Shown here: positions 1 through 48,178 of the stretch, piece by piece
Layout: each line of letters starts with the position of its first letter
How positions within the stretch are numbered: position 1 is the first letter of the stretch
IMG/VR virus record: IMGVR_UViG_3300028033_000002
Coordinates: 1 to 48,178 of that record
DNA: 48,178 nucleotides
Direction: 5' to 3' (one strand)
From: a virus
The notes under the pieces: model-generated
Seen by the model: the letters and a program-made list of their open reading frames with translations, nothing else
Told to the model about the DNA's origin: nothing
Databases searched by the model: none
Position numbers and translations under genes: made by a program

Positions 1-126
1 GAGGATCGCACCTTGTACCCTGTTCGTCGGGTCACATGGTGTTAAAACAATAGACGATATCTAAGCATGTAGTATTCTCGAGTGTAGTGCTGGCGGACGC
101 GGGTTCAACTCCCGCCATCTCCACCA
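1..126 (+). ncRNA. ssrA: tmRNA (ssrA), 3' part only
   Basis: The window begins inside a transfer-messenger RNA, which rescues stalled ribosomes. The 3' end carries the tRNA-like T-arm (GCGGGTTCAACTCCCGC) and ends in ATCTCCACCA, as proteobacterial tmRNA genes do. The tag-peptide reading frame and the 5' tRNA-like half are outside the window. The last 24 bases are duplicated at 33989-34012, so this gene end is the integration target and the gene is kept intact by the left junction of the first element. Confidence 0.9.
103..126 (+). repeat. attL core of element 1 (24-bp direct repeat)
   Basis: This is an exact 24-bp match to 33989-34012, starting GTTCAACTCC and ending TCTCCACCA. It lies at the 3' end of ssrA with a tyrosine integrase gene just inside. 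P4-type integrases commonly use tRNA and tmRNA 3' ends. Confidence 0.92.
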
Positions 127-170
127 AATTTGTAAATCAAAGTTAATCATTGTTGATTAATCTAGATCAA

Positions 171-204
171 AAAGCCTTAAATCTTATGGATTTAGGGCTT
201 TTTT
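171..204 (+). terminator. Rho-independent terminator replacing the ssrA terminator
   Basis: A stem AAAGCC.TAAATC pairs with GATTTA.GGCTTT and is followed by six T. It starts 45 nt after the ssrA CCA end and is probably supplied by the prophage so that tmRNA transcription still ends correctly. A similar hairpin sits at the same distance from the second att copy. Confidence 0.8.
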
Positions 205-272
205 AATGCCTAAAGCTTAGTTAATCTCGATCTGTCTTGATCATTGATAATCAATGTTTATCAATATAAGCT

Positions 273-298
273 GTTATACATCTGTTATACGGTATAAC
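273..298 (+). promoter_or_regulatory. Probable integrase arm-type sites at attL (GTTATAC x3)
   Basis: GTTATAC occurs at 273-279 and 284-290 and inverted (GTATAAC) at 292-298. The same heptamer occurs three times at 33918-33948 beside attR, with an 11-bp spacing found on both sides. This is the pattern expected for arm-type binding sites of the integrase. They directly precede the preferred int start, so Int may repress its own gene. Confidence 0.65.
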
Positions 299-301
299 AA
301 C

Positions 302-1468
302 ATGCTTTCTGATGCTCAAGTAAAGGCTCTTAAACCTAAGGAGTCTAGATATTCTGTCGCCGATGGTGAAGGTCTAAACGTTTCTGTATTTCCAAGCGGG
401 AAAAAGAAGTGGGTACTCTCTTACCGAAAGAATGGGAAACAGAATCAGAAAACTTTGGGTGAATATCCTGGTATGGGCTGCAAAGAAGCTCGAAACCAAG
501 CTCGACAGATGAAAGCTGAAATTATGGGTAAAGTAGACAACTCCCCAGCTGTTAAATTAGTTGTAGAAGAATGGCTTGCCTTAATGAAGTCGCAATGGTC
601 CAGTAAAAAATATTATGACACTGTTGCTTATAGACTGAATTACTTAACTGAGGATTTCTCCAATCTTCCTATTGATCAAATAACTAGAAAACAAATATCA
701 GCGAAAATTAAAGAGATCGTTAGCAAGGGAACGTTGGAAACTGCTACTCGCACATTAAGACTTGGACACACTCTTTTTGATTTTGCTATTGCTTCTGACT
801 ATACAGATCGAAATCCATGCACATTAGTTGAAGATGTAATTCCAGACTATGAATCTGATAGCCACCCTTGTTTGCCTGCTTCTGAAATGCCCGAATTTTT
901 CAGAAACTTAGACAAATCAAAATCCAGTCCTATTGTAAAAATGGCTCTATTATTGGTTTGTTATACAGGCACACGTATAACAGAACTATTAAAAGCGCGA
1001 TGGGATTCGGGCGAGCTAGATTTTGAAAACAAAGTTTGGATTATCCCTGCTGAACGAATGAAGAAAAGAAAGGAATTGATGGTTCCTTTAGTTCCTCAAA
1101 TTTATGACTTATTCAAAGAGCTTGAAAACGTAAAAACTGATGATGGGTACATATTCAAAAAACGTGGGAAACCCTATGAATACATGACCTCAGAATCCGT
1201 TTTATCAATGATTAAAAGAATGGGCTATAAAGAAAAGATGGTAACTCATGGCTTTCGATCTTTATTCTCTACACATGCAAATGAAAGCAAATTATTTCGC
1301 GGTGAAGTAATTGATTACCAAATTGCACACGTTAATAAATCAACAAAGCATGATGCAACAAGCAGAATTTATAACAGAGCCGAGTACTGGAATGAGCGTG
1401 TTGAGTTGGTTCAGTGGTATGCAAACGAGGTTGATTCCTGGAGAGCTGTATGCGCCCATACTACATAA
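302..1468 (+). CDS. int: P4-type tyrosine integrase of element 1
   Basis: This protein catalyses site-specific recombination between attP and the ssrA 3' end. Residues 1-75 form the DUF4102-like arm-binding domain, followed by a core-binding domain and a C-terminal catalytic domain. The catalytic set is visible: R225 in TGTRITELL, H316 and R319 in HGFR, H343 in IAHV and nucleophile Y357 in RIYNRAEY. The frame is open from 254, but the start at 302 (MLSDAQVKALK) is preferred because related integrases begin with this motif and the region 273-298 holds repeated arm-type sites. At 388 aa it has the usual family length. Transcription runs away from attL. Confidence 0.93.
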   Translation: MLSDAQVKALKPKESRYSVADGEGLNVSVFPSGKKKWVLSYRKNGKQNQKTLGEYPGMGCKEARNQARQMKAEIMGKVDNSPAVKLVVEEWLALMKSQWSSKKYYDTVAYRLNYLTEDFSNLPIDQITRKQISAKIKEIVSKGTLETATRTLRLGHTLFDFAIASDYTDRNPCTLVEDVIPDYESDSHPCLPASEMPEFFRNLDKSKSSPIVKMALLLVCYTGTRITELLKARWDSGELDFENKVWIIPAERMKKRKELMVPLVPQIYDLFKELENVKTDDGYIFKKRGKPYEYMTSESVLSMIKRMGYKEKMVTHGFRSLFSTHANESKLFRGEVIDYQIAHVNKSTKHDATSRIYNRAEYWNERVELVQWYANEVDSWRAVCAHTT

Positions 1469-1668
1469 AGAAGAACGGACTTTACTTGCACGTACAAAAA
1501 ACTGAGCATGAAGAATATCAAGACACGTCAGATATAAATGCTATGTACACAATGCAGTATGTTTTTAAGAAAGAAAAAGACGGGGCAAAGACGTTCTATG
1601 ATTCTTCAGAAGCTAGCACTTATATAACTAAAAGAAGATTGAAAGGTGTGGAAGTGGTGAGGGATTGA
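1450..1668 (+). CDS. Small hypothetical protein downstream of integrase
   Basis: A 72-aa basic protein, not recognised. Its ATG overlaps the end of int by 19 bp and has GGAGAG just upstream, so translational coupling to int is likely. The N-terminus (MRPYYIKKNGLYL) and the aromatic-rich middle show no motif I can name, and there is no signal peptide or membrane segment. Its position between int and the lysis genes suggests an accessory gene. Confidence 0.5.
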   Translation: MRPYYIKKNGLYLHVQKTEHEEYQDTSDINAMYTMQYVFKKEKDGAKTFYDSSEASTYITKRRLKGVEVVRD

Positions 1669-1768
1669 TGCTTGCTAATGTTGCACACACTGCAAGCAAA
1701 CACTGATATTGACGTTTGTTTTAATTGTGTGAGCTGTGCAACTTGATAGAAGCAAGCACAGCACTGTG
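1669..1768. other. Nested inverted repeats between convergent genes
   Basis: This short gap separates the plus-strand integrase operon from the minus-strand lysis operon. GTTGCACA (1680-1687) pairs with TGTGCAAC (1735-1742) around CAAAC/GTTTG (1697-1701 with 1714-1718). TGCTTGC (1669-1675) can alternatively pair with GCAAGCA (1692-1698), and CACAG-CA-CTGTG lies at 1757-1768. There is no T-run, so it is not an ordinary intrinsic terminator. Confidence 0.55.
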
Positions 1769-1805
1769 ATGATTGAAGCAATAAAAGAGCGTTTGCACAT
1801 ATACG

Positions 1806-2360
1806 TTACTTCTTTAGAAAGAGTACTCGCTCAGCTTCACGACGACGAACTAAGCCTTTCATAACCTTGCCACCGCCTTTATTCCAAACTAGAAACTGAT
1901 CTGCTGCACCAGTAAAGTCTTTAGCATTCAGCTTTTTAAGCAATGTCGAGTTTTTAAAAGCTGTAGAGCCGATGTTGTAAGTAAGGGAAACCAAAGCATC
2001 AAACTGGTTTTGAGATAAAGGCACTTCCACCAGGTTATTCACCGAAGATTCAAATCGCTTTAAATCATGTGCAAAGTATTCTTTTGCTTGATCTATTGTG
2101 CAAACATCACCTTTTTTAACTTTATTGCCATTTGGGTAAATTGTGGTGCCTATCCCAATAGTCCAAACACCAACACCATCGTCATATGCTTGAAGTTTAG
2201 TATCTTCAAAGCTAGAAATTAGGTCTATTCCAATTTGGCTTATTTTCATGCCACTTGGTTGAAGATCATCTACTACAGCATTGAGCTTATCTACCTGTTC
2301 TTGTGTTAGTTTTCCACCTGCAATGACTCGTGCAGCATCAAAAAATGGTTTAGTTGTCAT
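1806..2360 (-). CDS. Endolysin, GH24 lysozyme
   Basis: A muramidase that degrades peptidoglycan at lysis, of the T4-type/P22-type GH24 family. The E-x8-D-x5-T catalytic arrangement is visible in SFEDTKLQAYDDGVGVWT, followed by IGIGTT. The C-terminus has the typical GLVRRREAERVLF ending. About 40 extra N-terminal residues precede the lysozyme domain. The ATG at 2360 overlaps the holin stop (TGATG) behind a GGGGTGGG ribosome site; a GTG at 2372 would add four residues. It is the last gene of the leftward lysis cassette. Confidence 0.92.
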   Translation of the reverse strand: MTTKPFFDAARVIAGGKLTQEQVDKLNAVVDDLQPSGMKISQIGIDLISSFEDTKLQAYDDGVGVWTIGIGTTIYPNGNKVKKGDVCTIDQAKEYFAHDLKRFESSVNNLVEVPLSQNQFDALVSLTYNIGSTAFKNSTLLKKLNAKDFTGAADQFLVWNKGGGKVMKGLVRRREAERVLFLKK

Positions 2361-2638
2361 CACCCACCCCACTTATTTACGTTTTTCTTCAAGTATTCTT
2401 CGATAAACGTACTTCCCAAAATACCCAAAGCACATGCAATTGCTACTAAAGCCACTGGACTCAAGTCTGGAAATTGAATCAATACAATTCCTGCAATTGT
2501 TGAAGTTGCAGATCCTAAAATTGTTCGCCCAATGATCAATCGAGCTGACAAAGGTTCGCTTGAAACTAGTAGCCTACTCATACCGATTAGCGCTCCTATA
2601 ACAACTAAAGTGAAAAGTGTTTTTTCATGCTCTTGCAT
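2360..2638 (-). CDS. Phage holin (LydA/holin_3_3-like)
   Basis: A 92-aa membrane protein with three hydrophobic segments (about residues 8-26, 33-53 and 60-78), a charged N-terminus (MQEHEKT) and a basic C-terminal tail. This is the layout of LydA-type holins that time lysis and open the inner membrane for endolysin. The ATG has a strong AGGGGG site. The stop overlaps the endolysin start, which supports a two-gene holin-endolysin cassette. No spanin gene was recognised nearby. Confidence 0.85.
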   Translation of the reverse strand: MQEHEKTLFTLVVIGALIGMSRLLVSSEPLSARLIIGRTILGSATSTIAGIVLIQFPDLSPVALVAIACALGILGSTFIEEYLKKNVNKWGG

Positions 2639-2664
2639 GACGATCCCCCTAAATTTTGGTAATA

Positions 2665-2697
2665 AAAAACCCCGATCTAATTAAAGATCAGGGTTTG
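2665..2697 (-). terminator. Terminator after the tailspike gene
   Basis: On the minus strand AACCCTGATCT pairs with AGATCGGGGTT and is followed by six T. It separates the tailspike gene from the holin-endolysin cassette. Confidence 0.8.
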
Positions 2698-2735
2698 TTC
2701 TATTGTTTTGGGTTATATCCCATCGGGGCTTTAAT

Positions 2736-4574
2736 TTACACCACCGCACCTGTAGCATCTACCCATTGTGTGCCAGTCCACCAGATTGGTTTACCCGCCG
2801 CTGCTAATGTTGTGTCGAAATACTGAACGCCTGCATCACTACTTGTTAATCCAGTAGGTCTGTTCGCTGTTGTATCTTTCTTTGTGTACCAGCCTGTAGC
2901 TGCCCATGTGCCAGGTGTTCCTGCTGTTACGCAAGTCCATTCAGTAACAACAGCTGTTGCACTATTATTTGTCCTTAATACTTTGTCACCAGTAGACCAT
3001 GTTCCAGTAGTGGGAATGGCAGCACCACGAACGATCTTGCGCTGAATACCTGTTGCTGACTTCTGAATAATATCACCGCATTGAAATTCTGCTGTTGCTA
3101 AGTCAAAACGGAATGACTCCGTTGCCGAGCCGTCTGCTTTATAAAATGTGATGCGCTTCGTCGCAGATGAGCTATTTGTATCCCTAAACCAGTTAAATAG
3201 AATATTTTCTGTGCCATCTGTTAAGTTTAAATCGTTATTTTGTGACGCTGATGTAGATAAAGGCGTTACTGTTGACTTGAAGATACTGTATTGAAGCTCC
3301 CCTATACCGTCTTGTCGATAGTCTAGGTTATTGGCGGCTTTAGATAAATCTTGCACTGGGGTTGTTACGGTTGATGCGAATGTTGTACCAATTCTGCGTG
3401 TACCCCATCCATTTGCTGTGATGTTAAAGCCGATCGGTGCATTTTCCATATGCAGCCCAATAAAGCAGTTATTGCTTACGTCGACATAAGCATGACAGTC
3501 TGTATTTTCTTCAAAATCTGTACCGATTATCAAGTTTCCTGAACTTAATGATAAGAACTCAACCCCTCGATATGAGCCGCCCGCCTTCCCTCCGAAAATT
3601 TGATTCGCGTTTGCTCCGCGAGTGAATCGGAATGCAGCACCACCCGACCCACCTGCGAAAGCTCGTGGTATGTTTAACTTATTGAAATAACACTGCTTTG
3701 ATGTGTCGGAGTCAAATAAGAATCCACAACCATTAACTTTACCAGAATTTGCTGCGCATTGGTCTACATTTGCATAAGATGTATTGTATAAGCTTAATCC
3801 AGCATCCCCAAAGCCTTTGGCATTAAAGTAAATGCCGATTGGATTAAAACCATACGTTGTTGATGTTGGTGTTTTTGGCTCTGCGACAGATGTTGCATTC
3901 GCTGTTAGCTGGATTTCAGTACCAAGACCGAGGACATCAATACCCCCACACCCAATCCATTTTTGACCGTTGTAGAATTTAAGTGGTCTATCTATTACAT
4001 AGCAATTATCTTTTGTTTGATTAAATAGAATTGAGCCTCCCGCGCCAACATGGTCGATAGCTGCTTGACAAGCAACCCAGTCGATAGAGTCTGTTAGTGC
4101 TGTTGCATGAGGGTAGACCGTCTGAATCGCTGTTAAATTACTAAACTTTCCACTAGTAACCCACTCTTGGATTGTATGTAGAGTACCATCACCAATCGCG
4201 CCAAAATCTTTTACAGATATTAACTCTTTATTTTTCTGCTCTTGTGTACGGCCTGACCAAGTAGTAATAAGGCTATCCAACCAGCCTTTATTTTTAAAGT
4301 CCACAAGAACGAAAGCACTATTTCTATTTTTAATCACAATAGAATGTTGGGCTGTTTTTAGATAAACCTTGGTCGGGCTTCCATTGCGCACAATGTAGCC
4401 ATTGCGCGTACGAATTGGCTGTGCTGCTGGAACTGTGAAGTCAGCATCCCAAAACACTTCAATCGGAAAAAGCTCAGGGTCTTTCCCATACTCCCCAAAA
4501 AACAAGAAACCCGCATCAAGCGGGCTTCCATCAATATCAGCAATGGCTGTGTAGGGTGCTAAAAAAATGGTCAT
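2736..4574 (-). CDS. Tailspike with P22-type head-binding domain
   Basis: A virion receptor-binding protein and probable capsule or LPS depolymerase. Residues 1-95 resemble the P22 tailspike head-binding domain (TIFLAPYTAIADIDGSPLDAG; VFWDADFTVPAAQPIRTRNGY). After a linker, ISVKDFGAIGDG opens a right-handed beta-helix of the pectate-lyase type. The C-terminal part (WWTGTQWVDATG) looks like a trimer or carbohydrate-binding module. The ATG at 4574 is chosen because the P22 family begins with this hydrophobic strand; an upstream TTG at 4601 would add nine residues of unrelated sequence. It follows the gp16-like gene, as in P22. Confidence 0.9.
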   Translation of the reverse strand: MTIFLAPYTAIADIDGSPLDAGFLFFGEYGKDPELFPIEVFWDADFTVPAAQPIRTRNGYIVRNGSPTKVYLKTAQHSIVIKNRNSAFVLVDFKNKGWLDSLITTWSGRTQEQKNKELISVKDFGAIGDGTLHTIQEWVTSGKFSNLTAIQTVYPHATALTDSIDWVACQAAIDHVGAGGSILFNQTKDNCYVIDRPLKFYNGQKWIGCGGIDVLGLGTEIQLTANATSVAEPKTPTSTTYGFNPIGIYFNAKGFGDAGLSLYNTSYANVDQCAANSGKVNGCGFLFDSDTSKQCYFNKLNIPRAFAGGSGGAAFRFTRGANANQIFGGKAGGSYRGVEFLSLSSGNLIIGTDFEENTDCHAYVDVSNNCFIGLHMENAPIGFNITANGWGTRRIGTTFASTVTTPVQDLSKAANNLDYRQDGIGELQYSIFKSTVTPLSTSASQNNDLNLTDGTENILFNWFRDTNSSSATKRITFYKADGSATESFRFDLATAEFQCGDIIQKSATGIQRKIVRGAAIPTTGTWSTGDKVLRTNNSATAVVTEWTCVTAGTPGTWAATGWYTKKDTTANRPTGLTSSDAGVQYFDTTLAAAGKPIWWTGTQWVDATGAVV

Positions 4575-4602
4575 AGTGTGAATTCCATAAAATTTTGGCA
4601 AT

Positions 4603-4629
4603 AAAAAACCCGACCTTGACAGATCGGGC
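4603..4629 (-). terminator. Terminator after the gp16-like ejection gene
   Basis: On the minus strand CCCGATC pairs with GGTCGGG and is followed by TTTTTT. It lies just after the stop at 4649 and before the tailspike start. Confidence 0.82.
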
Positions 4630-4648
4630 TGGTTGGTTTGTTGAGTGG

Positions 4649-7306
4649 TTAGAACTTGCCTGAGTTTTCTATTGGCTTTTCAAAGTTGCGGATATATGAC
4701 TGAGCCTTTGCTAATTCTTTTCTTGACTTAATTCCCTTTACCGCTTCTCGCAGCGCAAGGGCTACTGGGACAGGTATCGGCATCCCTGTTGTGATTGTGC
4801 CGAGGAATGCATCGAATAACCCAGCAAGTACAATTCCGGACTTTGAATAATTGACAGCATTGCCTTCAGGTACGGTTTTTATTAGCTTTGCGAGTTCTAC
4901 AGCATTTCGCATCTTTTCCGCTTCCTGTTTCCCGAGTAGCGTATCAAGTCGCTGGGTAGTGCCGTCTAGTGACTTAACAATATTCTCCATCTTTTTGACC
5001 ATCAATGCATTATTACCGTCCATGTCTTGAACACCAGAGAAGGCCTCATTGCGAATTTTATCAATGATGGATGCTTGTAAATCAGTCCAAGCTTGTTCAC
5101 CACCTTCAGACTGTAGAATTTTTTTCTTAACAAACTCTAAGTCTTTTTGTGATGTTTTGGGGCTGGTGATTCGATTCACAATATTTTCATCAATCACCTT
5201 GCGGTCAGCACTATTGGCACCTCTTTTCATAGCTACAAGATCGGAAAGTACAGCACGACCCTCCCAACTTTGTTTGAAGTTTGAATACTCTTTTCGCACT
5301 TCCCTAAAAGCATTACTACCCGTGTTGTCCAGCGAGTTATCAATTAGCTTTTTAAGACGGGTTTTGATGCGAATATCACCATCATCGGAGTTGCTGCCAA
5401 GCTCATTGATTAACTGGCGCCATTGCTCCACCTGGTTGACGTTCGGCTCCTGACCTTTAGGTTTTGGTACCAGACGACCATCTTCAGCCTCATCTGCAAT
5501 TCCAAGTCGAACTGCTGCCCGTTTCGCGTCTCGATAAATTGCCGTTGTCTCTAACCCTAAATTCTCATTAATCAGGTCTAAAGTTGATTGGCTATCGAGT
5601 TGAATGCCGCGCTCGTCAGCAAGCTTAATATCATCCTCTATCCACTTTGGCCCGCTACCCAGGTCAACTTTGGTTTGCGCACCCTCAGAGTCTTTGACGG
5701 CCTGATATTTTTTATTGATGGCTGCCCGTTCTACCTTGAACTGGGTACCAAGCACACTATTGATAGTCTCCCCGACTTCAGCTGCGTTTGTTGTGGTGGC
5801 ACCTTTGCTGTAGATAATGTCATCAAGAGAAGAAGCTAGGGCTTGCTGTTGTTTGTTTAGTCCAGACTGAATCATCCCACCAGCTTCACCACCTTTGCTC
5901 GCCATGTTTAACATTTCTGTTAATTCTGTCGGATCTCGGGATACTTGAGGTGACATTGAAGGGATGTTGAATTCATCGAATAAAGCTTGTCGTGTTTCCT
6001 GAATTGGCACCGCTGCAGCACCCATGCTACCACCAGTATCGGCAGTACGAAGACCTGTAGCCTCACCAACTTTATTAACAGTGTTCTTAGCCGCCTCTGT
6101 CACCGCTGCAACTGGCCGTTTTGCCTGTTCAACCACTTGGGCTACAACTGGCTTTGCAGCTTGTGCTACTTCCCTTGCTGCTGTGGTAGCCACTGGAACA
6201 GATGCACGCCCTAAAGTTGCGGTAGCAGTACCCACACCACCACCCAAAACAGGCGGCAATGTATCAAGACCAGTATCTTCAATAAACTCACCCACCGCAC
6301 CAACAGCACGTTGTCCAGCTGCTGTGTTTGGCTCATAAGTTAATGCATTGGCAAACTGACCTGCACGATTCACGGCATTCTGTGCGCCCTGTTGGGTGCC
6401 AAATGTGCCATCCACTACAGATTCAGCAATACCATGCAATCCACCTGCAGCCTGACCAATTGCACCACCGACCGCACCAGTTGCCAGGGTAGCTCCAGCT
6501 TCCAAGCCGCCGACAATTTTATCCATTGTGCTCAATGGTGCTTGTTGCGGTTTTGGTTGTGGTGGCTGATCCTCTTGAATCACGCCATTTTCATCAAAGT
6601 CAGACAACCCGACTGGTGCTGCTTGATGATTAGGGTTTTGTTTATCAAAAGCTGCCAATAGACCATTTACACGATCCTGTTTTTGTTGTGGACTAACCTC
6701 GTTTTTTGATGTGCTCGCCTTCGCCTGTTTATCGTAAGCAGTCACAAGTTGATTGATTCGATTTTGTGCTAGCTTGCGGTTTGGCGGCTTGATTTCACCG
6801 ACCATGGCTTTGGTTTCATTCCATGTTTTTGGGTTACCACCCAATTGTCTGTAAAAATCATCTCGATTTTTGTGTCCAGATTTGTATTCTGGATCGTTGT
6901 AACGCCAGCGGATAAAGTTTGTACCTAAAACCCTTGTTGCGGTGTCGTAATCAACATCTGGGTTAGATAAGAAGGTTTTCTTTGTTGCTGCGTATTCAGG
7001 CTTTGTATTGATCTCATGAACAGCATATTTTGCCATTTCATCAAGTGCAGCCTGACTTTGCTTAATCTTACCGTCCACATACAAGCCCTTTGATTTAAGC
7101 CTTGCAAGCAATGGTGCTTCACGGCCATTCTGCCAAGACAGCAAACCAACATTTGTTTTTTTGTTGCTATCATCAGTGTGAGCACCAAATACAACGCTTG
7201 GGTCGAAAGAGTTTTCACGCCCCACTTCCGCAGTGATGATGCGGGCCTGATTCTTACTTAATCCGGCCTTTTCAAAAGCCTTCATCACACTTTGCTGTAA
7301 AGACAT
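4649..7306 (-). CDS. P22 gp16-like DNA ejection protein with N-terminal lysozyme domain
   Basis: A virion protein expected to leave the capsid first and help DNA cross the envelope. Residues 1-150 resemble the phage tail lysozyme domain (TAEVGREN with candidate acid E27; GLLSWQNGR). Residues 175-225 hold two copies of an amphipathic motif (NRINQLVTAYDKQ and DRVNGLLAAFDKQ). Residues 260-360 are glycine/alanine-rich and hydrophobic, possibly membrane-inserting. The rest is helical, with a second hydrophobic patch near 830. It is longer (885 aa) than P22 gp16, mainly because of the fused lysozyme. It is last in the gp14-gp7-gp20-gp16 order. Confidence 0.85.
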   Translation of the reverse strand: MSLQQSVMKAFEKAGLSKNQARIITAEVGRENSFDPSVVFGAHTDDSNKKTNVGLLSWQNGREAPLLARLKSKGLYVDGKIKQSQAALDEMAKYAVHEINTKPEYAATKKTFLSNPDVDYDTATRVLGTNFIRWRYNDPEYKSGHKNRDDFYRQLGGNPKTWNETKAMVGEIKPPNRKLAQNRINQLVTAYDKQAKASTSKNEVSPQQKQDRVNGLLAAFDKQNPNHQAAPVGLSDFDENGVIQEDQPPQPKPQQAPLSTMDKIVGGLEAGATLATGAVGGAIGQAAGGLHGIAESVVDGTFGTQQGAQNAVNRAGQFANALTYEPNTAAGQRAVGAVGEFIEDTGLDTLPPVLGGGVGTATATLGRASVPVATTAAREVAQAAKPVVAQVVEQAKRPVAAVTEAAKNTVNKVGEATGLRTADTGGSMGAAAVPIQETRQALFDEFNIPSMSPQVSRDPTELTEMLNMASKGGEAGGMIQSGLNKQQQALASSLDDIIYSKGATTTNAAEVGETINSVLGTQFKVERAAINKKYQAVKDSEGAQTKVDLGSGPKWIEDDIKLADERGIQLDSQSTLDLINENLGLETTAIYRDAKRAAVRLGIADEAEDGRLVPKPKGQEPNVNQVEQWRQLINELGSNSDDGDIRIKTRLKKLIDNSLDNTGSNAFREVRKEYSNFKQSWEGRAVLSDLVAMKRGANSADRKVIDENIVNRITSPKTSQKDLEFVKKKILQSEGGEQAWTDLQASIIDKIRNEAFSGVQDMDGNNALMVKKMENIVKSLDGTTQRLDTLLGKQEAEKMRNAVELAKLIKTVPEGNAVNYSKSGIVLAGLFDAFLGTITTGMPIPVPVALALREAVKGIKSRKELAKAQSYIRNFEKPIENSGKF

Positions 7307-7324
7307 AACTTTTCCTTAGGCAAA

Positions 7325-7348
7325 TAAAAAAACCACCCGAAGGTGGCT
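7325..7348 (-). terminator. Terminator (GCCACC-TTCG-GGTGG) after the small membrane gene
   Basis: A minus-strand hairpin with a TTCG tetraloop followed by seven T. The same hairpin sequence occurs at 42182-42201 on the plus strand in element 2. Confidence 0.85.
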
Positions 7349-7362
7349 TGGTTTTTAACATT

Positions 7363-7590
7363 TTAACGCTTGAATATGTTGATTAAATCTTTCGGCTTAA
7401 CCACACCCAAAAATATAAAAGAAAGACCGATAATTAAGGCATAGCAAACCGCTGGAACAATGAAGGCCGCAGCAATACCCTCTAAATCCCATTGAAATAT
7501 ACTGCCGATCAGCCCAACAACAAATCCAATAGTTGTCAATATCCAGCAAACTAGTAAAAAACGAGCAAAAACAATTTTTAATCTATTCAT
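7363..7590 (-). CDS. Small two-segment membrane protein
   Basis: A 75-aa protein with two hydrophobic segments (about 8-30 and 39-63) and a basic C-terminal tail (KPKDLINIFKR). No family recognised. It lies between the gp20-like and gp16-like ejection genes and has its own terminator. P22 has nothing here, so it may be an inserted accessory gene, possibly affecting the membrane of the lysogen or infected cell; that role is inference. Confidence 0.6.
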   Translation of the reverse strand: MNRLKIVFARFLLVCWILTTIGFVVGLIGSIFQWDLEGIAAAFIVPAVCYALIIGLSFIFLGVVKPKDLINIFKR

Positions 7591-7629
7591 AACCCCTCCT
7601 TATTTTAAAGAAAGGTTATCACAAAATAA

Positions 7630-8970
7630 TTACTCAATCCCTAGCTGATTAGCAATCTGCTGCATTTCCGCAGGTGATACCCCACGAGCTTTTGCAGCTT
7701 CCACTACCTCAGCAGAATAACCCCTGCCTTTGGTTGCGTAGATCTGAGCTTTTTTATTTGCTGTTTGAGCAGCCTTAGATAGTTGCTTTGCGACTTCAGT
7801 CAAGCTTTGCTGCACAGCTTTTGGGTCTTGGTTTGGGTTAATAGATGCAATGGATGCTTTTAATGCTGCACCTTCTGACTCTGTTAATGCACCGAGGCCA
7901 CGCATTTGATCAACCTGAGCCAAGAAGATTTTAGCCTTCATTGTCTCTAGTTTTTGATCAAAATTGTATTCGTCTGTACCAGGCACATTACGCATTGCTC
8001 TATTCCAATAGCCGCCAGTGGACTCGCTTAGAGCTTTCGCATCATTAGCAAGTTGAGCTGCTAATTTAGAGCCTTCTGCTGCATTTCTGGCTGCTGTCGC
8101 AAAGCCTTCAACCTTTTCCAATCGCTCCATGCGCTGTTCAGGCTTTTCTTTGACATTAAACACAGTCTGGGCAATCTTTCGCTCTTCCTGATTTAATTTT
8201 TCATAGAACTGCTGTTGATCCTGATCAAGCTTTGCATAAAACTGATCGTTTTGGAGTTGCATTTTCTGCTGCTCAAGTACACGACCTGTTTGACGATCCT
8301 CAACTTGAGATTCAATATTGTCGATCTCGGCCTGAGTTTTATCACCGTACCAAAGATTTTCGGTTTCGGTTTTCTCAGTTTCGGCTTTAACCTTACCTGT
8401 TTGAGCCTGTTTGTTTTCGATCTCAAACGGTGTTAAATCGTTTTGATTCAATGCGCCCAGCACATCTTTAAACTGGCTTGGGTTGGTTGAAGCAAGGGTA
8501 AGTCCGGTTAATGTTTGGAGTCCTTCGGGATCTGTTTCAGCCATGGTTGCCATCTGGCGCAAATAACCAGCCGTTTCTTTATCGCCCGAATTTTCATAAC
8601 CAACCGCTTCTGTTTCAAGAATAGACTTAGCCAAGTCGAAACGCTTACTTGCTGTAGCTGCATAAATTTTTGAAGCTGTTTTAAAAGTAGCTTGCTGCTT
8701 CCCTGAGTCCAGAACATCGTAAGAGCGTTTGAAATCTTCTGCTAAAGCCGGGTACTTCGCCATGATGCTTGCATAGTCATCATGGGTTTTATTCGGTTTT
8801 GACGCAAAGGCTGATAGCTCCTGTTGCATCTGCTGCTTCTGAATGGCTTCACGTTCAGCTTGCTCTTTGGCTTGCACAAACTGACCAATTTGCAAACCCT
8901 GAGTAAGGCCGGTTACAGCAGTTTGAACAGGATTTTGCACATCAAGCATATAATTAATTGGCTGCACCAT
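7630..8970 (-). CDS. P22 gp20-like DNA ejection protein
   Basis: A 446-aa, glutamine- and alanine-rich, mostly helical protein of the DNA transfer/ejection class. It begins with a short hydrophobic stretch (NYMLDVQNPVQTAVTGLTQGLQ) followed by long coiled-coil regions (about 185-290). The start at 8970 is used because the previous gene ends at 8973 and GGGGATG lies upstream; the frame is open to 9036 but without a plausible earlier start. Gene order gp7, gp20, gp16 supports the call. The C-terminus ends in a small helical motif (VSPAEMQQIANQLGIE). Confidence 0.78.
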   Translation of the reverse strand: MVQPINYMLDVQNPVQTAVTGLTQGLQIGQFVQAKEQAEREAIQKQQMQQELSAFASKPNKTHDDYASIMAKYPALAEDFKRSYDVLDSGKQQATFKTASKIYAATASKRFDLAKSILETEAVGYENSGDKETAGYLRQMATMAETDPEGLQTLTGLTLASTNPSQFKDVLGALNQNDLTPFEIENKQAQTGKVKAETEKTETENLWYGDKTQAEIDNIESQVEDRQTGRVLEQQKMQLQNDQFYAKLDQDQQQFYEKLNQEERKIAQTVFNVKEKPEQRMERLEKVEGFATAARNAAEGSKLAAQLANDAKALSESTGGYWNRAMRNVPGTDEYNFDQKLETMKAKIFLAQVDQMRGLGALTESEGAALKASIASINPNQDPKAVQQSLTEVAKQLSKAAQTANKKAQIYATKGRGYSAEVVEAAKARGVSPAEMQQIANQLGIE

Positions 8971-8972
8971 AG

Positions 8973-9638
8973 TTAAAACATCCCCATCATTTTCATGCCA
9001 GCAACTTGACCAATTGCACCAGTTACACCATTCCACATATTTGCGCTAGCCTGACCTCTTGCCAAGGCTGCTCCAGCCTGAGCTGCGCCAGATTGTTGGT
9101 ACAGATTTGAAATATTGCTTGCAGTCTGCATGCCTGCATTACCTGTGCCTGCTGCAGCATTCTGACCTAATGCGGTGAGACCGGCATAGTTCTGATAACG
9201 CTGATTAATCAGCTGGTTCAACAATTGTGGCCTGAATTGCGCTAATGCCGCTTGAGTATTGCCACCGCGTAGACCACCAGTAGCAGATGCGTTTTGCAGA
9301 ATGGCATTTTCACCTTGTTGCAAATAAGTCTGCATCTCTGCACTATTGTTGATATTTCCGATAGCTGCTTGCTGTGCTGCTGTGCCATTAATACCCAATA
9401 AATCCTGCTGACCAGTCAAACCACTAAGACCAGCATCCGCATAAGGCTTTAATAGTTTTTGAACCGCATCAAATTGTCTGCGCTGTTCCTCAACTCCCAT
9501 CTCTGAAGCAGCAACCTGGGCGTTTGCTGCTGTGTTTGCTGCTTTTCTTTGTGCCCTGGATGATAAAGCACCACCAACCACACTGGCACCTACCACTCCT
9601 ACTGCAAGTTTTGTTCCTATTGCTGCTGCGATTGGCAT
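8973..9638 (-). CDS. P22 gp7-like DNA ejection protein
   Basis: A 221-aa alanine/glycine-rich protein with a hydrophobic glycine-zipper N-terminus (AAAIGTKLAVGVVGASVVGGALSS) and a glutamine/alanine-rich helical body. These are the features of P22 gp7 and related DNA transfer proteins. It overlaps the end of the upstream gp14-like gene by 22 bp and is followed two bases later by the gp20-like gene, so the three are probably co-translated. It is packaged in the virion and ejected with the DNA. Confidence 0.8.
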   Translation of the reverse strand: MPIAAAIGTKLAVGVVGASVVGGALSSRAQRKAANTAANAQVAASEMGVEEQRRQFDAVQKLLKPYADAGLSGLTGQQDLLGINGTAAQQAAIGNINNSAEMQTYLQQGENAILQNASATGGLRGGNTQAALAQFRPQLLNQLINQRYQNYAGLTALGQNAAAGTGNAGMQTASNISNLYQQSGAAQAGAALARGQASANMWNGVTGAIGQVAGMKMMGMF

Positions 9639-10084
9639 AAGTATTCTCCCTTGGTTAAGCCAACCAGTGTTTGGTCAAGCAATTCACCGTTTTTTAAGAA
9701 TGATTGAGTCAAAACACCTTCTTTTTTAAATCCAAGTCGAAGCGCATAAAACAGGGCTTTTTTATTGGTCGAAGGTGTATAAGAAATTGCTTTTTGATAA
9801 TTACTGAATAGGTAATCAAGCAGTAATTGCCCCGCCTGAAATGCTTCTTTACCACGCAGCAACAAACAGGTGTGAATTTCTGCGGTTACTGCATTTTGAG
9901 GAACAAGCATGAATAAACCTTTGATTTCTTCATTCTGGTAAATACCAAGACATTCAAAGGTGTGTGGTAATTGCTGTAATTCGTGATTCTTGGATGCATC
10001 GTCCGAAATATCATCATTGACTGCAGCATCTAAAATCACACGGTTTATTAGGTCGAGGTCATTCAAAGGCTGCAATGTAATCAT
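9617..10084 (-). CDS. P22 gp14-like head assembly protein (DUF2824/GNAT-like)
   Basis: A 155-aa protein with a GNAT-like acetyltransferase fold pattern: IYQNEEIKGLFML, then EIHTCLLLRGKEA and a C-terminal FYALRLGFKKEGVL. This resembles the DUF2824 family that includes P22 gp14, which aids assembly and infectivity. Its place directly before the gp7-like gene matches P22. Whether it binds acetyl-CoA cannot be judged from sequence alone. Confidence 0.72.
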   Translation of the reverse strand: MITLQPLNDLDLINRVILDAAVNDDISDDASKNHELQQLPHTFECLGIYQNEEIKGLFMLVPQNAVTAEIHTCLLLRGKEAFQAGQLLLDYLFSNYQKAISYTPSTNKKALFYALRLGFKKEGVLTQSFLKNGELLDQTLVGLTKGEYLCQSQQQ

Positions 10085-10416
10085 GTAACCTCTCGCCCAG
10101 ATGCTCGAATAGTAAGTGAGGTAGCAGCACTGGCAATCATGCTAATTGCATCACCAGATTCCAATACATGACCGACCAGCTCGGGGCAAACATAGGTTTC
10201 ACCTGATGCAACCGACTTATCTTTAATAAGTGCGTTAGCGTCACCAACCGCACCACCTGAAGGCACCACGTTACAACTAAACGTCACAGCTGCTGCTGTT
10301 GTATTGGTAACTGTAACCTTATCTATCATGGTTTTGGCATTGGCGGCAATATATTGATTTGTTTGTACTGCTTCTAATTGCTTGGAAGGAATAATACATT
10401 TAACTTTGACAGCCAT
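10081..10416 (-). CDS. Hypothetical virion-region protein, beta-rich
   Basis: A 111-aa protein with alternating hydrophobic residues and many Thr, Val and Ala. Small residues dominate the middle (TVTNTTAAAVTFSC). The pattern suggests a beta-sandwich, such as a head decoration or tail component, but I recognise no family. It overlaps both neighbours by 1-4 bp inside the head-tail operon, so co-expression with structural genes is likely. Confidence 0.65.
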   Translation of the reverse strand: MAVKVKCIIPSKQLEAVQTNQYIAANAKTMIDKVTVTNTTAAAVTFSCNVVPSGGAVGDANALIKDKSVASGETYVCPELVGHVLESGDAISMIASAATSLTIRASGREVT

Positions 10417-10772
10417 TAAACTATCTCCAATGTTGAGATTTCATGGTGGTGAATATGGGTTGGCTCTGGTGAATCGGCTTGAGTATGCTCATAACGTGGC
10501 GTTAAGTCGTCATACTGGCAATTGCATTGATGCACTGGCTCCATTGCTTTAATGCTAGCTAGCTCATCAATTGCATAAAGCAATGCCATTGCCAAGGCTG
10601 CTTGAGCGGTTGCACTTTCAGCCAGTGATTGAACATCATCAAGGCTTTGCTGCTGATTGTTAAATTCACTGGGTAGAATTTCAAAAACCTGCTCAAAAGC
10701 CTTTAGGGTTCTTGGGTCTTTAAAAATCTTAGCAAGCTCTTCACGACTTGGTTTTTTAGGTCTAACTAGCAT
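10416..10772 (-). CDS. Hypothetical protein between gp10 and gp14-like genes
   Basis: A 118-aa protein with a basic N-terminus (LVRPKKPSREELAKIF), a helical middle and a His/Cys-containing tail (HQCNCQYDD; HIHHHE) that might bind metal. No family recognised. It starts immediately after the gp10-like stop. In P22 the needle gene 26 occupies this interval; this protein is shorter and lacks obvious coiled-coil needle heptads, so equivalence is only a possibility. Confidence 0.62.
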   Translation of the reverse strand: MLVRPKKPSREELAKIFKDPRTLKAFEQVFEILPSEFNNQQQSLDDVQSLAESATAQAALAMALLYAIDELASIKAMEPVHQCNCQYDDLTPRYEHTQADSPEPTHIHHHEISTLEIV

Positions 10773-12158
10773 TTAAACCCCCAACGGCTCTACTTTTGCC
10801 TCTAGTCTTGCAACTGATAACCGTGCTGCTGATGTGCCTGTAAATCGCTGAATACGCCAGTTTTGCATATAACCCTGCTGGAACCACACAAGGCGCTTTG
10901 TACGCTCTCCGTGCTTGCCCACACTAATAAATTTAGGCATAGACCACTCGATACCATCAACAGAATATTGCGTATAAATTCGGGATTCTTTGCCAAACGC
11001 ATTGCGACCAGTTAAGGCAACCAATTCGAGTTGATGAAAGATTGCACCGCTTGATTCGTTGTAAACAATCGCTGTGCCAAACTGCCAATCAATTTCATTA
11101 CCCCAATGCTCACCAGATTCATCCGTAAGAACACCCATTTTTGGTTCTGAAGTATGACCTACAAACCATTTGTTATAGGCATGAGTCATGTTTCGAGCTT
11201 TATAGCCACCACCACTATTTAAAATAAACCATGTTGGTTGACCTGTGGTTTGTGATGCAACCGAGTCGTAGACCAGTGTTTGATCAGGCAGATGAATGTA
11301 TAACCATGAGTGACCATCAATCTGACGCGACTCAAGCAAACATTTCGACAATTGATCTTCGGTGTAATTTGAAAGAATTTGCTCAACTTCGCGTGTTGCA
11401 ATCTTCTGTGACGAACCCGCTGCAGCAACATAAACTGTGATGGCTTCGTTTCGTCCACCGCCAAGCATAGCGATTGCATCCATATAAACGCATGCAGTCT
11501 TTTTGCTTAGCGTGCCTTTGGTAGTTTGAGCGCCATCAATTCGCTGGAATGGAAAAAACTCACCACCAACGTTATCAAACACTTCAATGGTGTGGCGGTT
11601 TAAAACATACACCTCATTTCGAAGCTTGATTAAGCCAACAATAGGATCGGGATCAACTTCTGATGAGCCGTATTTAAGCGGATTCACTTCAAAAGGATTA
11701 TTTAACTCGGTGACAACAATGTTGTTGCTATCACTTGTCATGAAATAGCCATCCACCCAAATCACATCATGCACAGCACCTAGATTTGGGTCTGTAACCT
11801 GTTTTAACGTGCCGTTGTATAAATACAAGGCGTTTCCTGCGTTAATAGCTAGATAATCAAATGAATAATCAAATGAACACAACCCACCTAATTGCACATT
11901 ACCAATCTCTGTAATTTGACCAAATGCTGTAATTTTTACAAACTTAGTGCCGCAAACTCGATAATGCTCACCGCGCCAAACAATACCACCACGATCTATA
12001 CCAGGTAAATCTGCGACATGATTAATACCCTCGGCTGGTCTTAAATATCCAGCAGAAATCCCCTGTCCTTTTGGAACTGGAATCAGGTTGACAGGGTAAG
12101 CTGTGCGAAAATCAGAGTTATTGTCAGTATAGATTCCATCCAAAATAGGGATTTGCAT
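10773..12158 (-). CDS. P22 gp10-like packaged DNA stabilization (tail hub) protein
   Basis: A 461-aa protein like P22 gp10, which plugs the portal after packaging and carries the tail. Shared features include an early YPVNLIPVPKG segment, SAGYLRPAEGI, YRVCGTKFVKI, repeated beta-propeller-like strands and ILSNYTEDQL followed by LLESRQIDGHSWLYIHLPDQ. The ATG at 12158 has GTGGGG upstream; the longer frame to 12179 needs a TTG and is not supported. It sits after the gp4-like gene and one small gene, close to the P22 order. Confidence 0.9.
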   Translation of the reverse strand: MQIPILDGIYTDNNSDFRTAYPVNLIPVPKGQGISAGYLRPAEGINHVADLPGIDRGGIVWRGEHYRVCGTKFVKITAFGQITEIGNVQLGGLCSFDYSFDYLAINAGNALYLYNGTLKQVTDPNLGAVHDVIWVDGYFMTSDSNNIVVTELNNPFEVNPLKYGSSEVDPDPIVGLIKLRNEVYVLNRHTIEVFDNVGGEFFPFQRIDGAQTTKGTLSKKTACVYMDAIAMLGGGRNEAITVYVAAAGSSQKIATREVEQILSNYTEDQLSKCLLESRQIDGHSWLYIHLPDQTLVYDSVASQTTGQPTWFILNSGGGYKARNMTHAYNKWFVGHTSEPKMGVLTDESGEHWGNEIDWQFGTAIVYNESSGAIFHQLELVALTGRNAFGKESRIYTQYSVDGIEWSMPKFISVGKHGERTKRLVWFQQGYMQNWRIQRFTGTSAARLSVARLEAKVEPLGV

Positions 12159-12160
12159 AT

Positions 12161-12604
12161 TTACCCCACTCGATACCAAGTATTAGAGAGTTTGTCGTAC
12201 TTCAATTTAAAGAAGCCATTTGCAGCCAAGGCATTTGGCGCACCAATCACGAGTGCATTATTCCCATCAACCGAGAAGTTATTCACCTGTTGAGAGCACG
12301 TTACCAAGACAACTTGCCCATCCGTAACCACATAACGTTCCGGGAGCTTAATTGATCCAGTCGTAATACTTACAGATGGATTAAGAATCAGATAGGTGCC
12401 AACTTCATGATTCTCGATATTGAGTGTGAAATCCGCATTCGGGTTAAAGTGTTGAATAAGCAAAGCGGATTGATTGGATTTGTCTTTAATGACCTCTTTT
12501 AAAACATCAATCGCCAAACCACGATAGTCCTGATTGTTTGCACTCCAAAGCACAACTGAATCATTTGGACCAATGCGATCCGTAATATTTAATCGTTTAT
12601 TCAT
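12161..12604 (-). CDS. Hypothetical protein between gp4 and gp10 genes
   Basis: A 147-aa protein rich in beta-type segments (ADFTLNIENHEVGTYLILN; YVVTDGQVVLVTCS), ending FFKLKYDKLSNTWYRVG, a pattern often seen in phage head-tail or fibre-associated proteins. It overlaps the gp4-like gene by 8 bp and is two bases from the gp10-like start, so it is an integral part of the late operon. Function unknown. Confidence 0.65.
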   Translation of the reverse strand: MNKRLNITDRIGPNDSVVLWSANNQDYRGLAIDVLKEVIKDKSNQSALLIQHFNPNADFTLNIENHEVGTYLILNPSVSITTGSIKLPERYVVTDGQVVLVTCSQQVNNFSVDGNNALVIGAPNALAANGFFKLKYDKLSNTWYRVG

Positions 12605-13079
12605 TTGTGAAACTCACTGATGTGTCGGGAGCAAATACTGTTTTGGTAGGTGTCTTTTCAACAAAAGGTAGACATTCACCTTTGTGCCCAGCGCCACGCG
12701 GTAACGATGGATCAAGCTGTACACGTGGTGGATTGCTCAACATTGCTAATTGAATAGTTTCAAAAGCGTCTTTGGCCATAGCTTTGGTTTCAGCAGACAC
12801 CACCTTCCCAAATGCGCCAGCTAATCGAATAGATAGATTTAAAACCACCGCTTCAACAGCATAATCTGGAATAAATGTTTCTTGATCCAAGTCGCCACTG
12901 TTGGCATCACCTGATAGCGGATAACCAAAACGAATGTCTTTGCTATCCCATAAGGCCATCATTGAATCAAGTTTGCGCTTTGCACTTTCAACCTGCTCTG
13001 GCTGCATATCGAACACATAAGATGCAAGTCCTAGTTCTTCAAGCGCCTGCTCAACAATTTGTCTTTTAGTCCAGGACAT
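12597..13079 (-). CDS. P22 gp4-like tail accessory factor
   Basis: A 160-aa protein resembling P22 gp4, the first tail factor added to the portal. It starts SWTKRQIVEQALEELGL and contains the helical LDSMMALWDSKDIRFGYPL and an AVEAVVLNLSIRLAGAFGK helix, typical of the gp4 family. The ATG at 13079 has GAGG five bases upstream; a GTG two codons earlier is a weaker choice. The C-terminal tail is extended and proline-rich. Confidence 0.85.
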   Translation of the reverse strand: MSWTKRQIVEQALEELGLASYVFDMQPEQVESAKRKLDSMMALWDSKDIRFGYPLSGDANSGDLDQETFIPDYAVEAVVLNLSIRLAGAFGKVVSAETKAMAKDAFETIQLAMLSNPPRVQLDPSLPRGAGHKGECLPFVEKTPTKTVFAPDTSVSFTNE

Positions 13080-13094
13080 AAGCACCTCATATAT

Positions 13095-13490
13095 TTAAGA
13101 TTGATCTTCTGACTCAAGCACTAAATTAATTAATGCTGGCTTACCATCACGTGCACCGTATTCAACTTTTCGCTCATCAAGCAATTTACGCAGCTCATCG
13201 GCTGGCATATCTTCAACTTGCTTAAAGCGTATCTGTTTGCGTAGCTCTTGGTTTTCTTTTAGAGCTTCGACCAATTCTTCTTTTAACTGAGTATTTTCTT
13301 TGTCAAGACTTTGAATATTGTTAGTGCCAATTACACCATTTGGCTTGGATTCAATTTTTGGCTCAGGCAAATCACTAAAGCTTACCCAACCAGAATCAAG
13401 CAGTTCTTTTTCCGATTCTTCATTTGATGCGGTTTGGTATTCGTATTTAAGCTTATCGCCCTTGTAGAGCATCTTTGGATAATTCGACAT
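13095..13490 (-). CDS. Hypothetical protein with coiled coil and HeH/LEM-like C-terminus
   Basis: A 131-aa acidic protein lying between coat and gp4 genes. Residues 1-35 resemble small phage proteins that begin YPKMLYKG; the middle (about 70-100) is a coiled coil (NTQLKEELVEALKENQELRKQI). The last 35 residues (DELRKLLDERKVEYGARDGKPALINLV) fit the HeH/LEM helix-extension-helix pattern common in phage structural operons. The start at 13490 has GGAG upstream; the longer frame crosses the terminator hairpin. Confidence 0.7.
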   Translation of the reverse strand: MSNYPKMLYKGDKLKYEYQTASNEESEKELLDSGWVSFSDLPEPKIESKPNGVIGTNNIQSLDKENTQLKEELVEALKENQELRKQIRFKQVEDMPADELRKLLDERKVEYGARDGKPALINLVLESEDQS

Positions 13491-13501
13491 TTCACTACTC
13501 C

Positions 13502-13540
13502 AAAAATGACGACGCCCGCATATAGCGGGCATTTGTCGTC
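13502..13540 (-). terminator. Terminator after the coat gene
   Basis: On the minus strand GACGAC and GCCCGC pair with GCGGGC and GTCGTC in a nested hairpin followed by ATTTTTG. It probably reduces read-through from the highly expressed coat gene into the tail genes. Confidence 0.75.
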
Positions 13541-13551
13541 ATGGTTTTGTT

Positions 13552-14811
13552 TTAGGCCTGATTTTCTAGCATGATGCCAGCCAATTCGGGGTTAAGCACT
13601 TCCACGTTCGCCCACACAAATAAACGGTAGTTAGCCGCTAATGTATCGACGTTAGAGTCAGACAACATCACGATCTGAATGCCGCTATCAGTGATTGCTT
13701 TACGAACACGCTTGCCTGAAGCTTCAAATGGCTCAGTATTGAAGTCAGCATGCACAATTTCAATCGCTGATTTTTCGTAGAACACGCTTGCCGCTGTGGT
13801 CTTTTTATTCAGGATGGTGATTGCTGCACCATCTGCTGCACCAGTTGTTACGTTTGCATAAGCTTTTTGAGCTGCTGCTGTGCCATCTGCAGGAACGATT
13901 GCAGGTGAAATTGTCCAGTTACCACCATTGATTGCAAGAATACGGAAAGTTTTAAGCTGACCTGTGGATTGCTTGTTGATATGACCAACCGCATATACAC
14001 CCGCGATTGTGAACACATCGCCAACTGCCGCACCCGTACCAGCGCCCGCACCAGTTCCAACTACTAAGGTTTGAGTACGGTTATCAGCAGGGATGCCATT
14101 CACATCAGCAGAAACTGGCGTGTATGACTGCGCACCGCTTACCAAATAGCCAGTACCTGCAGAGCCAGTAATTGATTTACCGTAATCAACACGGAAAGTA
14201 TCAAAGCCTGCAATCGGTTGTAGCGTAGAGCGCTGGTATGCGTTCATTGGTGCTGTGTTCATTGTTTGACGTGCAGCAAGGTTGCCAGCAATGTTTTTCG
14301 CCATACGTGGATTTAACAACATGATACGCTCGCCACGAGTCGCTTGTTGCTCAAGCATAAGCGCATCAGCTTCTGCAGCATCATCGTAAGTGTCGATTGC
14401 ACCTGCGTTGATTACAGCCAAAGTACCACGCTCTGCAACACGGTTAGCAACCAATGTATCCAACTTGTTAGAAAGCAAGATATTTGATGTTTTAACAATG
14501 TTGTCAAAAGCATACGGGTTGTTAAGGTCTACACCTGTCAATTTAACTGGCACGTTACGAATGTGCGATTCAGTCAAAGTAGCAGGAACAGTAAGCTCCA
14601 CTAAGTCCTTGTATTGACCAGTAATGTCGCGACCATCAACGATTTCTGTCATCAAAGGCATTGGACGGTGGAAAGTCTGACCATTCAAAGCAAGTGCTTC
14701 AGCAGGTGCTTTGTATTGAGAAACGTTTTTAGAGCTGATATTGGTTGCATCAAAGCCAGCCACAACATCATCAAAGAAAACATCAATTTTTTTAGCAAAT
14801 GAGTTCGCCAT
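13552..14811 (-). CDS. P22 gp5-like major coat protein
   Basis: A 419-aa capsid protein of the P22 coat family (HK97 fold). It starts MANSFAKKIDVFFDDVVAGFD and contains the MLLNPRMAKNIAGNLAARQ and PIAGFDTFRVDYG segments expected in this family. A glycine/alanine/threonine-rich insertion (about 225-345) corresponds to the I-domain region. The C-terminus ends VEVLNPELAGIMLENQA. It follows the scaffold gene by 11 bp and precedes a strong terminator. Confidence 0.92.
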   Translation of the reverse strand: MANSFAKKIDVFFDDVVAGFDATNISSKNVSQYKAPAEALALNGQTFHRPMPLMTEIVDGRDITGQYKDLVELTVPATLTESHIRNVPVKLTGVDLNNPYAFDNIVKTSNILLSNKLDTLVANRVAERGTLAVINAGAIDTYDDAAEADALMLEQQATRGERIMLLNPRMAKNIAGNLAARQTMNTAPMNAYQRSTLQPIAGFDTFRVDYGKSITGSAGTGYLVSGAQSYTPVSADVNGIPADNRTQTLVVGTGAGAGTGAAVGDVFTIAGVYAVGHINKQSTGQLKTFRILAINGGNWTISPAIVPADGTAAAQKAYANVTTGAADGAAITILNKKTTAASVFYEKSAIEIVHADFNTEPFEASGKRVRKAITDSGIQIVMLSDSNVDTLAANYRLFVWANVEVLNPELAGIMLENQA

Positions 14812-14822
14812 AAGTATTCACC

Positions 14823-15713
14823 TTATTTCTGTAAAGATTTTTTGTATCTAATCAGCTCGGTACGATCACCAGTTTTCGCTGCTTTCGCTTCGAGTTGCGC
14901 TAACTTTTGATCTACCACACCAGACAAGCCAGCCGATCCGCTAGGTTTTCGCTCTGGTTGAGTTGATGGTTTACGAGTTTGGATTTTCATTTGAGAGTCC
15001 AGTTTTGCTGCAGCAAAGGCGAATTGAATTGGGTCTGTAATTTCGGAAAGCTCTTGCGCTTTCTTTGGGTTTTTCCCTAAGTGATACAAAATCAATTCAG
15101 GATTTTCGGCAGCATGAATCAAAATGCCCTGCTGGGTTGCTGTGAGTTTGTCTTTTGCAGCTTCTTCTACTTCCTCAAAGTCACGAACTTTGGATGCTAC
15201 ATTTTGACGACGCTCTTCATAGCTTTGCATTTTGGCCTGCCAAGCCTGTTGCGCTTGCTCTTCTTCAGCCTGTTTTGATGCCTGTTGCTGTTCAACTTGG
15301 CGCTTGCGTTCATGCCATTGTTCAACTGCGCTTTCAAATTGATCTTCGTCATAATCAAAGTCGGCAAGCTTTGGTTTAGGCCCAACCTCAATTGGTTTTT
15401 CAGTTGGTTTAGCCTGTTGCACCTGAGCCTCTAGCTCCTTGATGCGTTTTCGCGCTTCCCTCTCTTTTTTGCGAAGGTCTTTTACCCATGGTGGCGCTGG
15501 TTTGCCGCTAAAGTCATCGTCATCGGATGGCTCTGGCTCCTCATCACCCACCGTAATAACAAACTCTTCATCTTCTGACATCTCATCATCAGATTGTTTT
15601 GCTTCATCTTGGGCTTCTTCTGAATTTTCCTGACTTTCATCTTCCTGATTGTCTTCAATCGGGTCAATGTTGTCTTCTTCATCCAGTTCTGTGCGCAGGT
15701 CTTCAATTGACAT
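14823..15713 (-). CDS. Scaffolding protein
   Basis: A 296-aa protein with a very acidic N-terminal 75 residues (EDNIDPIEDNQEDESQENSE), a charged coiled coil (about 85-180, KEREARKRIKELEAQVQQ) and a basic C-terminal tail ending LIRYKKSLQK. Basic C-terminal helices bind coat protein in P22-type scaffolds. Its position between portal and coat matches P22 gene 8. It overlaps the portal gene end by 11 bp. Confidence 0.83.
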   Translation of the reverse strand: MSIEDLRTELDEEDNIDPIEDNQEDESQENSEEAQDEAKQSDDEMSEDEEFVITVGDEEPEPSDDDDFSGKPAPPWVKDLRKKEREARKRIKELEAQVQQAKPTEKPIEVGPKPKLADFDYDEDQFESAVEQWHERKRQVEQQQASKQAEEEQAQQAWQAKMQSYEERRQNVASKVRDFEEVEEAAKDKLTATQQGILIHAAENPELILYHLGKNPKKAQELSEITDPIQFAFAAAKLDSQMKIQTRKPSTQPERKPSGSAGLSGVVDQKLAQLEAKAAKTGDRTELIRYKKSLQK

Positions 15714-17784
15714 ATTGCATTTCCTCGTTCTGTATAGGCTGAACGGTTGCCTGTTGTGGTTGCATACCTAGCTGACTAATTGCTTCAAGCACTGCTTGTC
15801 GCTCATCCATATCTAGGCGCGTCATTAAATCTATTGCTTTAGCTTTAGTTTCTTCTGCTCTTGCTATCGCAAGTTCAGTGTCTGCCTGTGCTTTAATTGC
15901 GAGTGATTTATTCTTTTCAGCTTCTGATTGTAGATACAGCGTATTTGCATCAGGTTGCTGATTCTGAGCTTCTTGTGCGAGTTGCTGAGCTTCTTCTTTG
16001 GTTGGCTCTACAACGCCCATACGCAGCAATTTCTTGCGGTAATATTCACGGACTTCACTAACACCCTCACCTTCCATATTCATCATAATCATGGATGACA
16101 GCACTTGTTGATCCATTGGGTCGGCTACCAAAGGAAGCATGTTGGTTAGTGAGCGTACCGTTGCATTGCGCTTACTGGTCGATGTTGGTCCAATGTCGAT
16201 TGCGACATCAAACTTAGCTTTGGTTAAGTCATTTGTATGCTCAACTTCACCTGAAGTTGGGTTGTAAACAGGCTTAAATAACTCGATTGAGTCAATCTCG
16301 TCCTGATTGCCTACCGTCTTCATTGTTCGACCATCTTCAACATACAGCTCAGAAGCCATAGACAGCCAAATTTCACCTGATCGGCGCACCGCTTTGGCAA
16401 AGTTAGAAATGTAGATGAAGGATTGCATGCCAAGCTGGTTTTGCACCAAATCAATAGCTTCTGCACTCACATTGGAGCTTATCTTTTCACCCTGCTCTTG
16501 ATTCCCCAGAAGATCTTTAATATCCACTTCTGTTAATTGAAGTAACGCACCCATTGCTGGCGGTACACTTGGCGGCTTGGTGTAAGCCACTGGACCTTGA
16601 GCAACAATATTGTTCATTGCATCTTTAAGCGGATGAGCCAATAGGAACGGATAGTTCTCAATATTGTCATTCGCCCACATGTGCTGAACGCCAGCAACCT
16701 GTTCAGGTGCTAGAATCGGCTTCTCAACGCTCGAAGAAGCACTGATTTCACCAAGCTTGGACAGCTGCATGTTCTTCAGTCGCTGAGCATCCTTACAGAG
16801 CCGCACATGACCCATGCAACGCTCTACGTTGTCGATATACCAGCGTTTGCCATACACAGGCACGATCGGAATATGACGACCAGCGATATAGCCATAATCC
16901 TCAAGAACACCAAGACCAGACATAAGAAGCTTGCGAACACGCTTGCGCTCAAAATCTCGGACACGAACCTCTTGCGCACCTGTTGCATTTAATTCATCAA
17001 GAACGCTTGGGTCTTCTTCAAGTTGTTCTGCTGTATATCGTTCTTCAGAGCCATCAATTAAACGGAAGATATGAATCTTCTCTTTAACCTTTTCGACCTT
17101 GTAGTATTCAGCGACGTAAACAGAATCTTTTGACGCCCAATCAAAGTGACTATTGCTAATCGTTTTATCCCATGATGATGGGTCTTGATCTTCACCATAT
17201 TCTTCTTTGAATGCATCACATGACATTGATGTTAGAACAAAGCAGTATTTCGCATCTGCTTTATCCTGGCGTTTAGCATCAGGATCAAAGAAAACGCATG
17301 TATCAGCATCAAAAATAGGTTCTATTCTGATTCGCTGATGCTCGTTCTCTTCATCGTCCTCATCTTCATATTCAGCACGTAAACGCCAAGCACCAAAGCC
17401 ACCACCGACTGCTTCTTCAAATGCATTGTCATAAGCTTCATCTGCACCTGAGTCCTGCTCATCTGCACGATAAAGCTTTGCACAGGTATCAGCCAAGTCA
17501 TCATTGCTCACACCATCCTTGCTAATGAAGTTCACACCAATGCGGTTGTTGCGATATTCATTGATAATACGAATAACAGCCAAGTGAATCTTATTGACTT
17601 CAAATTTAGGCTTATTTTCAAACTGTTCGCCTAACTTGCCTTCCCATTGAGCACCAGCAATAGAATAAAAACGACGATCCTCTAAGCACTGTTGACGTTC
17701 ATCAGCAACAGCACATTGAGCTTTATCAAATTGTTTCTTTGCGGTTTCGTGGATTTTGGCAAGTCGATCTGCTTTATCAGTCAC
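15703..17784 (-). CDS. P22 gp1-like portal protein
   Basis: A roughly 693-aa portal of the P22 family, forming the dodecameric DNA channel at one capsid vertex. Typical features are the N-terminal FYSIAGAQWEG segment, DPDAKRQDKADAKYCF, the central YGKRWYIDNVERCMGHVR and a C-terminal helical, glutamine-rich barrel (from about 600). A GTG at 17784 with GGAG seven bases upstream is the preferred start; the frame extends to a TTG at 17808 overlapping the terL stop. It lies directly after terL. Confidence 0.9.
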   Translation of the reverse strand: MTDKADRLAKIHETAKKQFDKAQCAVADERQQCLEDRRFYSIAGAQWEGKLGEQFENKPKFEVNKIHLAVIRIINEYRNNRIGVNFISKDGVSNDDLADTCAKLYRADEQDSGADEAYDNAFEEAVGGGFGAWRLRAEYEDEDDEENEHQRIRIEPIFDADTCVFFDPDAKRQDKADAKYCFVLTSMSCDAFKEEYGEDQDPSSWDKTISNSHFDWASKDSVYVAEYYKVEKVKEKIHIFRLIDGSEERYTAEQLEEDPSVLDELNATGAQEVRVRDFERKRVRKLLMSGLGVLEDYGYIAGRHIPIVPVYGKRWYIDNVERCMGHVRLCKDAQRLKNMQLSKLGEISASSSVEKPILAPEQVAGVQHMWANDNIENYPFLLAHPLKDAMNNIVAQGPVAYTKPPSVPPAMGALLQLTEVDIKDLLGNQEQGEKISSNVSAEAIDLVQNQLGMQSFIYISNFAKAVRRSGEIWLSMASELYVEDGRTMKTVGNQDEIDSIELFKPVYNPTSGEVEHTNDLTKAKFDVAIDIGPTSTSKRNATVRSLTNMLPLVADPMDQQVLSSMIMMNMEGEGVSEVREYYRKKLLRMGVVEPTKEEAQQLAQEAQNQQPDANTLYLQSEAEKNKSLAIKAQADTELAIARAEETKAKAIDLMTRLDMDERQAVLEAISQLGMQPQQATVQPIQNEEMQYVN

Positions 17785-17801
17785 GACTTGACTCCATTTG
17801 A

Positions 17802-19082
17802 TTACCAACGGTTGATTGTTGGGATTGGGTTAATTTCTACTTGCTGCGGTTGGCACATTTTATTGATATTGATTGCACCCTCACCAAACGCATCCGAGCT
17901 ATGCGAAGCCCAGTCATGCACTGGCGTTGCCTTAAATTGCTCTAATTTGTCGTTAAATTCACGACGATAATTCTGCAATGCACGGATACCGTGTTTGCAC
18001 TTTTCAGCATCAAACCAACAATTCTTCAAGAATTGGCGTGATGCTTCGATACGATCTTCAACACCAAGCCTTGCGCCTTTATTCATTCGATAGCCAAGAT
18101 TAGCCATTGTTTGCTCACGACTCACACCACTAGATAAATCACGTGCTGCAATATCATGTGGAGCGAAGTGTTTTTCATAGCGATAACCAAAGCTTTGCGT
18201 TTTCTCATCGAGTATTCGTGCGTAATGCGCCAACGGCTCATTATTCGCTTCATAATGATCTATTGCTCGGACTTCTTTGCCGTAAATCTGAAAAAACCAA
18301 ATTGCTGTAGGGTCAAGGATTCCTAAATCCCATGATGTATAAACAGGCAAATTAGGGTCATGCGGAACTCTACAGATACGATTTTCACGCTTGATCTGCT
18401 CAAACTCAGCCTTGTAGATTGCACCATCTGCAATTTCTTTGGGTCTACCCAGCCAAATATGCTCATACTGGTCGTAATCTTCACGCTTCATTTGCTCAGC
18501 AAGTGCGACCAGTTCGGCTGGACATTCTTTGTTGTCTGTGTAATTGATCTGCACCACAACCGTGTCGTCACGTTCACCAAGCACGTATTCAGAATAAACA
18601 GCATCACTTGGCAGCTTTGGGTTCATCGACATGACAACCATCGGCTTTGATGTGCGGACAACTGTAGGGATCAAGATAGACAATGAGAACGAGCTAACCG
18701 TCTGCGCTTCTTCAATCCACGTGATTGTTGCACCTTCAAACGATTTGACCGACTCGACTGTGTGATTCAGTAAGCCTGCAAAGCTAAACTCAGTGCCGTT
18801 AATGCCACGTATTTCTGTTTCTAAAATTTGATAGAAGTGACCTAAGCCCAATGCAGCGATTCGATCTGACAATAACTTATGCACAGACTGCTTAATTGAC
18901 TTTTGCACTTCACGACAGCATAAAATGCGATGCTTTTGTTTTGCACCCTCAATCAGTAGAAAGTCTGCAATTTCCCAAGACTTACCACCACCACGACCAC
19001 CGTGATACACATAGAACAGTTTGTTGTTTTTTGGATGTGTATAAAGCGGTTTGAATTTACTCGGTACTCGTTTCTCCATCAT
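17802..19082 (-). CDS. terL: Terminase large subunit (ATPase-nuclease)
   Basis: The motor that pumps DNA into the prohead and cuts it. The N-terminal ATPase has Walker A GGRGGGKS (28-35) and Walker B ITWIEEA (120-126), then a coupling region (VVMSMNPK). The C-terminal RNase-H-like nuclease begins at YTSWDLGILDPTAIW. At 426 aa it has the size of the PBSX/terminase_3-like family. It overlaps terS by 26 bp and portal by a few bases. No second TerL is visible in element 2, so this one may serve both. Confidence 0.93.
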   Translation of the reverse strand: MMEKRVPSKFKPLYTHPKNNKLFYVYHGGRGGGKSWEIADFLLIEGAKQKHRILCCREVQKSIKQSVHKLLSDRIAALGLGHFYQILETEIRGINGTEFSFAGLLNHTVESVKSFEGATITWIEEAQTVSSFSLSILIPTVVRTSKPMVVMSMNPKLPSDAVYSEYVLGERDDTVVVQINYTDNKECPAELVALAEQMKREDYDQYEHIWLGRPKEIADGAIYKAEFEQIKRENRICRVPHDPNLPVYTSWDLGILDPTAIWFFQIYGKEVRAIDHYEANNEPLAHYARILDEKTQSFGYRYEKHFAPHDIAARDLSSGVSREQTMANLGYRMNKGARLGVEDRIEASRQFLKNCWFDAEKCKHGIRALQNYRREFNDKLEQFKATPVHDWASHSSDAFGEGAININKMCQPQQVEINPIPTINRW

Positions 19083-19587
19083 TTTCGAATACCACCTTTA
19101 AACTTAAATCAATTGGGCCACCGTTAGGACCTGTGTGCTCAATCTTGTCTTTAAACGCACCAACCGAAACATGCTTACCCAACAATTCAAGATTCTTAAC
19201 CTTGTCGGGCCATTTGATCTTTTTAAGCCAACCTTCACCATCATCTACACTGATTGTTTCGATATTTGATATGTATTGACGCCAAATCTTAGGCCAATCG
19301 CGCAACGGTTTAACATTGCCGTCGTCATCCATGATGTCTAGTACATCCATCTGGTCGATTTCGACTAGGCGCTTTAGGACATAATCAGAATCAATTTGGG
19401 TGCGTTCTTCTCGCTTTGCTTGAGCATCTGCAATGGCTTTTTGAATTTCAGGTTTTATAAGGTTTTCTGCACCAATTGAATGAGCTGTCTTTTCGCTATA
19501 TCCCGCACGAATAGCCGCTTGCGTAGCATTTAGGTCTATCAGATATTCTTCGACAAACCTTTGCTGCTTAGGCGTTAGGTTCGCCAT
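19057..19587 (-). CDS. terS: Terminase small subunit (Terminase_2 type)
   Basis: The DNA-recognition subunit for packaging. The N-terminus (LTPKQQRFVEEYLIDLNATQAAIRAGYS) is the classic Terminase_2 HTH region, followed by a coiled-coil oligomerisation part. The C-terminal tail is SLKVVFENDGETSTE. The ATG at 19587 with GGGG upstream is preferred; the frame is open to 19605. The tail resembles the tail of the unrelated TerS in element 2 (AFKIIFEDDEP), which may reflect docking on the same kind of TerL. Confidence 0.92.
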   Translation of the reverse strand: MANLTPKQQRFVEEYLIDLNATQAAIRAGYSEKTAHSIGAENLIKPEIQKAIADAQAKREERTQIDSDYVLKRLVEIDQMDVLDIMDDDGNVKPLRDWPKIWRQYISNIETISVDDGEGWLKKIKWPDKVKNLELLGKHVSVGAFKDKIEHTGPNGGPIDLSLKVVFENDGETSTE

Positions 19588-19591
19588 ATCT

Positions 19592-20077
19592 TTACCCCAT
19601 TGCAAACATCAAATCATCTGGCGTACTTAAATATTTCCCATGCTTCAAACAGAATGCATGAATGTCATTTAGGTACTCGGTAAACTGTTCGACACTAGCG
19701 TCAGTCGTTGTGATTAATTCATTCAATCCATCTGCCACTTGCTGATACATCGGGTGCTTTTGATCTTTTAGAACCTTTACTGCTGCAAACGTCTTTCGAT
19801 ATTGACCAACATCATCACGATGATAAATACGTGCTAAGAATTGCTTCTTGAAAAATAAATGTTCTGAATCTTTATCTGTGCCTTGATGCTTCGCCCACTG
19901 CGAAATCCATAACCAATAGAGTCTATTCTGTGCCTTTGATCTATCACCATCAAATGGCTTAATCTCAACAACAAGCGGCTTATTTTCTTCTAATGCCTTG
20001 GTGTAATTGCTATGCATGTAGCTTATGGCTTTAGTGATGTCGGCATGACTCTGGATAGGAAACACGGCTTTTTGCAC
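19592..20077 (-). CDS. NinB-like recombination protein
   Basis: A 161-aa protein resembling lambda NinB, an ssDNA-binding recombination factor. The pattern DRSKAQNRLYWLWISQWAKHQG followed by a helical middle and VEQFTEYLNDIHAFCLKHGKYLSTPDDL matches the NinB core and C-terminal region. It is the gene immediately before terS, in a spot where lambdoid phages keep nin genes. The family call rests on motif pattern only. Confidence 0.6.
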   Translation of the reverse strand: MQKAVFPIQSHADITKAISYMHSNYTKALEENKPLVVEIKPFDGDRSKAQNRLYWLWISQWAKHQGTDKDSEHLFFKKQFLARIYHRDDVGQYRKTFAAVKVLKDQKHPMYQQVADGLNELITTTDASVEQFTEYLNDIHAFCLKHGKYLSTPDDLMFAMG

Positions 20078-20093
20078 TTCCTACTCCTATGCC

Positions 20094-20348
20094 TCACAAA
20101 ACATTGGTTAAATAAACATGAGACTTGCGAAGAAAAACCATGTGCCAGAACCATAAAAGCATAAGTTTAGGCTTGAGCTCTGAACTAAAAGTGTTTGCAA
20201 AAAACACACCCTTTCCTGTGAACCTCACGTTGTTGTGAGCCCAATCACAAAATATAGCGCATTCCATGCTGGATTTATCTCTGTTGATGAAAATCACATC
20301 CCCGTCGATAACCACATTGGAGCTCGCAATAATACATACAGCTTTCAT
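20094..20348 (-). CDS. Hypothetical small protein
   Basis: An 84-aa protein starting MKAVCIIASSNVVIDGDVIF behind a good GAGGTG site. It may have short beta strands followed by a hydrophobic C-terminal segment (MLLWFWHMVFL). No family recognised. Its start overlaps the stop of the upstream HNH-type gene by a base, which supports co-translation. Codon use is ordinary for the region. Confidence 0.5.
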   Translation of the reverse strand: MKAVCIIASSNVVIDGDVIFINRDKSSMECAIFCDWAHNNVRFTGKGVFFANTFSSELKPKLMLLWFWHMVFLRKSHVYLTNVL

Positions 20349-20623
20349 CAAAACACCTCATCACCCTTAATATTCAACATCCTTTCAGTCTTTTCTAGCA
20401 TGTTGTCAAACCACTCGACTGATTCAGACCTGCTCATCTTTTGAAATTGGTCAAACTCTTGATGATGATTTCTACAGAGTGGAATCGTTTTAGAGTCACA
20501 GGCTTTCAATCCCATGCCTTTACCGTGACTTGATTGATTACTATGGGCAGCGTCCACTGGTGATCTACCGCATACCACACAAGGTAGCTTTCTAATTGCT
20601 GCTAATCGCTTTGCATCACGCAT
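20348..20623 (-). CDS. HNH-type nuclease-like protein (DUF968-like)
   Basis: A 91-aa protein with CVVCG near the N-terminus, then DAAHSNQ and IPLCRNHHQEFDQ. The Cys-x2-Cys, His and Cys-x2-HH pattern is that of small HNH/DUF968-type nucleases found near nin or late genes of lambdoid phages. Such proteins may process recombination intermediates or assist packaging. It overlaps a small upstream gene by 8 bp. Confidence 0.72.
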   Translation of the reverse strand: MRDAKRLAAIRKLPCVVCGRSPVDAAHSNQSSHGKGMGLKACDSKTIPLCRNHHQEFDQFQKMSRSESVEWFDNMLEKTERMLNIKGDEVF

Positions 20624-20771
20624 CTGGATGCTGATCTACAAGTTCATCGATTTCCTGAACTCGATAACTTAATGCTTCTTTTACATCTTGCGGGATGCGT
20701 GGATCAAATTGCATACCACGCATGAAATTAGCAACTGATTCTAATGCCTCTAACAATTCTTCGTTATCCAT
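20616..20771 (-). CDS. Small acidic hypothetical protein (51 aa)
   Basis: A short frame, MDNEELLEALESVANFMRG to VDQHPDA, with a strong GAGGAAAG site four bases before the ATG. It is acidic and helical and overlaps the HNH-type gene by 8 bp. No family recognised. The strong ribosome site and tight packing make it likely to be real despite its size. Confidence 0.6.
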   Translation of the reverse strand: MDNEELLEALESVANFMRGMQFDPRIPQDVKEALSYRVQEIDELVDQHPDA

Positions 20772-20783
20772 TTTGCTTTCCTC

Positions 20784-20966
20784 TTACGGTCTCGCATAGC
20801 GCTTGATACTGTGTTGAATATTACTGATCTGCTTGTCTATGTCGTTAATACGCTGACGACATGCTTGTTTAAACTGAAACGTTGAATTGAGATGATTAAG
20901 ACTTTCCAGTTTCTCTTTGTCTTGATGCAATGATTCAAGATTCTTCTTTGCTTCGATTAAGTCCAT
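20784..20966 (-). CDS. Small coiled-coil protein (60 aa)
   Basis: A 60-aa, lysine/glutamate-rich helical protein (MDLIEAKKNLESLHQDKEKLESL) likely forming a coiled coil. It starts just downstream of a terminator and is followed 12 bp later by the 51-aa gene. Function unknown; it may bind nucleic acid or a phage protein. Confidence 0.55.
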   Translation of the reverse strand: MDLIEAKKNLESLHQDKEKLESLNHLNSTFQFKQACRQRINDIDKQISNIQHSIKRYARP

Positions 20967-20979
20967 GCAATCACCAATA

Positions 20980-21013
20980 AAAAAACAAAACCCTCAGCAT
21001 TTTTGTGAGGGCT
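20980..21013 (-). terminator. Intrinsic terminator in the late leader region
   Basis: On the minus strand CCCTCA pairs with TGAGGG and is followed by TTTTGTTTTTTT. It lies downstream of the 34-aa zinc-ribbon-like gene. Late transcription must pass it, which fits antitermination. Confidence 0.78.
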
Positions 21014-21059
21014 TTATGTGCCGTAATACGTTCGACAAATGCCACCGAAGTGGCGAGGG

Positions 21060-21164
21060 TTACTTTTTCAATTTGCCACACTTACGACATTCAATCTGCA
21101 CAAAAATATCTGATTCGTAGTCGTACTCGTGAGCGCAGAACAATTGTTTTAATAATTTAAACAT
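21060..21164 (-). CDS. Tiny CxxC protein (34 aa)
   Basis: A short frame MFKLLKQLFCAHEYDYESD to CRKCGKLKK, preceded by AAGAGAT. It has Cys-x-His near the start and Cys-x2-Cys near the end, so it may fold around zinc, as many phage micro-proteins of this type appear to do. It lies between two terminators just after the probable late promoter. Confidence 0.55.
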   Translation of the reverse strand: MFKLLKQLFCAHEYDYESDIFVQIECRKCGKLKK

Positions 21165-21191
21165 ACTGATCTCTTGGATATTTAAGACAAC

Positions 21192-21333
21192 AAAAAAGCC
21201 CACCTTTCGATGAGCTTTTAAAATTTGGTGAGAACCCTCAAGGCTTACAGACTATTTCACTCTTGGGCATATTTAATCTCGAATCGGCGAAAGATGCTGT
21301 AAGAATCCATCACCTAGTGACCTACATACAACT
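21192..21333 (-). ncRNA. Probable late leader RNA with terminator (tR'-like)
   Basis: A minus-strand promoter-like sequence lies at 21340-21345 and an intrinsic terminator at 21192-21220 (AAGC..GCTTTT stem, then six T). Between them CTTACAG and CTGTAAG form a long-range stem of 7 bp. No gene fits. A short terminated leader directly after a Q-like gene is the arrangement of lambdoid pR'-tR', so this is probably the leader read through by Q. The RNA ends are inferred. Confidence 0.5.
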
Positions 21334-21339
21334 TACGCC

Positions 21340-21373
21340 ACTATAGCACAAACATAGTATATTGATGACGTCA
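21340..21373 (-). promoter_or_regulatory. Probable late promoter with nearby 10-bp palindrome
   Basis: Reading the minus strand, TGCTATAGT is an extended -10 element (TATAGT at 21340-21345). Upstream lies the perfect palindrome ATGACGTCAT (21364-21373). A good -35 is not evident, as expected for an extended -10 promoter. The site lies just beyond the stop of the Q-like gene, as pR' does in lambda. Confidence 0.45.
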
Positions 21374-21382
21374 TGTCAATAA

Positions 21383-21880
21383 TCATTGCGATACTTTTGA
21401 TTTATATTCAATAAATGGGTATCGAGCATGGATTGCAGCTAATCCCATCTTCAAGTCAAACTTGGCATCCATTAACGTTCTTGATTCATTCACAAGAGCT
21501 GAAATTGGATTTCCATAAAAGTAACGGTCAATAACCGCATCCAACCACTCATCAAGCACATGTGACTTCCCTTGCATATCAAGAATCAAGCGCTGAACAG
21601 CACGAGCTTCATTGTCTGTGATGTCGCATGTAATACCTTTGCGCTTAACCGTTGTTACACCTTCGCTAGAAATCCAATCAGCAATAATCTGATCTTTACC
21701 TTTGATTTGCTGTTTGCGCTTCTTTACCGCCTGATCCATAGCGACAGCAATCGGATTTATGCTCTTACCACAAGTTCCTGAGTTTGAGTGCATCCAAGCA
21801 CCAAACTGATAAAGCCACTCTTCCAGACTAAAACGAGTCCAGTCCACTGTTTGCATAATGTGATTTACTGCTGCATTCAT
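21383..21880 (-). CDS. Probable Q-like late antitermination protein
   Basis: A 165-aa basic helical protein. The segment LEEWLYQFGAWMHSNSGTCGKSINPIA followed by a region ending DRYFYGNPISALV resembles the layout of lambdoid/P22-type antitermination Q proteins (LExWGxW followed by helical repeats). It is the last gene before a probable late promoter and terminated leader, the expected place for Q. The ATG at 21880 overlaps the previous stop (TGATG). The family call is moderate; context is stronger than motif evidence. Confidence 0.55.
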   Translation of the reverse strand: MNAAVNHIMQTVDWTRFSLEEWLYQFGAWMHSNSGTCGKSINPIAVAMDQAVKKRKQQIKGKDQIIADWISSEGVTTVKRKGITCDITDNEARAVQRLILDMQGKSHVLDEWLDAVIDRYFYGNPISALVNESRTLMDAKFDLKMGLAAIHARYPFIEYKSKVSQ

Positions 21881-22317
21881 CACTCACCACCGTTCAAACA
21901 CAAATACTTTTTAATTTCGTTTATTGCTTCATCTGCACCGAAACAGACTTTGCACATATAGCCTTGTTCTTCTAAACGCTGCATCATTAAGCGCTGACTT
22001 GGCTGTAACTTGCCTGCCTTTGATTTGAGTTCGATCCACAAGCCATGAATCAAACCATTTGGAACTAACAATTGAAGATCGGGAACACCTGCTTTAACTC
22101 CCATCTTTTTAAATTTGGCTGCTTCAATAATGTTTCTTGATCCGCCATTTGGGATATGAATCAAATAATCAGAAAGGCGACCATTCCCAAACTTCACATG
22201 ATGTGCCCATGACATGAGAGTTATTTGCTCTTGATCTTCCGTTGGTACCTTGTGAACGCGCTTAGAACGTGCCACTGGTTTTGATCTAATGCGTTGAGCC
22301 TCTTTGAATGTGGTCAT
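21880..22317 (-). CDS. VRR-NUC domain nuclease
   Basis: A 145-aa protein with the VRR-NUC version of the PD-(D/E)XK fold: HIPNGGSRN, then KKMGVKAGVPDLQLLVPNGLIHGLWIELKSKAGKLQPSQ. The D in GVPD and E-x-K in IELKSK are the expected active-site residues. Such phage nucleases act on branched DNA, possibly as Holliday-junction resolvases replacing RusA. It overlaps its neighbours by 1-4 bp, in the position where lambdoid phages keep resolvases. Confidence 0.88.
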   Translation of the reverse strand: MTTFKEAQRIRSKPVARSKRVHKVPTEDQEQITLMSWAHHVKFGNGRLSDYLIHIPNGGSRNIIEAAKFKKMGVKAGVPDLQLLVPNGLIHGLWIELKSKAGKLQPSQRLMMQRLEEQGYMCKVCFGADEAINEIKKYLCLNGGE

Positions 22318-22850
22318 ACACTTACTCCATCAAAGTTCGCATACTCTCCATGATGCAATTTCGCTGCATCTATTCTTGCTTTAACTGCATCCTCAAATCT
22401 TTTGAAAGTTCCGAGATAAATCACTTTCCCGTTTTTGGTGATCTGCGCCATCCATTTGTTTTCATTTTTCCGCTTAACAACACCTTTGCATCCAGAACTA
22501 TTGCTAATAGGTCTTTTGCTATTCATGGCATTTTGGCTTTGGCTGGCCTCTCGCAAATTCTCAATTCGGTTGTTTGTTGTATTGCCATCAATATGATCAA
22601 TTAGTTTTGGCAAATACCCATGATGCATAAAGAAAATAATCCTGTGTTCTAGATACTTTTCTCCCCATATTCCAATATCACGATAACCCCGCTTGTTAAG
22701 TCGACCTGCTCTAGTTCCAAAGAACCTAGAATTCAACCTATTAAGCACATTCCATTCGGCGTAGTAATCAGGAAGCATCTTCCAAATGAGTTGCCCATCT
22801 TTGTATTCAAAAAAGGCATGCACATCGATATTCTCAAGTTGAACTTTCAT
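22314..22850 (-). CDS. HNH homing endonuclease with AP2 DNA-binding domain
   Basis: A 178-aa protein with an HNH_3-type core (LEHRIIFFMHHGYLPKLIDH, then DGNTTNNRIENLREAS) and a C-terminal AP2-like domain (GCKGVVKRKNENKWMAQI, YLGTFKRFEDAVKAR). This combination is typical of free-standing homing endonucleases in phages. It overlaps the upstream coiled-coil gene by 17 bp and the VRR-NUC gene by 4 bp, so it has settled without breaking the operon. Confidence 0.9.
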   Translation of the reverse strand: MKVQLENIDVHAFFEYKDGQLIWKMLPDYYAEWNVLNRLNSRFFGTRAGRLNKRGYRDIGIWGEKYLEHRIIFFMHHGYLPKLIDHIDGNTTNNRIENLREASQSQNAMNSKRPISNSSGCKGVVKRKNENKWMAQITKNGKVIYLGTFKRFEDAVKARIDAAKLHHGEYANFDGVSV

Positions 22851-23367
22851 TAGATTCCCCCTTGAGCGCTTGCTCTAACAAACGTACTGCGTGTTCATAA
22901 GCATTAGATTCACCTTGCGAAAACATACAAGCTTCACGTTTCCATCTTTTATGTGCTTCATCGTCTAAAGTGTTAAGCTGACTTAAGACTCTGAAAGCTG
23001 CATCCACCCGCTTTTGCAGCTCTGCATTCTCATCTCTTAAACCAAGCAGTTTTTCAGCTTGCGTTTCAATCACTTCGTTTTGATGAACGAGCTTTTGACC
23101 TTGCTCTTTTATGTTGTCGTTAAGCATCTGATTTCTGCGTTCCAGCTCATCCACTTTGGATTGTCTAGCTGTATACATTGCGCTTTGCCCATCTGTGTAC
23201 GCATCATTCAGTCTCGACTTCATTTCAGCGACTTGAAGCGTTAATGCATCCACTTTGGGTTGTTGGTGTTGCTCTCCTGCCAAATACATAGCTTGAGCTA
23301 AACACTTAGTTGATTCCCATACGTGTCGGTTTTGCTTCCAAGCTTCTTCAAATAATTCACTTCTCAT
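22834..23367 (-). CDS. Hypothetical coiled-coil protein
   Basis: A 177-aa protein with a long coiled coil (about 40-130: KVDELERRNQMLNDNIKEQG, AEKLLGLRDENAELQKRVD). The N-terminus (FEEAWKQNRHVW) and C-terminal helices are common in small Acinetobacter phage proteins of unknown role. The ATG at 23367 overlaps the upstream stop. No enzymatic motif is visible. Confidence 0.68.
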   Translation of the reverse strand: MRSELFEEAWKQNRHVWESTKCLAQAMYLAGEQHQQPKVDALTLQVAEMKSRLNDAYTDGQSAMYTARQSKVDELERRNQMLNDNIKEQGQKLVHQNEVIETQAEKLLGLRDENAELQKRVDAAFRVLSQLNTLDDEAHKRWKREACMFSQGESNAYEHAVRLLEQALKGESNESST

Positions 23368-23762
23368 CACTTCACCTGCTCGTCATCATTCTTTAACGTT
23401 TCAGAAGTAAGATGCGAATGCATCTTAGGTAAATGGTCAAACTTCTTGCAATTCTGACTAACATGATTCTCAATGTGTGAGTCGTCAAACCACCACAAGA
23501 ACATCCCACAACAAATCGCATGGGCTAAATGATGCTCTCCTGTTTCGGGGTCTTTTTGCTCACCCTGCCACCAAGCGTCAATGTGACGTTGCATTGCATC
23601 GTAATAGCGTGTCTTAGCGTCAGGAACGTGCTTCCAGTTGTCTACCTGATACTTTGTAGCTCCAAACTCTAAAACGCGAATTACAGCGTTTAAAGCGCCT
23701 TTTGGAAGCAGTGACATTCTTGGCTTGTTTTGGTCAAGTTTCTTTCCTTGCATTTCACTCAT
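23367..23762 (-). CDS. dATP/dGTP diphosphohydrolase-like protein
   Basis: A 131-aa protein resembling the dNTP pyrophosphohydrolase/MazZ-like family often annotated as DUF5664. It has KLDQNKPRMSLLPKGALNAVIRVLEFGATKY, DNWKHVPD, RYYDAMQRHIDAWW and HHLAHAICCGMFLWWF, with the conserved E, H and D residues typical of the fold. It may alter nucleotide pools during phage replication. The ATG at 23762 lies inside the end of the preceding small gene. Confidence 0.8.
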   Translation of the reverse strand: MSEMQGKKLDQNKPRMSLLPKGALNAVIRVLEFGATKYQVDNWKHVPDAKTRYYDAMQRHIDAWWQGEQKDPETGEHHLAHAICCGMFLWWFDDSHIENHVSQNCKKFDHLPKMHSHLTSETLKNDDEQVK

Positions 23763-23919
23763 TCCAAACTCTCCAATCACCCCGAATCAAATCTTCATGC
23801 AACTTGCTTTCTTCATCTGCGGCTTTGTGCATCGCTTCAAGATGCTCTAGCAGTAGTTCCTTTTCTTGCAAATCACTCGTTTTATTGATCTGATCTCTCA
23901 ATTCTGTGAATCCAGTCAT
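23755..23919 (-). CDS. Small helical hypothetical protein (54 aa)
   Basis: A 54-aa frame beginning MTGFTELRDQINKTS and ending RGDWRVWNE, acidic and helical. Its start overlaps the upstream stop (23916) and its end overlaps the next start by 8 bp, so it is fully embedded in the operon. No family recognised. Confidence 0.6.
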   Translation of the reverse strand: MTGFTELRDQINKTSDLQEKELLLEHLEAMHKAADEESKLHEDLIRGDWRVWNE

Positions 23920-24335
23920 GCCTTACCCCTCACCAAACAATTCGCAACCTCCAATTCGCTTCTCACTCTCATGATTCTTTTGTACATATCGAGCGTTAAT
24001 TTGTTTCTACCCTTGATGATGTGTTGAAAGCTTGATGATGTGCATCCGACCGCATTTGCCAATTCGTAATATTTGCCATCGAAATTCTCTAACCAATTGA
24101 TCAGTTCTTTTTCTTGTTCCTTGCTTGGATACTCTCTAGGAACTACATCTCGCAAAGGCTTGTCGATTTCCTTAGTGATTTCAAAAAAAGGCAACTCAGC
24201 GATTAAGTGATGTTCTAACCCGTTATCCATCGCGTACTTAACTTGCTTAGCTATGCAAAGCTCATAATCAGGTCGCCCTTTCTTCGCTGCTAGATTCTGC
24301 AAAGCTGCTCTAATTTGAGTGAGTGTTGGAGTCAT
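23916..24335 (-). CDS. Hypothetical protein with C-terminal HTH-like region
   Basis: A 139-aa protein. Residues 90-130 (KYYELANAVGCTSSSFQHIIKGRNKLTLDMYKRI) have the spacing of an XRE-type helix-turn-helix, while the N-terminal part (LTQIRAALQNLAAKKGRPDYEL) is helical and basic. It is probably a DNA-binding regulator in the leftward early operon. It overlaps both neighbours by 4 bp. Confidence 0.66.
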   Translation of the reverse strand: MTPTLTQIRAALQNLAAKKGRPDYELCIAKQVKYAMDNGLEHHLIAELPFFEITKEIDKPLRDVVPREYPSKEQEKELINWLENFDGKYYELANAVGCTSSSFQHIIKGRNKLTLDMYKRIMRVRSELEVANCLVRGKA

Positions 24336-24571
24336 TTAGCACCCCCGAACAACTCTTTGGTTTTTTGGCTTGCGCTGTACATAGCACACCCACTACGCAT
24401 ACTGCATTCAAGCCAACCACTCTCATGAAGTTGTCGAGCCGTTCTTTGAGCTGTTCGCTGGGTTTGATTTATCAGCTTTCTGATTTCTTCTGTGTTAAGC
24501 GCTTTTTCTGCTTTCGAGAATTCTTCAAGCAATCGCATGGTTCTGTTAAAAATTTCTATGTTTTTGCTCAC
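24332..24571 (-). CDS. Small winged-helix DNA-binding protein
   Basis: A 79-aa protein with a winged-helix pattern: LNTEEIRKLINQTQRTAQRTARQLHESGWLE followed by a short beta wing. Similar domains occur in IclR/MarR-type N-termini. It is probably a regulatory or replication accessory protein. It overlaps both neighbours by 4 bp, like the rest of this operon. Confidence 0.66.
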   Translation of the reverse strand: MSKNIEIFNRTMRLLEEFSKAEKALNTEEIRKLINQTQRTAQRTARQLHESGWLECSMRSGCAMYSASQKTKELFGGAK

Positions 24572-24825
24572 GCTGCACCTGCCTTACCGTTACAAACATC
24601 AAGCAATTTGTTGTACTGGGCTTTCTTAATTCGTGAATTTTCAAGCCAAACACTCCATGCAAACTTAACTTTTGAAATCCGCACAAACTCAGGATGGTTT
24701 TTGAATTGCTTGGAACTAGTTATATTGAAATCCTTGTCAAAATTGATCTCATAAACCCCGTGATTGGAAAGCATCATTCTTTTAAATTCTGATACCTCAT
24801 CAAGCATGATTAGATTTTTATTCAC
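24568..24825 (-). CDS. Hypothetical protein
   Basis: An 85-aa protein, not recognised. The segment VRISKVKFAWSVWLENSRIKKAQYNKLL is common in small Acinetobacter phage proteins near replication genes. There is no signal peptide or membrane segment. It is translationally coupled to both neighbours through 4-bp overlaps. Confidence 0.6.
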   Translation of the reverse strand: MNKNLIMLDEVSEFKRMMLSNHGVYEINFDKDFNITSSKQFKNHPEFVRISKVKFAWSVWLENSRIKKAQYNKLLDVCNGKAGAA

Positions 24826-25016
24826 ACCTCACCCCCTGCACGTTCCACGTAATACGCCAAATCCTGCATGTGCTTTAAAAACTCTGGTGGCTTCTCATTC
24901 AAGACATCCCAATCCATAAATACTTTTTTCATCGCAGCCAGTGCCGCCTGTGCAACTTCAAGAGGCATGGTCACTTCTACCCAATCCACAGTTTGATTAT
25001 CTAGAGGATGTTTCAC
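24822..25016 (-). CDS. Hypothetical protein (64 aa)
   Basis: A 64-aa acidic, helical protein (VEVTMPLEVAQAALAAMKKVF) of unknown role between the P-like gene and small regulators. It overlaps both neighbours by 4 bp. Confidence 0.6.
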   Translation of the reverse strand: MKHPLDNQTVDWVEVTMPLEVAQAALAAMKKVFMDWDVLNEKPPEFLKHMQDLAYYVERAGGEV

Positions 25017-25768
25017 GCTGCACCTCCAACGTCCTTACCTGAGCCGTGGTATTCGGCTAAGGCGTAAAGCTTCGCCATTGTTTTGTCACAGTTTCGATCT
25101 GACATGATTTGAGGGATACGCGACTCAACATATGCAGTACGCTTGTCAAAATCCTCTTTTGACATTGGGCTTACTTCGGCTGCTGTATCACAATCTGTTT
25201 TGGCATAAAGAACACTAAAATCAATTTGAGGTGGTTTAGACCATTTCTCTTGAGTGACACCTTTCTCAACAAACTCATTCACAACATCAACGTAGTTATC
25301 TTTAAATGCTTCATATGCGTAATATGCAGAACGCTCATAGTTATTTGAGTAGTTGAGATTTGAAAACATTTCATAACACCGGTTGTAAGCTTCTTTCTCA
25401 GCATTTGTGATTTCAACATCTCTATCTGAAACCCACTTGATAATGTTGGCTAAAGCTGCATGTTTCCCTTTGAATGAATCAACCGCTTTTTGCTGCTCAG
25501 TGCCAAAACCTGTGATGCCTAAACACCACTTGCGGAACATTGCTGGATCAGGGCAAAAACCGTTATCTCGTACCAAGCGAAGCCCAGTATTAATTTCGTC
25601 TCTCGACAATCCCTCAATACAAATTTTCATTGCCTTGTTGATTGCCTCAATCGGCATACCATCAAAAGTTTTTTCAAAAGAACGTGGTGCAATTGCTTTA
25701 AAAATTCCAACAAGTTGAGCAGAGTTAATCGGCTGAATGTTTTGTTGATTAGAAACCAAAGTTGTCAT
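25013..25768 (-). CDS. Replication protein P-like (helicase loader)
   Basis: A 251-aa protein resembling lambda P. It has the N-terminal VGIFKAIAPRSFEKTF, then LSRDEINTGLRLVRDNGFCPDPAMFRKWCLG, a hallmark of this family, and a variable C-terminus. P proteins deliver the host DnaB helicase to the origin bound by O. It overlaps the end of the O-like gene by 20 bp, preserving the O-P order. Confidence 0.78.
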   Translation of the reverse strand: MTTLVSNQQNIQPINSAQLVGIFKAIAPRSFEKTFDGMPIEAINKAMKICIEGLSRDEINTGLRLVRDNGFCPDPAMFRKWCLGITGFGTEQQKAVDSFKGKHAALANIIKWVSDRDVEITNAEKEAYNRCYEMFSNLNYSNNYERSAYYAYEAFKDNYVDVVNEFVEKGVTQEKWSKPPQIDFSVLYAKTDCDTAAEVSPMSKEDFDKRTAYVESRIPQIMSDRNCDKTMAKLYALAEYHGSGKDVGGAA

Positions 25769-26756
25769 TTCCCATTTCCTCTTTTGCGATCAATTGTTGA
25801 ATTTCATTCCAGCGGTTATTTGCTTGTGATGCGTTTTGAATTGCTGGCGTGAACTGCTGCTTAGGTGCGAATAGACCCGTGTAGTTACCAGTGATTGAAG
25901 TTTTCAAAGACTCATTGCTGCCGTCATAACCCCACTTCACGAAATCTTTGTAGATCGTGTTGAGTGCGTTTTTAGTCAGCTTGGTTTTAGAAGTCGTTGA
26001 TCGATTAGAAACAAACTGCTCCCAAAGCTCCAAATCACAAAGATTTGAAAAAGTGTTTTTAGTGAGCTTGACTACTTCGTCATAAGACAATTTACGAGCC
26101 TTGTCTTTGCGTTCAGCTTCGGCTTTTGCTTTCGCTTCTGCTTCTTGTTTTTCTAACTCAAGTTGATCCTGTTTTTTCTTTTCTTGAAAACAGTAAAAAT
26201 GAGTCTCCAAAGGTTTTTTAGAGCGAAGCGACTTAATTAATAATTCTATAGATAGAGTTCTATAAATTAATTCTATTGTGTCTTTACTAGGTAAAGTAGC
26301 TATCGCTTCACTAGGTAAAGTGCTGCCCTTTACTAAGGAAAGTGCTTTACTAGGTAAAGTGGTACTTTCTTTAGTGAAGTGCTCAACCAATGAAACCTCA
26401 TTAATCTGGTACTCATTACCCTTTCGACTGTTCTCGCTAACCAGTGTAATAACGCCCAAATTAAGCAACTCTTTAAGACCGTTACTCACTGTTTTTGTGC
26501 TTAGTTTTTTTGAGCCTGGTAGCTTGCCGCCTTGCAACTGAGAATAGCTAACATAGTCAGTCACCTTGTCTTTAAAGCCGTTAATACGATCCTCAAGTTC
26601 CGCATAGACATTCTTTGCCGCATCACTTAAAAATGGACGAACCTCTTGGCGGTATAATCGACTAGACATGACATAGCCTTTTTCAAACTTGTCAGCCATT
26701 TTTTTACCTTTGTTGAATTGGAGGAGATTGTCCTCGTGTTTTGGAAGTGCTGTCAT
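25749..26756 (-). CDS. Replication initiator O-like protein
   Basis: A 335-aa protein with an N-terminal winged-helix region (about 25-120; FEKGYVMSSRLYRQEVRPFL, STKTVSNGLKELLNLGVITLV) that should bind the iterons located inside its own gene. Residues 126-160 are encoded by the iterons and show a repeated TLPSK/TLPSE. A Lys/Glu/Ala-rich helix (190-225) links to a C-terminal domain that probably contacts the P-like protein. The ATG at 26756 overlaps the upstream stop. Confidence 0.82.
   Translation of the reverse strand: MTALPKHEDNLLQFNKGKKMADKFEKGYVMSSRLYRQEVRPFLSDAAKNVYAELEDRINGFKDKVTDYVSYSQLQGGKLPGSKKLSTKTVSNGLKELLNLGVITLVSENSRKGNEYQINEVSLVEHFTKESTTLPSKALSLVKGSTLPSEAIATLPSKDTIELIYRTLSIELLIKSLRSKKPLETHFYCFQEKKKQDQLELEKQEAEAKAKAEAERKDKARKLSYDEVVKLTKNTFSNLCDLELWEQFVSNRSTTSKTKLTKNALNTIYKDFVKWGYDGSNESLKTSITGNYTGLFAPKQQFTPAIQNASQANNRWNEIQQLIAKEEMGNDNFGF
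26225..26379. other. Probable prophage replication origin (iterons plus AT-rich stretch)
   Basis: Five related 15-mers of consensus CTTTACTAGGTAAAG, each nearly palindromic, lie at 26282, 26306, 26328, 26345 and 26365. The copies at 26282 and 26345 are perfect. Next to them, 26233-26277 is very AT-rich (ATTAATAATTCTATAG). Iterons plus a melting region inside the initiator gene is the lambda ori layout. Spacing is 17-24 bp. Confidence 0.78.
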
Positions 26757-27433
26757 ACTGCACCCCCAAAATGTTTAGCCAGTACAGCCATGCCTTTTGG
26801 CAGGATAAAGAACTCAATTTTTGTATAGTTGTACGGCTCACCAGACGGCTTTACACCATCCACTTCTTCGAATTTAGTTTCACAATATCCGCGCTCTTGG
26901 CTGTAATGAGTCGAAGCGCGTGATTTGTTGATGTATCTATCCCAACCTTTATCTCGAAGCCACTTAGCAAGATCAGCCTGCTTTACGTTCAGGATTTTGC
27001 AAGCCTGCTGAAACTTCACACCGTTTTCGGTTGCGGTGATGTTTTCAATCGCAGCACTAAGGGTTTTGTTTTCAGCAGCCAATTGGATATTTTTTTCTAC
27101 ATAACCAAGCAATAGGCCGCGCAACTGAACAGGGTTGTCTAGGTCTGGCTGCTGCTCCAACTCTTTCCAGCGTTTAATCACTCGATTACGCAAAACAATG
27201 TTGTAGCCAGTAACCAAAGTCATTGTTAATTCTTCGTCTAACAAATATTCGGTTTGTTGGCGGTTTTGAGCGTCAAAATAGATGCCCCCAAATTTGGGGA
27301 TATCTAAACCAAGCTGTCCAAGCATGTTTTCAACATCACGCTTAACATGGTCATGACGCTTTTCTGTCAAGCCAGCAATTTCACGACTCGACATGGTTTT
27401 TTGATTTTGATTAAATTGTGCTAACATATTCAT
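26753..27433 (-). CDS. Rha/KilAC-type antirepressor
   Basis: A 226-aa protein with an N-terminal Rha domain (MSSREIAGLTEKRHDHVKRDVE, EYLLDEELTMTLVTGYN, RVIKRWKELE) and a C-terminal KilAC-like domain (KFQQACKILNVKQADLAKWL). Such proteins modulate lysogeny and early gene expression. It lies between the Cro/RHH genes and the O-like gene, so it is expressed early in the leftward operon. GGAGG lies 12 bases before the ATG. Confidence 0.85.
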   Translation of the reverse strand: MNMLAQFNQNQKTMSSREIAGLTEKRHDHVKRDVENMLGQLGLDIPKFGGIYFDAQNRQQTEYLLDEELTMTLVTGYNIVLRNRVIKRWKELEQQPDLDNPVQLRGLLLGYVEKNIQLAAENKTLSAAIENITATENGVKFQQACKILNVKQADLAKWLRDKGWDRYINKSRASTHYSQERGYCETKFEEVDGVKPSGEPYNYTKIEFFILPKGMAVLAKHFGGAV

Positions 27434-27436
27434 TGT

Positions 27437-27751
27437 TCATTTGCCTCCAAAGTTTTGAACATCAAGCTCATCTGTTCCCGCAGATGGGCTTTCTTTTTGG
27501 TTTTCCAAAGTGTTCCAATGCTTACTAGCTCGCTCTTTTGCTTTGCGTGTACGTTCATACTTAGCATCAGCAATAAGCAGGGCTTCGGCTATGGCATTGC
27601 GCATCCAGTCAACATCGCTAATACCTTCTGCTTCTGCATATACAGAAACAGCATCAAGCATCTCGTCCTTAAACTTGATAGTTTTAGGCGCGATCAATTT
27701 CCCGCCTAAATACCCTTTTTCGATTGCTTCTTGCATTTCATCTACTCCCAT
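27437..27751 (-). CDS. Ribbon-helix-helix regulatory protein
   Basis: A 104-aa protein containing IAPKTIKFKDEMLDAVSVYAEAEGISDVDWMRNAIAEALL, which fits an Arc/CopG-type ribbon-helix-helix with a TIKF strand followed by two helices. It is probably an early transcriptional regulator, perhaps in the CII position. The ATG at 27751 has AGGGG upstream; the frame is open to 27802. It lies directly after cro. Confidence 0.68.
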   Translation of the reverse strand: MGVDEMQEAIEKGYLGGKLIAPKTIKFKDEMLDAVSVYAEAEGISDVDWMRNAIAEALLIADAKYERTRKAKERASKHWNTLENQKESPSAGTDELDVQNFGGK

Positions 27752-27782
27752 CAATAAAACCCCTAAGTTCCTTTCTGGTCGG

Positions 27783-28010
27783 TTAAGCAGAGATAGATTC
27801 AAAATTGGCTTTTGCTTTTCTCTGCGCGTGAATGTTTGTGTTCAAGAAAAGGTGTGGGAATTTCAACTTTTCAGCAGATGGGATTCCGCGCTCCTTCCAG
27901 TTTTGAACACGCTGAACTTTGTAGTGAATCAATTCAGCAACCTTTGTAGACCCACCAAGTCGGTCAATAATCTCTCGATCATCATTAATTTGCTGATTGT
28001 CTTTAAACAT
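27783..28010 (-). CDS. cro: Cro-like repressor
   Basis: A 75-aa protein with a helix-turn-helix: EIIDRLGGSTKVAELIHYKVQRVQNWKERGIPSAEKLKFP. This is the Cro/YdaS-like class used for divergent control against CI. It is the first gene of the leftward operon, transcribed from a promoter at 28043-28071 that is embedded in repeated operators. It would repress CI and its own operon during lytic growth. Confidence 0.82.
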   Translation of the reverse strand: MFKDNQQINDDREIIDRLGGSTKVAELIHYKVQRVQNWKERGIPSAEKLKFPHLFLNTNIHAQRKAKANFESISA

Positions 28011-28027
28011 AACAAGACACCTTTACA

Positions 28028-28100
28028 CGTTTTGTTTAAACAATATTAAACACATCACGCATCTCTGTCAAACAAAACGTTTAACACAAACTGTGTAAAA
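28028..28100. promoter_or_regulatory. cro promoter and CI/Cro operators
   Basis: On the minus strand TTGACA (28066-28071), a 17-bp spacer and TAATAT (28043-28048) form a near-consensus promoter for cro. The 12-mer CGTTTTGTTTAA occurs at 28028-28039 and inverted with one mismatch at 28068-28079. A second dyad, TTTAACAC-N5-GTGTAAAA, lies at 28080-28100. Both motif types recur near 28908-28957, so one regulator set controls both early promoters. Confidence 0.78.
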
Positions 28101-28127
28101 GATAGGAAAATTTAAGGGGATTAACTG

Positions 28128-28847
28128 ATGGGTATTTTCATGAACAAGGAAAAGATTATTCACCCAACCATGCAGCGTGTTTATGAGGCCACAAAACTTG
28201 ATCAAAGTGATCTTGCACACGCTATAAACATATCGCCACAAGCAGTGAACAACTGGGATTTGAGAGGTATTTCAAAGAAGGGTTTAACGCTGATTTCAGA
28301 TATGTTTAACGTAAGTTCAGACTGGATATTAAGCGGAAATGGCGATGTAAAAATTGAGCGTCATAATGTGCCGCATGACCCATTATTCAAGAAAAATTAT
28401 GTACCTACAGCAAGGTGGGTTCCAGTAAAATCCTACAGCAAGATGGGAGATGATGGGTATTACACGGATATGGGTTATGTTGGTGATGCTGGTGATGGTT
28501 ATGTCCAGTCGCTTACAGCTAGTAGTTCTGCTTATGCGGTTAGAGGTTCAGGCGATTCAATGTATCCAGCTATCAGGAGTGGTTGGTATATTGTTTGCGA
28601 TCCAGAAGCATCGCCCATTCCAACAGAGTTTGTTGAGGTCGAGTTGAAGGATGGCAGAAGAACAATTAAGGAGTTTATTGGAGTCACGAATGATGTGCTG
28701 CATTTACTGGGAGTTAATGGGGAGAAAAGAATAAGTATAGAAATGTCGGAAGTTCAATCAATTAATGCTGTAATCGACATCATCCCACCAAGTAGACACG
28801 TTTATAAGTACCCAGATATAAAAACTGAAGAACGCAATTACGAATAA
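28128..28847 (+). CDS. cI: CI-type prophage repressor (XRE HTH plus S24 peptidase)
   Basis: A 239-aa repressor that maintains lysogeny. The N-terminal HTH (DQSDLAHAINISPQAVNNW) is followed by a linker and a LexA/CI-type S24 domain with S144 in GSGDSMYPAI and K181 in RRTIKEF as likely catalytic dyad. A possible self-cleavage Ala-Gly is A121-G122. Cleavage would couple induction to the SOS response. AGGGG precedes the ATG. It diverges from cro. Confidence 0.93.
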   Translation: MGIFMNKEKIIHPTMQRVYEATKLDQSDLAHAINISPQAVNNWDLRGISKKGLTLISDMFNVSSDWILSGNGDVKIERHNVPHDPLFKKNYVPTARWVPVKSYSKMGDDGYYTDMGYVGDAGDGYVQSLTASSSAYAVRGSGDSMYPAIRSGWYIVCDPEASPIPTEFVEVELKDGRRTIKEFIGVTNDVLHLLGVNGEKRISIEMSEVQSINAVIDIIPPSRHVYKYPDIKTEERNYE

Positions 28848-28863
28848 ACAACGTTACACAAAG

Positions 28864-28889
28864 GCCGCCTAATTGGGCGGCTTTTTTTT
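28864..28889 (+). terminator. Terminator after cI
   Basis: GCCGCC pairs with GGCGGC and is followed by eight T. Confidence 0.88.
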
Positions 28890-28907
28890 GCATGTTAAAA
28901 AATAAAT

Positions 28908-28960
28908 TACACGAAATGTGTAAAAAGTGTTTGACGACTCTTAAACGTTTTGTTTAAATA
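28908..28960 (+). promoter_or_regulatory. Rightward early promoter with operators
   Basis: TTGACG (28931-28936), an 18-bp spacer and TAAATA (28955-28960) form a plus-strand promoter. An exact CGTTTTGTTTAA operator (28946-28957) overlaps the -10, and TTACAC-GAAAT-GTGTAA (28908-28924) lies upstream. Both match the cro/cI operators. Confidence 0.72.
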
Positions 28961-28979
28961 TCTCTACACAAACAACAAA

Positions 28980-29011
28980 AAAGCCCTTCCGACTCGACAT
29001 CAAAGGGCTTT
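28980..29011 (+). promoter_or_regulatory. Leader hairpin of the rightward operon
   Basis: AAAGCCCTT pairs with AAGGGCTTT (9 bp) followed by TCTCTC rather than a T-run. It lies between the early promoter and the first gene. It could be a weak attenuator or a processing or antitermination signal. Confidence 0.5.
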
Positions 29012-29031
29012 CTCTCAAAGAGGATTTAAGT

Positions 29032-29412
29032 ATGAACATAAAAACCAATTTGGTCAAATCAATTGGCTTTGCAGGCGTAGTAAGTGCATTAACTGCTGCT
29101 TATGCGTTTCAACCTGCTAAGACTGAACCAGTCTATGTCATGGCACCTTTCAAGCTTGACGAAATCAATGTCAAAGCTGAGCAAGCAACTCTCTTAACGG
29201 AAAACGATGAATACGCTTTAGAAGTGAAATACGTTGCAGATGTTTACCCAGATGGCAACGGTGTTGGTCACAACTGGATTGATGTCGAAGTTAAGGAAAT
29301 CAAAGATATTCGTGTCTATTCAGAAGATGGCGAAATCCAAGCATACGTTGATCGTCTCGATGTTGTAGAGATCAAAGAAATCATCGAACAAGAACTAAGA
29401 GAGCGCATTTAA
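29032..29412 (+). CDS. Hypothetical protein with N-terminal membrane or signal segment
   Basis: A 126-aa protein. Residues 8-26 (VKSIGFAGVVSALTAAYAF) form a single hydrophobic segment, possibly a signal peptide. The remainder is acidic and beta-rich, ending in a helix (EIIEQELRERI). No family recognised. It is the first gene of the rightward operon, so it is made very early or in lysogens depending on CI control. GAGGAT is the ribosome site. Confidence 0.6.
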   Translation: MNIKTNLVKSIGFAGVVSALTAAYAFQPAKTEPVYVMAPFKLDEINVKAEQATLLTENDEYALEVKYVADVYPDGNGVGHNWIDVEVKEIKDIRVYSEDGEIQAYVDRLDVVEIKEIIEQELRERI

Positions 29413-29430
29413 GCGCTCCAGGAGAAGAAA

Positions 29431-29544
29431 ATGCCTAACACATGGAAAAACTGCGTTATGGGAATGGTCCTTTATTTTCTTTTGCTAATTGCAGCTCTAT
29501 ACGTGCTTTACGCTGTGATCTGCCCTGCTGTGTGGAGTGTGTGA
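29431..29544 (+). CDS. 37-aa single-span membrane peptide
   Basis: A short frame MPNTWKNCVMGMVLYFLLL to CPAVWSV behind a strong AGGAGA site. Residues 10-31 form one transmembrane helix. Small membrane peptides like this are common in the early arms of phages and can act on the host membrane; the role here is unknown. The next gene starts at 29546. Confidence 0.58.
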   Translation: MPNTWKNCVMGMVLYFLLLIAALYVLYAVICPAVWSV

Positions 29545-29545
29545 G

Positions 29546-30292
29546 ATGAATAACTACAAAATCAAAGTGAACAACGAAGCGGAAAGTAAAGAAGTTAGGT
29601 CTTTGCTAGTTAATCTTGGATATGTTGATTCAGGTAGTGACAGGTTAGGTCTTGTTTATACAGTAGGAAAACGAATCGGCTGTGATGATATTAAGCATTG
29701 GAACTATTACACCGGAGTTGGTTGTAAAGAACTCACCCTCCCTCAGCTTCGAGACCTTGTTGTTTTGCATCGTAATGATGTGAAGGATGCGACTCATAAA
29801 CATATTGGCGGTGCGGCAGCATACAAGACAGTTGATGAAATAGCATATTTGTGGACTCGAATGGGTTGGGAATACAAAGGAGTTGCACACGACTTGTTGC
29901 TAATACATAAAGAAAACGAACAAGGTTTGATTAGTGGGGCTGATGCTTTACGAGCTTTGGCAGATGGGAAAGAAGTGCAATGCACTATTACCGGTAAGAA
30001 TGATTGGACAAAAGATATATACGGTATTCAACCTTACTATTTTCTAGGTGGTGGTGTAGGTCAGTTTCAATTCCGCCTAAAACCCCGCACCATCACATTA
30101 AACGTGGAGATTCCTGCATGTGGGACTAGCTACAAGAACGGTCAATTAATTTGGATTTTAAATAGCCTAGACACAAGAGAATACTGCTCAATAATTCTTG
30201 ATGAATCTGATGAATTGCCAGCTTACTGGTGGTCAACAGAACAAGAAATCAAACAAGTAGTAGCAGCATTGCGCGGAGGGATTAAAGCATGA
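29546..30292 (+). CDS. Hypothetical phage protein (248 aa)
   Basis: A soluble protein with possible repeat structure: the N-terminal part (KIKVNNEAESKEVRSLLVNLGY) resembles small phage accessory domains that read substituted residues, and ISGADALRALADGKEVQCTI is a segment frequent in phage proteins. No catalytic motif is recognised. The ATG at 29546 is preferred to the GTG at 29537. It overlaps the next gene by 4 bp. Confidence 0.62.
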   Translation: MNNYKIKVNNEAESKEVRSLLVNLGYVDSGSDRLGLVYTVGKRIGCDDIKHWNYYTGVGCKELTLPQLRDLVVLHRNDVKDATHKHIGGAAAYKTVDEIAYLWTRMGWEYKGVAHDLLLIHKENEQGLISGADALRALADGKEVQCTITGKNDWTKDIYGIQPYYFLGGGVGQFQFRLKPRTITLNVEIPACGTSYKNGQLIWILNSLDTREYCSIILDESDELPAYWWSTEQEIKQVVAALRGGIKA

Positions 30293-30483
30293 ACGCTCAA
30301 TCATATCTCTCGAACATGAAGTCAAAGCTTGATCGTGTTTATACAACTTCTGAGCTTAATCAAGCGGTAGAGACACTTTACCAATTCGATCATTTAGATC
30401 GCAAAGAATACGAAAACTGGATTGCTGAAATCAAAGCGATTGAAGCACAAAAAACAGAACAGCTTTTAAAGAAAGCAGCCTAA
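30289..30483 (+). CDS. Small hypothetical protein (64 aa)
   Basis: A helical, charged 64-aa protein (SYLSNMKSKLDRVYTTSELNQAVETLYQF) translationally coupled to the preceding gene by an ATGA overlap. No family recognised. Confidence 0.58.
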   Translation: MNAQSYLSNMKSKLDRVYTTSELNQAVETLYQFDHLDRKEYENWIAEIKAIEAQKTEQLLKKAA

Positions 30484-30492
30484 TGAGAACAA

Positions 30493-30533
30493 ATCTGCGC
30501 AATTTATCCAAAAAGTAAGGAAATTGTGCAGAT
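30493..30533 (+). promoter_or_regulatory. 13-bp stem-loop upstream of the Sak4-like gene
   Basis: ATCTGCGCAATTT (30493-30505) pairs with AAATTGTGCAGAT (30521-30533), with one G-U pair and a 15-nt loop. No T-run follows. It lies in the 93-bp gap before the recombination genes and may be an RNA control or processing site. Confidence 0.55.
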
Positions 30534-30576
30534 ATTTGCACGAAAAAAGCGCTACATATCTACGGAGTAATAGAAA

Positions 30577-31509
30577 ATGGCACTAAAAATTGTAACAGCA
30601 CAAGAGCCAATGCGTGTAGAAAACCTCATCACTTTTATCTATGGTGATCCTGGTATTGGTAAAACGTCTTTGGCTTTCTCCGCTAAAAACCCTATCCTTT
30701 TTGACTTTGACAAAGGCGCACATCGTGCAGGTAAATATCGTAAAGATACTGTACCTGTAAGCAACTGGGCAGAAGTATCAAATCTAACTGCTGCTGATCT
30801 TGATGGGTACGACACAGTAATTGTTGACACTGCTGGGCGTATGCTTGACGTGATTATTGCTCACATAGTTAAAGATCAAAAGAACTGCCGCCGAAACTCA
30901 AATGAATTGTCGATCCAAGGCTACGGCACATTAAACAAAACATTTACACACTGGTTTAATTTACTTCGTAGCTTCGGGAAAGATGTAGTGCTTCTTGCTC
31001 ACACGGCAGAAGACAAAAAAGGCGATGACATTATTTTCCGCCCTGACATGGTTGGTGCAAGTAAAAAAGAAGCTTACAAAGTTGCTGACATGATGGGATA
31101 TATGACAACTCATCAAGGGCAACAAGGAACTCAAAAAGCTATCTACTTTGCCCCAAGCACAGCATTTCACGCTAAAGATTCTGGTGCAATTGGCAATCTA
31201 ATTTTGAATGATCTTGATACTCAACCCGATCAACTTGATTCAATTTTAAATCAAGCCAAGAACCACATTAATAGCTTAAGCGAATCTCAAGCCGTTGCAC
31301 AAAAAGAGCTTGATGAATGGGAATCTGAAGTATTGGCTTCTGAGTTATTAGAAGACTTTGAAGCACTAAAACTCAAGCTTCCACAAGGTCATGTATTTGT
31401 TCGTCAGATGTGGGATAAAGCAATCGAGCAAGCTAGACAATATGGTTTTGCATATGACAAGCAAAGCAAGGCGTTTGTCAGCACTCAACCTCAGGAGCAA
31501 ACAGCATGA
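30577..31509 (+). CDS. Sak4-like RecA-fold single-strand annealing ATPase
   Basis: A 310-aa AAA_24/Sak4-type protein. Walker A is GDPGIGKT (23-30), Walker B is TVIVDTAG (80-87), and IQGYGTLNKTFTHWFNLLR plus DVVLLAHTAEDKKGDD follow as in this family. Sak4 proteins promote annealing of ssDNA in phage recombination. It is coupled by 4 bp to the downstream PD-(D/E)XK nuclease, so the two probably form an annealase-exonuclease pair. Confidence 0.87.
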   Translation: MALKIVTAQEPMRVENLITFIYGDPGIGKTSLAFSAKNPILFDFDKGAHRAGKYRKDTVPVSNWAEVSNLTAADLDGYDTVIVDTAGRMLDVIIAHIVKDQKNCRRNSNELSIQGYGTLNKTFTHWFNLLRSFGKDVVLLAHTAEDKKGDDIIFRPDMVGASKKEAYKVADMMGYMTTHQGQQGTQKAIYFAPSTAFHAKDSGAIGNLILNDLDTQPDQLDSILNQAKNHINSLSESQAVAQKELDEWESEVLASELLEDFEALKLKLPQGHVFVRQMWDKAIEQARQYGFAYDKQSKAFVSTQPQEQTA

Positions 31510-32117
31510 TTATTCGGCTATCGGCAACTATGCTCGATAGCTACCTTTGGGGCATGTCGAATGAAGACATGACCTCGGAGGAACTTGCTAGAGAGCTGTT
31601 TCTAGGTAAACAACAAACTATAGCTATGAAATGTGGAACTGCTTTTCATAACTTGTTAGAGCATAACTTTAATTATGAGTTAGCACAAAGCCAAGGCTTT
31701 AACTTCTTATTCAGCGATCAATTAGATGGAACAGTAGAGCTTGGTGAAGTGCGCGAAAAGAAATACGTCACTCGTATTTTTGATGACGTAGACCTTGTTT
31801 CAAAGATTGATGCTGAGACAAGCACAAAAATAATCGATCACAAGCTTACTGCTGTTTTTGATCCTGAAAAGTATATGGATGCTTACCAGTGGCGTGTCTA
31901 TTTGCTCGAACGTCAATGCAACACATTCAAGTACCAAGTTTTTGAGCATTCAGGCTTAGAAAAGATTGTTGATGGTGTCACAGAGGTAAAGATCAAAAGC
32001 TATCACGAACTACATCAACACCCCTATCAATCAATGGAATCAGATGTAAAAGCACTGGTTCGTGAAGTTGCAGATTTTGCTAAGTACTGGAAGCCAAAGC
32101 TAGGAGTCGCAGCATGA
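31506..32117 (+). CDS. PD-(D/E)XK exonuclease (RecB/Cas4-like fold)
   Basis: A 203-aa nuclease. H48 in GTAFHNLLEH, D102 in SKIDAE, D111-H-K113 in IIDHKL and Q128 in AYQWRVYLL match the RecB-family active-site order. Paired with the Sak4-like ATPase it probably resects ends to expose ssDNA for annealing, comparable to exo/bet systems. Confidence 0.83.
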   Translation: MIIRLSATMLDSYLWGMSNEDMTSEELARELFLGKQQTIAMKCGTAFHNLLEHNFNYELAQSQGFNFLFSDQLDGTVELGEVREKKYVTRIFDDVDLVSKIDAETSTKIIDHKLTAVFDPEKYMDAYQWRVYLLERQCNTFKYQVFEHSGLEKIVDGVTEVKIKSYHELHQHPYQSMESDVKALVREVADFAKYWKPKLGVAA

Positions 32118-32182
32118 TCGAGCTCAAACTTGGGATTTTAATTTTGACTGTGCTTGCAGTCATGGTGGGTGTGACATGGTGA
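32114..32182 (+). CDS. 22-aa hydrophobic peptide
   Basis: A tiny frame, MIELKLGILILTVLAVMVG to TW, starting on an ATGA overlap with the nuclease stop and overlapping the next gene start. It is one membrane span. Position and overlaps suggest translation, but its size makes it uncertain. Confidence 0.35.
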   Translation: MIELKLGILILTVLAVMVGVTW

Positions 32183-32400
32183 GTAAAAACATCCTCGCAT
32201 GCTTTGAAATTTGGCTGATTAAAGGTGGTTTCAAAGGTAAGCGAACACAAACATCAGTCCAGTATTTCAATGCAAAGCAACGCTTAGAAATGGACTACAC
32301 AGGTCGAATGAACAAGCCGATGAAGCAACGATACGAGATTTTCTTAAAGCAGTATCTAAACAATGGCAAAGAGTTTTTAGAAAGTTTGAAGGTGGCGTGA
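32176..32400 (+). CDS. Small basic hypothetical protein (74 aa)
   Basis: A basic protein (FKGKRTQTSVQYFNAKQRLEM, RMNKPMKQRYEIFLKQYL), perhaps nucleic-acid binding. No family recognised. Its stop overlaps the next start. Confidence 0.58.
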   Translation: MVSKNILACFEIWLIKGGFKGKRTQTSVQYFNAKQRLEMDYTGRMNKPMKQRYEIFLKQYLNNGKEFLESLKVA

Positions 32401-32750
32401 TGGAAATTAGATTAAATAAAGCATGGGTGATTTATTCTTCCGCAAATGAATCAGGAATTATTCTTGGGAAAATACCTGAAAAACAGCAAGAAACATATAT
32501 TAATTCTAGCAAATTTGCAGGAAAGAAATATCACTATTCAACTATTTTTGGTGCTGTTCAAGGGGCTTTTAAACATGGATTGAATAGTTCAGATTCGCAA
32601 TCATTTCTTGATCTTGAAAAAACTATTGAGCGCATAGCTAAAGATTGTCAAAACGCTTTTACATCTGAAAATCTTAAAGTTTTGCATTCTGAAAAAGTTG
32701 AAGAATTGCAATCTGAAATTGAGCTGCTCAAAGCACAATTAAAGAAATAG
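32400..32750 (+). CDS. Hypothetical protein with C-terminal coiled coil
   Basis: A 116-aa protein. The N-terminal half (KKYHYSTIFGAVQGAFKHGL) may be a small alpha/beta domain, and the C-terminus (EKVEELQSEIELLKAQLKK) is a coiled coil. A region like this occurs in small phage proteins of unknown function. The ATG at 32400 follows a GTG at 32397. Confidence 0.6.
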   Translation: MEIRLNKAWVIYSSANESGIILGKIPEKQQETYINSSKFAGKKYHYSTIFGAVQGAFKHGLNSSDSQSFLDLEKTIERIAKDCQNAFTSENLKVLHSEKVEELQSEIELLKAQLKK

Positions 32751-32759
32751 GTGGCGTAA

Positions 32760-33035
32760 ATGACTAAAGATAATCAAAAGTTATGGGCTGTAAATATTCC
32801 TGAAGAACCTGATTCAGAGCTTTTGCATCCTGTTCCAACTCAAAAAATTGGCAAACAGTTGGTATATCGGTTAAAGAAAGAAGCATTGCAACAATTCCCT
32901 ACTGTTGGTCAATGCATTGCGGATGCAATCACTTTGGAAGAATGGAAAGGCACTCAAGAAGATCATGCTAAGTATCTTCAAGAAAACAAAGAATGGTGGC
33001 ACGACACAACGTTTTTGGAGCCAGCCAATGACTGA
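32760..33035 (+). CDS. Hypothetical protein (91 aa)
   Basis: An acidic soluble protein with VPTQKIGKQLVYRLKKEAL in the middle and a Trp-rich acidic tail. No family recognised. Its end overlaps the next gene start by 8 bp. Confidence 0.58.
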   Translation: MTKDNQKLWAVNIPEEPDSELLHPVPTQKIGKQLVYRLKKEALQQFPTVGQCIADAITLEEWKGTQEDHAKYLQENKEWWHDTTFLEPAND

Positions 33036-33420
33036 AATTCAACAAACGAACATTGCTGTAGCGAACTTCATCATCGGCGAACTACACAAAGAGAAGCCTT
33101 TTAATTTGGTGTTAGATACAGGTCAGACAGGTTCTTTATACAACATTACAAGTGAGTCACATCACTTGCATAGTGGCTTTGTTCGTAAGTTAGAAGCAAC
33201 TTTAAGACAGCGTGTGAACAATGGGACTGGTGTAGTTCTTGAGATCAATTGCAATGCTGATTTGTATTACCACGTGCTGAGTAGTTATATCGCAGAGCAT
33301 CAAAAGCCTAAAAACTGCATCGATCAATTCATCCAAAGCGGTGGATTTGATAAGGCTTTTGAAAGTGTGTTCGGTCGGTCTGATGATGCTGTTAATGCAG
33401 CAAGGGGCGGAAATGAGTAA
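33028..33420 (+). CDS. Hypothetical protein (130 aa)
   Basis: A protein starting MTEIQQTNIAVANFIIGELH, with a predicted alpha/beta pattern. The ATG at 33028 is preferred because the longer frame from 32905 lies inside the preceding gene in another frame. No catalytic motif recognised. It overlaps the DUF551 gene by 8 bp. Confidence 0.58.
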   Translation: MTEIQQTNIAVANFIIGELHKEKPFNLVLDTGQTGSLYNITSESHHLHSGFVRKLEATLRQRVNNGTGVVLEINCNADLYYHVLSSYIAEHQKPKNCIDQFIQSGGFDKAFESVFGRSDDAVNAARGGNE

Positions 33421-33649
33421 TTGGATTAGTGTTGATGATCAATTGCCTGAATTTAGTGTTCCCGTCTTTGCTGGATTTTATAGAGATGGAGAGTTCATTT
33501 GGTGGATATTTGAAAGATATGACGAAGATGAAGGTTGGTGCTGGGCTAGATATGAGGGCGATTTAGAAAGTGATGCTTATGCAGATGAATATGAAATTAC
33601 GCATTGGCAACCACTTTTAGAAGAACCAAAAGCGGATACGGAGGGGTGA
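33413..33649 (+). CDS. DUF551 domain protein
   Basis: A 78-aa protein with the DUF551 signature: NWISVDDQLPEFSVPVFAGF at the start and THWQPLLEEP at the end. This small domain is frequent in phage early regions, but its function is unknown. The preferred ATG at 33413 is within the end of the preceding gene. Confidence 0.82.
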   Translation: MSNWISVDDQLPEFSVPVFAGFYRDGEFIWWIFERYDEDEGWCWARYEGDLESDAYADEYEITHWQPLLEEPKADTEG

Positions 33650-33651
33650 AT

Positions 33652-33819
33652 ATGGAATGGTATTCGATGCGTCGTGTAGCAAGTGAATTGGGAATGGCTG
33701 TTAATACGTTTAAGCGCCATTACTTAGAAAAGTACCCCCCTGATCGTGCTACAGAAAAATATAAGGGCTACACATTAGAAAGTTTAAATAAAATGAAGGC
33801 AGAAATAGGCGCTAAATAG
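33652..33819 (+). CDS. Small HTH protein, probable excisionase
   Basis: A 55-aa protein with a MerR/excisionase-like HTH (YSMRRVASELGMAVNTFKRHY). It is the last gene before attR, with GAGGGG before the ATG at 33652. In the circular phage form it would lie immediately upstream of attP and int on the same strand, which is the usual place for xis. The role is inferred from fold and position. Confidence 0.62.
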   Translation: MEWYSMRRVASELGMAVNTFKRHYLEKYPPDRATEKYKGYTLESLNKMKAEIGAK

Positions 33820-33830
33820 CGCCTTTTTTG
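33808..33830 (+). terminator. Terminator at the right end of element 1
   Basis: GGCGCT pairs with AGCGCC followed by TTTTTT. It overlaps the 3' end of the last gene. Confidence 0.85.
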
Positions 33831-33917
33831 TTGTTATAATAGTCCTGAGTTCTACTCCTAAAACCTAAATTGAACTAAAAATAATCTGTTGTTAATCAGA
33901 CTTGATCAAATATCTTT

Positions 33918-33948
33918 GTTATACAAACGTTATACGCAAGTGTTATAC
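33918..33948 (+). promoter_or_regulatory. Probable integrase arm-type sites at attR (GTTATAC x3)
   Basis: GTTATAC occurs at 33918-33924, 33929-33935 and 33942-33948. The same heptamer occurs at attL (273-298), and 11-bp spacing is shared. Confidence 0.65.
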
Positions 33949-33988
33949 AGTAAATATCACCATAATAAATCAACAACTTACAATTATT

Positions 33989-34012
33989 GTTCAACTCCCG
34001 CCATCTCCACCA
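33989..34012 (+). repeat. attR of element 1 and attL of element 2 (ssrA end copy)
   Basis: A 24-bp exact copy of the ssrA 3' end at 103-126. A second integrase begins 180 bp downstream, so this copy is the shared junction of tandem elements. Confidence 0.9.
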
Positions 34013-34022
34013 TATACTTAAC

Positions 34023-34049
34023 AAAACATGGCAAAATATGCCAAGTTTT
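34023..34049 (+). repeat. Inverted repeat next to the second att copy
   Basis: AAAAC-A-TGGCA, a 5-nt loop AAATA, then TGCCA-A-GTTTT. It is a near-perfect hairpin with one A-A mismatch between att and the terminator. It may be an integrase or accessory-protein site. Confidence 0.5.
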
Positions 34050-34056
34050 AAAAGAT

Positions 34057-34090
34057 AAAGGCTTGAATCTAAAGGGTTTGAGCCTTTTTT
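34057..34090 (+). terminator. Terminator just inside element 2
   Basis: AAAGGCT pairs with AGCCTTT, followed by a T-run. It begins 45 nt after the att repeat, exactly the distance seen at 171 in element 1, so it would also end ssrA transcription if element 2 were integrated alone. Confidence 0.78.
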
Positions 34091-34124
34091 CTTGCCTAAA
34101 CATAACTAAATATAAATAGCCACA

Positions 34125-34185
34125 GGGATACATGCCATGTATCCTAGCGTGTATCCCCTCATATTTATTGAACTGGCAGGGATAC
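34125..34185 (+). promoter_or_regulatory. Probable arm-type sites of the element 2 integrase (GGGATAC)
   Basis: GGGATAC occurs at 34125-34131 and 34179-34185 and inverted at 34139-34144 (GTATCC) and 34151-34157 (GTATCCC). The cluster lies between att and the int start and differs from the GTTATAC set of element 1, so each integrase seems to have its own arm code. Confidence 0.58.
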
Positions 34186-34191
34186 AAAAAA

Positions 34192-35421
34192 ATGAAACGA
34201 ACAGACATAAAACGCAGACCACTAGCAGACACCGTACTTGCAACCCTTGAGCCTGAATCAAAAGAATATCGGGAGCCAGACGGCAACGGCTTATATTTTC
34301 GTGTCAAACCTGATGGGAATAAATCGTGGCAACTACGATATAAAAAAGCTGATGGTAAATGGTCATGGTTAGGTATCGGTGGCTATCCTGAAATATCAGG
34401 ACAGTTAGCACGTAAAAAAGCGCAAGAACTTTTAAACGACATTTCAAAAGGTGATAACCCTATCATCACCAAACAAGAACGTAAGCGCAAAGAAATAGAA
34501 CAGCACAGTGCAACCTTTGAAGTTTTAGCACGTGAATGGTTAGACACAAAAAAGGAATCATGGGTACAGGAAACCATGACCCGAAATAAAGGCGCACTGG
34601 AAAAACATATATTTCCGATTTTCGGGAAACGCTTGTACACCACCATAAAGCCTATTGAATGGATGAACTTGTTAAAAAGTATTCAGCAAGAGAAAGGTAT
34701 TTTTGAGCAAGTGAACCGTATGCGCTCGATGTGTCGTGACATTTACGATTTTGCAAAGGTCACTGGACGTATGGACTACAACCCAGTTGAGGGCATTCAA
34801 AAATACTTACAGCAAGGCAAGAAGCAAAACATGCTGCATGTGAGCGAACTTGAGTTACCCCCACTGTTAAGAGCTATCAATAATTATCCGACTATGGATG
34901 TACGTATAGGCTTGCAACTTTTAGCTATGTTGTTTTGCCGACCAACTGAACTAAGACAAGCCAAGTGGCAAGAATTTGATTTAGAGCAAGGCTTATGGAA
35001 TATCCCAGCCGAGCGCATGAAGAAACGCCGTGAGCATCTTGTACCGTTGCCAACTCAAGCCACTACCCTATTAAAAGAATTGCAAAGCTATGAAACCAAT
35101 TCTGAATACTTATTTCCGAGCAGATCGGACAAGAGCAAGCCAAAGTCAGACACAGTTTTCATTATGGCTTTGCGCCGTATGGGTTATGAGGGCAGACAAA
35201 CCCCACACGGATTTAGACATATTGCGAGTACCTTGTTAAACAATCGTGGCTTTGATGAACGTCATATCGAGGCAGCACTGGCACACGTTAAAGATGGCGT
35301 GGCAGGTGTATATAACAAGGCTCAATATTTAGATGACAGAGCAAGCATGATGCAATGGTACGCCAATCATTTAGAAGAAGTTGCAGACCAGAGCATTATT
35401 CAATTCAAAAAAGCACAGTGA
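34192..35421 (+). CDS. int: P4-type tyrosine integrase of element 2
   Basis: A 409-aa integrase with an N-terminal DUF4102-like domain (YREPDGNGLYFRVKPDGNKSW), a core-binding domain and a catalytic domain with R250 (LFCRPTELR), H339 and R342 (HGFR), H365 (LAHV) and Y374 (VYNKAQY). It differs clearly from the element 1 integrase but uses the same ssrA end. The start at 34192 is chosen; the open frame from 34132 crosses the GGGATAC repeats. Confidence 0.93.
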   Translation: MKRTDIKRRPLADTVLATLEPESKEYREPDGNGLYFRVKPDGNKSWQLRYKKADGKWSWLGIGGYPEISGQLARKKAQELLNDISKGDNPIITKQERKRKEIEQHSATFEVLAREWLDTKKESWVQETMTRNKGALEKHIFPIFGKRLYTTIKPIEWMNLLKSIQQEKGIFEQVNRMRSMCRDIYDFAKVTGRMDYNPVEGIQKYLQQGKKQNMLHVSELELPPLLRAINNYPTMDVRIGLQLLAMLFCRPTELRQAKWQEFDLEQGLWNIPAERMKKRREHLVPLPTQATTLLKELQSYETNSEYLFPSRSDKSKPKSDTVFIMALRRMGYEGRQTPHGFRHIASTLLNNRGFDERHIEAALAHVKDGVAGVYNKAQYLDDRASMMQWYANHLEEVADQSIIQFKKAQ

Positions 35422-35487
35422 CAAGGCTTGTCGCACTACTAGCCAATAAATGCACAAATATAGCTTAATATTGTTTATATTCAGTTT

Positions 35488-35549
35488 GCTAAGTCTAGGT
35501 TAGCTCCCGAAAGTCGGACACCCAATCCGATTGGCTTAGCAGCTTTTTT
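35488..35549 (+). ncRNA. Cloverleaf-like structured RNA with terminator
   Basis: GCTAAG (35488-35493) pairs with CTTAGC (35535-35540), enclosing two hairpins: CCGA-AAG-TCGG (35507-35517) and CCAAT-CCG-ATTGG (35522-35534). Six T follow at 35544-35549. It lies in the leader of the next gene, between int and the early genes. It could be a small RNA or an attenuator, by analogy with the P4 immunity RNA, but no sequence identity to that RNA is claimed. Confidence 0.5.
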
Positions 35550-35574
35550 GGGGATGCTGTGGGAGGCAATTACT

Positions 35575-36348
35575 ATGATAGCTATTAGATCAAATATAAC
35601 TGTAGAAGATGCATTAACCTTAGAAGGAAAACATTACGATTTCTTTAGAAGAATATTTGATAGGGTTTGCACTCTTTGTGCTAGACAAGTTAAAGATGGC
35701 GAAATAACCAAACGTGCATTTGAAAATACCTTAAAGCTGGAAAATATGCCCAACGCTGACGGCTTTATAAGAGATTTTATGGAGAATATTGAGCATGGTT
35801 CACCAAACGATGAGCCTGCAGAAGTCTTAGTTTATTATTATTCCCTGAAAACTTTGGATGCTGCTTTTAAATATTGCTATCAAGCAGAAACCAAAGGTAT
35901 TAATACTATTAATAAAATGATTTTTGGTGATGATGAGCACAATTATCTTGTCGATGTGATTGATTATTTATCCAACCTAGAAGAAATCACTTCGAGGCAT
36001 TTCACAGGAGAAGTGACTCGTCATTTTGTAGAAAAAGCGATTGAAAAAACAACTAAAAAAGAAAGAGAGCCTCGGCAAAAGGGCGGTTTCATTAAAGCAG
36101 AAAAAGATCGTAAAAAAATGACACCTATTGTTGATGATGTATTCAGTCTTTACCTAACTCCTAACCCATTAACAGGCAAAAAATGGAAGAGCAAAGCTGA
36201 ATGTGCAAGGTATTTTATAAAGAATTTTTATTTAAGGCATCCAGATACAGACACCGAGCTAGATCCTAAAAAATTAGTGGCTAAAATTACCAAACGAATA
36301 AATGACCGAGCTGCTAGCAGAGAGGTCACTTTGCTAGCTGATAGATAA
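35575..36348 (+). CDS. Hypothetical satellite early protein (257 aa)
   Basis: A mostly helical protein (HYDFFRRIFDRVCTLCARQVKDGE) with a basic C-terminal region (KKEREPRQKGGFIKAEKDRKKM, LVAKITKRINDR). No family recognised. A strong GGGAGG site lies before the ATG at 35575; the frame is open to 35548. It follows the structured leader and may be its regulated target. Confidence 0.65.
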   Translation: MIAIRSNITVEDALTLEGKHYDFFRRIFDRVCTLCARQVKDGEITKRAFENTLKLENMPNADGFIRDFMENIEHGSPNDEPAEVLVYYYSLKTLDAAFKYCYQAETKGINTINKMIFGDDEHNYLVDVIDYLSNLEEITSRHFTGEVTRHFVEKAIEKTTKKEREPRQKGGFIKAEKDRKKMTPIVDDVFSLYLTPNPLTGKKWKSKAECARYFIKNFYLRHPDTDTELDPKKLVAKITKRINDRAASREVTLLADR

Positions 36349-36394
36349 CTCTGCTAGTAGCCTTACACAAACCAATTAAAATCAAACTGATACT

Positions 36395-36426
36395 AAGCCC
36401 ATATTCACTCATATATGGGCTTTTTT
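36395..36426 (+). terminator. Terminator abutting the AlpA-like start codon
   Basis: AAGCCCATAT pairs with ATATGGGCTT (10 bp) and is followed by T to 36426. The ATG of the AlpA-like gene follows at once with no ribosome site, so this hairpin could be an attenuator that controls the gene. Confidence 0.75.
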
Positions 36427-36642
36427 ATGACTATTCAACCTATCCGCGTTCAATTCAAAACAGCTTGTGAGCTACTGGACATAAGCCGTGAATCATTGCG
36501 TCATATCGTGCGTACTGATGCCAACTTCCCGAAAGCTATAAAAATGGGAACGACTAAGCAGGCTCCAGTCTATTTTGACTACGCAGAGCTTGTTGAGTGG
36601 CATAACAGCCAAAAACAAAGCCTGTCAGTGATGGAGGCTTAA
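36427..36642 (+). CDS. AlpA-like HTH regulator
   Basis: A 71-aa MerR/AlpA-type protein: FKTACELLDISRESLRHIVRTDANFPKAIKMG, then VYFDYAELVEWHNSQK. AlpA-like proteins act as transcription regulators and excisionases in P4-like islands. It starts directly after a terminator hairpin and is followed 2 bp later by the next gene, in a regulatory operon typical of satellites. Confidence 0.82.
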   Translation: MTIQPIRVQFKTACELLDISRESLRHIVRTDANFPKAIKMGTTKQAPVYFDYAELVEWHNSQKQSLSVMEA

Positions 36643-36644
36643 GC

Positions 36645-36860
36645 ATGAGTGAAAACCATCAAACCCAAGTTTTGGCACATCTTAAAAATGGCAAGACGCT
36701 TTCACAGGCCGAGGCTATTCATCATTTTGATTGCTACCGCCTAAGCGCCGTCATTCAGCGTTTACGCAATGCTGGGTATGACATCGTGACACACAGCGAA
36801 CCCAACGTTAAAGGCAAAGGTCGCCATGCGCGCTACGAACTTAAAGAGGTGGCAGCATGA
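36645..36860 (+). CDS. Winged-helix/HTH_39-type protein
   Basis: A 71-aa protein with HTH pattern QVLAHLKNGKTLSQAEAIHHFDCYRLSAVIQRLRNAGYDI followed by a basic segment. It resembles the small HTH_39-type proteins in phages. It overlaps the next gene by 4 bp. Probable DNA-binding regulator. Confidence 0.75.
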   Translation: MSENHQTQVLAHLKNGKTLSQAEAIHHFDCYRLSAVIQRLRNAGYDIVTHSEPNVKGKGRHARYELKEVAA

Positions 36861-37363
36861 AACCAGCAATATTTAGTTTCAATGAACACGGTGTTCGGAT
36901 TGTCCTAGATGACAGTAAAGAACCATGGTTTTGTTTAACAGATGTTTATAAATCTTTAGACATAAGCCGTACATCACGACTATTTCGTGAATTAGATGCA
37001 AAGGGTGTGGCGGATTGCCACATCCTTACAAATGGCGGTACTCAAAAGCTCAAGTTTATTAATGAGCCCAATCTTTATCGCATCATTTTCCGATCCACTA
37101 AACCCGAAGCAATTAATTTCCAAAACTGGGTGTTTGCCGAAGTACTACCTTCGATACGAAAGACAGGCTCATATTCAGCTCGTCGGGCAGCTTATGAGGA
37201 ATTAAACCGCCTGTATATGCAGGAAAAGGTATCTAAAGACAAAGCCACATTTCACAGTTTAGGTATGCACCGTCGTAAACATGAAAAGCATTTAAACGCG
37301 GTCCGCATTCAAACATGCAAAACCAATTTACAGCTAACTTTTGAAGGGGTATGCAATGAATAA
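36857..37363 (+). CDS. BRO-N domain antirepressor-like protein
   Basis: A 168-aa protein with an N-terminal BRO-N domain: VRIVLDDSKEPWFCLTDVYKSLDISRTSRLFREL, KFINEPNLYRIIFRSTKPEAINFQNWVFAEVLPSIRKTGSY. The C-terminal region is basic. BRO-N proteins act as antirepressors or regulators in phages and satellites; here it may sense or disturb helper repressor control. Confidence 0.85.
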   Translation: MKPAIFSFNEHGVRIVLDDSKEPWFCLTDVYKSLDISRTSRLFRELDAKGVADCHILTNGGTQKLKFINEPNLYRIIFRSTKPEAINFQNWVFAEVLPSIRKTGSYSARRAAYEELNRLYMQEKVSKDKATFHSLGMHRRKHEKHLNAVRIQTCKTNLQLTFEGVCNE

Positions 37364-37724
37364 TCATGTAAACCCTGAATTTTTCAAAGCCTTTGACCAC
37401 TACAAAGCCATGCTTGCCCAATATGGGGAGCATCACCCCATCACAGAGCAGGCACTCATTTTGACTATGCACTACACGCCTGAACACATTAAAGCGGAAA
37501 TGCACCAAAAGGCTAAGGAATTAGACCTATTGCCACCAGTAAGTGGTTATTCAGATGACGGCGACCCTATGTACACGCTAGAGGATATTGCCAAACACTT
37601 CGGCATAAGTTTTGAGGAAGCTGAGCAAAGACTATTAGAAATGATGGATAACCGCAAAAAGGTCGGTTTATCGAATGACGGCGTTTTGATTGATTCAAAG
37701 ATCAGTTTTAACCGTGTGCAATGA
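37356..37724 (+). CDS. Hypothetical protein with HTH-like C-terminus
   Basis: A 122-aa protein. The C-terminal part (TLEDIAKHFGISFEEAEQRLLEMMD) has HTH spacing and may bind DNA, whereas the N-terminal helix bundle (EHHPITEQALILTMHYTPEH) is unassigned. Its ATG at 37356 overlaps the BRO-N stop. Confidence 0.65.
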   Translation: MNNHVNPEFFKAFDHYKAMLAQYGEHHPITEQALILTMHYTPEHIKAEMHQKAKELDLLPPVSGYSDDGDPMYTLEDIAKHFGISFEEAEQRLLEMMDNRKKVGLSNDGVLIDSKISFNRVQ

Positions 37725-37733
37725 GGGCTAAGT

Positions 37734-38048
37734 ATGAAAAATAAATCGTTCAATATTGCCAACATGCCTAAGTATGGTTATAGTTCAATTGCTTTGAGCA
37801 AAATCTCAAAGTTAGCTTTGGTCGGCTATGAATATCTAGCGCATACAGTCCGCTTAATGGACTTTTTTTGTATGCGTAATATCTCTATGCATTCGCATTT
37901 TATGGCGAAGCTGGAGGGGGACACTTTCGAGTGTGCCAGTTACCTAGATTACTGGTCGACCAACCCCTTTCAGCTTTGCCACCATAATTACTTGGTCGTA
38001 ATTGGCAGAGCTTCTAAATTAAATCTAGGAGCGCATTCTCATGCCTAA
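37734..38048 (+). CDS. Hypothetical Cys/His-containing protein (104 aa)
   Basis: A 104-aa protein with scattered Cys and His (FFCMRN; QLCHHNYLVV), no clear zinc-finger spacing and a partly hydrophobic middle. No family recognised. Small odd-composition proteins at this place in P4-like satellites are sometimes Ash-like, but I cannot confirm that. It overlaps the next small gene by 8 bp. Confidence 0.48.
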   Translation: MKNKSFNIANMPKYGYSSIALSKISKLALVGYEYLAHTVRLMDFFCMRNISMHSHFMAKLEGDTFECASYLDYWSTNPFQLCHHNYLVVIGRASKLNLGAHSHA

Positions 38049-38169
38049 TCAAAATAAAAAAACCGTTTCACTTGTTCATCATCTTGCTGAGAAGCGTCAC
38101 AACCAACATGCAAAGTTAGCGGAAAGCTACACTAAAAAATTTAATTCGGTAACAGGGGGTGGAGCATGA
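38041..38169 (+). CDS. Small basic protein (42 aa)
   Basis: A short frame MPNQNKKTVSLVHHLAEKRH to GGGA with TAGGAG upstream and a 4-bp ATGA overlap with the DUF3987 gene. It is basic and helical and probably co-translated with the replication protein. Function unknown. Confidence 0.55.
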   Translation: MPNQNKKTVSLVHHLAEKRHNQHAKLAESYTKKFNSVTGGGA

Positions 38170-40298
38170 ATGCTAAAATCCCTTGTGATAAAACTGCAAT
38201 TGCTTTAGCGGTCAGCACCGATCCAGTGACAGGCAACACAACCGAATATCATTCGATTGAAGATTTTGCAAAAGGCTGTATCGATGAGCAGAATTTTAAA
38301 GTGAAGCCTGAGAGCTATATTTATTCTGAATTGCCAGATTATAACTGCGAAGAATGTGAAGCACTCCCTCTAGTCAATCCTCAGCAATTGACTGAAGTCG
38401 TCGGGTATGGAATCAGAGGCATAGCTAAAAAGTACGATACTAGCCAGACACCATGTAAAGAAATCGATTCTAAAAAAATATCATTCTCTATTGGTAAAGC
38501 TGGAATATTCGCAAGCAACACAAATAATAAATATATGCCGTATGTTCTAGGTACAGACAATATAGATTTATTTGTGCAACTTGCTAAGGCTGGAGAGGCC
38601 GTTGTGCTTCATAAAGATATTGATGCAGCGTATCAGATTATAAACAATGGTATGCCTGAAACAATATTTAGAATGATGGTCGGTGAGAAACCACCAGTCA
38701 ATAATGCTGATTTATTTGTTCAGGTGAATGATAGCTTTAAAACACTTCCACCAAATCAGATAAAGCAATTTTTCCTTGATAAAAAACAGCAGATCATAAA
38801 ATCAATCGAATCTGACCTAATCGCACAGCCTCAAGTTGAGGAGATGCCAGTGGATCGGAGAGCTGAAAAGCTGGATAACTGGCAAGCTCCAATAAGCCTG
38901 AGAAATGACACTCTCATTCAATCAAAACCTTATCCTATTGATGAGCTACCGGAAGTCGTGAGGAATGCAATTCTTGCAACCGCTGAATATGTGCAAGCTC
39001 CAATTGCAATGGCTGCTCAATGTGTTTTAGCCAGTATTTCATTTTTAGCACAAGGTAAGGTTAATGCACCCAAAGAAACCAACAGGGAGGGTATGCCAGC
39101 CTCCTTATTCTTTTTAACGGAAGGCGGTAGCGGTGGGCGTAAATCATCATGTCAAAAGTTGGTTGAATTGCCTATTAGAGAGCATGAGCGACAGCAGTAT
39201 GAGGAATACAGAAAAAATTTAGAGGATTGGAATGCGAGATCAAAAACAGTTGAATCCAAAGAGTTCGCGCAGTGGGCTTTAGATAATCCAAGACCAACCG
39301 ATCCGACCAGTATTTTCTCCGACATTACTATTGAAACCTTGACCAAGTTTTATATTAAAGGAATTGTGAAAAATGCTTCATTGAGTAGCGATGAGGCTGG
39401 ACAGTTCTTTGATGGTCACACAATGAAGGGCGACACGGCCAAAAGTGCGTTAGGTGCATTTACCAAACTATTTGATGATGGCTATTGTCAGAGAAACCGC
39501 GCTTCATCTGATGACAACGGAACGGCCTATGATGTTCGCCTAACCTTCAACCTACTTGGGCAACGTGCTGTATTGGCTGGAGCTTTAAACGATCCGACAT
39601 TAAGGGGACAGGGCTTTTTGCCTAGATTCATTTTAACCGCTCCAGAAAGCATTGCTGGGCAGCGGACGCATACAGTTGAATTTAGACAAAAGCTAAAAAA
39701 CTCACACAATGACCCCCGATTAACTAAATTTTGGAATCGTTGTAGAGATATTTTAAAAGATGAGCTACCGGTTCTTTTGAATGAATCGGGAGAAGTTCCG
39801 TACTTTCCAGTGATGCAGCTATCCAGTGAAGCCGAGTTGCTGGAGCTTGATTTCTACAATGAGTGTGAGATTTTGCAGGGTAGCGGAAAACAGTTTGAAT
39901 TTATGCAGCCTTTTGCCAGTCGTGCAAATGAGCTTGCCAGACGTTTAGGAACTGTCCTGGCTTACTTTGAAAACAAGTCTGAAATTGATTCTGAAATCAT
40001 GCAGGCAGCTTGCGCTGTTATTAGACATTCTTTGTCAGAGTGGTTCCGATATTCAGATATTGAAGTAGCCGATGAAAGCGATTCTGAGAAGCTGATTAAG
40101 TACCTTTTAACTAAATGTAAAAAGGAAAAAACCGACCGACTGCAAAAAACGATAGCAATGAAGGGGGCGCCACTTCAGATGAGAAAATCAAAGGAATTTG
40201 ATCCTTGTCTAAATGAGCTGATCGAGTTCAATTATGTGCGACTGGTGACAATTAACCGCTCCACTTACATTGAATTAAATCCAGCATTGCTGAAATAG
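38166..40298 (+). CDS. DUF3987 replication protein (primase/helicase-like)
   Basis: A 710-aa protein. The N-terminal 200 residues resemble accessory primase-type regions, and the DUF3987 domain starts near 255 (YPIDELPEVVRNAILATAEYVQ). A P-loop-like EGGSGGRKSS follows, then LSSDEAG as a Walker B-like motif and NLLGQRAVL. DUF3987 proteins are standard replication genes of satellites and islands. It ends one base before an iteron cluster, so it probably initiates replication there. Confidence 0.85.
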   Translation: MNAKIPCDKTAIALAVSTDPVTGNTTEYHSIEDFAKGCIDEQNFKVKPESYIYSELPDYNCEECEALPLVNPQQLTEVVGYGIRGIAKKYDTSQTPCKEIDSKKISFSIGKAGIFASNTNNKYMPYVLGTDNIDLFVQLAKAGEAVVLHKDIDAAYQIINNGMPETIFRMMVGEKPPVNNADLFVQVNDSFKTLPPNQIKQFFLDKKQQIIKSIESDLIAQPQVEEMPVDRRAEKLDNWQAPISLRNDTLIQSKPYPIDELPEVVRNAILATAEYVQAPIAMAAQCVLASISFLAQGKVNAPKETNREGMPASLFFLTEGGSGGRKSSCQKLVELPIREHERQQYEEYRKNLEDWNARSKTVESKEFAQWALDNPRPTDPTSIFSDITIETLTKFYIKGIVKNASLSSDEAGQFFDGHTMKGDTAKSALGAFTKLFDDGYCQRNRASSDDNGTAYDVRLTFNLLGQRAVLAGALNDPTLRGQGFLPRFILTAPESIAGQRTHTVEFRQKLKNSHNDPRLTKFWNRCRDILKDELPVLLNESGEVPYFPVMQLSSEAELLELDFYNECEILQGSGKQFEFMQPFASRANELARRLGTVLAYFENKSEIDSEIMQAACAVIRHSLSEWFRYSDIEVADESDSEKLIKYLLTKCKKEKTDRLQKTIAMKGAPLQMRKSKEFDPCLNELIEFNYVRLVTINRSTYIELNPALLK

Positions 40299-40492
40299 TT
40301 GCGATTTTGCGATTTATGGCTGAAACCCTTATGTGGCAAGGTTTTCCATATCGCAAAGGGTGTGCGATTCCAATGCGATGTATGCGACATGAACCGGTAA
40401 AAATCGCACGTGCCGCATACGAATCGCAAGGGTAATGCGATACGGAAAGCTAGACAGGACAAGGCTTACACGGAAAAATCGCAAAATCGCAA
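40299..40492. other. Probable replication origin of element 2 (iterons)
   Basis: TGCGAT occurs at 40300, 40308, 40363, 40374 and 40436, and its complement ATCGCA at 40350, 40403, 40423, 40478 and 40486, ten exact copies in 194 bp. A perfect 17-bp inverted repeat (40299-40315 and 40476-40492) frames the cluster. It begins at the stop of the DUF3987 gene and is followed by an A-rich stretch. No gene lies in the 229-bp gap. Confidence 0.68.
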
Positions 40493-40527
40493 AAAATCTA
40501 GAAAATATAAATTAATAGGTCTGAATA

Positions 40528-41100
40528 ATGGCAGATTTAAAACAGTGTCACAGTGATGAGTCAGACAAGTTCATCGTTAGGTTTGACGATAATATTAAGA
40601 AAGCGTTAGAGCTTCTCTTTAGAGCCAGATTGCACCAGTGTTTTATATATATGGGCCCACTTGATGAATTGTGCTGGGATGGAGAAGGTACGCTTCCAAA
40701 TGAATTTTTAGATGAGGTGGCAGATCATAGCGCTGCATTGGTTGAATACTTCCAGTACACAGATAGATATATAGGCCACTTCTTTACTCGAGCGTTTGAC
40801 GGGTATCTGTATTGTCTTAATCAGATGCAAAAATCCCTTGATGCTGTCAGTGCATTGTCCTGCTATGTTCCGGTCCTGTATTGGCGCTCTACCATTAAGA
40901 CGGCGCTACAGCTCAGTGATGCGGAGTTAAACATTATCCAAGGGATGTTAATTCACTATGAGCTCATCAAGTACCTGGATGACTCAAACACACTTCTAAC
41001 CACCTCAGAGCAAGAGCTAATTAACCACTCAATGAATGAGGACGCATGTGCTGACTTGAACTTTTTGCTGACCAAGCCTAGACAGTTTGTTTATTGCTAA
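40528..41100 (+). CDS. Hypothetical protein (190 aa)
   Basis: An acidic helical protein (ELLFRARLHQCFIYMGPLDELCWD; SDAELNIIQGMLIHYELIKYL). No family recognised. It lies between the iteron cluster and SSB, so a role in satellite replication is possible but only by position. Confidence 0.6.
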   Translation: MADLKQCHSDESDKFIVRFDDNIKKALELLFRARLHQCFIYMGPLDELCWDGEGTLPNEFLDEVADHSAALVEYFQYTDRYIGHFFTRAFDGYLYCLNQMQKSLDAVSALSCYVPVLYWRSTIKTALQLSDAELNIIQGMLIHYELIKYLDDSNTLLTTSEQELINHSMNEDACADLNFLLTKPRQFVYC

Positions 41101-41133
41101 ATAACAAATAATTTAATAATTGAGGGATAAGAG

Positions 41134-41460
41134 ATGGCTAACTTAAATAGAGTGACAGTGATGGGTGTATTAGGACGTGACCCTGAAACTAAGCAATTCT
41201 CCAACGGTGGCACCGTTACGACATTCAGCGTTGCAACTACTGAGTTTTGGAAGGACAAGACCACTGGCGAGCGTAAACAGCTCACAGAATGGCATAGAAT
41301 CACTGCTAGCAATAAGTTGGGGGAGATTGCCCAGAAGTACCTCAAAAAAGGTGGCAAGGTGTATGTAGAGGGTAGCTTGCGAACAAGGAAATGGAAAGAC
41401 CAAAGCGGCAATGAAAAGGAAGTGACAGAGATTAAGGCCGATGTACTGCAATTGCTATAA
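41134..41460 (+). CDS. ssb: Single-stranded DNA-binding protein, short form
   Basis: A 108-aa OB-fold SSB: NRVTVMGVLGRDPETKQFSNG, VTTFSVATTEFWKDK, TEWHRITASNKLGEIAQKYLKKG, KVYVEGSLRTRKW. The usual flexible linker and acidic DDDIPF-type C-terminal tip are missing; the protein ends ADVLQLL. Such tail-less SSBs occur in phages and plasmids and would not recruit host partners through the tip. Confidence 0.93.
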   Translation: MANLNRVTVMGVLGRDPETKQFSNGGTVTTFSVATTEFWKDKTTGERKQLTEWHRITASNKLGEIAQKYLKKGGKVYVEGSLRTRKWKDQSGNEKEVTEIKADVLQLL

Positions 41461-41468
41461 TGTTAAAT

Positions 41469-41492
41469 AGCCTCCTTAACCGGGGGCTTTTT
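41469..41492 (+). terminator. Terminator after ssb
   Basis: AGCCTCC pairs with GGGGGCT with one mismatch, followed by TTTTT. Confidence 0.78.
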
Positions 41493-41562
41493 ATGATTAC
41501 CACATAATAAATCAATCAAACTTATGTGTTATAAATTTGGTTATTTTAATAAGGGGGTAATT

Positions 41563-42180
41563 ATGAAAAAAATAGCTTTGACTTGGTTAATCTCATTGGT
41601 GTGTGGTGGTGCCTATGCTGCAGATTGGGTCGCCATTGGGAACGGTCAAGATGGATATGCTTATTATGTTGATTTTGACTATTACAAATATGATAAGAAA
41701 ACTAATGCGGCTGATATGTGGTTTAAAAAAGAAAGGGCGAATGGATCCACATACTTCACACAAAAAAAATCATTATCTAGATTCTACTGTGACAGCAAAA
41801 CTTACAGAACATTATCCGCAATAACATACTTAGCATCAGGGGATGTCGAAAATACTTATAGAGACAATTATCTAATCCCAGCAGAAACTGTATTTCCAGA
41901 TACAACCGGTGAACTTTTATGGGATGTTGCATGTGGAACGCCTGCAAAAGGCTTGGATTTTAAGTATGCGAATTTAGAAGATTTTAGTGACTATCAAGAA
42001 TATCAGAGAGCATCTTATGCATACTTGAGAATGAAGCCTAAGCCAAATATTGAATTTTTCGGTCAATTAACACCTCATGTAAAAATAGAGAATTACCGTA
42101 ATTATGATGACTATCTTAAAGACGTGAAAACAGAACTAGATAAACTGAGAGAACAAAATATTATCAAAAATTATAAATGA
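41563..42180 (+). CDS. Secreted Adhesin-E-like protein
   Basis: A 205-aa protein with a clear signal peptide (KKIALTWLISLVCGGAYA, cleavage near AYA-AD). The mature part follows the surface-adhesin protein E pattern: DWVAIGNGQDGYAYYVDFDYY, MWFKKE, LSRFYCDSKTYRTLSAITYL and a late VAC. Two Cys (in FYC and VAC) could pair. It has GGGGG before the ATG at 41563 and its own terminator, so it looks like an independently expressed cargo gene that alters the envelope of the lysogen. Confidence 0.72.
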   Translation: MKKIALTWLISLVCGGAYAADWVAIGNGQDGYAYYVDFDYYKYDKKTNAADMWFKKERANGSTYFTQKKSLSRFYCDSKTYRTLSAITYLASGDVENTYRDNYLIPAETVFPDTTGELLWDVACGTPAKGLDFKYANLEDFSDYQEYQRASYAYLRMKPKPNIEFFGQLTPHVKIENYRNYDDYLKDVKTELDKLREQNIIKNYK

Positions 42181-42181
42181 G

Positions 42182-42201
42182 CCACCTTCGGGTGGTTTTT
42201 T
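42182..42201 (+). terminator. Terminator (CCACC-TTCG-GGTGG) after the Adhesin-E-like gene
   Basis: A hairpin with a TTCG loop followed by six T, identical in stem-loop to the terminator at 7325-7348 of element 1. Confidence 0.88.
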
Positions 42202-42210
42202 AATACTAGC

Positions 42211-43120
42211 GAGATGTGCTCAAAACTGAGCGCAATTTTTCGCCGTGTGAGCGAACGCAATTTTGCGCTGGCTAGATGTCACCAAATTTGGGGGTATCTA
42301 TTTTACGAGAAAGTCGTAAAACAATACCCCTGCTCAATTTTGAGCAAGCTCATTTGCATGTGACTGCACGCGAATATCATTTACGCTCCACTAATTTTCA
42401 AGAGCGCAATTTTACGCAGTCACCATTTTTGGTGGTCGGTAGCGGATTTCCGCTATCGGTATCAGTACAGGAATTCCTGTATCGGTAGAGTGTCTCCAAT
42501 TTTGGATATACCCCTGTCCAAATCTGGACACCCTCCCCAACTTTGGGGAAGCATCTACCCCAATGGGGGATATGAGCAAACTTGCTCGCATTTCAAAAGT
42601 GACCAAGTGTTTTTCACCTAGAAACCTGCTCCATTTTTTTGTGGAAGCAGATAAAACCAAAATCGACCAAGTTAATTCAGGATTTCAAATCCCAAATTTT
42701 TGGGAACTGAGTTACTCAAAGTCACTCAGTCCAACTTTATGCAATGCGTGGAGTTGGGAATATCCTCAACTTGAGGACATTGAAGTTTTACCGATACCCA
42801 AAATCTGGGTTTCGGTAATTTCTGAAAAGCATATTCACACTGTGTGGGTCTACGAAAGTTTCGTAGTTAAGACTTTTACCCCAGTGAGGTAGAACGAAGT
42901 TTTTCGCTGAAGTGGGCCCATCCACCATTGGTGGTTGGATCGTGCGAATTACTTATCCTCAAATTAAGGAGAACTACACTTTTTGTGTAGTGGGTTTTCA
43001 TGCTTCCAGGAGGGTATCCGAAATATTTCCGATACCTAGCTCCTAAATTTTTAGGAACTAGCTAGTTCAAATAAAGATAGTCAGTCACCGATGACGGCGC
43101 AAAATTGCGTCATCATCGAT
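42211..43120. other. Dense array of diverse palindromes/hairpins (about 900 bp)
   Basis: This gene-free block between two convergent genes contains more than twenty different short dyads. Examples: 42218-42231 (GCTCA/TGAGC), 42256-42267, 42282-42291, 42331-42346, 42440-42455, 42466-42481 (perfect 16-bp), 42515-42530, 42534-42549, 42574-42587, 42690-42705, 42763-42777, 42788-42818, 42850-42866, 42922-42934, 42973-42991, 43013-43036, 43041-43056 and 43055-43068 (perfect 14-bp). Some are nested: GGGGTAT/ATACCCC (42291-42330) encloses TTTTACGA/TCGTAAAA. GTGACTGC (42360-42367) pairs with GCAGTCAC (42416-42423). Most stem sequences differ, but centres are usually A-tract then T-tract (CAANNTTG-like). 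No array-wide T-run or long convincing ORF is present. Confidence 0.85.
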
Positions 43121-43127
43121 ATAAAAC

Positions 43128-43517
43128 TCAGTTAGGTAATTCGTTTGGCTCATCATCTTCAAATATGATTTTAAATGCCGGCTGCACATTGGCACTAATA
43201 TCCATCTTCTGCTTATCAGAATACCCATGATTGGCCAGCATCAGCTTAACAATGGTGCTGTTCATTGAACTACCTAAGCCGCCGTCAATCAGCATCATCT
43301 CCTGCTTCATCTTGATAGCGTCTAACGTGTCCGAGAAATCTTCATCCTTTCCTGCCCATTCATACAGACTAGAACGTGATGCACCAAGATAACATCCGAG
43401 TCCTGCAACGCTTGGAACGGTATTACCAACGTCCTCAAAGCCTTTGATTAAGTATTCTTTGGCCTTAGCAATAACTTCATCTGTTAAATTCGTGGGTCTG
43501 CCCAACTCTTTTTTCAT
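43128..43517 (-). CDS. terS: Satellite small terminase subunit
   Basis: A 129-aa protein resembling the gp3-type small terminase subunits: ELGRPTNLTDEVIAKAKEYL, then VAGLGCYLGASRSSLYEWAGKDEDFSDTL (HTH), a helical core (STIVKLMLANHGYSDKQKM) and a C-terminal tail AFKIIFEDDEP. No TerL is visible beside it, which suggests it recruits another phage's TerL to satellite DNA. The tail resembles that of the element 1 TerS. The ATG at 43517 is preferred over a GTG at 43526. It is the last gene of a leftward operon. Confidence 0.83.
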   Translation of the reverse strand: MKKELGRPTNLTDEVIAKAKEYLIKGFEDVGNTVPSVAGLGCYLGASRSSLYEWAGKDEDFSDTLDAIKMKQEMMLIDGGLGSSMNSTIVKLMLANHGYSDKQKMDISANVQPAFKIIFEDDEPNELPN

Positions 43518-43595
43518 AATTTCCACCCTGACTCAAAGCTGAATATTTTCAACATGAGAGGCCAAGCACTCGCCTAAACCTCCCATCGCCAATAA

Positions 43596-45608
43596 TTATC
43601 GAGAGGCCTGATTAGCCGCACCGACCACCGCCAACTTTTGCGCCTGCATCAGTAGATTGGCCATCTGTGGTGAGTTCGGTGGCACATCCTTGGCAGCAAG
43701 TAATATTCGCTTCCCTGCATCAGTAGTAAACAACATCTTAGCAATGGCAGAAACACCAGCACCGTGAGCGGCTAGGGTAGGGTTCACACCAGCACCCAGA
43801 CCGAAAGCAATACCAACTAATCTATTCCCTGTTGGTGGGTTTTCAGCGTACTGACCAGCTCTCTCAACATGGCGCATGAGCTTAACGAAGCCATCCATCT
43901 GAGCCTTATCGCCACCAGTAAAGATATTGTTATACGGCGCTTTCATCCGCTCAAATTCTTGAGCAAACTTGGCTGGACTGAATACCTCCTTGTTTGGGTC
44001 CCATGCTTTACCAAAGGCATTCTCAGCCATCTGATAGCGCAATGCTGCTTGTCCTTTTGGATCTAGGTTCTTGTAGAAGTTTGCAGCCTTGTCACCTTTC
44101 CCAGCTTTCATGAATTGTTCAAAAACCTGATCTGGTTCAGCACTACGCAGAGCTTTAGCAAATGCTTTGTCTTTTCCATCCTGGAGCTGCTTATACAGTG
44201 CGTTAGCTCTCTTTAGCTCCCCTAGTAGCTTGCTGTTTCCAGAGCTTTGAGCAAAGTCAAGAATATCACTATCGGTTGCTGTCTTAACCTTAGTAAAAGC
44301 GCTTGAGCCTTTTTTCCCAGCAATACCCCACTCATGAGCTAATTCACTAAGGCGCGATTGTGTTGCTCGCATTTCCTTGAAATTATTTCTAATATTTGGA
44401 TCGGTAAGGTTTTTACGAATACTAAGAAGCTCTTTTTGCAACTCTTTATTGGGAATGACTTTTGAATCGTTCGCAATAATGTCATCAATCTTTTGAACCG
44501 TCTTGTTTGGAGCTATAGCGCCGTCACCAGCCAAGTTCTGCACTCGATCATACATCTGTGATGTAACACGCTTACCACGCCAGTTTTTAATCTCTGCTGC
44601 GGCTTGTAGTATCTTTCCAGTATCGTCACCAGCGCCATTAACCACCTTCATGATTCGAGCCGCATTTTCATCGCCTGCATTGGCTGCTGCTTGAATCTTT
44701 GGAATGGCCTTGTAGTCCACATCATCCAACTTGGTTTTAAGGCCATCAAGGACCTTTGTGGCTGCATCCTTAACCTGTGCCTGCTGGGTCTGTCTGAACT
44801 TGGATGTGCCAACAAACGGGATGGACTCCATAACAACTTCAGATTTTTGTATCAGTTGATTTTTACCAATATCGCCCACCGTGGTCTTAACATTAAATTG
44901 CTTCCCTAGATCGTCAATTTCCCGAGCGCCTGGCACCATGCGACCTTGCTTGATATTGACCGCCTTAGTGATGCCATCGCCGACTTTCTTAGCAACTACA
45001 CCACCGACTGCACCACCGACTGCACCAGCCTGAACGTTCTTTTTACGCTGCTCAGCGTTCTCAGCAAAACCAACACCACCAATAGCACCACCAACCGCAG
45101 CGTTTTGGGCTGTGATAGCCAGTCCGGGTTTAGATAAAATTTTTGCAGCACCATATCCCTTTCCAAGTGCAGCTAGAGGCAGTGTGGCCACAGTTTCCCC
45201 GATAAACTCACCAACATTCGCCCCCTTGCCGCTATCTTTTCGGGCTTCGTTGTAAGTTTTGCGCTCATCAGCTTTGTATTTGGTGTAGCGCTCATAGCGA
45301 TCTGTTTCAAGGTTAGTTCCGAGTAGCTTGTTTAAGCCCCCTCGAATACCATCAGCGGCATATTCAGCACCTTGAGCAACACCGCTATAAACCTTATCCA
45401 TACCTGAGCCAATATCAGCAATAAGGGACGGTTTTTCTGCCTCAACCTTGATTGCTGGTAGTGCACCTAGATTCTTGGGTTTTTTGGCTGACTTGGCCAG
45501 CTCAACCATCTCATCTATTGATAGTGTTTTTTGTGTGGCTTGTGGTGGTGGGGTTTTGGCTTTTTTGGCAAGCTGGACCATTTGATCTATTGTTAATTGA
45601 CTTGTCAT
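43596..45608 (-). CDS. gp16-like DNA ejection protein of element 2
   Basis: A 670-aa protein. The N-terminus has two copies of a short amphipathic motif (LTIDQMVQLAKKAK and LSIDEMVELAKSAK). A Gly/Ala-rich hydrophobic region (about 140-215; GGAIGGVGFAENA, AGAVGGAVGGVVAKK) may insert into membranes. The rest is helical, with a second hydrophobic patch near 600. This composition is that of P22 gp16-type ejection proteins. It lies directly downstream of a lysozyme gene, as if the prophage's fused lysozyme-gp16 protein were split in two here. Confidence 0.75.
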   Translation of the reverse strand: MTSQLTIDQMVQLAKKAKTPPPQATQKTLSIDEMVELAKSAKKPKNLGALPAIKVEAEKPSLIADIGSGMDKVYSGVAQGAEYAADGIRGGLNKLLGTNLETDRYERYTKYKADERKTYNEARKDSGKGANVGEFIGETVATLPLAALGKGYGAAKILSKPGLAITAQNAAVGGAIGGVGFAENAEQRKKNVQAGAVGGAVGGVVAKKVGDGITKAVNIKQGRMVPGAREIDDLGKQFNVKTTVGDIGKNQLIQKSEVVMESIPFVGTSKFRQTQQAQVKDAATKVLDGLKTKLDDVDYKAIPKIQAAANAGDENAARIMKVVNGAGDDTGKILQAAAEIKNWRGKRVTSQMYDRVQNLAGDGAIAPNKTVQKIDDIIANDSKVIPNKELQKELLSIRKNLTDPNIRNNFKEMRATQSRLSELAHEWGIAGKKGSSAFTKVKTATDSDILDFAQSSGNSKLLGELKRANALYKQLQDGKDKAFAKALRSAEPDQVFEQFMKAGKGDKAANFYKNLDPKGQAALRYQMAENAFGKAWDPNKEVFSPAKFAQEFERMKAPYNNIFTGGDKAQMDGFVKLMRHVERAGQYAENPPTGNRLVGIAFGLGAGVNPTLAAHGAGVSAIAKMLFTTDAGKRILLAAKDVPPNSPQMANLLMQAQKLAVVGAANQASR

Positions 45609-45615
45609 GTCCTAT

Positions 45616-46365
45616 CTACCCTTTAGCTAATTGAGGTAAAACCTTGGCTATCTGGTCTGCATTTAAAAAACGGTTTGGCTGTTGTTGCTGGCTTGGTTGT
45701 AACTGCTGGCTTGGTTGTAACTGCTGGCTTGGCTGTGGCTGTAACTGTGGCTGCTGTCCAAGTTGAGGGAGCACCTCAGCAATACGGTCTTGAGATAAGA
45801 AACGGTTTGGCTGTGATGGCTGCTTAGAAAGCTGCGGCAGAACTTTAGCTACTTGTTCTTGAGATAAGAAGCGGCTTGGCTTTTGTGGCGCTTGAGTAGG
45901 CGTCTTAATATTTCCGCCTAAGAATTTATTTACATCATTCCAGGAGCGTTTTCCTTGCTTGTATTGGGAGCTTGGGAGTGACGCCCATGTACCACCTGAT
46001 TTACCGATAGCAGTCTGGTAATCACCCTTCAGGATATAAGGCAGCGAACCATTTTGAGCCAAGAGAGCAACTGCGGCTAAGTCTTGGTTTTGCGGTGAGA
46101 AGTCTTTAAATCCATACTGGCGAGATAATCCATCCCATGTGCCTTTTAAAAATTGATAGCGGCCTGCTGCTGTCGTTACATTCATTTTTCCATCAGTCTG
46201 CTTAAACTGCTTTCTGACGTTGGGGTGTGCTGAGAGGTTGCTTAGGCGCTCGTTACCAAAAATGGTGTTATAGCCATGTTTCACACCCTCAGTGTATGCA
46301 ATCAGATCGAGCATTTTTCTAACATTGGGGTCTGAAGCATACCTTTGTAATTGAGCTAAGTTCAT
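45616..46365 (-). CDS. Lambda-R-type lysozyme with C-terminal repeats
   Basis: A 249-aa protein. Residues 15-155 match the lambda endolysin (GH104) pattern: LDLIAYTEGVKHGYN with catalytic E26, TAAGRYQFLKGTWDGLSRQYGFKDFSPQNQD and GTWASLPSSQYKQG. The C-terminus has three copies of RFLSQEQVAKVLPQL-type motifs separated by Gln/Pro-rich spacers. The repeats and position between ejection genes suggest a virion-borne lysozyme rather than a lysis endolysin. GGGAGAG precedes the ATG. Confidence 0.8.
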   Translation of the reverse strand: MNLAQLQRYASDPNVRKMLDLIAYTEGVKHGYNTIFGNERLSNLSAHPNVRKQFKQTDGKMNVTTAAGRYQFLKGTWDGLSRQYGFKDFSPQNQDLAAVALLAQNGSLPYILKGDYQTAIGKSGGTWASLPSSQYKQGKRSWNDVNKFLGGNIKTPTQAPQKPSRFLSQEQVAKVLPQLSKQPSQPNRFLSQDRIAEVLPQLGQQPQLQPQPSQQLQPSQQLQPSQQQQPNRFLNADQIAKVLPQLAKG

Positions 46366-46404
46366 ATTCTCTCCCTAGGGGACGGCGTAAGTTTGGAATT
46401 AATA

Positions 46405-46431
46405 TCCACCACACATTTGTTGCATGGTGGA
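46405..46431 (-). other. Intercistronic hairpin in the ejection operon
   Basis: TCCACCA (46405-46411) pairs with TGGTGGA (46425-46431) around a 13-nt loop, between the gp20-like and lysozyme genes. No T-run, so it is probably an RNA stability or processing element rather than a terminator. Confidence 0.5.
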
Positions 46432-46447
46432 CGGTCTGATCTACTAC

Positions 46448-47884
46448 TTACTTAATCCGAACCCCTTGCTCTCTCAGGATTTTAACCATCTCCTCAGTGC
46501 TGATATTGGCTTGTTTGGCAGCCTGCTTAACTTCGCTTAACGTCACAGTGGCACCACTCACATTGCTGCTGGAAGTGGCTCTTTTGATCTGCTCCTGTCC
46601 TTGTGCACCAGCTCCGCTAATAATCATATTCATTGCTAATTCACGGTTTTTAGCTTTTTGAGCAATAACCTCATCAGAATCACCGATCTGAGGGAAGTAT
46701 TGCTTTTGTGCATTCTCAAACTCTGAGTCAGCGATTACAGCACCAGATTCTTTACGCAGTACGGCGTTAATGAAGTCCCGTTGCGCTTGAACGTATTTCT
46801 GCTGTTCAACACTTGCACCGCCTAAGATGCTCGGTAAAGCATTTGAGACTTTGGCACCAACACCATATGGAACAATGCTATTTATGACAGGCGCCTTAAT
46901 ATCTTTAGCTTCCAGCTCTGTCAGGATTTTATGAGATTCCTGCATTCGAGCACCAAATAAAGCATCCTTACTTTGCTGCTCAGTCATTCCACCTGATCCA
47001 CCTTTAGCTTGTGCTTTAAGTGGCTGGCCGTCCCCTAGCAATAATGGCTCAACCTTTCCAGCATTAGGACCAGACTTGTATACAGCATAAGTAACGCCGT
47101 CAGAGCCTTGGACTGTTTCAAACTCTCCATTTTCTCGCGCTACTTTTTGCGCTTGTACGATCTTATCGTGCTCAAGCCGCTGTAGTTGCACAGCACGGTT
47201 TTTGTCAGCTGTAGCTGCTGTTTGATTAATGCCATGAATCTGAGCATTAACAGAGTTCTGGTTATTCTCCCGTGAAGTCTTGTTATTCAGAACTGTATTC
47301 TGATCCGCTTGGATGTACTTCATTGCATTTTCTTCACCAGAAAGAATAATTCCCTGCACGTACTGTTTCAGCTCTTGAGGTTTGGTGCTCAGTGATTTGA
47401 TTTGCTGACTGTATTGCTCATAGAGTTCTGGTGTAATTGAGCCTGCTTTGTATGCGTTGTTAAGTGCCAGTGTCGCAGCGTTTGCATCACCTGTTTGGGC
47501 TGCAACCATAAGCGCACGGTCAGCGTTCTTAAGAAGGTCTACAGAGTTTTTAAGGCTGGCTCCTTTTGTTTCAGTGCCAATCTTTTCTGTTTCAGCTTGG
47601 GTTTTAGCAAGATCAACATTGAATTTGAGCTGATCATTGGCTGCTTTGGCTGCTGCTGCTTGATCAAGTCTTAATTGTTCGTTTAGCTTGGTTGAGAACA
47701 ATGATTTATTGGCGAATGCCTGTTGTTCTTCTGGAGTCTTGAGTTGTCGCATCTGGTTAATTCTGCGACCTAAAACCAGTTGGCCTAGATTTCCGCCAAG
47801 CTGTTGCAACTGCTGCATATTGCGCTGCTGTATCTCCAATCCCTGTGCAACGCCGTCTGTAATAATCCTTGGATCAAGTGCCAT
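46448..47884 (-). CDS. gp20-like DNA ejection protein of element 2
   Basis: A 478-aa Gln/Ala-rich helical protein of the phage DNA transfer class. The C-terminal segment YVQAQRDFINAVLRKESGAVIADSEF followed by QKQYFPQIGDSDEVIAQK is a hallmark of virion ejection proteins. The end (ISTEEMVKILREQGVRIK) resembles the end of the prophage gp20-like protein. It is the first gene of the leftward operon, with AGAGG before the ATG. Confidence 0.78.
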   Translation of the reverse strand: MALDPRIITDGVAQGLEIQQRNMQQLQQLGGNLGQLVLGRRINQMRQLKTPEEQQAFANKSLFSTKLNEQLRLDQAAAAKAANDQLKFNVDLAKTQAETEKIGTETKGASLKNSVDLLKNADRALMVAAQTGDANAATLALNNAYKAGSITPELYEQYSQQIKSLSTKPQELKQYVQGIILSGEENAMKYIQADQNTVLNNKTSRENNQNSVNAQIHGINQTAATADKNRAVQLQRLEHDKIVQAQKVARENGEFETVQGSDGVTYAVYKSGPNAGKVEPLLLGDGQPLKAQAKGGSGGMTEQQSKDALFGARMQESHKILTELEAKDIKAPVINSIVPYGVGAKVSNALPSILGGASVEQQKYVQAQRDFINAVLRKESGAVIADSEFENAQKQYFPQIGDSDEVIAQKAKNRELAMNMIISGAGAQGQEQIKRATSSSNVSGATVTLSEVKQAAKQANISTEEMVKILREQGVRIK

Positions 47885-48034
47885 ATATAACCTCTTTCTT
47901 TGTTTATAGGGTTATAGGAATGGCCTAATAATGACTAGAAAAATCCCAAATCTTCACCCTAATTAGATATAAAAAAACTAAATAAAAAGTCTTATAAATT
48001 GATTATTATTTTACCACGACACACTTCACTTTTA

Positions 48035-48073
48035 ATTATATTTTTCAACAATTTATGTAAGTTTTTACTTACA
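48035..48073 (-). promoter_or_regulatory. Probable promoter and operator of the satellite ejection-terS operon
   Basis: On the minus strand TATAAT (48035-48040) is the -10. The dyad TGTAAGT-TTTT-ACTTACA (48056-48073) overlaps the -35 position, so the promoter is likely regulated. The 294-bp stretch 47885-48178 holds no gene. Its right end carries four AGGTT copies (48139, 48149, 48157 and 48172). Confidence 0.5.
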
Positions 48074-48178
48074 AATTTGATGTTATTTTTTGTGTTTTTA
48101 TACCGACATTTTCATCAAAAATAATGGTTTTTGGTTTCAGGTTTTATCAGGTTCAAAGGTTAAGTTTTGTTAGGTTCA

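Follow-up and report, generated by a model that had tools for sequence, protein, structure and literature searches.

A palindrome array in an Acinetobacter mobile element as a probable library of operators for foreign phage regulators

The window analysed in this study, i.e. all 48,178 nucleotides of the virus record IMGVR_UViG_3300028033_000002, contains a 0.9 kb strip of non-coding DNA that is crowded with palindromes of unlike sequence and is flanked by two convergent genes, which raises the question of what such a strip is for. Its surroundings are as follows.

103-126 and 33989-34012: 3' end of the tmRNA, 24 bp, in two copies
127-34012: predicted prophage
41557..42180, plus strand: left neighbour of the array, a secreted Adhesin_E-like protein (gene calling and domain annotation)
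42181-42205: terminator-like hairpin 3' of the Adhesin_E-like gene, read from the sequence
42206..43127, no strand: non-coding array of about 25 unlike dyads, a predicted operator library, in the gap between the two convergent genes
43128..43526, minus strand: gene to the right of the array, encoding the terminase small subunit (GP3_package) and converging on the left neighbour

The two copies of the tmRNA 3' end delimit the prophage and place the start of a second, array-bearing element at the latter copy; the two elements are thus tandem integrations at a single att site. The early part of the second element comprises an integrase (34132), an int-alpA RNA and a C4 antisense RNA (both Rfam), a DUF3987 primase/helicase and an SSB, followed by the Adhesin_E-like gene, the array and then, on the opposite strand, terS and DNA-ejection-like genes. 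The element, which therefore has its own terS and DNA-ejection-like genes, is a phage satellite or prophage-like element of Acinetobacter, the probable host genus being deduced from all relatives. Neither TerS nor the Adhesin_E open reading frame (ORF) retrieved relatives when searched against viral contigs, and a TerS search of 99 family genomes was likewise empty.

Dyads were counted greedily and without overlap over positions 42178-43130, with mononucleotide shuffles as controls. Palindromes were found where the initial annotation had placed them, with 13 dyads (arm of at least 6, loop of at most 6) as against 1.3 ± 1.1 in the shuffles; arms of at least 7 yielded 10 dyads (0.35 in shuffles), and arms of at least 5 with loops of at most 4 yielded 22 (3.9 in shuffles). 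This density is five to ten times that of the shuffles or of the remaining window, where the first setting gives an average of approximately 1.9 dyads per 953 bp and a maximum of 5; because palindromes outside the array are at near-chance density, quasi-palindrome correction was dismissed as a neutral explanation. The 8-bp pair 42360-42367/42416-42423 is present in the sequence, and the A/T-rich centre said to be common to the dyads can now be written precisely as XYZCA-n1..5-TGZ'Y'X', a design that occurs at 10 sites in the array as compared to 0.28 in dinucleotide shuffles. It had also been proposed that symmetry rather than sequence is conserved. This holds within the array, where the stems differ and no single repeated sequence of the CRISPR, REP/BIME or attC kind is seen, but not beyond it, as the stems of single dyads turn up again both in phage regulator genes and in further Acinetobacter arrays. 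The array has no conserved open frame: the longest ORF is 109 aa, palindromes lie in all phases and protein matches are operator-sized only, and so the notion of a block encoding a conserved protein was abandoned.

The initial annotation had weighed two options, namely a very large ornate non-coding RNA (of the GOLLD or ROOL kind) or protein sites on DNA. The former derives support from folding, which is better than in shuffled controls on both strands: the plus strand folds at -354 kcal/mol versus -244 ± 6.7 when shuffled (z = -16.6), and the minus strand gives z = -13.8. However, an Rfam search of both strands at the gathering threshold found no match to any large RNA, the folding is of equal strength on both strands, and there is no bias towards G-U pairs. 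The remark on the scarcity of G-U pairs was indeed correct, since interruptions of extended dyads in six arrays comprise four G.T and four A.C mismatches, i.e. no strand bias.

One module of the array is also found, in frame, within the rha gene of the neighbouring prophage (27275-27306).

26753..27433, minus strand: rha of the neighbouring prophage (Phage_pRha + ANT), with residues R26, D28 and H29
27286..27299, minus strand: predicted auto-operator CCCCAAATTTGGGG inside the prophage rha gene, with triplet CCC, as the code described below predicts

A palindrome occupies the same codon position, with a differing stem, in almost every Acinetobacter Rha/antirepressor gene examined, and the same codons carry palindromes with different stems in the Rha genes of 80 viral contigs with a GC content of 0.31-0.62 (e.g. 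GTCCAnnttTGGAC, CCCCAgtttTGGGG, GAGCAAATTTGCTC, GCTCAgtttTGAGC, ATCCActttTGGAT and CCTCAgtttTGAGG), some extending to 28 bp. A class-wide Rha search was nearly empty (1/229) and viral contigs were taken instead, from which 70 unique domains were assembled. The design of the Rha operator is XYZCA-nn-TTTG-Z'Y'X', where XYZ is a variable triplet. At the fixed dyad axis of the 70 domains 74% of positions form Watson-Crick pairs, as compared to 16-45% at other axes, and in 61 of them codons 46 and 49 are exact reverse complements of each other, where random synonymous codons would lead one to expect 3.7; consequently, covariation between the encoded amino acids follows reverse-complement codons (S-G, S-A, P-G and L-E). 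The inner stem pairs include no G.T and five A.C mismatches, while at one paired position of the variable stem 99% of the domains are Watson-Crick, all four kinds of pair being represented and G.T absent. Furthermore, shuffling the right halves among Rha genes reduces the number of paired positions from 383 to 283 ± 9.

In gene pairs matched for overall protein identity, residues 26, 28 and 29 were the only positions outside the palindrome to track the stem triplet (excess agreement of 0.56, 0.70 and 0.55, respectively; 0.16 for the next position). For these residues, and with the proviso that phylogenetic non-independence inflates the raw counts, CCC corresponds to R-D-H (12/12), GTC to Q-Q-H (19/19), GAG to R-(P/S/T)-D (11/11 for R and D), CCT to R-D-N (3/3), ATC mostly to Q/E-F-H (14/14 for H) and GCT to (mostly E)-(K/R)-N (5/5 for N). 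Modelling of the window's Rha with AlphaFold (block pLDDT of about 86-94 over residues 11-90) places residues 26, 28 and 29 at the N-terminal end of helix 27-41, which is the second helix of a winged helix-turn-helix; the residues encoded by the palindrome fall between this helix and the wing strand. A fold search of the PDB with this model gave no confident match, nor was a sequence relative of Rha found in the PDB. A site within the gene of a DNA-binding regulator would naturally be an auto-operator, and because the triplet tracks the three residues that lie at the N-terminal end of the recognition helix, the intragenic Rha dyads are predicted to be auto-operators under a readable protein-DNA code. 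The second option of the initial annotation, protein sites on DNA, is thereby favoured, in that intragenic dyads covary with DNA-recognition residues, which in turn speaks against the large RNA. A trans-acting RNA pairing as a kissing antisense with the identical palindromes of regulator mRNAs would account for palindromes that are self-complementary and match regulator genes, yet it leaves both the 26/28/29 residue code and the absence of G-U pairs unexplained and is considered highly improbable. The C4 antisense sRNAs of Acinetobacter (PMC5320573) were also considered as partners of the palindromes and no link was found. Separately, a rha-ORF11CD3 gene in L025 (3378-3899) bears a larger nested dyad, CTTGGTC..CATTTGAAATG..GACCAAG, which resembles array segment 42588-42609.

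The same code applies in the HK022-Roi type family, where KRHDNV pairs with CCTCAaTTGAGG (CCTCA) in E. coli and Acinetobacter phages and KEHKNV with GCTCAaTTGAGC (GCTCA); the roi gene of HK022 itself carries the dyad CTGCATTGCAG (CTGCAtTGCAG) at the same codons as its relatives. Kinship is an unlikely cause of the code because of the identity matching and the agreement between families. KilA-N regulators represent a third, independent case, with fixed codons and axis, variable stems and the centre GGAATTCC, their dyad axis being 76% paired as compared to at most 45% at other axes. If the rule is right that at least three DNA-binding families of phage regulators write their own operator into their own codons, then the specificity of thousands of uncharacterised Rha, Roi and KilA-N proteins would be readable from gene sequence, and phage cross-talk would become predictable and testable. 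Small ORFs of the Ash/C4 region with array-type operators are seen in the P4-like satellites L068-L071 (at about 7.8-8.3 kb) and in L076 (6559-7056); they contain two or three operators in frame (TGAGCAAATTTGCTCA, ATCCAAATTTGGAT and ACTACGAAACTTTCGTAGT), and the segment is mosaic between four prophages of one genome.

The individual sites of the array may be set against these regulator families.

42218..42231: dyad GCTCA-AAAC-TGAGC, Rha/Roi specificity triplet GCT
42256..42267: dyad CGCAATTTTGCG, recurring in other arrays
42273..42304, plus strand: rha-type operator with rha-like flanks, (L)DVTKFGGIYF; 91% identity to the intragenic operator of the prophage rha (27275-27306)
42301..42321: dyad TTTTACGA-gaaag-TCGTAAAA, from the dyad count
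42332..42345: dyad GCTCA-ATTT-TGAGC, triplet GCT
42360..42423: longer-range inverted pair GTGACTGC / GCAGTCAC around a smaller stem, read from the sequence
42421..42434: dyad CACCA-TTTT-TGGTG, triplet CAC, a class absent from the Rha set
42440..42455: dyad TAGCGGATTTCCGCTA, centre like that of the KilA-N intragenic operator, assigned by resemblance only
42466..42481: dyad TACAGGAATTCCTGTA, which other Acinetobacter genomes carry in identical form as a palindrome in their KilA-N/ANT antirepressor genes (codons TGIPVS)
42493..42514: CTCCAATTTTGGATATACCCC, ATC-class half site with flank; its reverse complement resembles the rha of L093 (GGGGTATATCCAAAACTGGATACACCCC)
42516..42529: dyad GTCCA-AATC-TGGAC, triplet GTC
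42535..42548: dyad CCCCA-ACTT-TGGGG, triplet CCC
42558..42568: dyad CCCCA-A-TGGGG, core of a Roi-type (SRHDKV) operator
42574..42587: dyad GAGCA-AACT-TGCTC, triplet GAG, in block 42547-42609 conserved among Acinetobacter arrays
42690..42705: dyad TCCCAAATTTTTGGGA, from the dyad count
42764..42776: dyad CCTCA-ACT-TGAGG, triplet CCT, KRHDNV class of both the Rha and Roi families
42796..42810: dyad ACCCA-AAATC-TGGGT, inside a longer imperfect stem
42850..42866: dyad CTACGAAAGTTTCGTAG, identical to a palindrome in Acinetobacter ANT/KilAC regulator genes (codons YESFVV)
42923..42933: dyad CACCA-T-TGGTG, triplet CAC
42973..42991: dyad ACTACAC-TTTTT-GTGTAGT, with an identical site in the array of G015
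43055..43068: dyad GAACTAGCTAGTTC, from the dyad count
43098..43109: dyad CGCAAAATTGCG inside GACGGCGCAAAATTGCGTC, common to three other arrays

Seven of the ten array sites carry one of the six Rha triplets (GCT twice, GTC, CCC twice, GAG and CCT; p = 6e-6). Across eight arrays these triplets are present in 28 of 42 sites (binomial 2e-19), a figure to be read in the knowledge that modules are partly common by descent and the sites are not independent. Additionally, the dyads at 42466 and 42850 are identical to operators of KilA-N and ANT-type genes, respectively, the former (42466-42481) having both the dyad around the KilA-N centre and the codons (D)TGIPVS. Pattern searches for a cognate regulator of the dyad at 42256..42267 found none; the pattern ACGCAA..TTGCGT (the class of the dyad at 43098) is too short and matched mostly housekeeping genes, such that no regulator was assigned, and ACTACAC..GTGTAGT matched mostly in unrelated places. 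It is well supported on sequence grounds that the array dyads are predicted binding sites of phage regulator proteins, although about half of the 25 window dyads, those of the CGCAAAATTGCG class among them, matched no regulator. They lie between genes rather than inside a cognate regulator gene, with short Rha-like peptides only. Two further operator-like dyads, ATCCACTTTGGAT and CCTCAAGTTGAGG, occur off the array inside genes at window positions 23149 and 38829, possibly by chance.

Related arrays were found only in Acinetobacter. A 70-bp blastn match lies in an A. schindleri phage-plasmid, in the non-coding gap between a block of replication genes and the major capsid gene, while additional arrays, from A. 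bouvetii, A. lwoffii and other species of the genus, emerged from a pattern scan and a genus scan. The viral contig L196 (25.6 kb) has its array in a convergent gap between an integrase/DnaB module and the structural module. Blastn relatives are few (7 of 176 genomes), and blastn against phages gave none; matches in L289 and L290 were rejected as chance, and palindromes in L072 (rha) and L073-L079 (ant) were rejected as arrays, being operators of homologous genes. Modules of 20-65 bp are common to the arrays, in either orientation and differing order, and recur in Acinetobacter plasmids, prophages and satellites. Both orientations and a shuffled module order are to be expected of DNA sites; conversely, such inverted and shuffled modules, in which the order and orientation of hairpins vary from array to array, are hard to reconcile with one folded RNA, and the large RNA is thus very improbable.

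The recurrence of modules also bears on whether the palindromes are recombinational debris, that is, relics of successive rha and ant fragments piled up at a hot spot at a module boundary. In favour of such an origin, the translation of one module is still recognisable as rha (LDVTKFGGIYF), and other modules yield short peptides resembling Rha. However, a translated comparison of the array with rha genes yielded operator-sized pieces and no other rha or ant gene parts, the dyad centres have lost the Phe codon while their stems are still perfect, and inverted and shuffled modules keep perfect symmetry. Moreover, conservation within the block common to eight arrays is highest in the GAGCA/TGCTC stem (96% versus 82% for other columns). 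Debris is consequently regarded as quite improbable. No insertion boundaries were seen around the dyads.

Several other features of related elements were recorded. In L026 (7850-8260) and L196 (4620-5040), three to four tandem copies of a 117-bp unit with ACTACGAAACTTTCGTAGT and GACGGCGCAAAATTGCGTC are present, which is array growth by duplication. The arrays of L024 (7400-9186) and L027 (7420-9580) contain paired direct repeats of varying sequence with a period of approximately 10 bp (e.g. CATCAAGGTACATCAAGG and CATCTAAGTACATCTAAGT), possibly sites of another type of regulator. Beside one array (L008, query 187-269) lies an element of 66-83 bp that is common to about 36 small Acinetobacter plasmids and is perhaps an oriV or oriT.

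The array could instead be a set of docking sites, and this is the main alternative to a decoy: helper regulators binding to the array would mark satellite DNA or switch its late module with no titration involved, variants being a roadblock between the convergent genes or an aid to replication or packaging. In the window as in L196, the array sits where the early and late modules meet; this position is consistent with docking or sensing, as are the adjacency of the array to TerS and the presence of two or three such operators, near regulatory RNA, in Ash/C4-region ORFs of related satellites. Nevertheless, a promoter-like arrangement is neither needed nor seen between the convergent genes, many unlike specificities are ill suited to one helper, and arrays are known also from phage-plasmids and away from terS, such that docking is judged unlikely. 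A pac-like role, as had been suggested, gained no evidence.

The explanation we prefer, with a probability of roughly 0.6, is that the array gathers operators of many foreign phage regulators into a library, which most likely serves as a multi-specific DNA decoy. It is the best reading because a strip of sites between convergent genes, away from regulator genes, has little to regulate in cis. The array would represent double-stranded DNA sites for Rha, Roi, KilA-N and related antirepressors, each dyad belonging to another specificity class. A regulator would normally carry its own site within its gene, just after the codons of the recognition helix, whereas here a non-coding stretch of 0.9 kb that separates the early module from the late/packaging one would bring together sites of many specificities. 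As the element replicates, copies of the array would bind and neutralise regulators or defence proteins of resident or co-infecting phages, and an element with many specificities may escape many BstA-like proteins or unbalance many antirepressor circuits. The computations establish the dyads themselves, the sites within genes, the complementary codons, the residue-triplet code and the enrichment of its triplets in the arrays; protein binding to the array, titration by that binding, the benefit to the element and hence the decoy function are what we infer from these data. Several points count against this explanation: the dyads that matched no regulator, longer-range pairs such as 42360/42416 for which it offers no account, the direct-repeat build of aba (see below), and the small number of relatives with arrays, which were found only in Acinetobacter. 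Helper interference, as suggested earlier, is compatible with an operator-library decoy, and cruciform formation is not needed. More tentatively, and with greater doubt, Acinetobacter mobile elements might possess heritable libraries of foreign operators, i.e. non-CRISPR, DNA-based immunity strips that neutralise antirepressor families and BstA-like defence proteins, in which module shuffling gains and loses specificities, with three regulator families having self-encoded operators under a readable code. If the decoy reading is right, satellites and phages maintain an inventory, written in DNA, of the control sites that their rivals use; this would be a new kind of conflict between phages, organised much like a memory.

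The genomes of mycobacteriophages contain many regulator-binding sites (stoperators, or multi-operator immunity), which are copies of one sequence for one repressor, while the array places many unlike sequences side by side. For HK022, a 1996 study by Clerget and Boccard, which PMC3430580 cites, reportedly found that Roi binds within its own gene, at a site adjacent to an IHF site; the roi dyad lies at codons shared with its relatives, yet there is one site per gene and one specificity, as opposed to many in the array. GOLLD, ROOL and OLE are similar to the array in size, phage context and dense hairpins, but the array lacks an Rfam match and behaves as double-stranded DNA sites. REP/BIME, CRISPR, integron attC and Rickettsia palindromic elements are likewise arrays or in-frame palindrome insertions; they repeat one sequence, whereas here the stems differ and follow a protein code. 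The closest parallel is aba/BstA. BstA of the Salmonella phage BTP1 is a KilA-N-like phage defence protein that is suppressed by the cognate aba DNA of its own locus (PMC8585504). The aba element, 63 bp in length with terminal direct CCCGCC repeats and located at the start of bstA, acts in DNA form and in trans, at high copy only, and its variants do not cross-react (PMC8585504). No terminal direct CCCGCC repeats were seen in the array sequence. The array as proposed here would share with aba, a short DNA element at the locus of a KilA-N-like protein, the cognate specificity and the multi-copy action as DNA in trans; it differs in that aba is a direct-repeat element rather than a palindrome, while the array combines many unlike dyads of many specificities at a distance from regulator genes.

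Follow-up and report, generated by a model that had tools for sequence, protein, structure and literature searches.

Gene content of the element

The window, the whole 48,178-nucleotide stretch analysed here, opens with the 3' end of a tmRNA gene (positions 1-126), and the host DNA of the element is Acinetobacter-like chromosome. The last 24 bp of ssrA form the left end of a P22-like prophage, and an exact copy lies between that prophage and a second element, of which 14.2 kb are visible. The features at this locus are as follows.

103..126, no strand: left att, formed by the final 24 bp of ssrA, GTTCAACTCCCGCCATCTCCACCA; exact repeat of 33989-34012
33989..34012, no strand: second att copy, separating the prophage from the satellite and marking where the latter starts on the left; exact 24-bp repeat
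34132..35421, plus: satellite tyrosine integrase (Pfam Phage_integrase, 3e-25)
35488..35553, plus: int-alpA RNA, beside the integrase (Rfam RF02996, 39.2 bits)
36857..37363, plus: BRO-N antirepressor-like regulator (Pfam Bro-N, 5e-21)
37898..37986, plus: C4 antisense RNA (Rfam RF01695, 73.5 bits)
38166..40298, plus: DUF3987 primase/helicase, satellite replication module (Pfam DUF3987, 2e-46)
40528..41100, plus: 190-aa satellite-specific protein (49% identical to a 170-aa protein at the same place in the A. bouvetii satellite)
41134..41460, plus: SSB (Pfam SSB, 2e-33)
41524..42180, plus: Adhesin_E-like secreted protein (Pfam, 3e-9)
43128..43526, minus: TerS, P22 gp3 type, 132 aa (Pfam GP3_package, E=1.4e-25; PHROG terminase small subunit)
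43596..45608, minus: gp16-like ejection protein, 670 aa (PHROG DNA ejection protein, 1.5e-5)
45616..46365, minus: lambda-type lysozyme, 249 aa (lambda lysozyme 1am7, E=1e-21)
46448..47884, minus: gp20-like ejection protein, 478 aa (assigned from its position and from homologues among the gp20 proteins of Acinetobacter P22-like prophages)

The left att site and the integrase were both found, and the right end lies beyond the contig (48178). Homologous islands start at the same point as the 33989 repeat, and one island (L065) sits at a tmRNA gene; the integrase segment is 82% identical in nucleotide sequence to island L076. The element has its own replication module (DUF3987 and SSB), its DUF3987 protein being 92% identical in amino acid sequence to the counterpart in the A. 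bouvetii satellite (L003, below). AlpA-type regulation is represented in the window by the int-alpA RNA, with no AlpA protein assigned, and in L003 by an excisionase/AlpA-like protein. Homologues of the Adhesin_E-like protein sit within the ejection cassette in phages L017 and L113.

The initial annotation had described a leftward operon of gp20-like, lysozyme, gp16-like and terS genes, which we recovered as four intact minus-strand ORFs spanning 43128-47884. The P22-type ejection proteins were recognised from homology (gp16), from position and linking homologues (gp20) and from gene order. Residues 256-659 of the gp16-like protein match gp16 of P22-like phages (tblastn, E ~1e-8). The gp20-like protein, which belongs to no named family, holds the gp20 slot (gp7-gp20-lysozyme-gp16) in ~10 Acinetobacter P22-like prophages and is linked via L022 to the PHROG 2534 protein of the adjacent prophage. 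The lysozyme is probably virion-borne; in phages L025 and L103 its homologue and gp16 form a single fused protein. No gp7 was seen in the window, solved structures gave no match for gp16 or gp7, and near-identity DNA searches of E. coli genomes and phages gave none. Scans of viral contigs with single proteins or with a DUF3987 alignment returned no matches; a gp16 alignment returned 23 loci, mostly recognisable P22-like phages.

Headless relatives in two bacterial families

As initially claimed, TerL, portal, coat and scaffold genes are absent from the visible part of the element, as is gp10, under conditions in which positive controls were detected; the adjacent prophage has a complete head and packaging operon. 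Since the right end lies beyond the contig, this absence is not by itself proof of a satellite. We therefore place more weight on complete relatives, meaning elements that share the replication module or carry a like type of ejection genes. The A. bouvetii SFB21 element L003 is 13.85 kb long, is bounded by 17-bp repeats at tRNA-Ser(GGA) and carries gp7 and gp16, and the G323 island (L099/L100) spans 19.9 kb between ssrA repeats and carries gp20, lysozyme and gp16; both are att-flanked elements in the ~10-20 kb range with their own integrase. The Psychrobacter plasmids pA52P5 (circular, 13,177 bp) and pA17P3 (circular, 17,680 bp) carry gp16, that of pA17P3 being of another type, and the G292 island (L101) also carries gp16. 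None of these five yielded a TerL, portal, coat, scaffold or gp10 gene, again with positive controls detected. The complete relatives are either bounded by att repeats or circular and have no head genes, which supports a satellite over a prophage and answers the main doubt raised by the off-contig right end.

L003 resembles the window element in its DUF3987 gene, SSB, 170/190-aa gene, gp16 C-terminal part and convergent layout, but differs in its tRNA-Ser(GGA) site, in its integrase and in carrying gp7 in place of gp20 and lysozyme; TerS was not found in it. The other four share headlessness and the combination of integrase, primase and gp16 with the window element (L099 also gp20 and lysozyme), but have RepM plasmid replication or other integrases, and TerS was not found in them; antiterminator Q genes occur in pA52P5, pA17P3 and L101. 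Homologous gp20-lysozyme-gp16 cassettes are also present in Acinetobacter P22-like prophages (L016, L018, L024) and IMG/VR phages (L113-L118), which, unlike the satellites, carry portal, coat and other virion genes and whose gp16 C-terminal part is at most ~61% identical to that of the satellite.

Outside the Moraxellaceae, EcCIMP1 (L110) of E. coli MP1 carries gp14 (DUF2824), gp7 (PF25688), gp20 (PF16928) and a gp16-like gene. It has been shown experimentally to be excised and transduced by the podovirus Kapi1, and it is the only one of these elements with experimental proof of helper induction and packaging (PMC11773190). EcCIMP1 is a functional satellite of a P22-like podovirus. It and the window element are of similar size (20 kb for EcCIMP1) and combine an integrase, a primase and an ejection cassette with the lack of TerL, portal and coat; EcCIMP1 differs in its TOPRIM/DUF927 primase, its tRNA-Thr site and its lack of TerS, and its ejection proteins have low identity to the Moraxellaceae ones. 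Compared with Kapi1, its proteins are 83% (gp14), 57% (gp7), 26% (gp20) and 24% (gp16) identical. A near-identical EcCIMP1 gp16 gene (at least 80% of gene length) is present in 69 of 5426 E. coli genomes. In the passages covered, its authors class these genes among the packaging candidates, noting similarity to DNA transfer, and propose no ejectosome role (PMC11773190). This is the nearest case in the literature; our paper searches uncovered no description of ejection-protein supply by a satellite as a mechanism. Altogether, ejection genes occur in at least seven elements in two bacterial families, with gp16 in every one and with an experimentally mobilised satellite among them, so the module is less exceptional than first suggested.

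Mosaic gp16 and TerS proteins and the candidate helper

The C-terminal two thirds of gp16 are 84% identical between the window and A. bouvetii satellites and form one clade (support 1.0), while the N-terminal parts differ. Between L003 and prophage L018, identity is 90% for gp7, 65% for the gp16 N-terminal part and 20% for its C-terminal part. What satellites conserve of gp16 in these alignments is its C-terminal two thirds, which, with a dS of 0.72 and a dN of 0.10, is under purifying selection. A decayed prophage remnant is disfavoured by the open frames and by these rates (dN ~0.1 at dS ~0.7).

TerS is likewise composite, with a body like that of Obolenskvirus (myophage) TerS and a C-terminal tail like that of Acinetobacter P22-like TerS. 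Among 2883 ORF tails, the nearest to the satellite tail, in a short match, is TerS of prophage L106, and TerS of the adjacent prophage falls within the top four; the body donor's own tail ranks both above 1000. Kapi1 TerS shares no tail with satellite TerS. Relatives of the satellite TerS were found in Obolenskvirus and APSE phages, and 175 Acinetobacter genomes yielded nothing above cut-off with PF16677 and nothing with the satellite TerS as query; among elements with ejection genes, TerS was seen in the window element only. The splits between TerS body and tail and between gp16 N- and C-terminal parts point to adaptation, as read from these comparisons.

The adjacent prophage had been put forward as having exactly this kind of virion and as a possible helper. 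The first part does not hold for the ejection module, where identity to the satellite proteins is only 13-21% for gp16, lysozyme and gp20, and we reject the prophage as the cassette source on the same grounds. It may still serve as a helper, given that its TerS has a tail similar to that of the satellite and that lysozyme and gp16 of the satellite type are naturally present in phages with this kind of head. In candidate helpers we recognised no Sie-type protein.

Proposed role of satellite-encoded ejection proteins

We propose that the element is probably a PICI-like satellite of P22-like podophages (PICI-like in its integrase, regulator, DUF3987 primase and SSB) that loads its own ejection proteins into helper capsids. 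Upon helper induction, the satellite would excise and replicate with its own primase. Its TerS would steer helper TerL to satellite DNA, the satellite-specific body recognising the DNA and the helper-type tail, whose resemblance we observed, presumably docking on TerL. The head would be built from helper portal, coat and scaffold, and satellite gp20, lysozyme and gp16 would replace or mix with the helper ejection proteins, so that injection would proceed via a satellite conduit. P22 capsids accept foreign gp7, gp20 and gp16 from distant relatives and keep infectivity, a matched pair of gp16 and gp20 is required, and escape from exclusion has been mapped to the C-terminal regions of both these proteins (PMC10883804). 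A change of host range, the consequence first suggested, is possible, but known P22 biology accords better with evasion of superinfection exclusion (PMC10883804). The benefit might be entry into helper-prophage cells that exclude helper-type ejection proteins (compare P22 SieA), and such lysogens could be recipients in which the satellite is mobilised later. When four foreign ejection sets were tried in P22, SieA still blocked three of them (PMC10883804), so a foreign set is no guarantee of escape. Several relatives have gp16 only and P22 gp16 fails when mismatched with gp20, so replacement of the whole ejectosome is not a general rule.

It is unlikely, although worth weighing, that satellite ejection proteins instead make helper virions less infectious or non-infectious, limiting the helper and protecting the host population, with delivery of satellite DNA secondary. 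P22 particles with Sf6 gp16 and P22 gp20 do assemble and are non-infectious (PMC10883804), gp16 occurs alone in three Moraxellaceae satellites, and L003 lacks gp20. However, gp20 and gp16, the pair needed for function, occur together in the window, L099 and EcCIMP1, Kapi1 titres were not lowered by EcCIMP1 (PMC11773190), and a spoiled particle would fail the satellite too, unless satellite particles differ. Less probable still is a prophage fragment captured by a DUF3987-primase island with no role in the satellite life cycle. The ejection gene set does vary between elements, most Acinetobacter DUF3987 islands show no match to these genes, and plasmid pA37P2, similar in gene set to pA52P5, lacks gp16; against this stand frames open in seven elements, the constancy with which gp16 is kept and portal, coat and TerL are absent, the selection on the gp16 C-terminal part, the similarity of that part in two satellites with different integrases and att sites, and the recurrence of EcCIMP1 gp16 across E. 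coli genomes. That the element is an ordinary prophage cut at the contig end, with TerL, portal and coat past 48178, is very improbable: the right att site does lie outside the window, but P22-like gp7, gp10, coat, portal and TerL precede gp20 in one operon and here no ORF of at least 80 aa is found in the ~290 bp upstream of gp20, TerS already lies at the opposite end of the operon, unlike in phages, and the DUF3987 and SSB genes are 83% identical in nucleotide sequence to those of the complete, headless A. bouvetii element.

Returning to a satellite that loads its own ejection proteins, the comparisons suggest that satellites of short-tailed phages equip a pirated particle with an injection apparatus of their own. 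More tentatively, as a class they may keep gp14, gp7, the gp16 N-terminal part and the TerS tail, which would face the head or its assembly, matched to the helper, and replace the gp16 C-terminal part and gp20, which would face the envelope, thereby entering helper-carrying cells that exclude the helper type. The pattern spans two bacterial families, and EcCIMP1, which harbours such ejection genes, has already been shown to transfer; if true, our proposal would explain genes left as unexplained packaging candidates (PMC11773190).

Known satellite piracy concerns head size, DNA choice or supply of a whole capsid (capsid redirection is reviewed in PMC6893505). Supply of the injection conduit would be a further control point, one that decides which cells accept the particle. 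The window element shares the C4 antisense RNA with P4-like satellites. Classical PICIs provide TerS and factors for capsid size but are not known to bring ejection proteins. As in SaPIs and PICIs, the satellite TerS would redirect helper packaging; unlike them, the element encodes ejection proteins. The cf-PICIs supply the capsid and borrow tails. The window element, in which no capsid genes of its own were found, resembles them in that the satellite itself would supply part of the virion, but here the injection proteins would be supplied and the head borrowed.

Two elements in tandem at ssrA

The window, a linear viral record of 48,178 bases that is probably a fragment, starts within the 3' end of a tmRNA gene, and the ssrA end recurs as a 24-bp repeat at 103 and 33989. 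These copies indicate that two elements lie in tandem at one attachment site. A P22-like prophage that looks complete comes first (to 34012), with genes for TerS, TerL, portal, scaffold, coat, gp10, gp7, a gp20-like protein, a lysozyme-bearing protein and a tail protein. The second, from 33989, encodes on the plus strand its own integrase followed by regulators, a DUF3987 primase/helicase, a 190-aa protein and SSB, with an operon facing these genes on the minus strand. The segment is Acinetobacter-like by sequence: one Acinetobacter-genome island (L056) is 92.5% identical in nucleotides over the DUF3987 region, and a second (L076) 82% identical over the integrase region.

Features of the second element
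35488-35553: int-alpA RNA
37898-37986: C4 antisense RNA of the P1/P4 immunity type
41524-42180: Adhesin_E-like secreted protein, beside the cassette
42201-43100: 900 bp dense in short perfect hairpins, between SSB/Adhesin_E-like and TerS
43128-47884, minus strand: gp20-like, lysozyme, gp16-like and TerS genes

Many Acinetobacter DUF3987 islands have conserved DNA at the position of the C4 RNA, and two phages (L017:11963-12502 and L113:8812) also encode an Adhesin_E-like protein within their ejection cassettes. The hairpin stretch holds 11 hairpins with stems of at least 6, versus 1.4 in shuffles; the related element of A. bouvetii SFB21 (L003) has only ~100 bp between its facing gene sets.

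An ejection cassette in elements lacking head genes

The initial annotation of the minus-strand operon was confirmed. TerS belongs to the P22 gp3 family (Pfam 1.4e-25), and residues 256-659 of the gp16-like protein match gp16 of P22-like phages, with a PHROG ejection family also matched. The lysozyme matches lambda lysozyme; its homologues lie directly upstream of gp16 in ~10 prophages and are naturally fused to gp16 in two Moraxellaceae P22-like prophages (L025:9029-11641 and L103:9579-12791), which argues that it is a virion enzyme. The gp20-like protein matched no named family and is the least certain of the four, but its homologues occupy the gp20 slot, between gp7 and lysozyme, in ~10 prophages, and an L022 protein bridges it to the PHROG 2534 protein of the adjacent prophage.

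As the right end of the second element lies outside the window, its relatives decide whether it is a satellite. The A. bouvetii element has a DUF3987 protein 92% identical to that of the window and keeps the window's order for SSB and the 170/190-aa gene, which are faced by gp16 and gp7; it spans 13.85 kb bounded by 17-bp repeats at tRNA-Ser. Another integrase immediately past the right repeat suggests that this site, too, may hold stacked islands. A 19.9-kb ssrA island in genome G323 carries gp20, lysozyme and gp16 alongside a DUF3987 gene. The Psychrobacter plasmid pA52P5 (closed circular, 13,177 bp) encodes RepM, integrase, antiterminator Q, gp16 and DUF3987, and has a chromosomal sister (L101, known here without resolved ends). 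A further closed circle, pA17P3 (17,680 bp), has a gp16 whose C-terminal part is of the other type; we take it to have been acquired independently. None of these relatives, nor the portion of the window element that can be seen, gave a match to profiles for TerL, portal, coat, scaffold or gp10, which detected all three control phages (gp10 lying outside the fetched part of one); the gp7 profile matched L003 and the E. coli element EcCIMP1. From these comparisons we class the second element as a satellite, with the reservation that its right end lies beyond the window. The earlier proposal of a satellite with its own ejection genes was right in kind, the complete relatives being headless by profile search, and needs correcting on uniqueness, as EcCIMP1, L003, the G323 island, pA52P5, L101 and pA17P3 also have ejection genes.

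Among the elements seen, only that of the window combines TerS, gp20, lysozyme and gp16. gp16 is the constant member and gp20, lysozyme, gp7, gp14 and TerS vary, although most elements were found by a gp16 search, which would miss those without it. DUF3987 relatives occur in 33 of 175 Acinetobacter genomes; of these islands as mapped, that of A. bouvetii alone had recognisable ejection genes, indicating that the cassette is an optional module. The 10,345-bp plasmid pA37P2 (L137) has a pA52P5-like RepM, integrase, antiterminator Q and DUF3987 without gp16, so gp16 itself looks optional.

Part-by-part matching of gp16 and TerS

Features of both gp16 and TerS point to the satellites having adapted to a helper. 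The gp16 proteins of the window and A. bouvetii satellites are 41% identical in the N-part and 84% in the C-part, with an abrupt break near window residue 200. Their C-parts form a clade (support 1.0) and are under selection (dS 0.72, dN 0.10). Against prophage L018, the A. bouvetii satellite is 90% identical in gp7, 65% in the gp16 N-part and only 20% in the C-part. Residues 4-113 of the satellite TerS are 61% identical to Obolenskvirus TerS, which adjoins Obolenskvirus TerL, and its tail (AFKIIFEDDEPNELPN) resembles those of Acinetobacter P22-like TerS proteins from prophage L106 (NLKVVFEDEGEASTK) and the adjacent prophage (SLKVVFENDGETSTE). When 2883 ORF tails were ranked by similarity to the last 30 residues of the satellite TerS, L106 came first after the query itself, the adjacent prophage fourth and L108 34th; the Obolenskvirus tail showed no such preference. 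Given how short this match is, and that it had been spotted ahead of any scoring, we treat it as a supporting hint.

With gp16, lysozyme and gp20 only 13-21% identical to those of the satellite, the adjacent prophage was rejected as the origin of the cassette. Its ejection module therefore differs from the satellite's, contrary to the initial suggestion of a like virion, but it is still a possible helper, as the TerS tail fits and three IMG/VR phages (L114, L115 and L127) combine coat, gp10 and gp7 of its type with satellite-type lysozyme and gp16. These combinations indicate that cassettes move between head types.

Possible mechanism and the EcCIMP1 precedent

In the mechanism we propose, the satellite would excise, replicate by means of DUF3987, redirect packaging through its TerS and have its ejection proteins loaded into helper heads. 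Loading is plausible given work on P22, in which prophages with gp7, gp16 and gp20 genes swapped for those of distant relatives gave essentially normal yields, and mutants escaping the superinfection-exclusion protein SieA were changed in the C-terminal regions of gp16 and gp20 (PMC10883804). Three of four foreign ejection sets in P22 were still SieA-sensitive (PMC10883804). The swap and escape data suggest, speculatively, a benefit other than the changed host range or blocked helper loading first envisaged: a satellite may gain most by entering cells that already hold the helper, which may exclude helper-type conduits.

Where gp16 is carried alone (pA52P5, L101 and pA17P3), a mismatched gp16 could instead spoil helper particles. 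The same P22 study also backs this alternative, since gp16 and gp20 were required as a matching pair and foreign gp16 alone entered particles that were non-infectious (PMC10883804).

Directly beside gp16, five satellites encode hydrophobic, probably membrane-anchored proteins (read by eye), which are candidate superinfection-exclusion factors; that of L099, the G323 island, resembles the gp16 N-terminal motif, also by eye.

gp16-adjacent genes with hydrophobic products
L099:14330-15355
L101:12123-12821
L002:7215-7673
L136:8315-8815
L003:11806-12666

One relative has been mobilised experimentally. In E. coli MP1, EcCIMP1 requires its podovirus helper Kapi1 in order to circularise and is transduced by it, and some of its genes, similar to DNA transfer and DUF2824 proteins, were treated as packaging candidates (PMC11773190). 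In the annotated sequence and by Pfam, its cassette comprises DUF2824 (gp14), P22_gp7 and the P22 injectosome translocase (gp20), with a 906-aa protein bearing a transglycosylase domain in the place of gp16. Of 5426 E. coli genomes, 73 have some match to the gp16 gene, 71 of them with at least 99% identity; in 69 the match covers 80% or more of the gene. Identity to Kapi1 declines along the series gp14 (83%), gp7 (57%), gp20 (26%) and gp16 (24%). A satellite known to move thus carries an ejection cassette.
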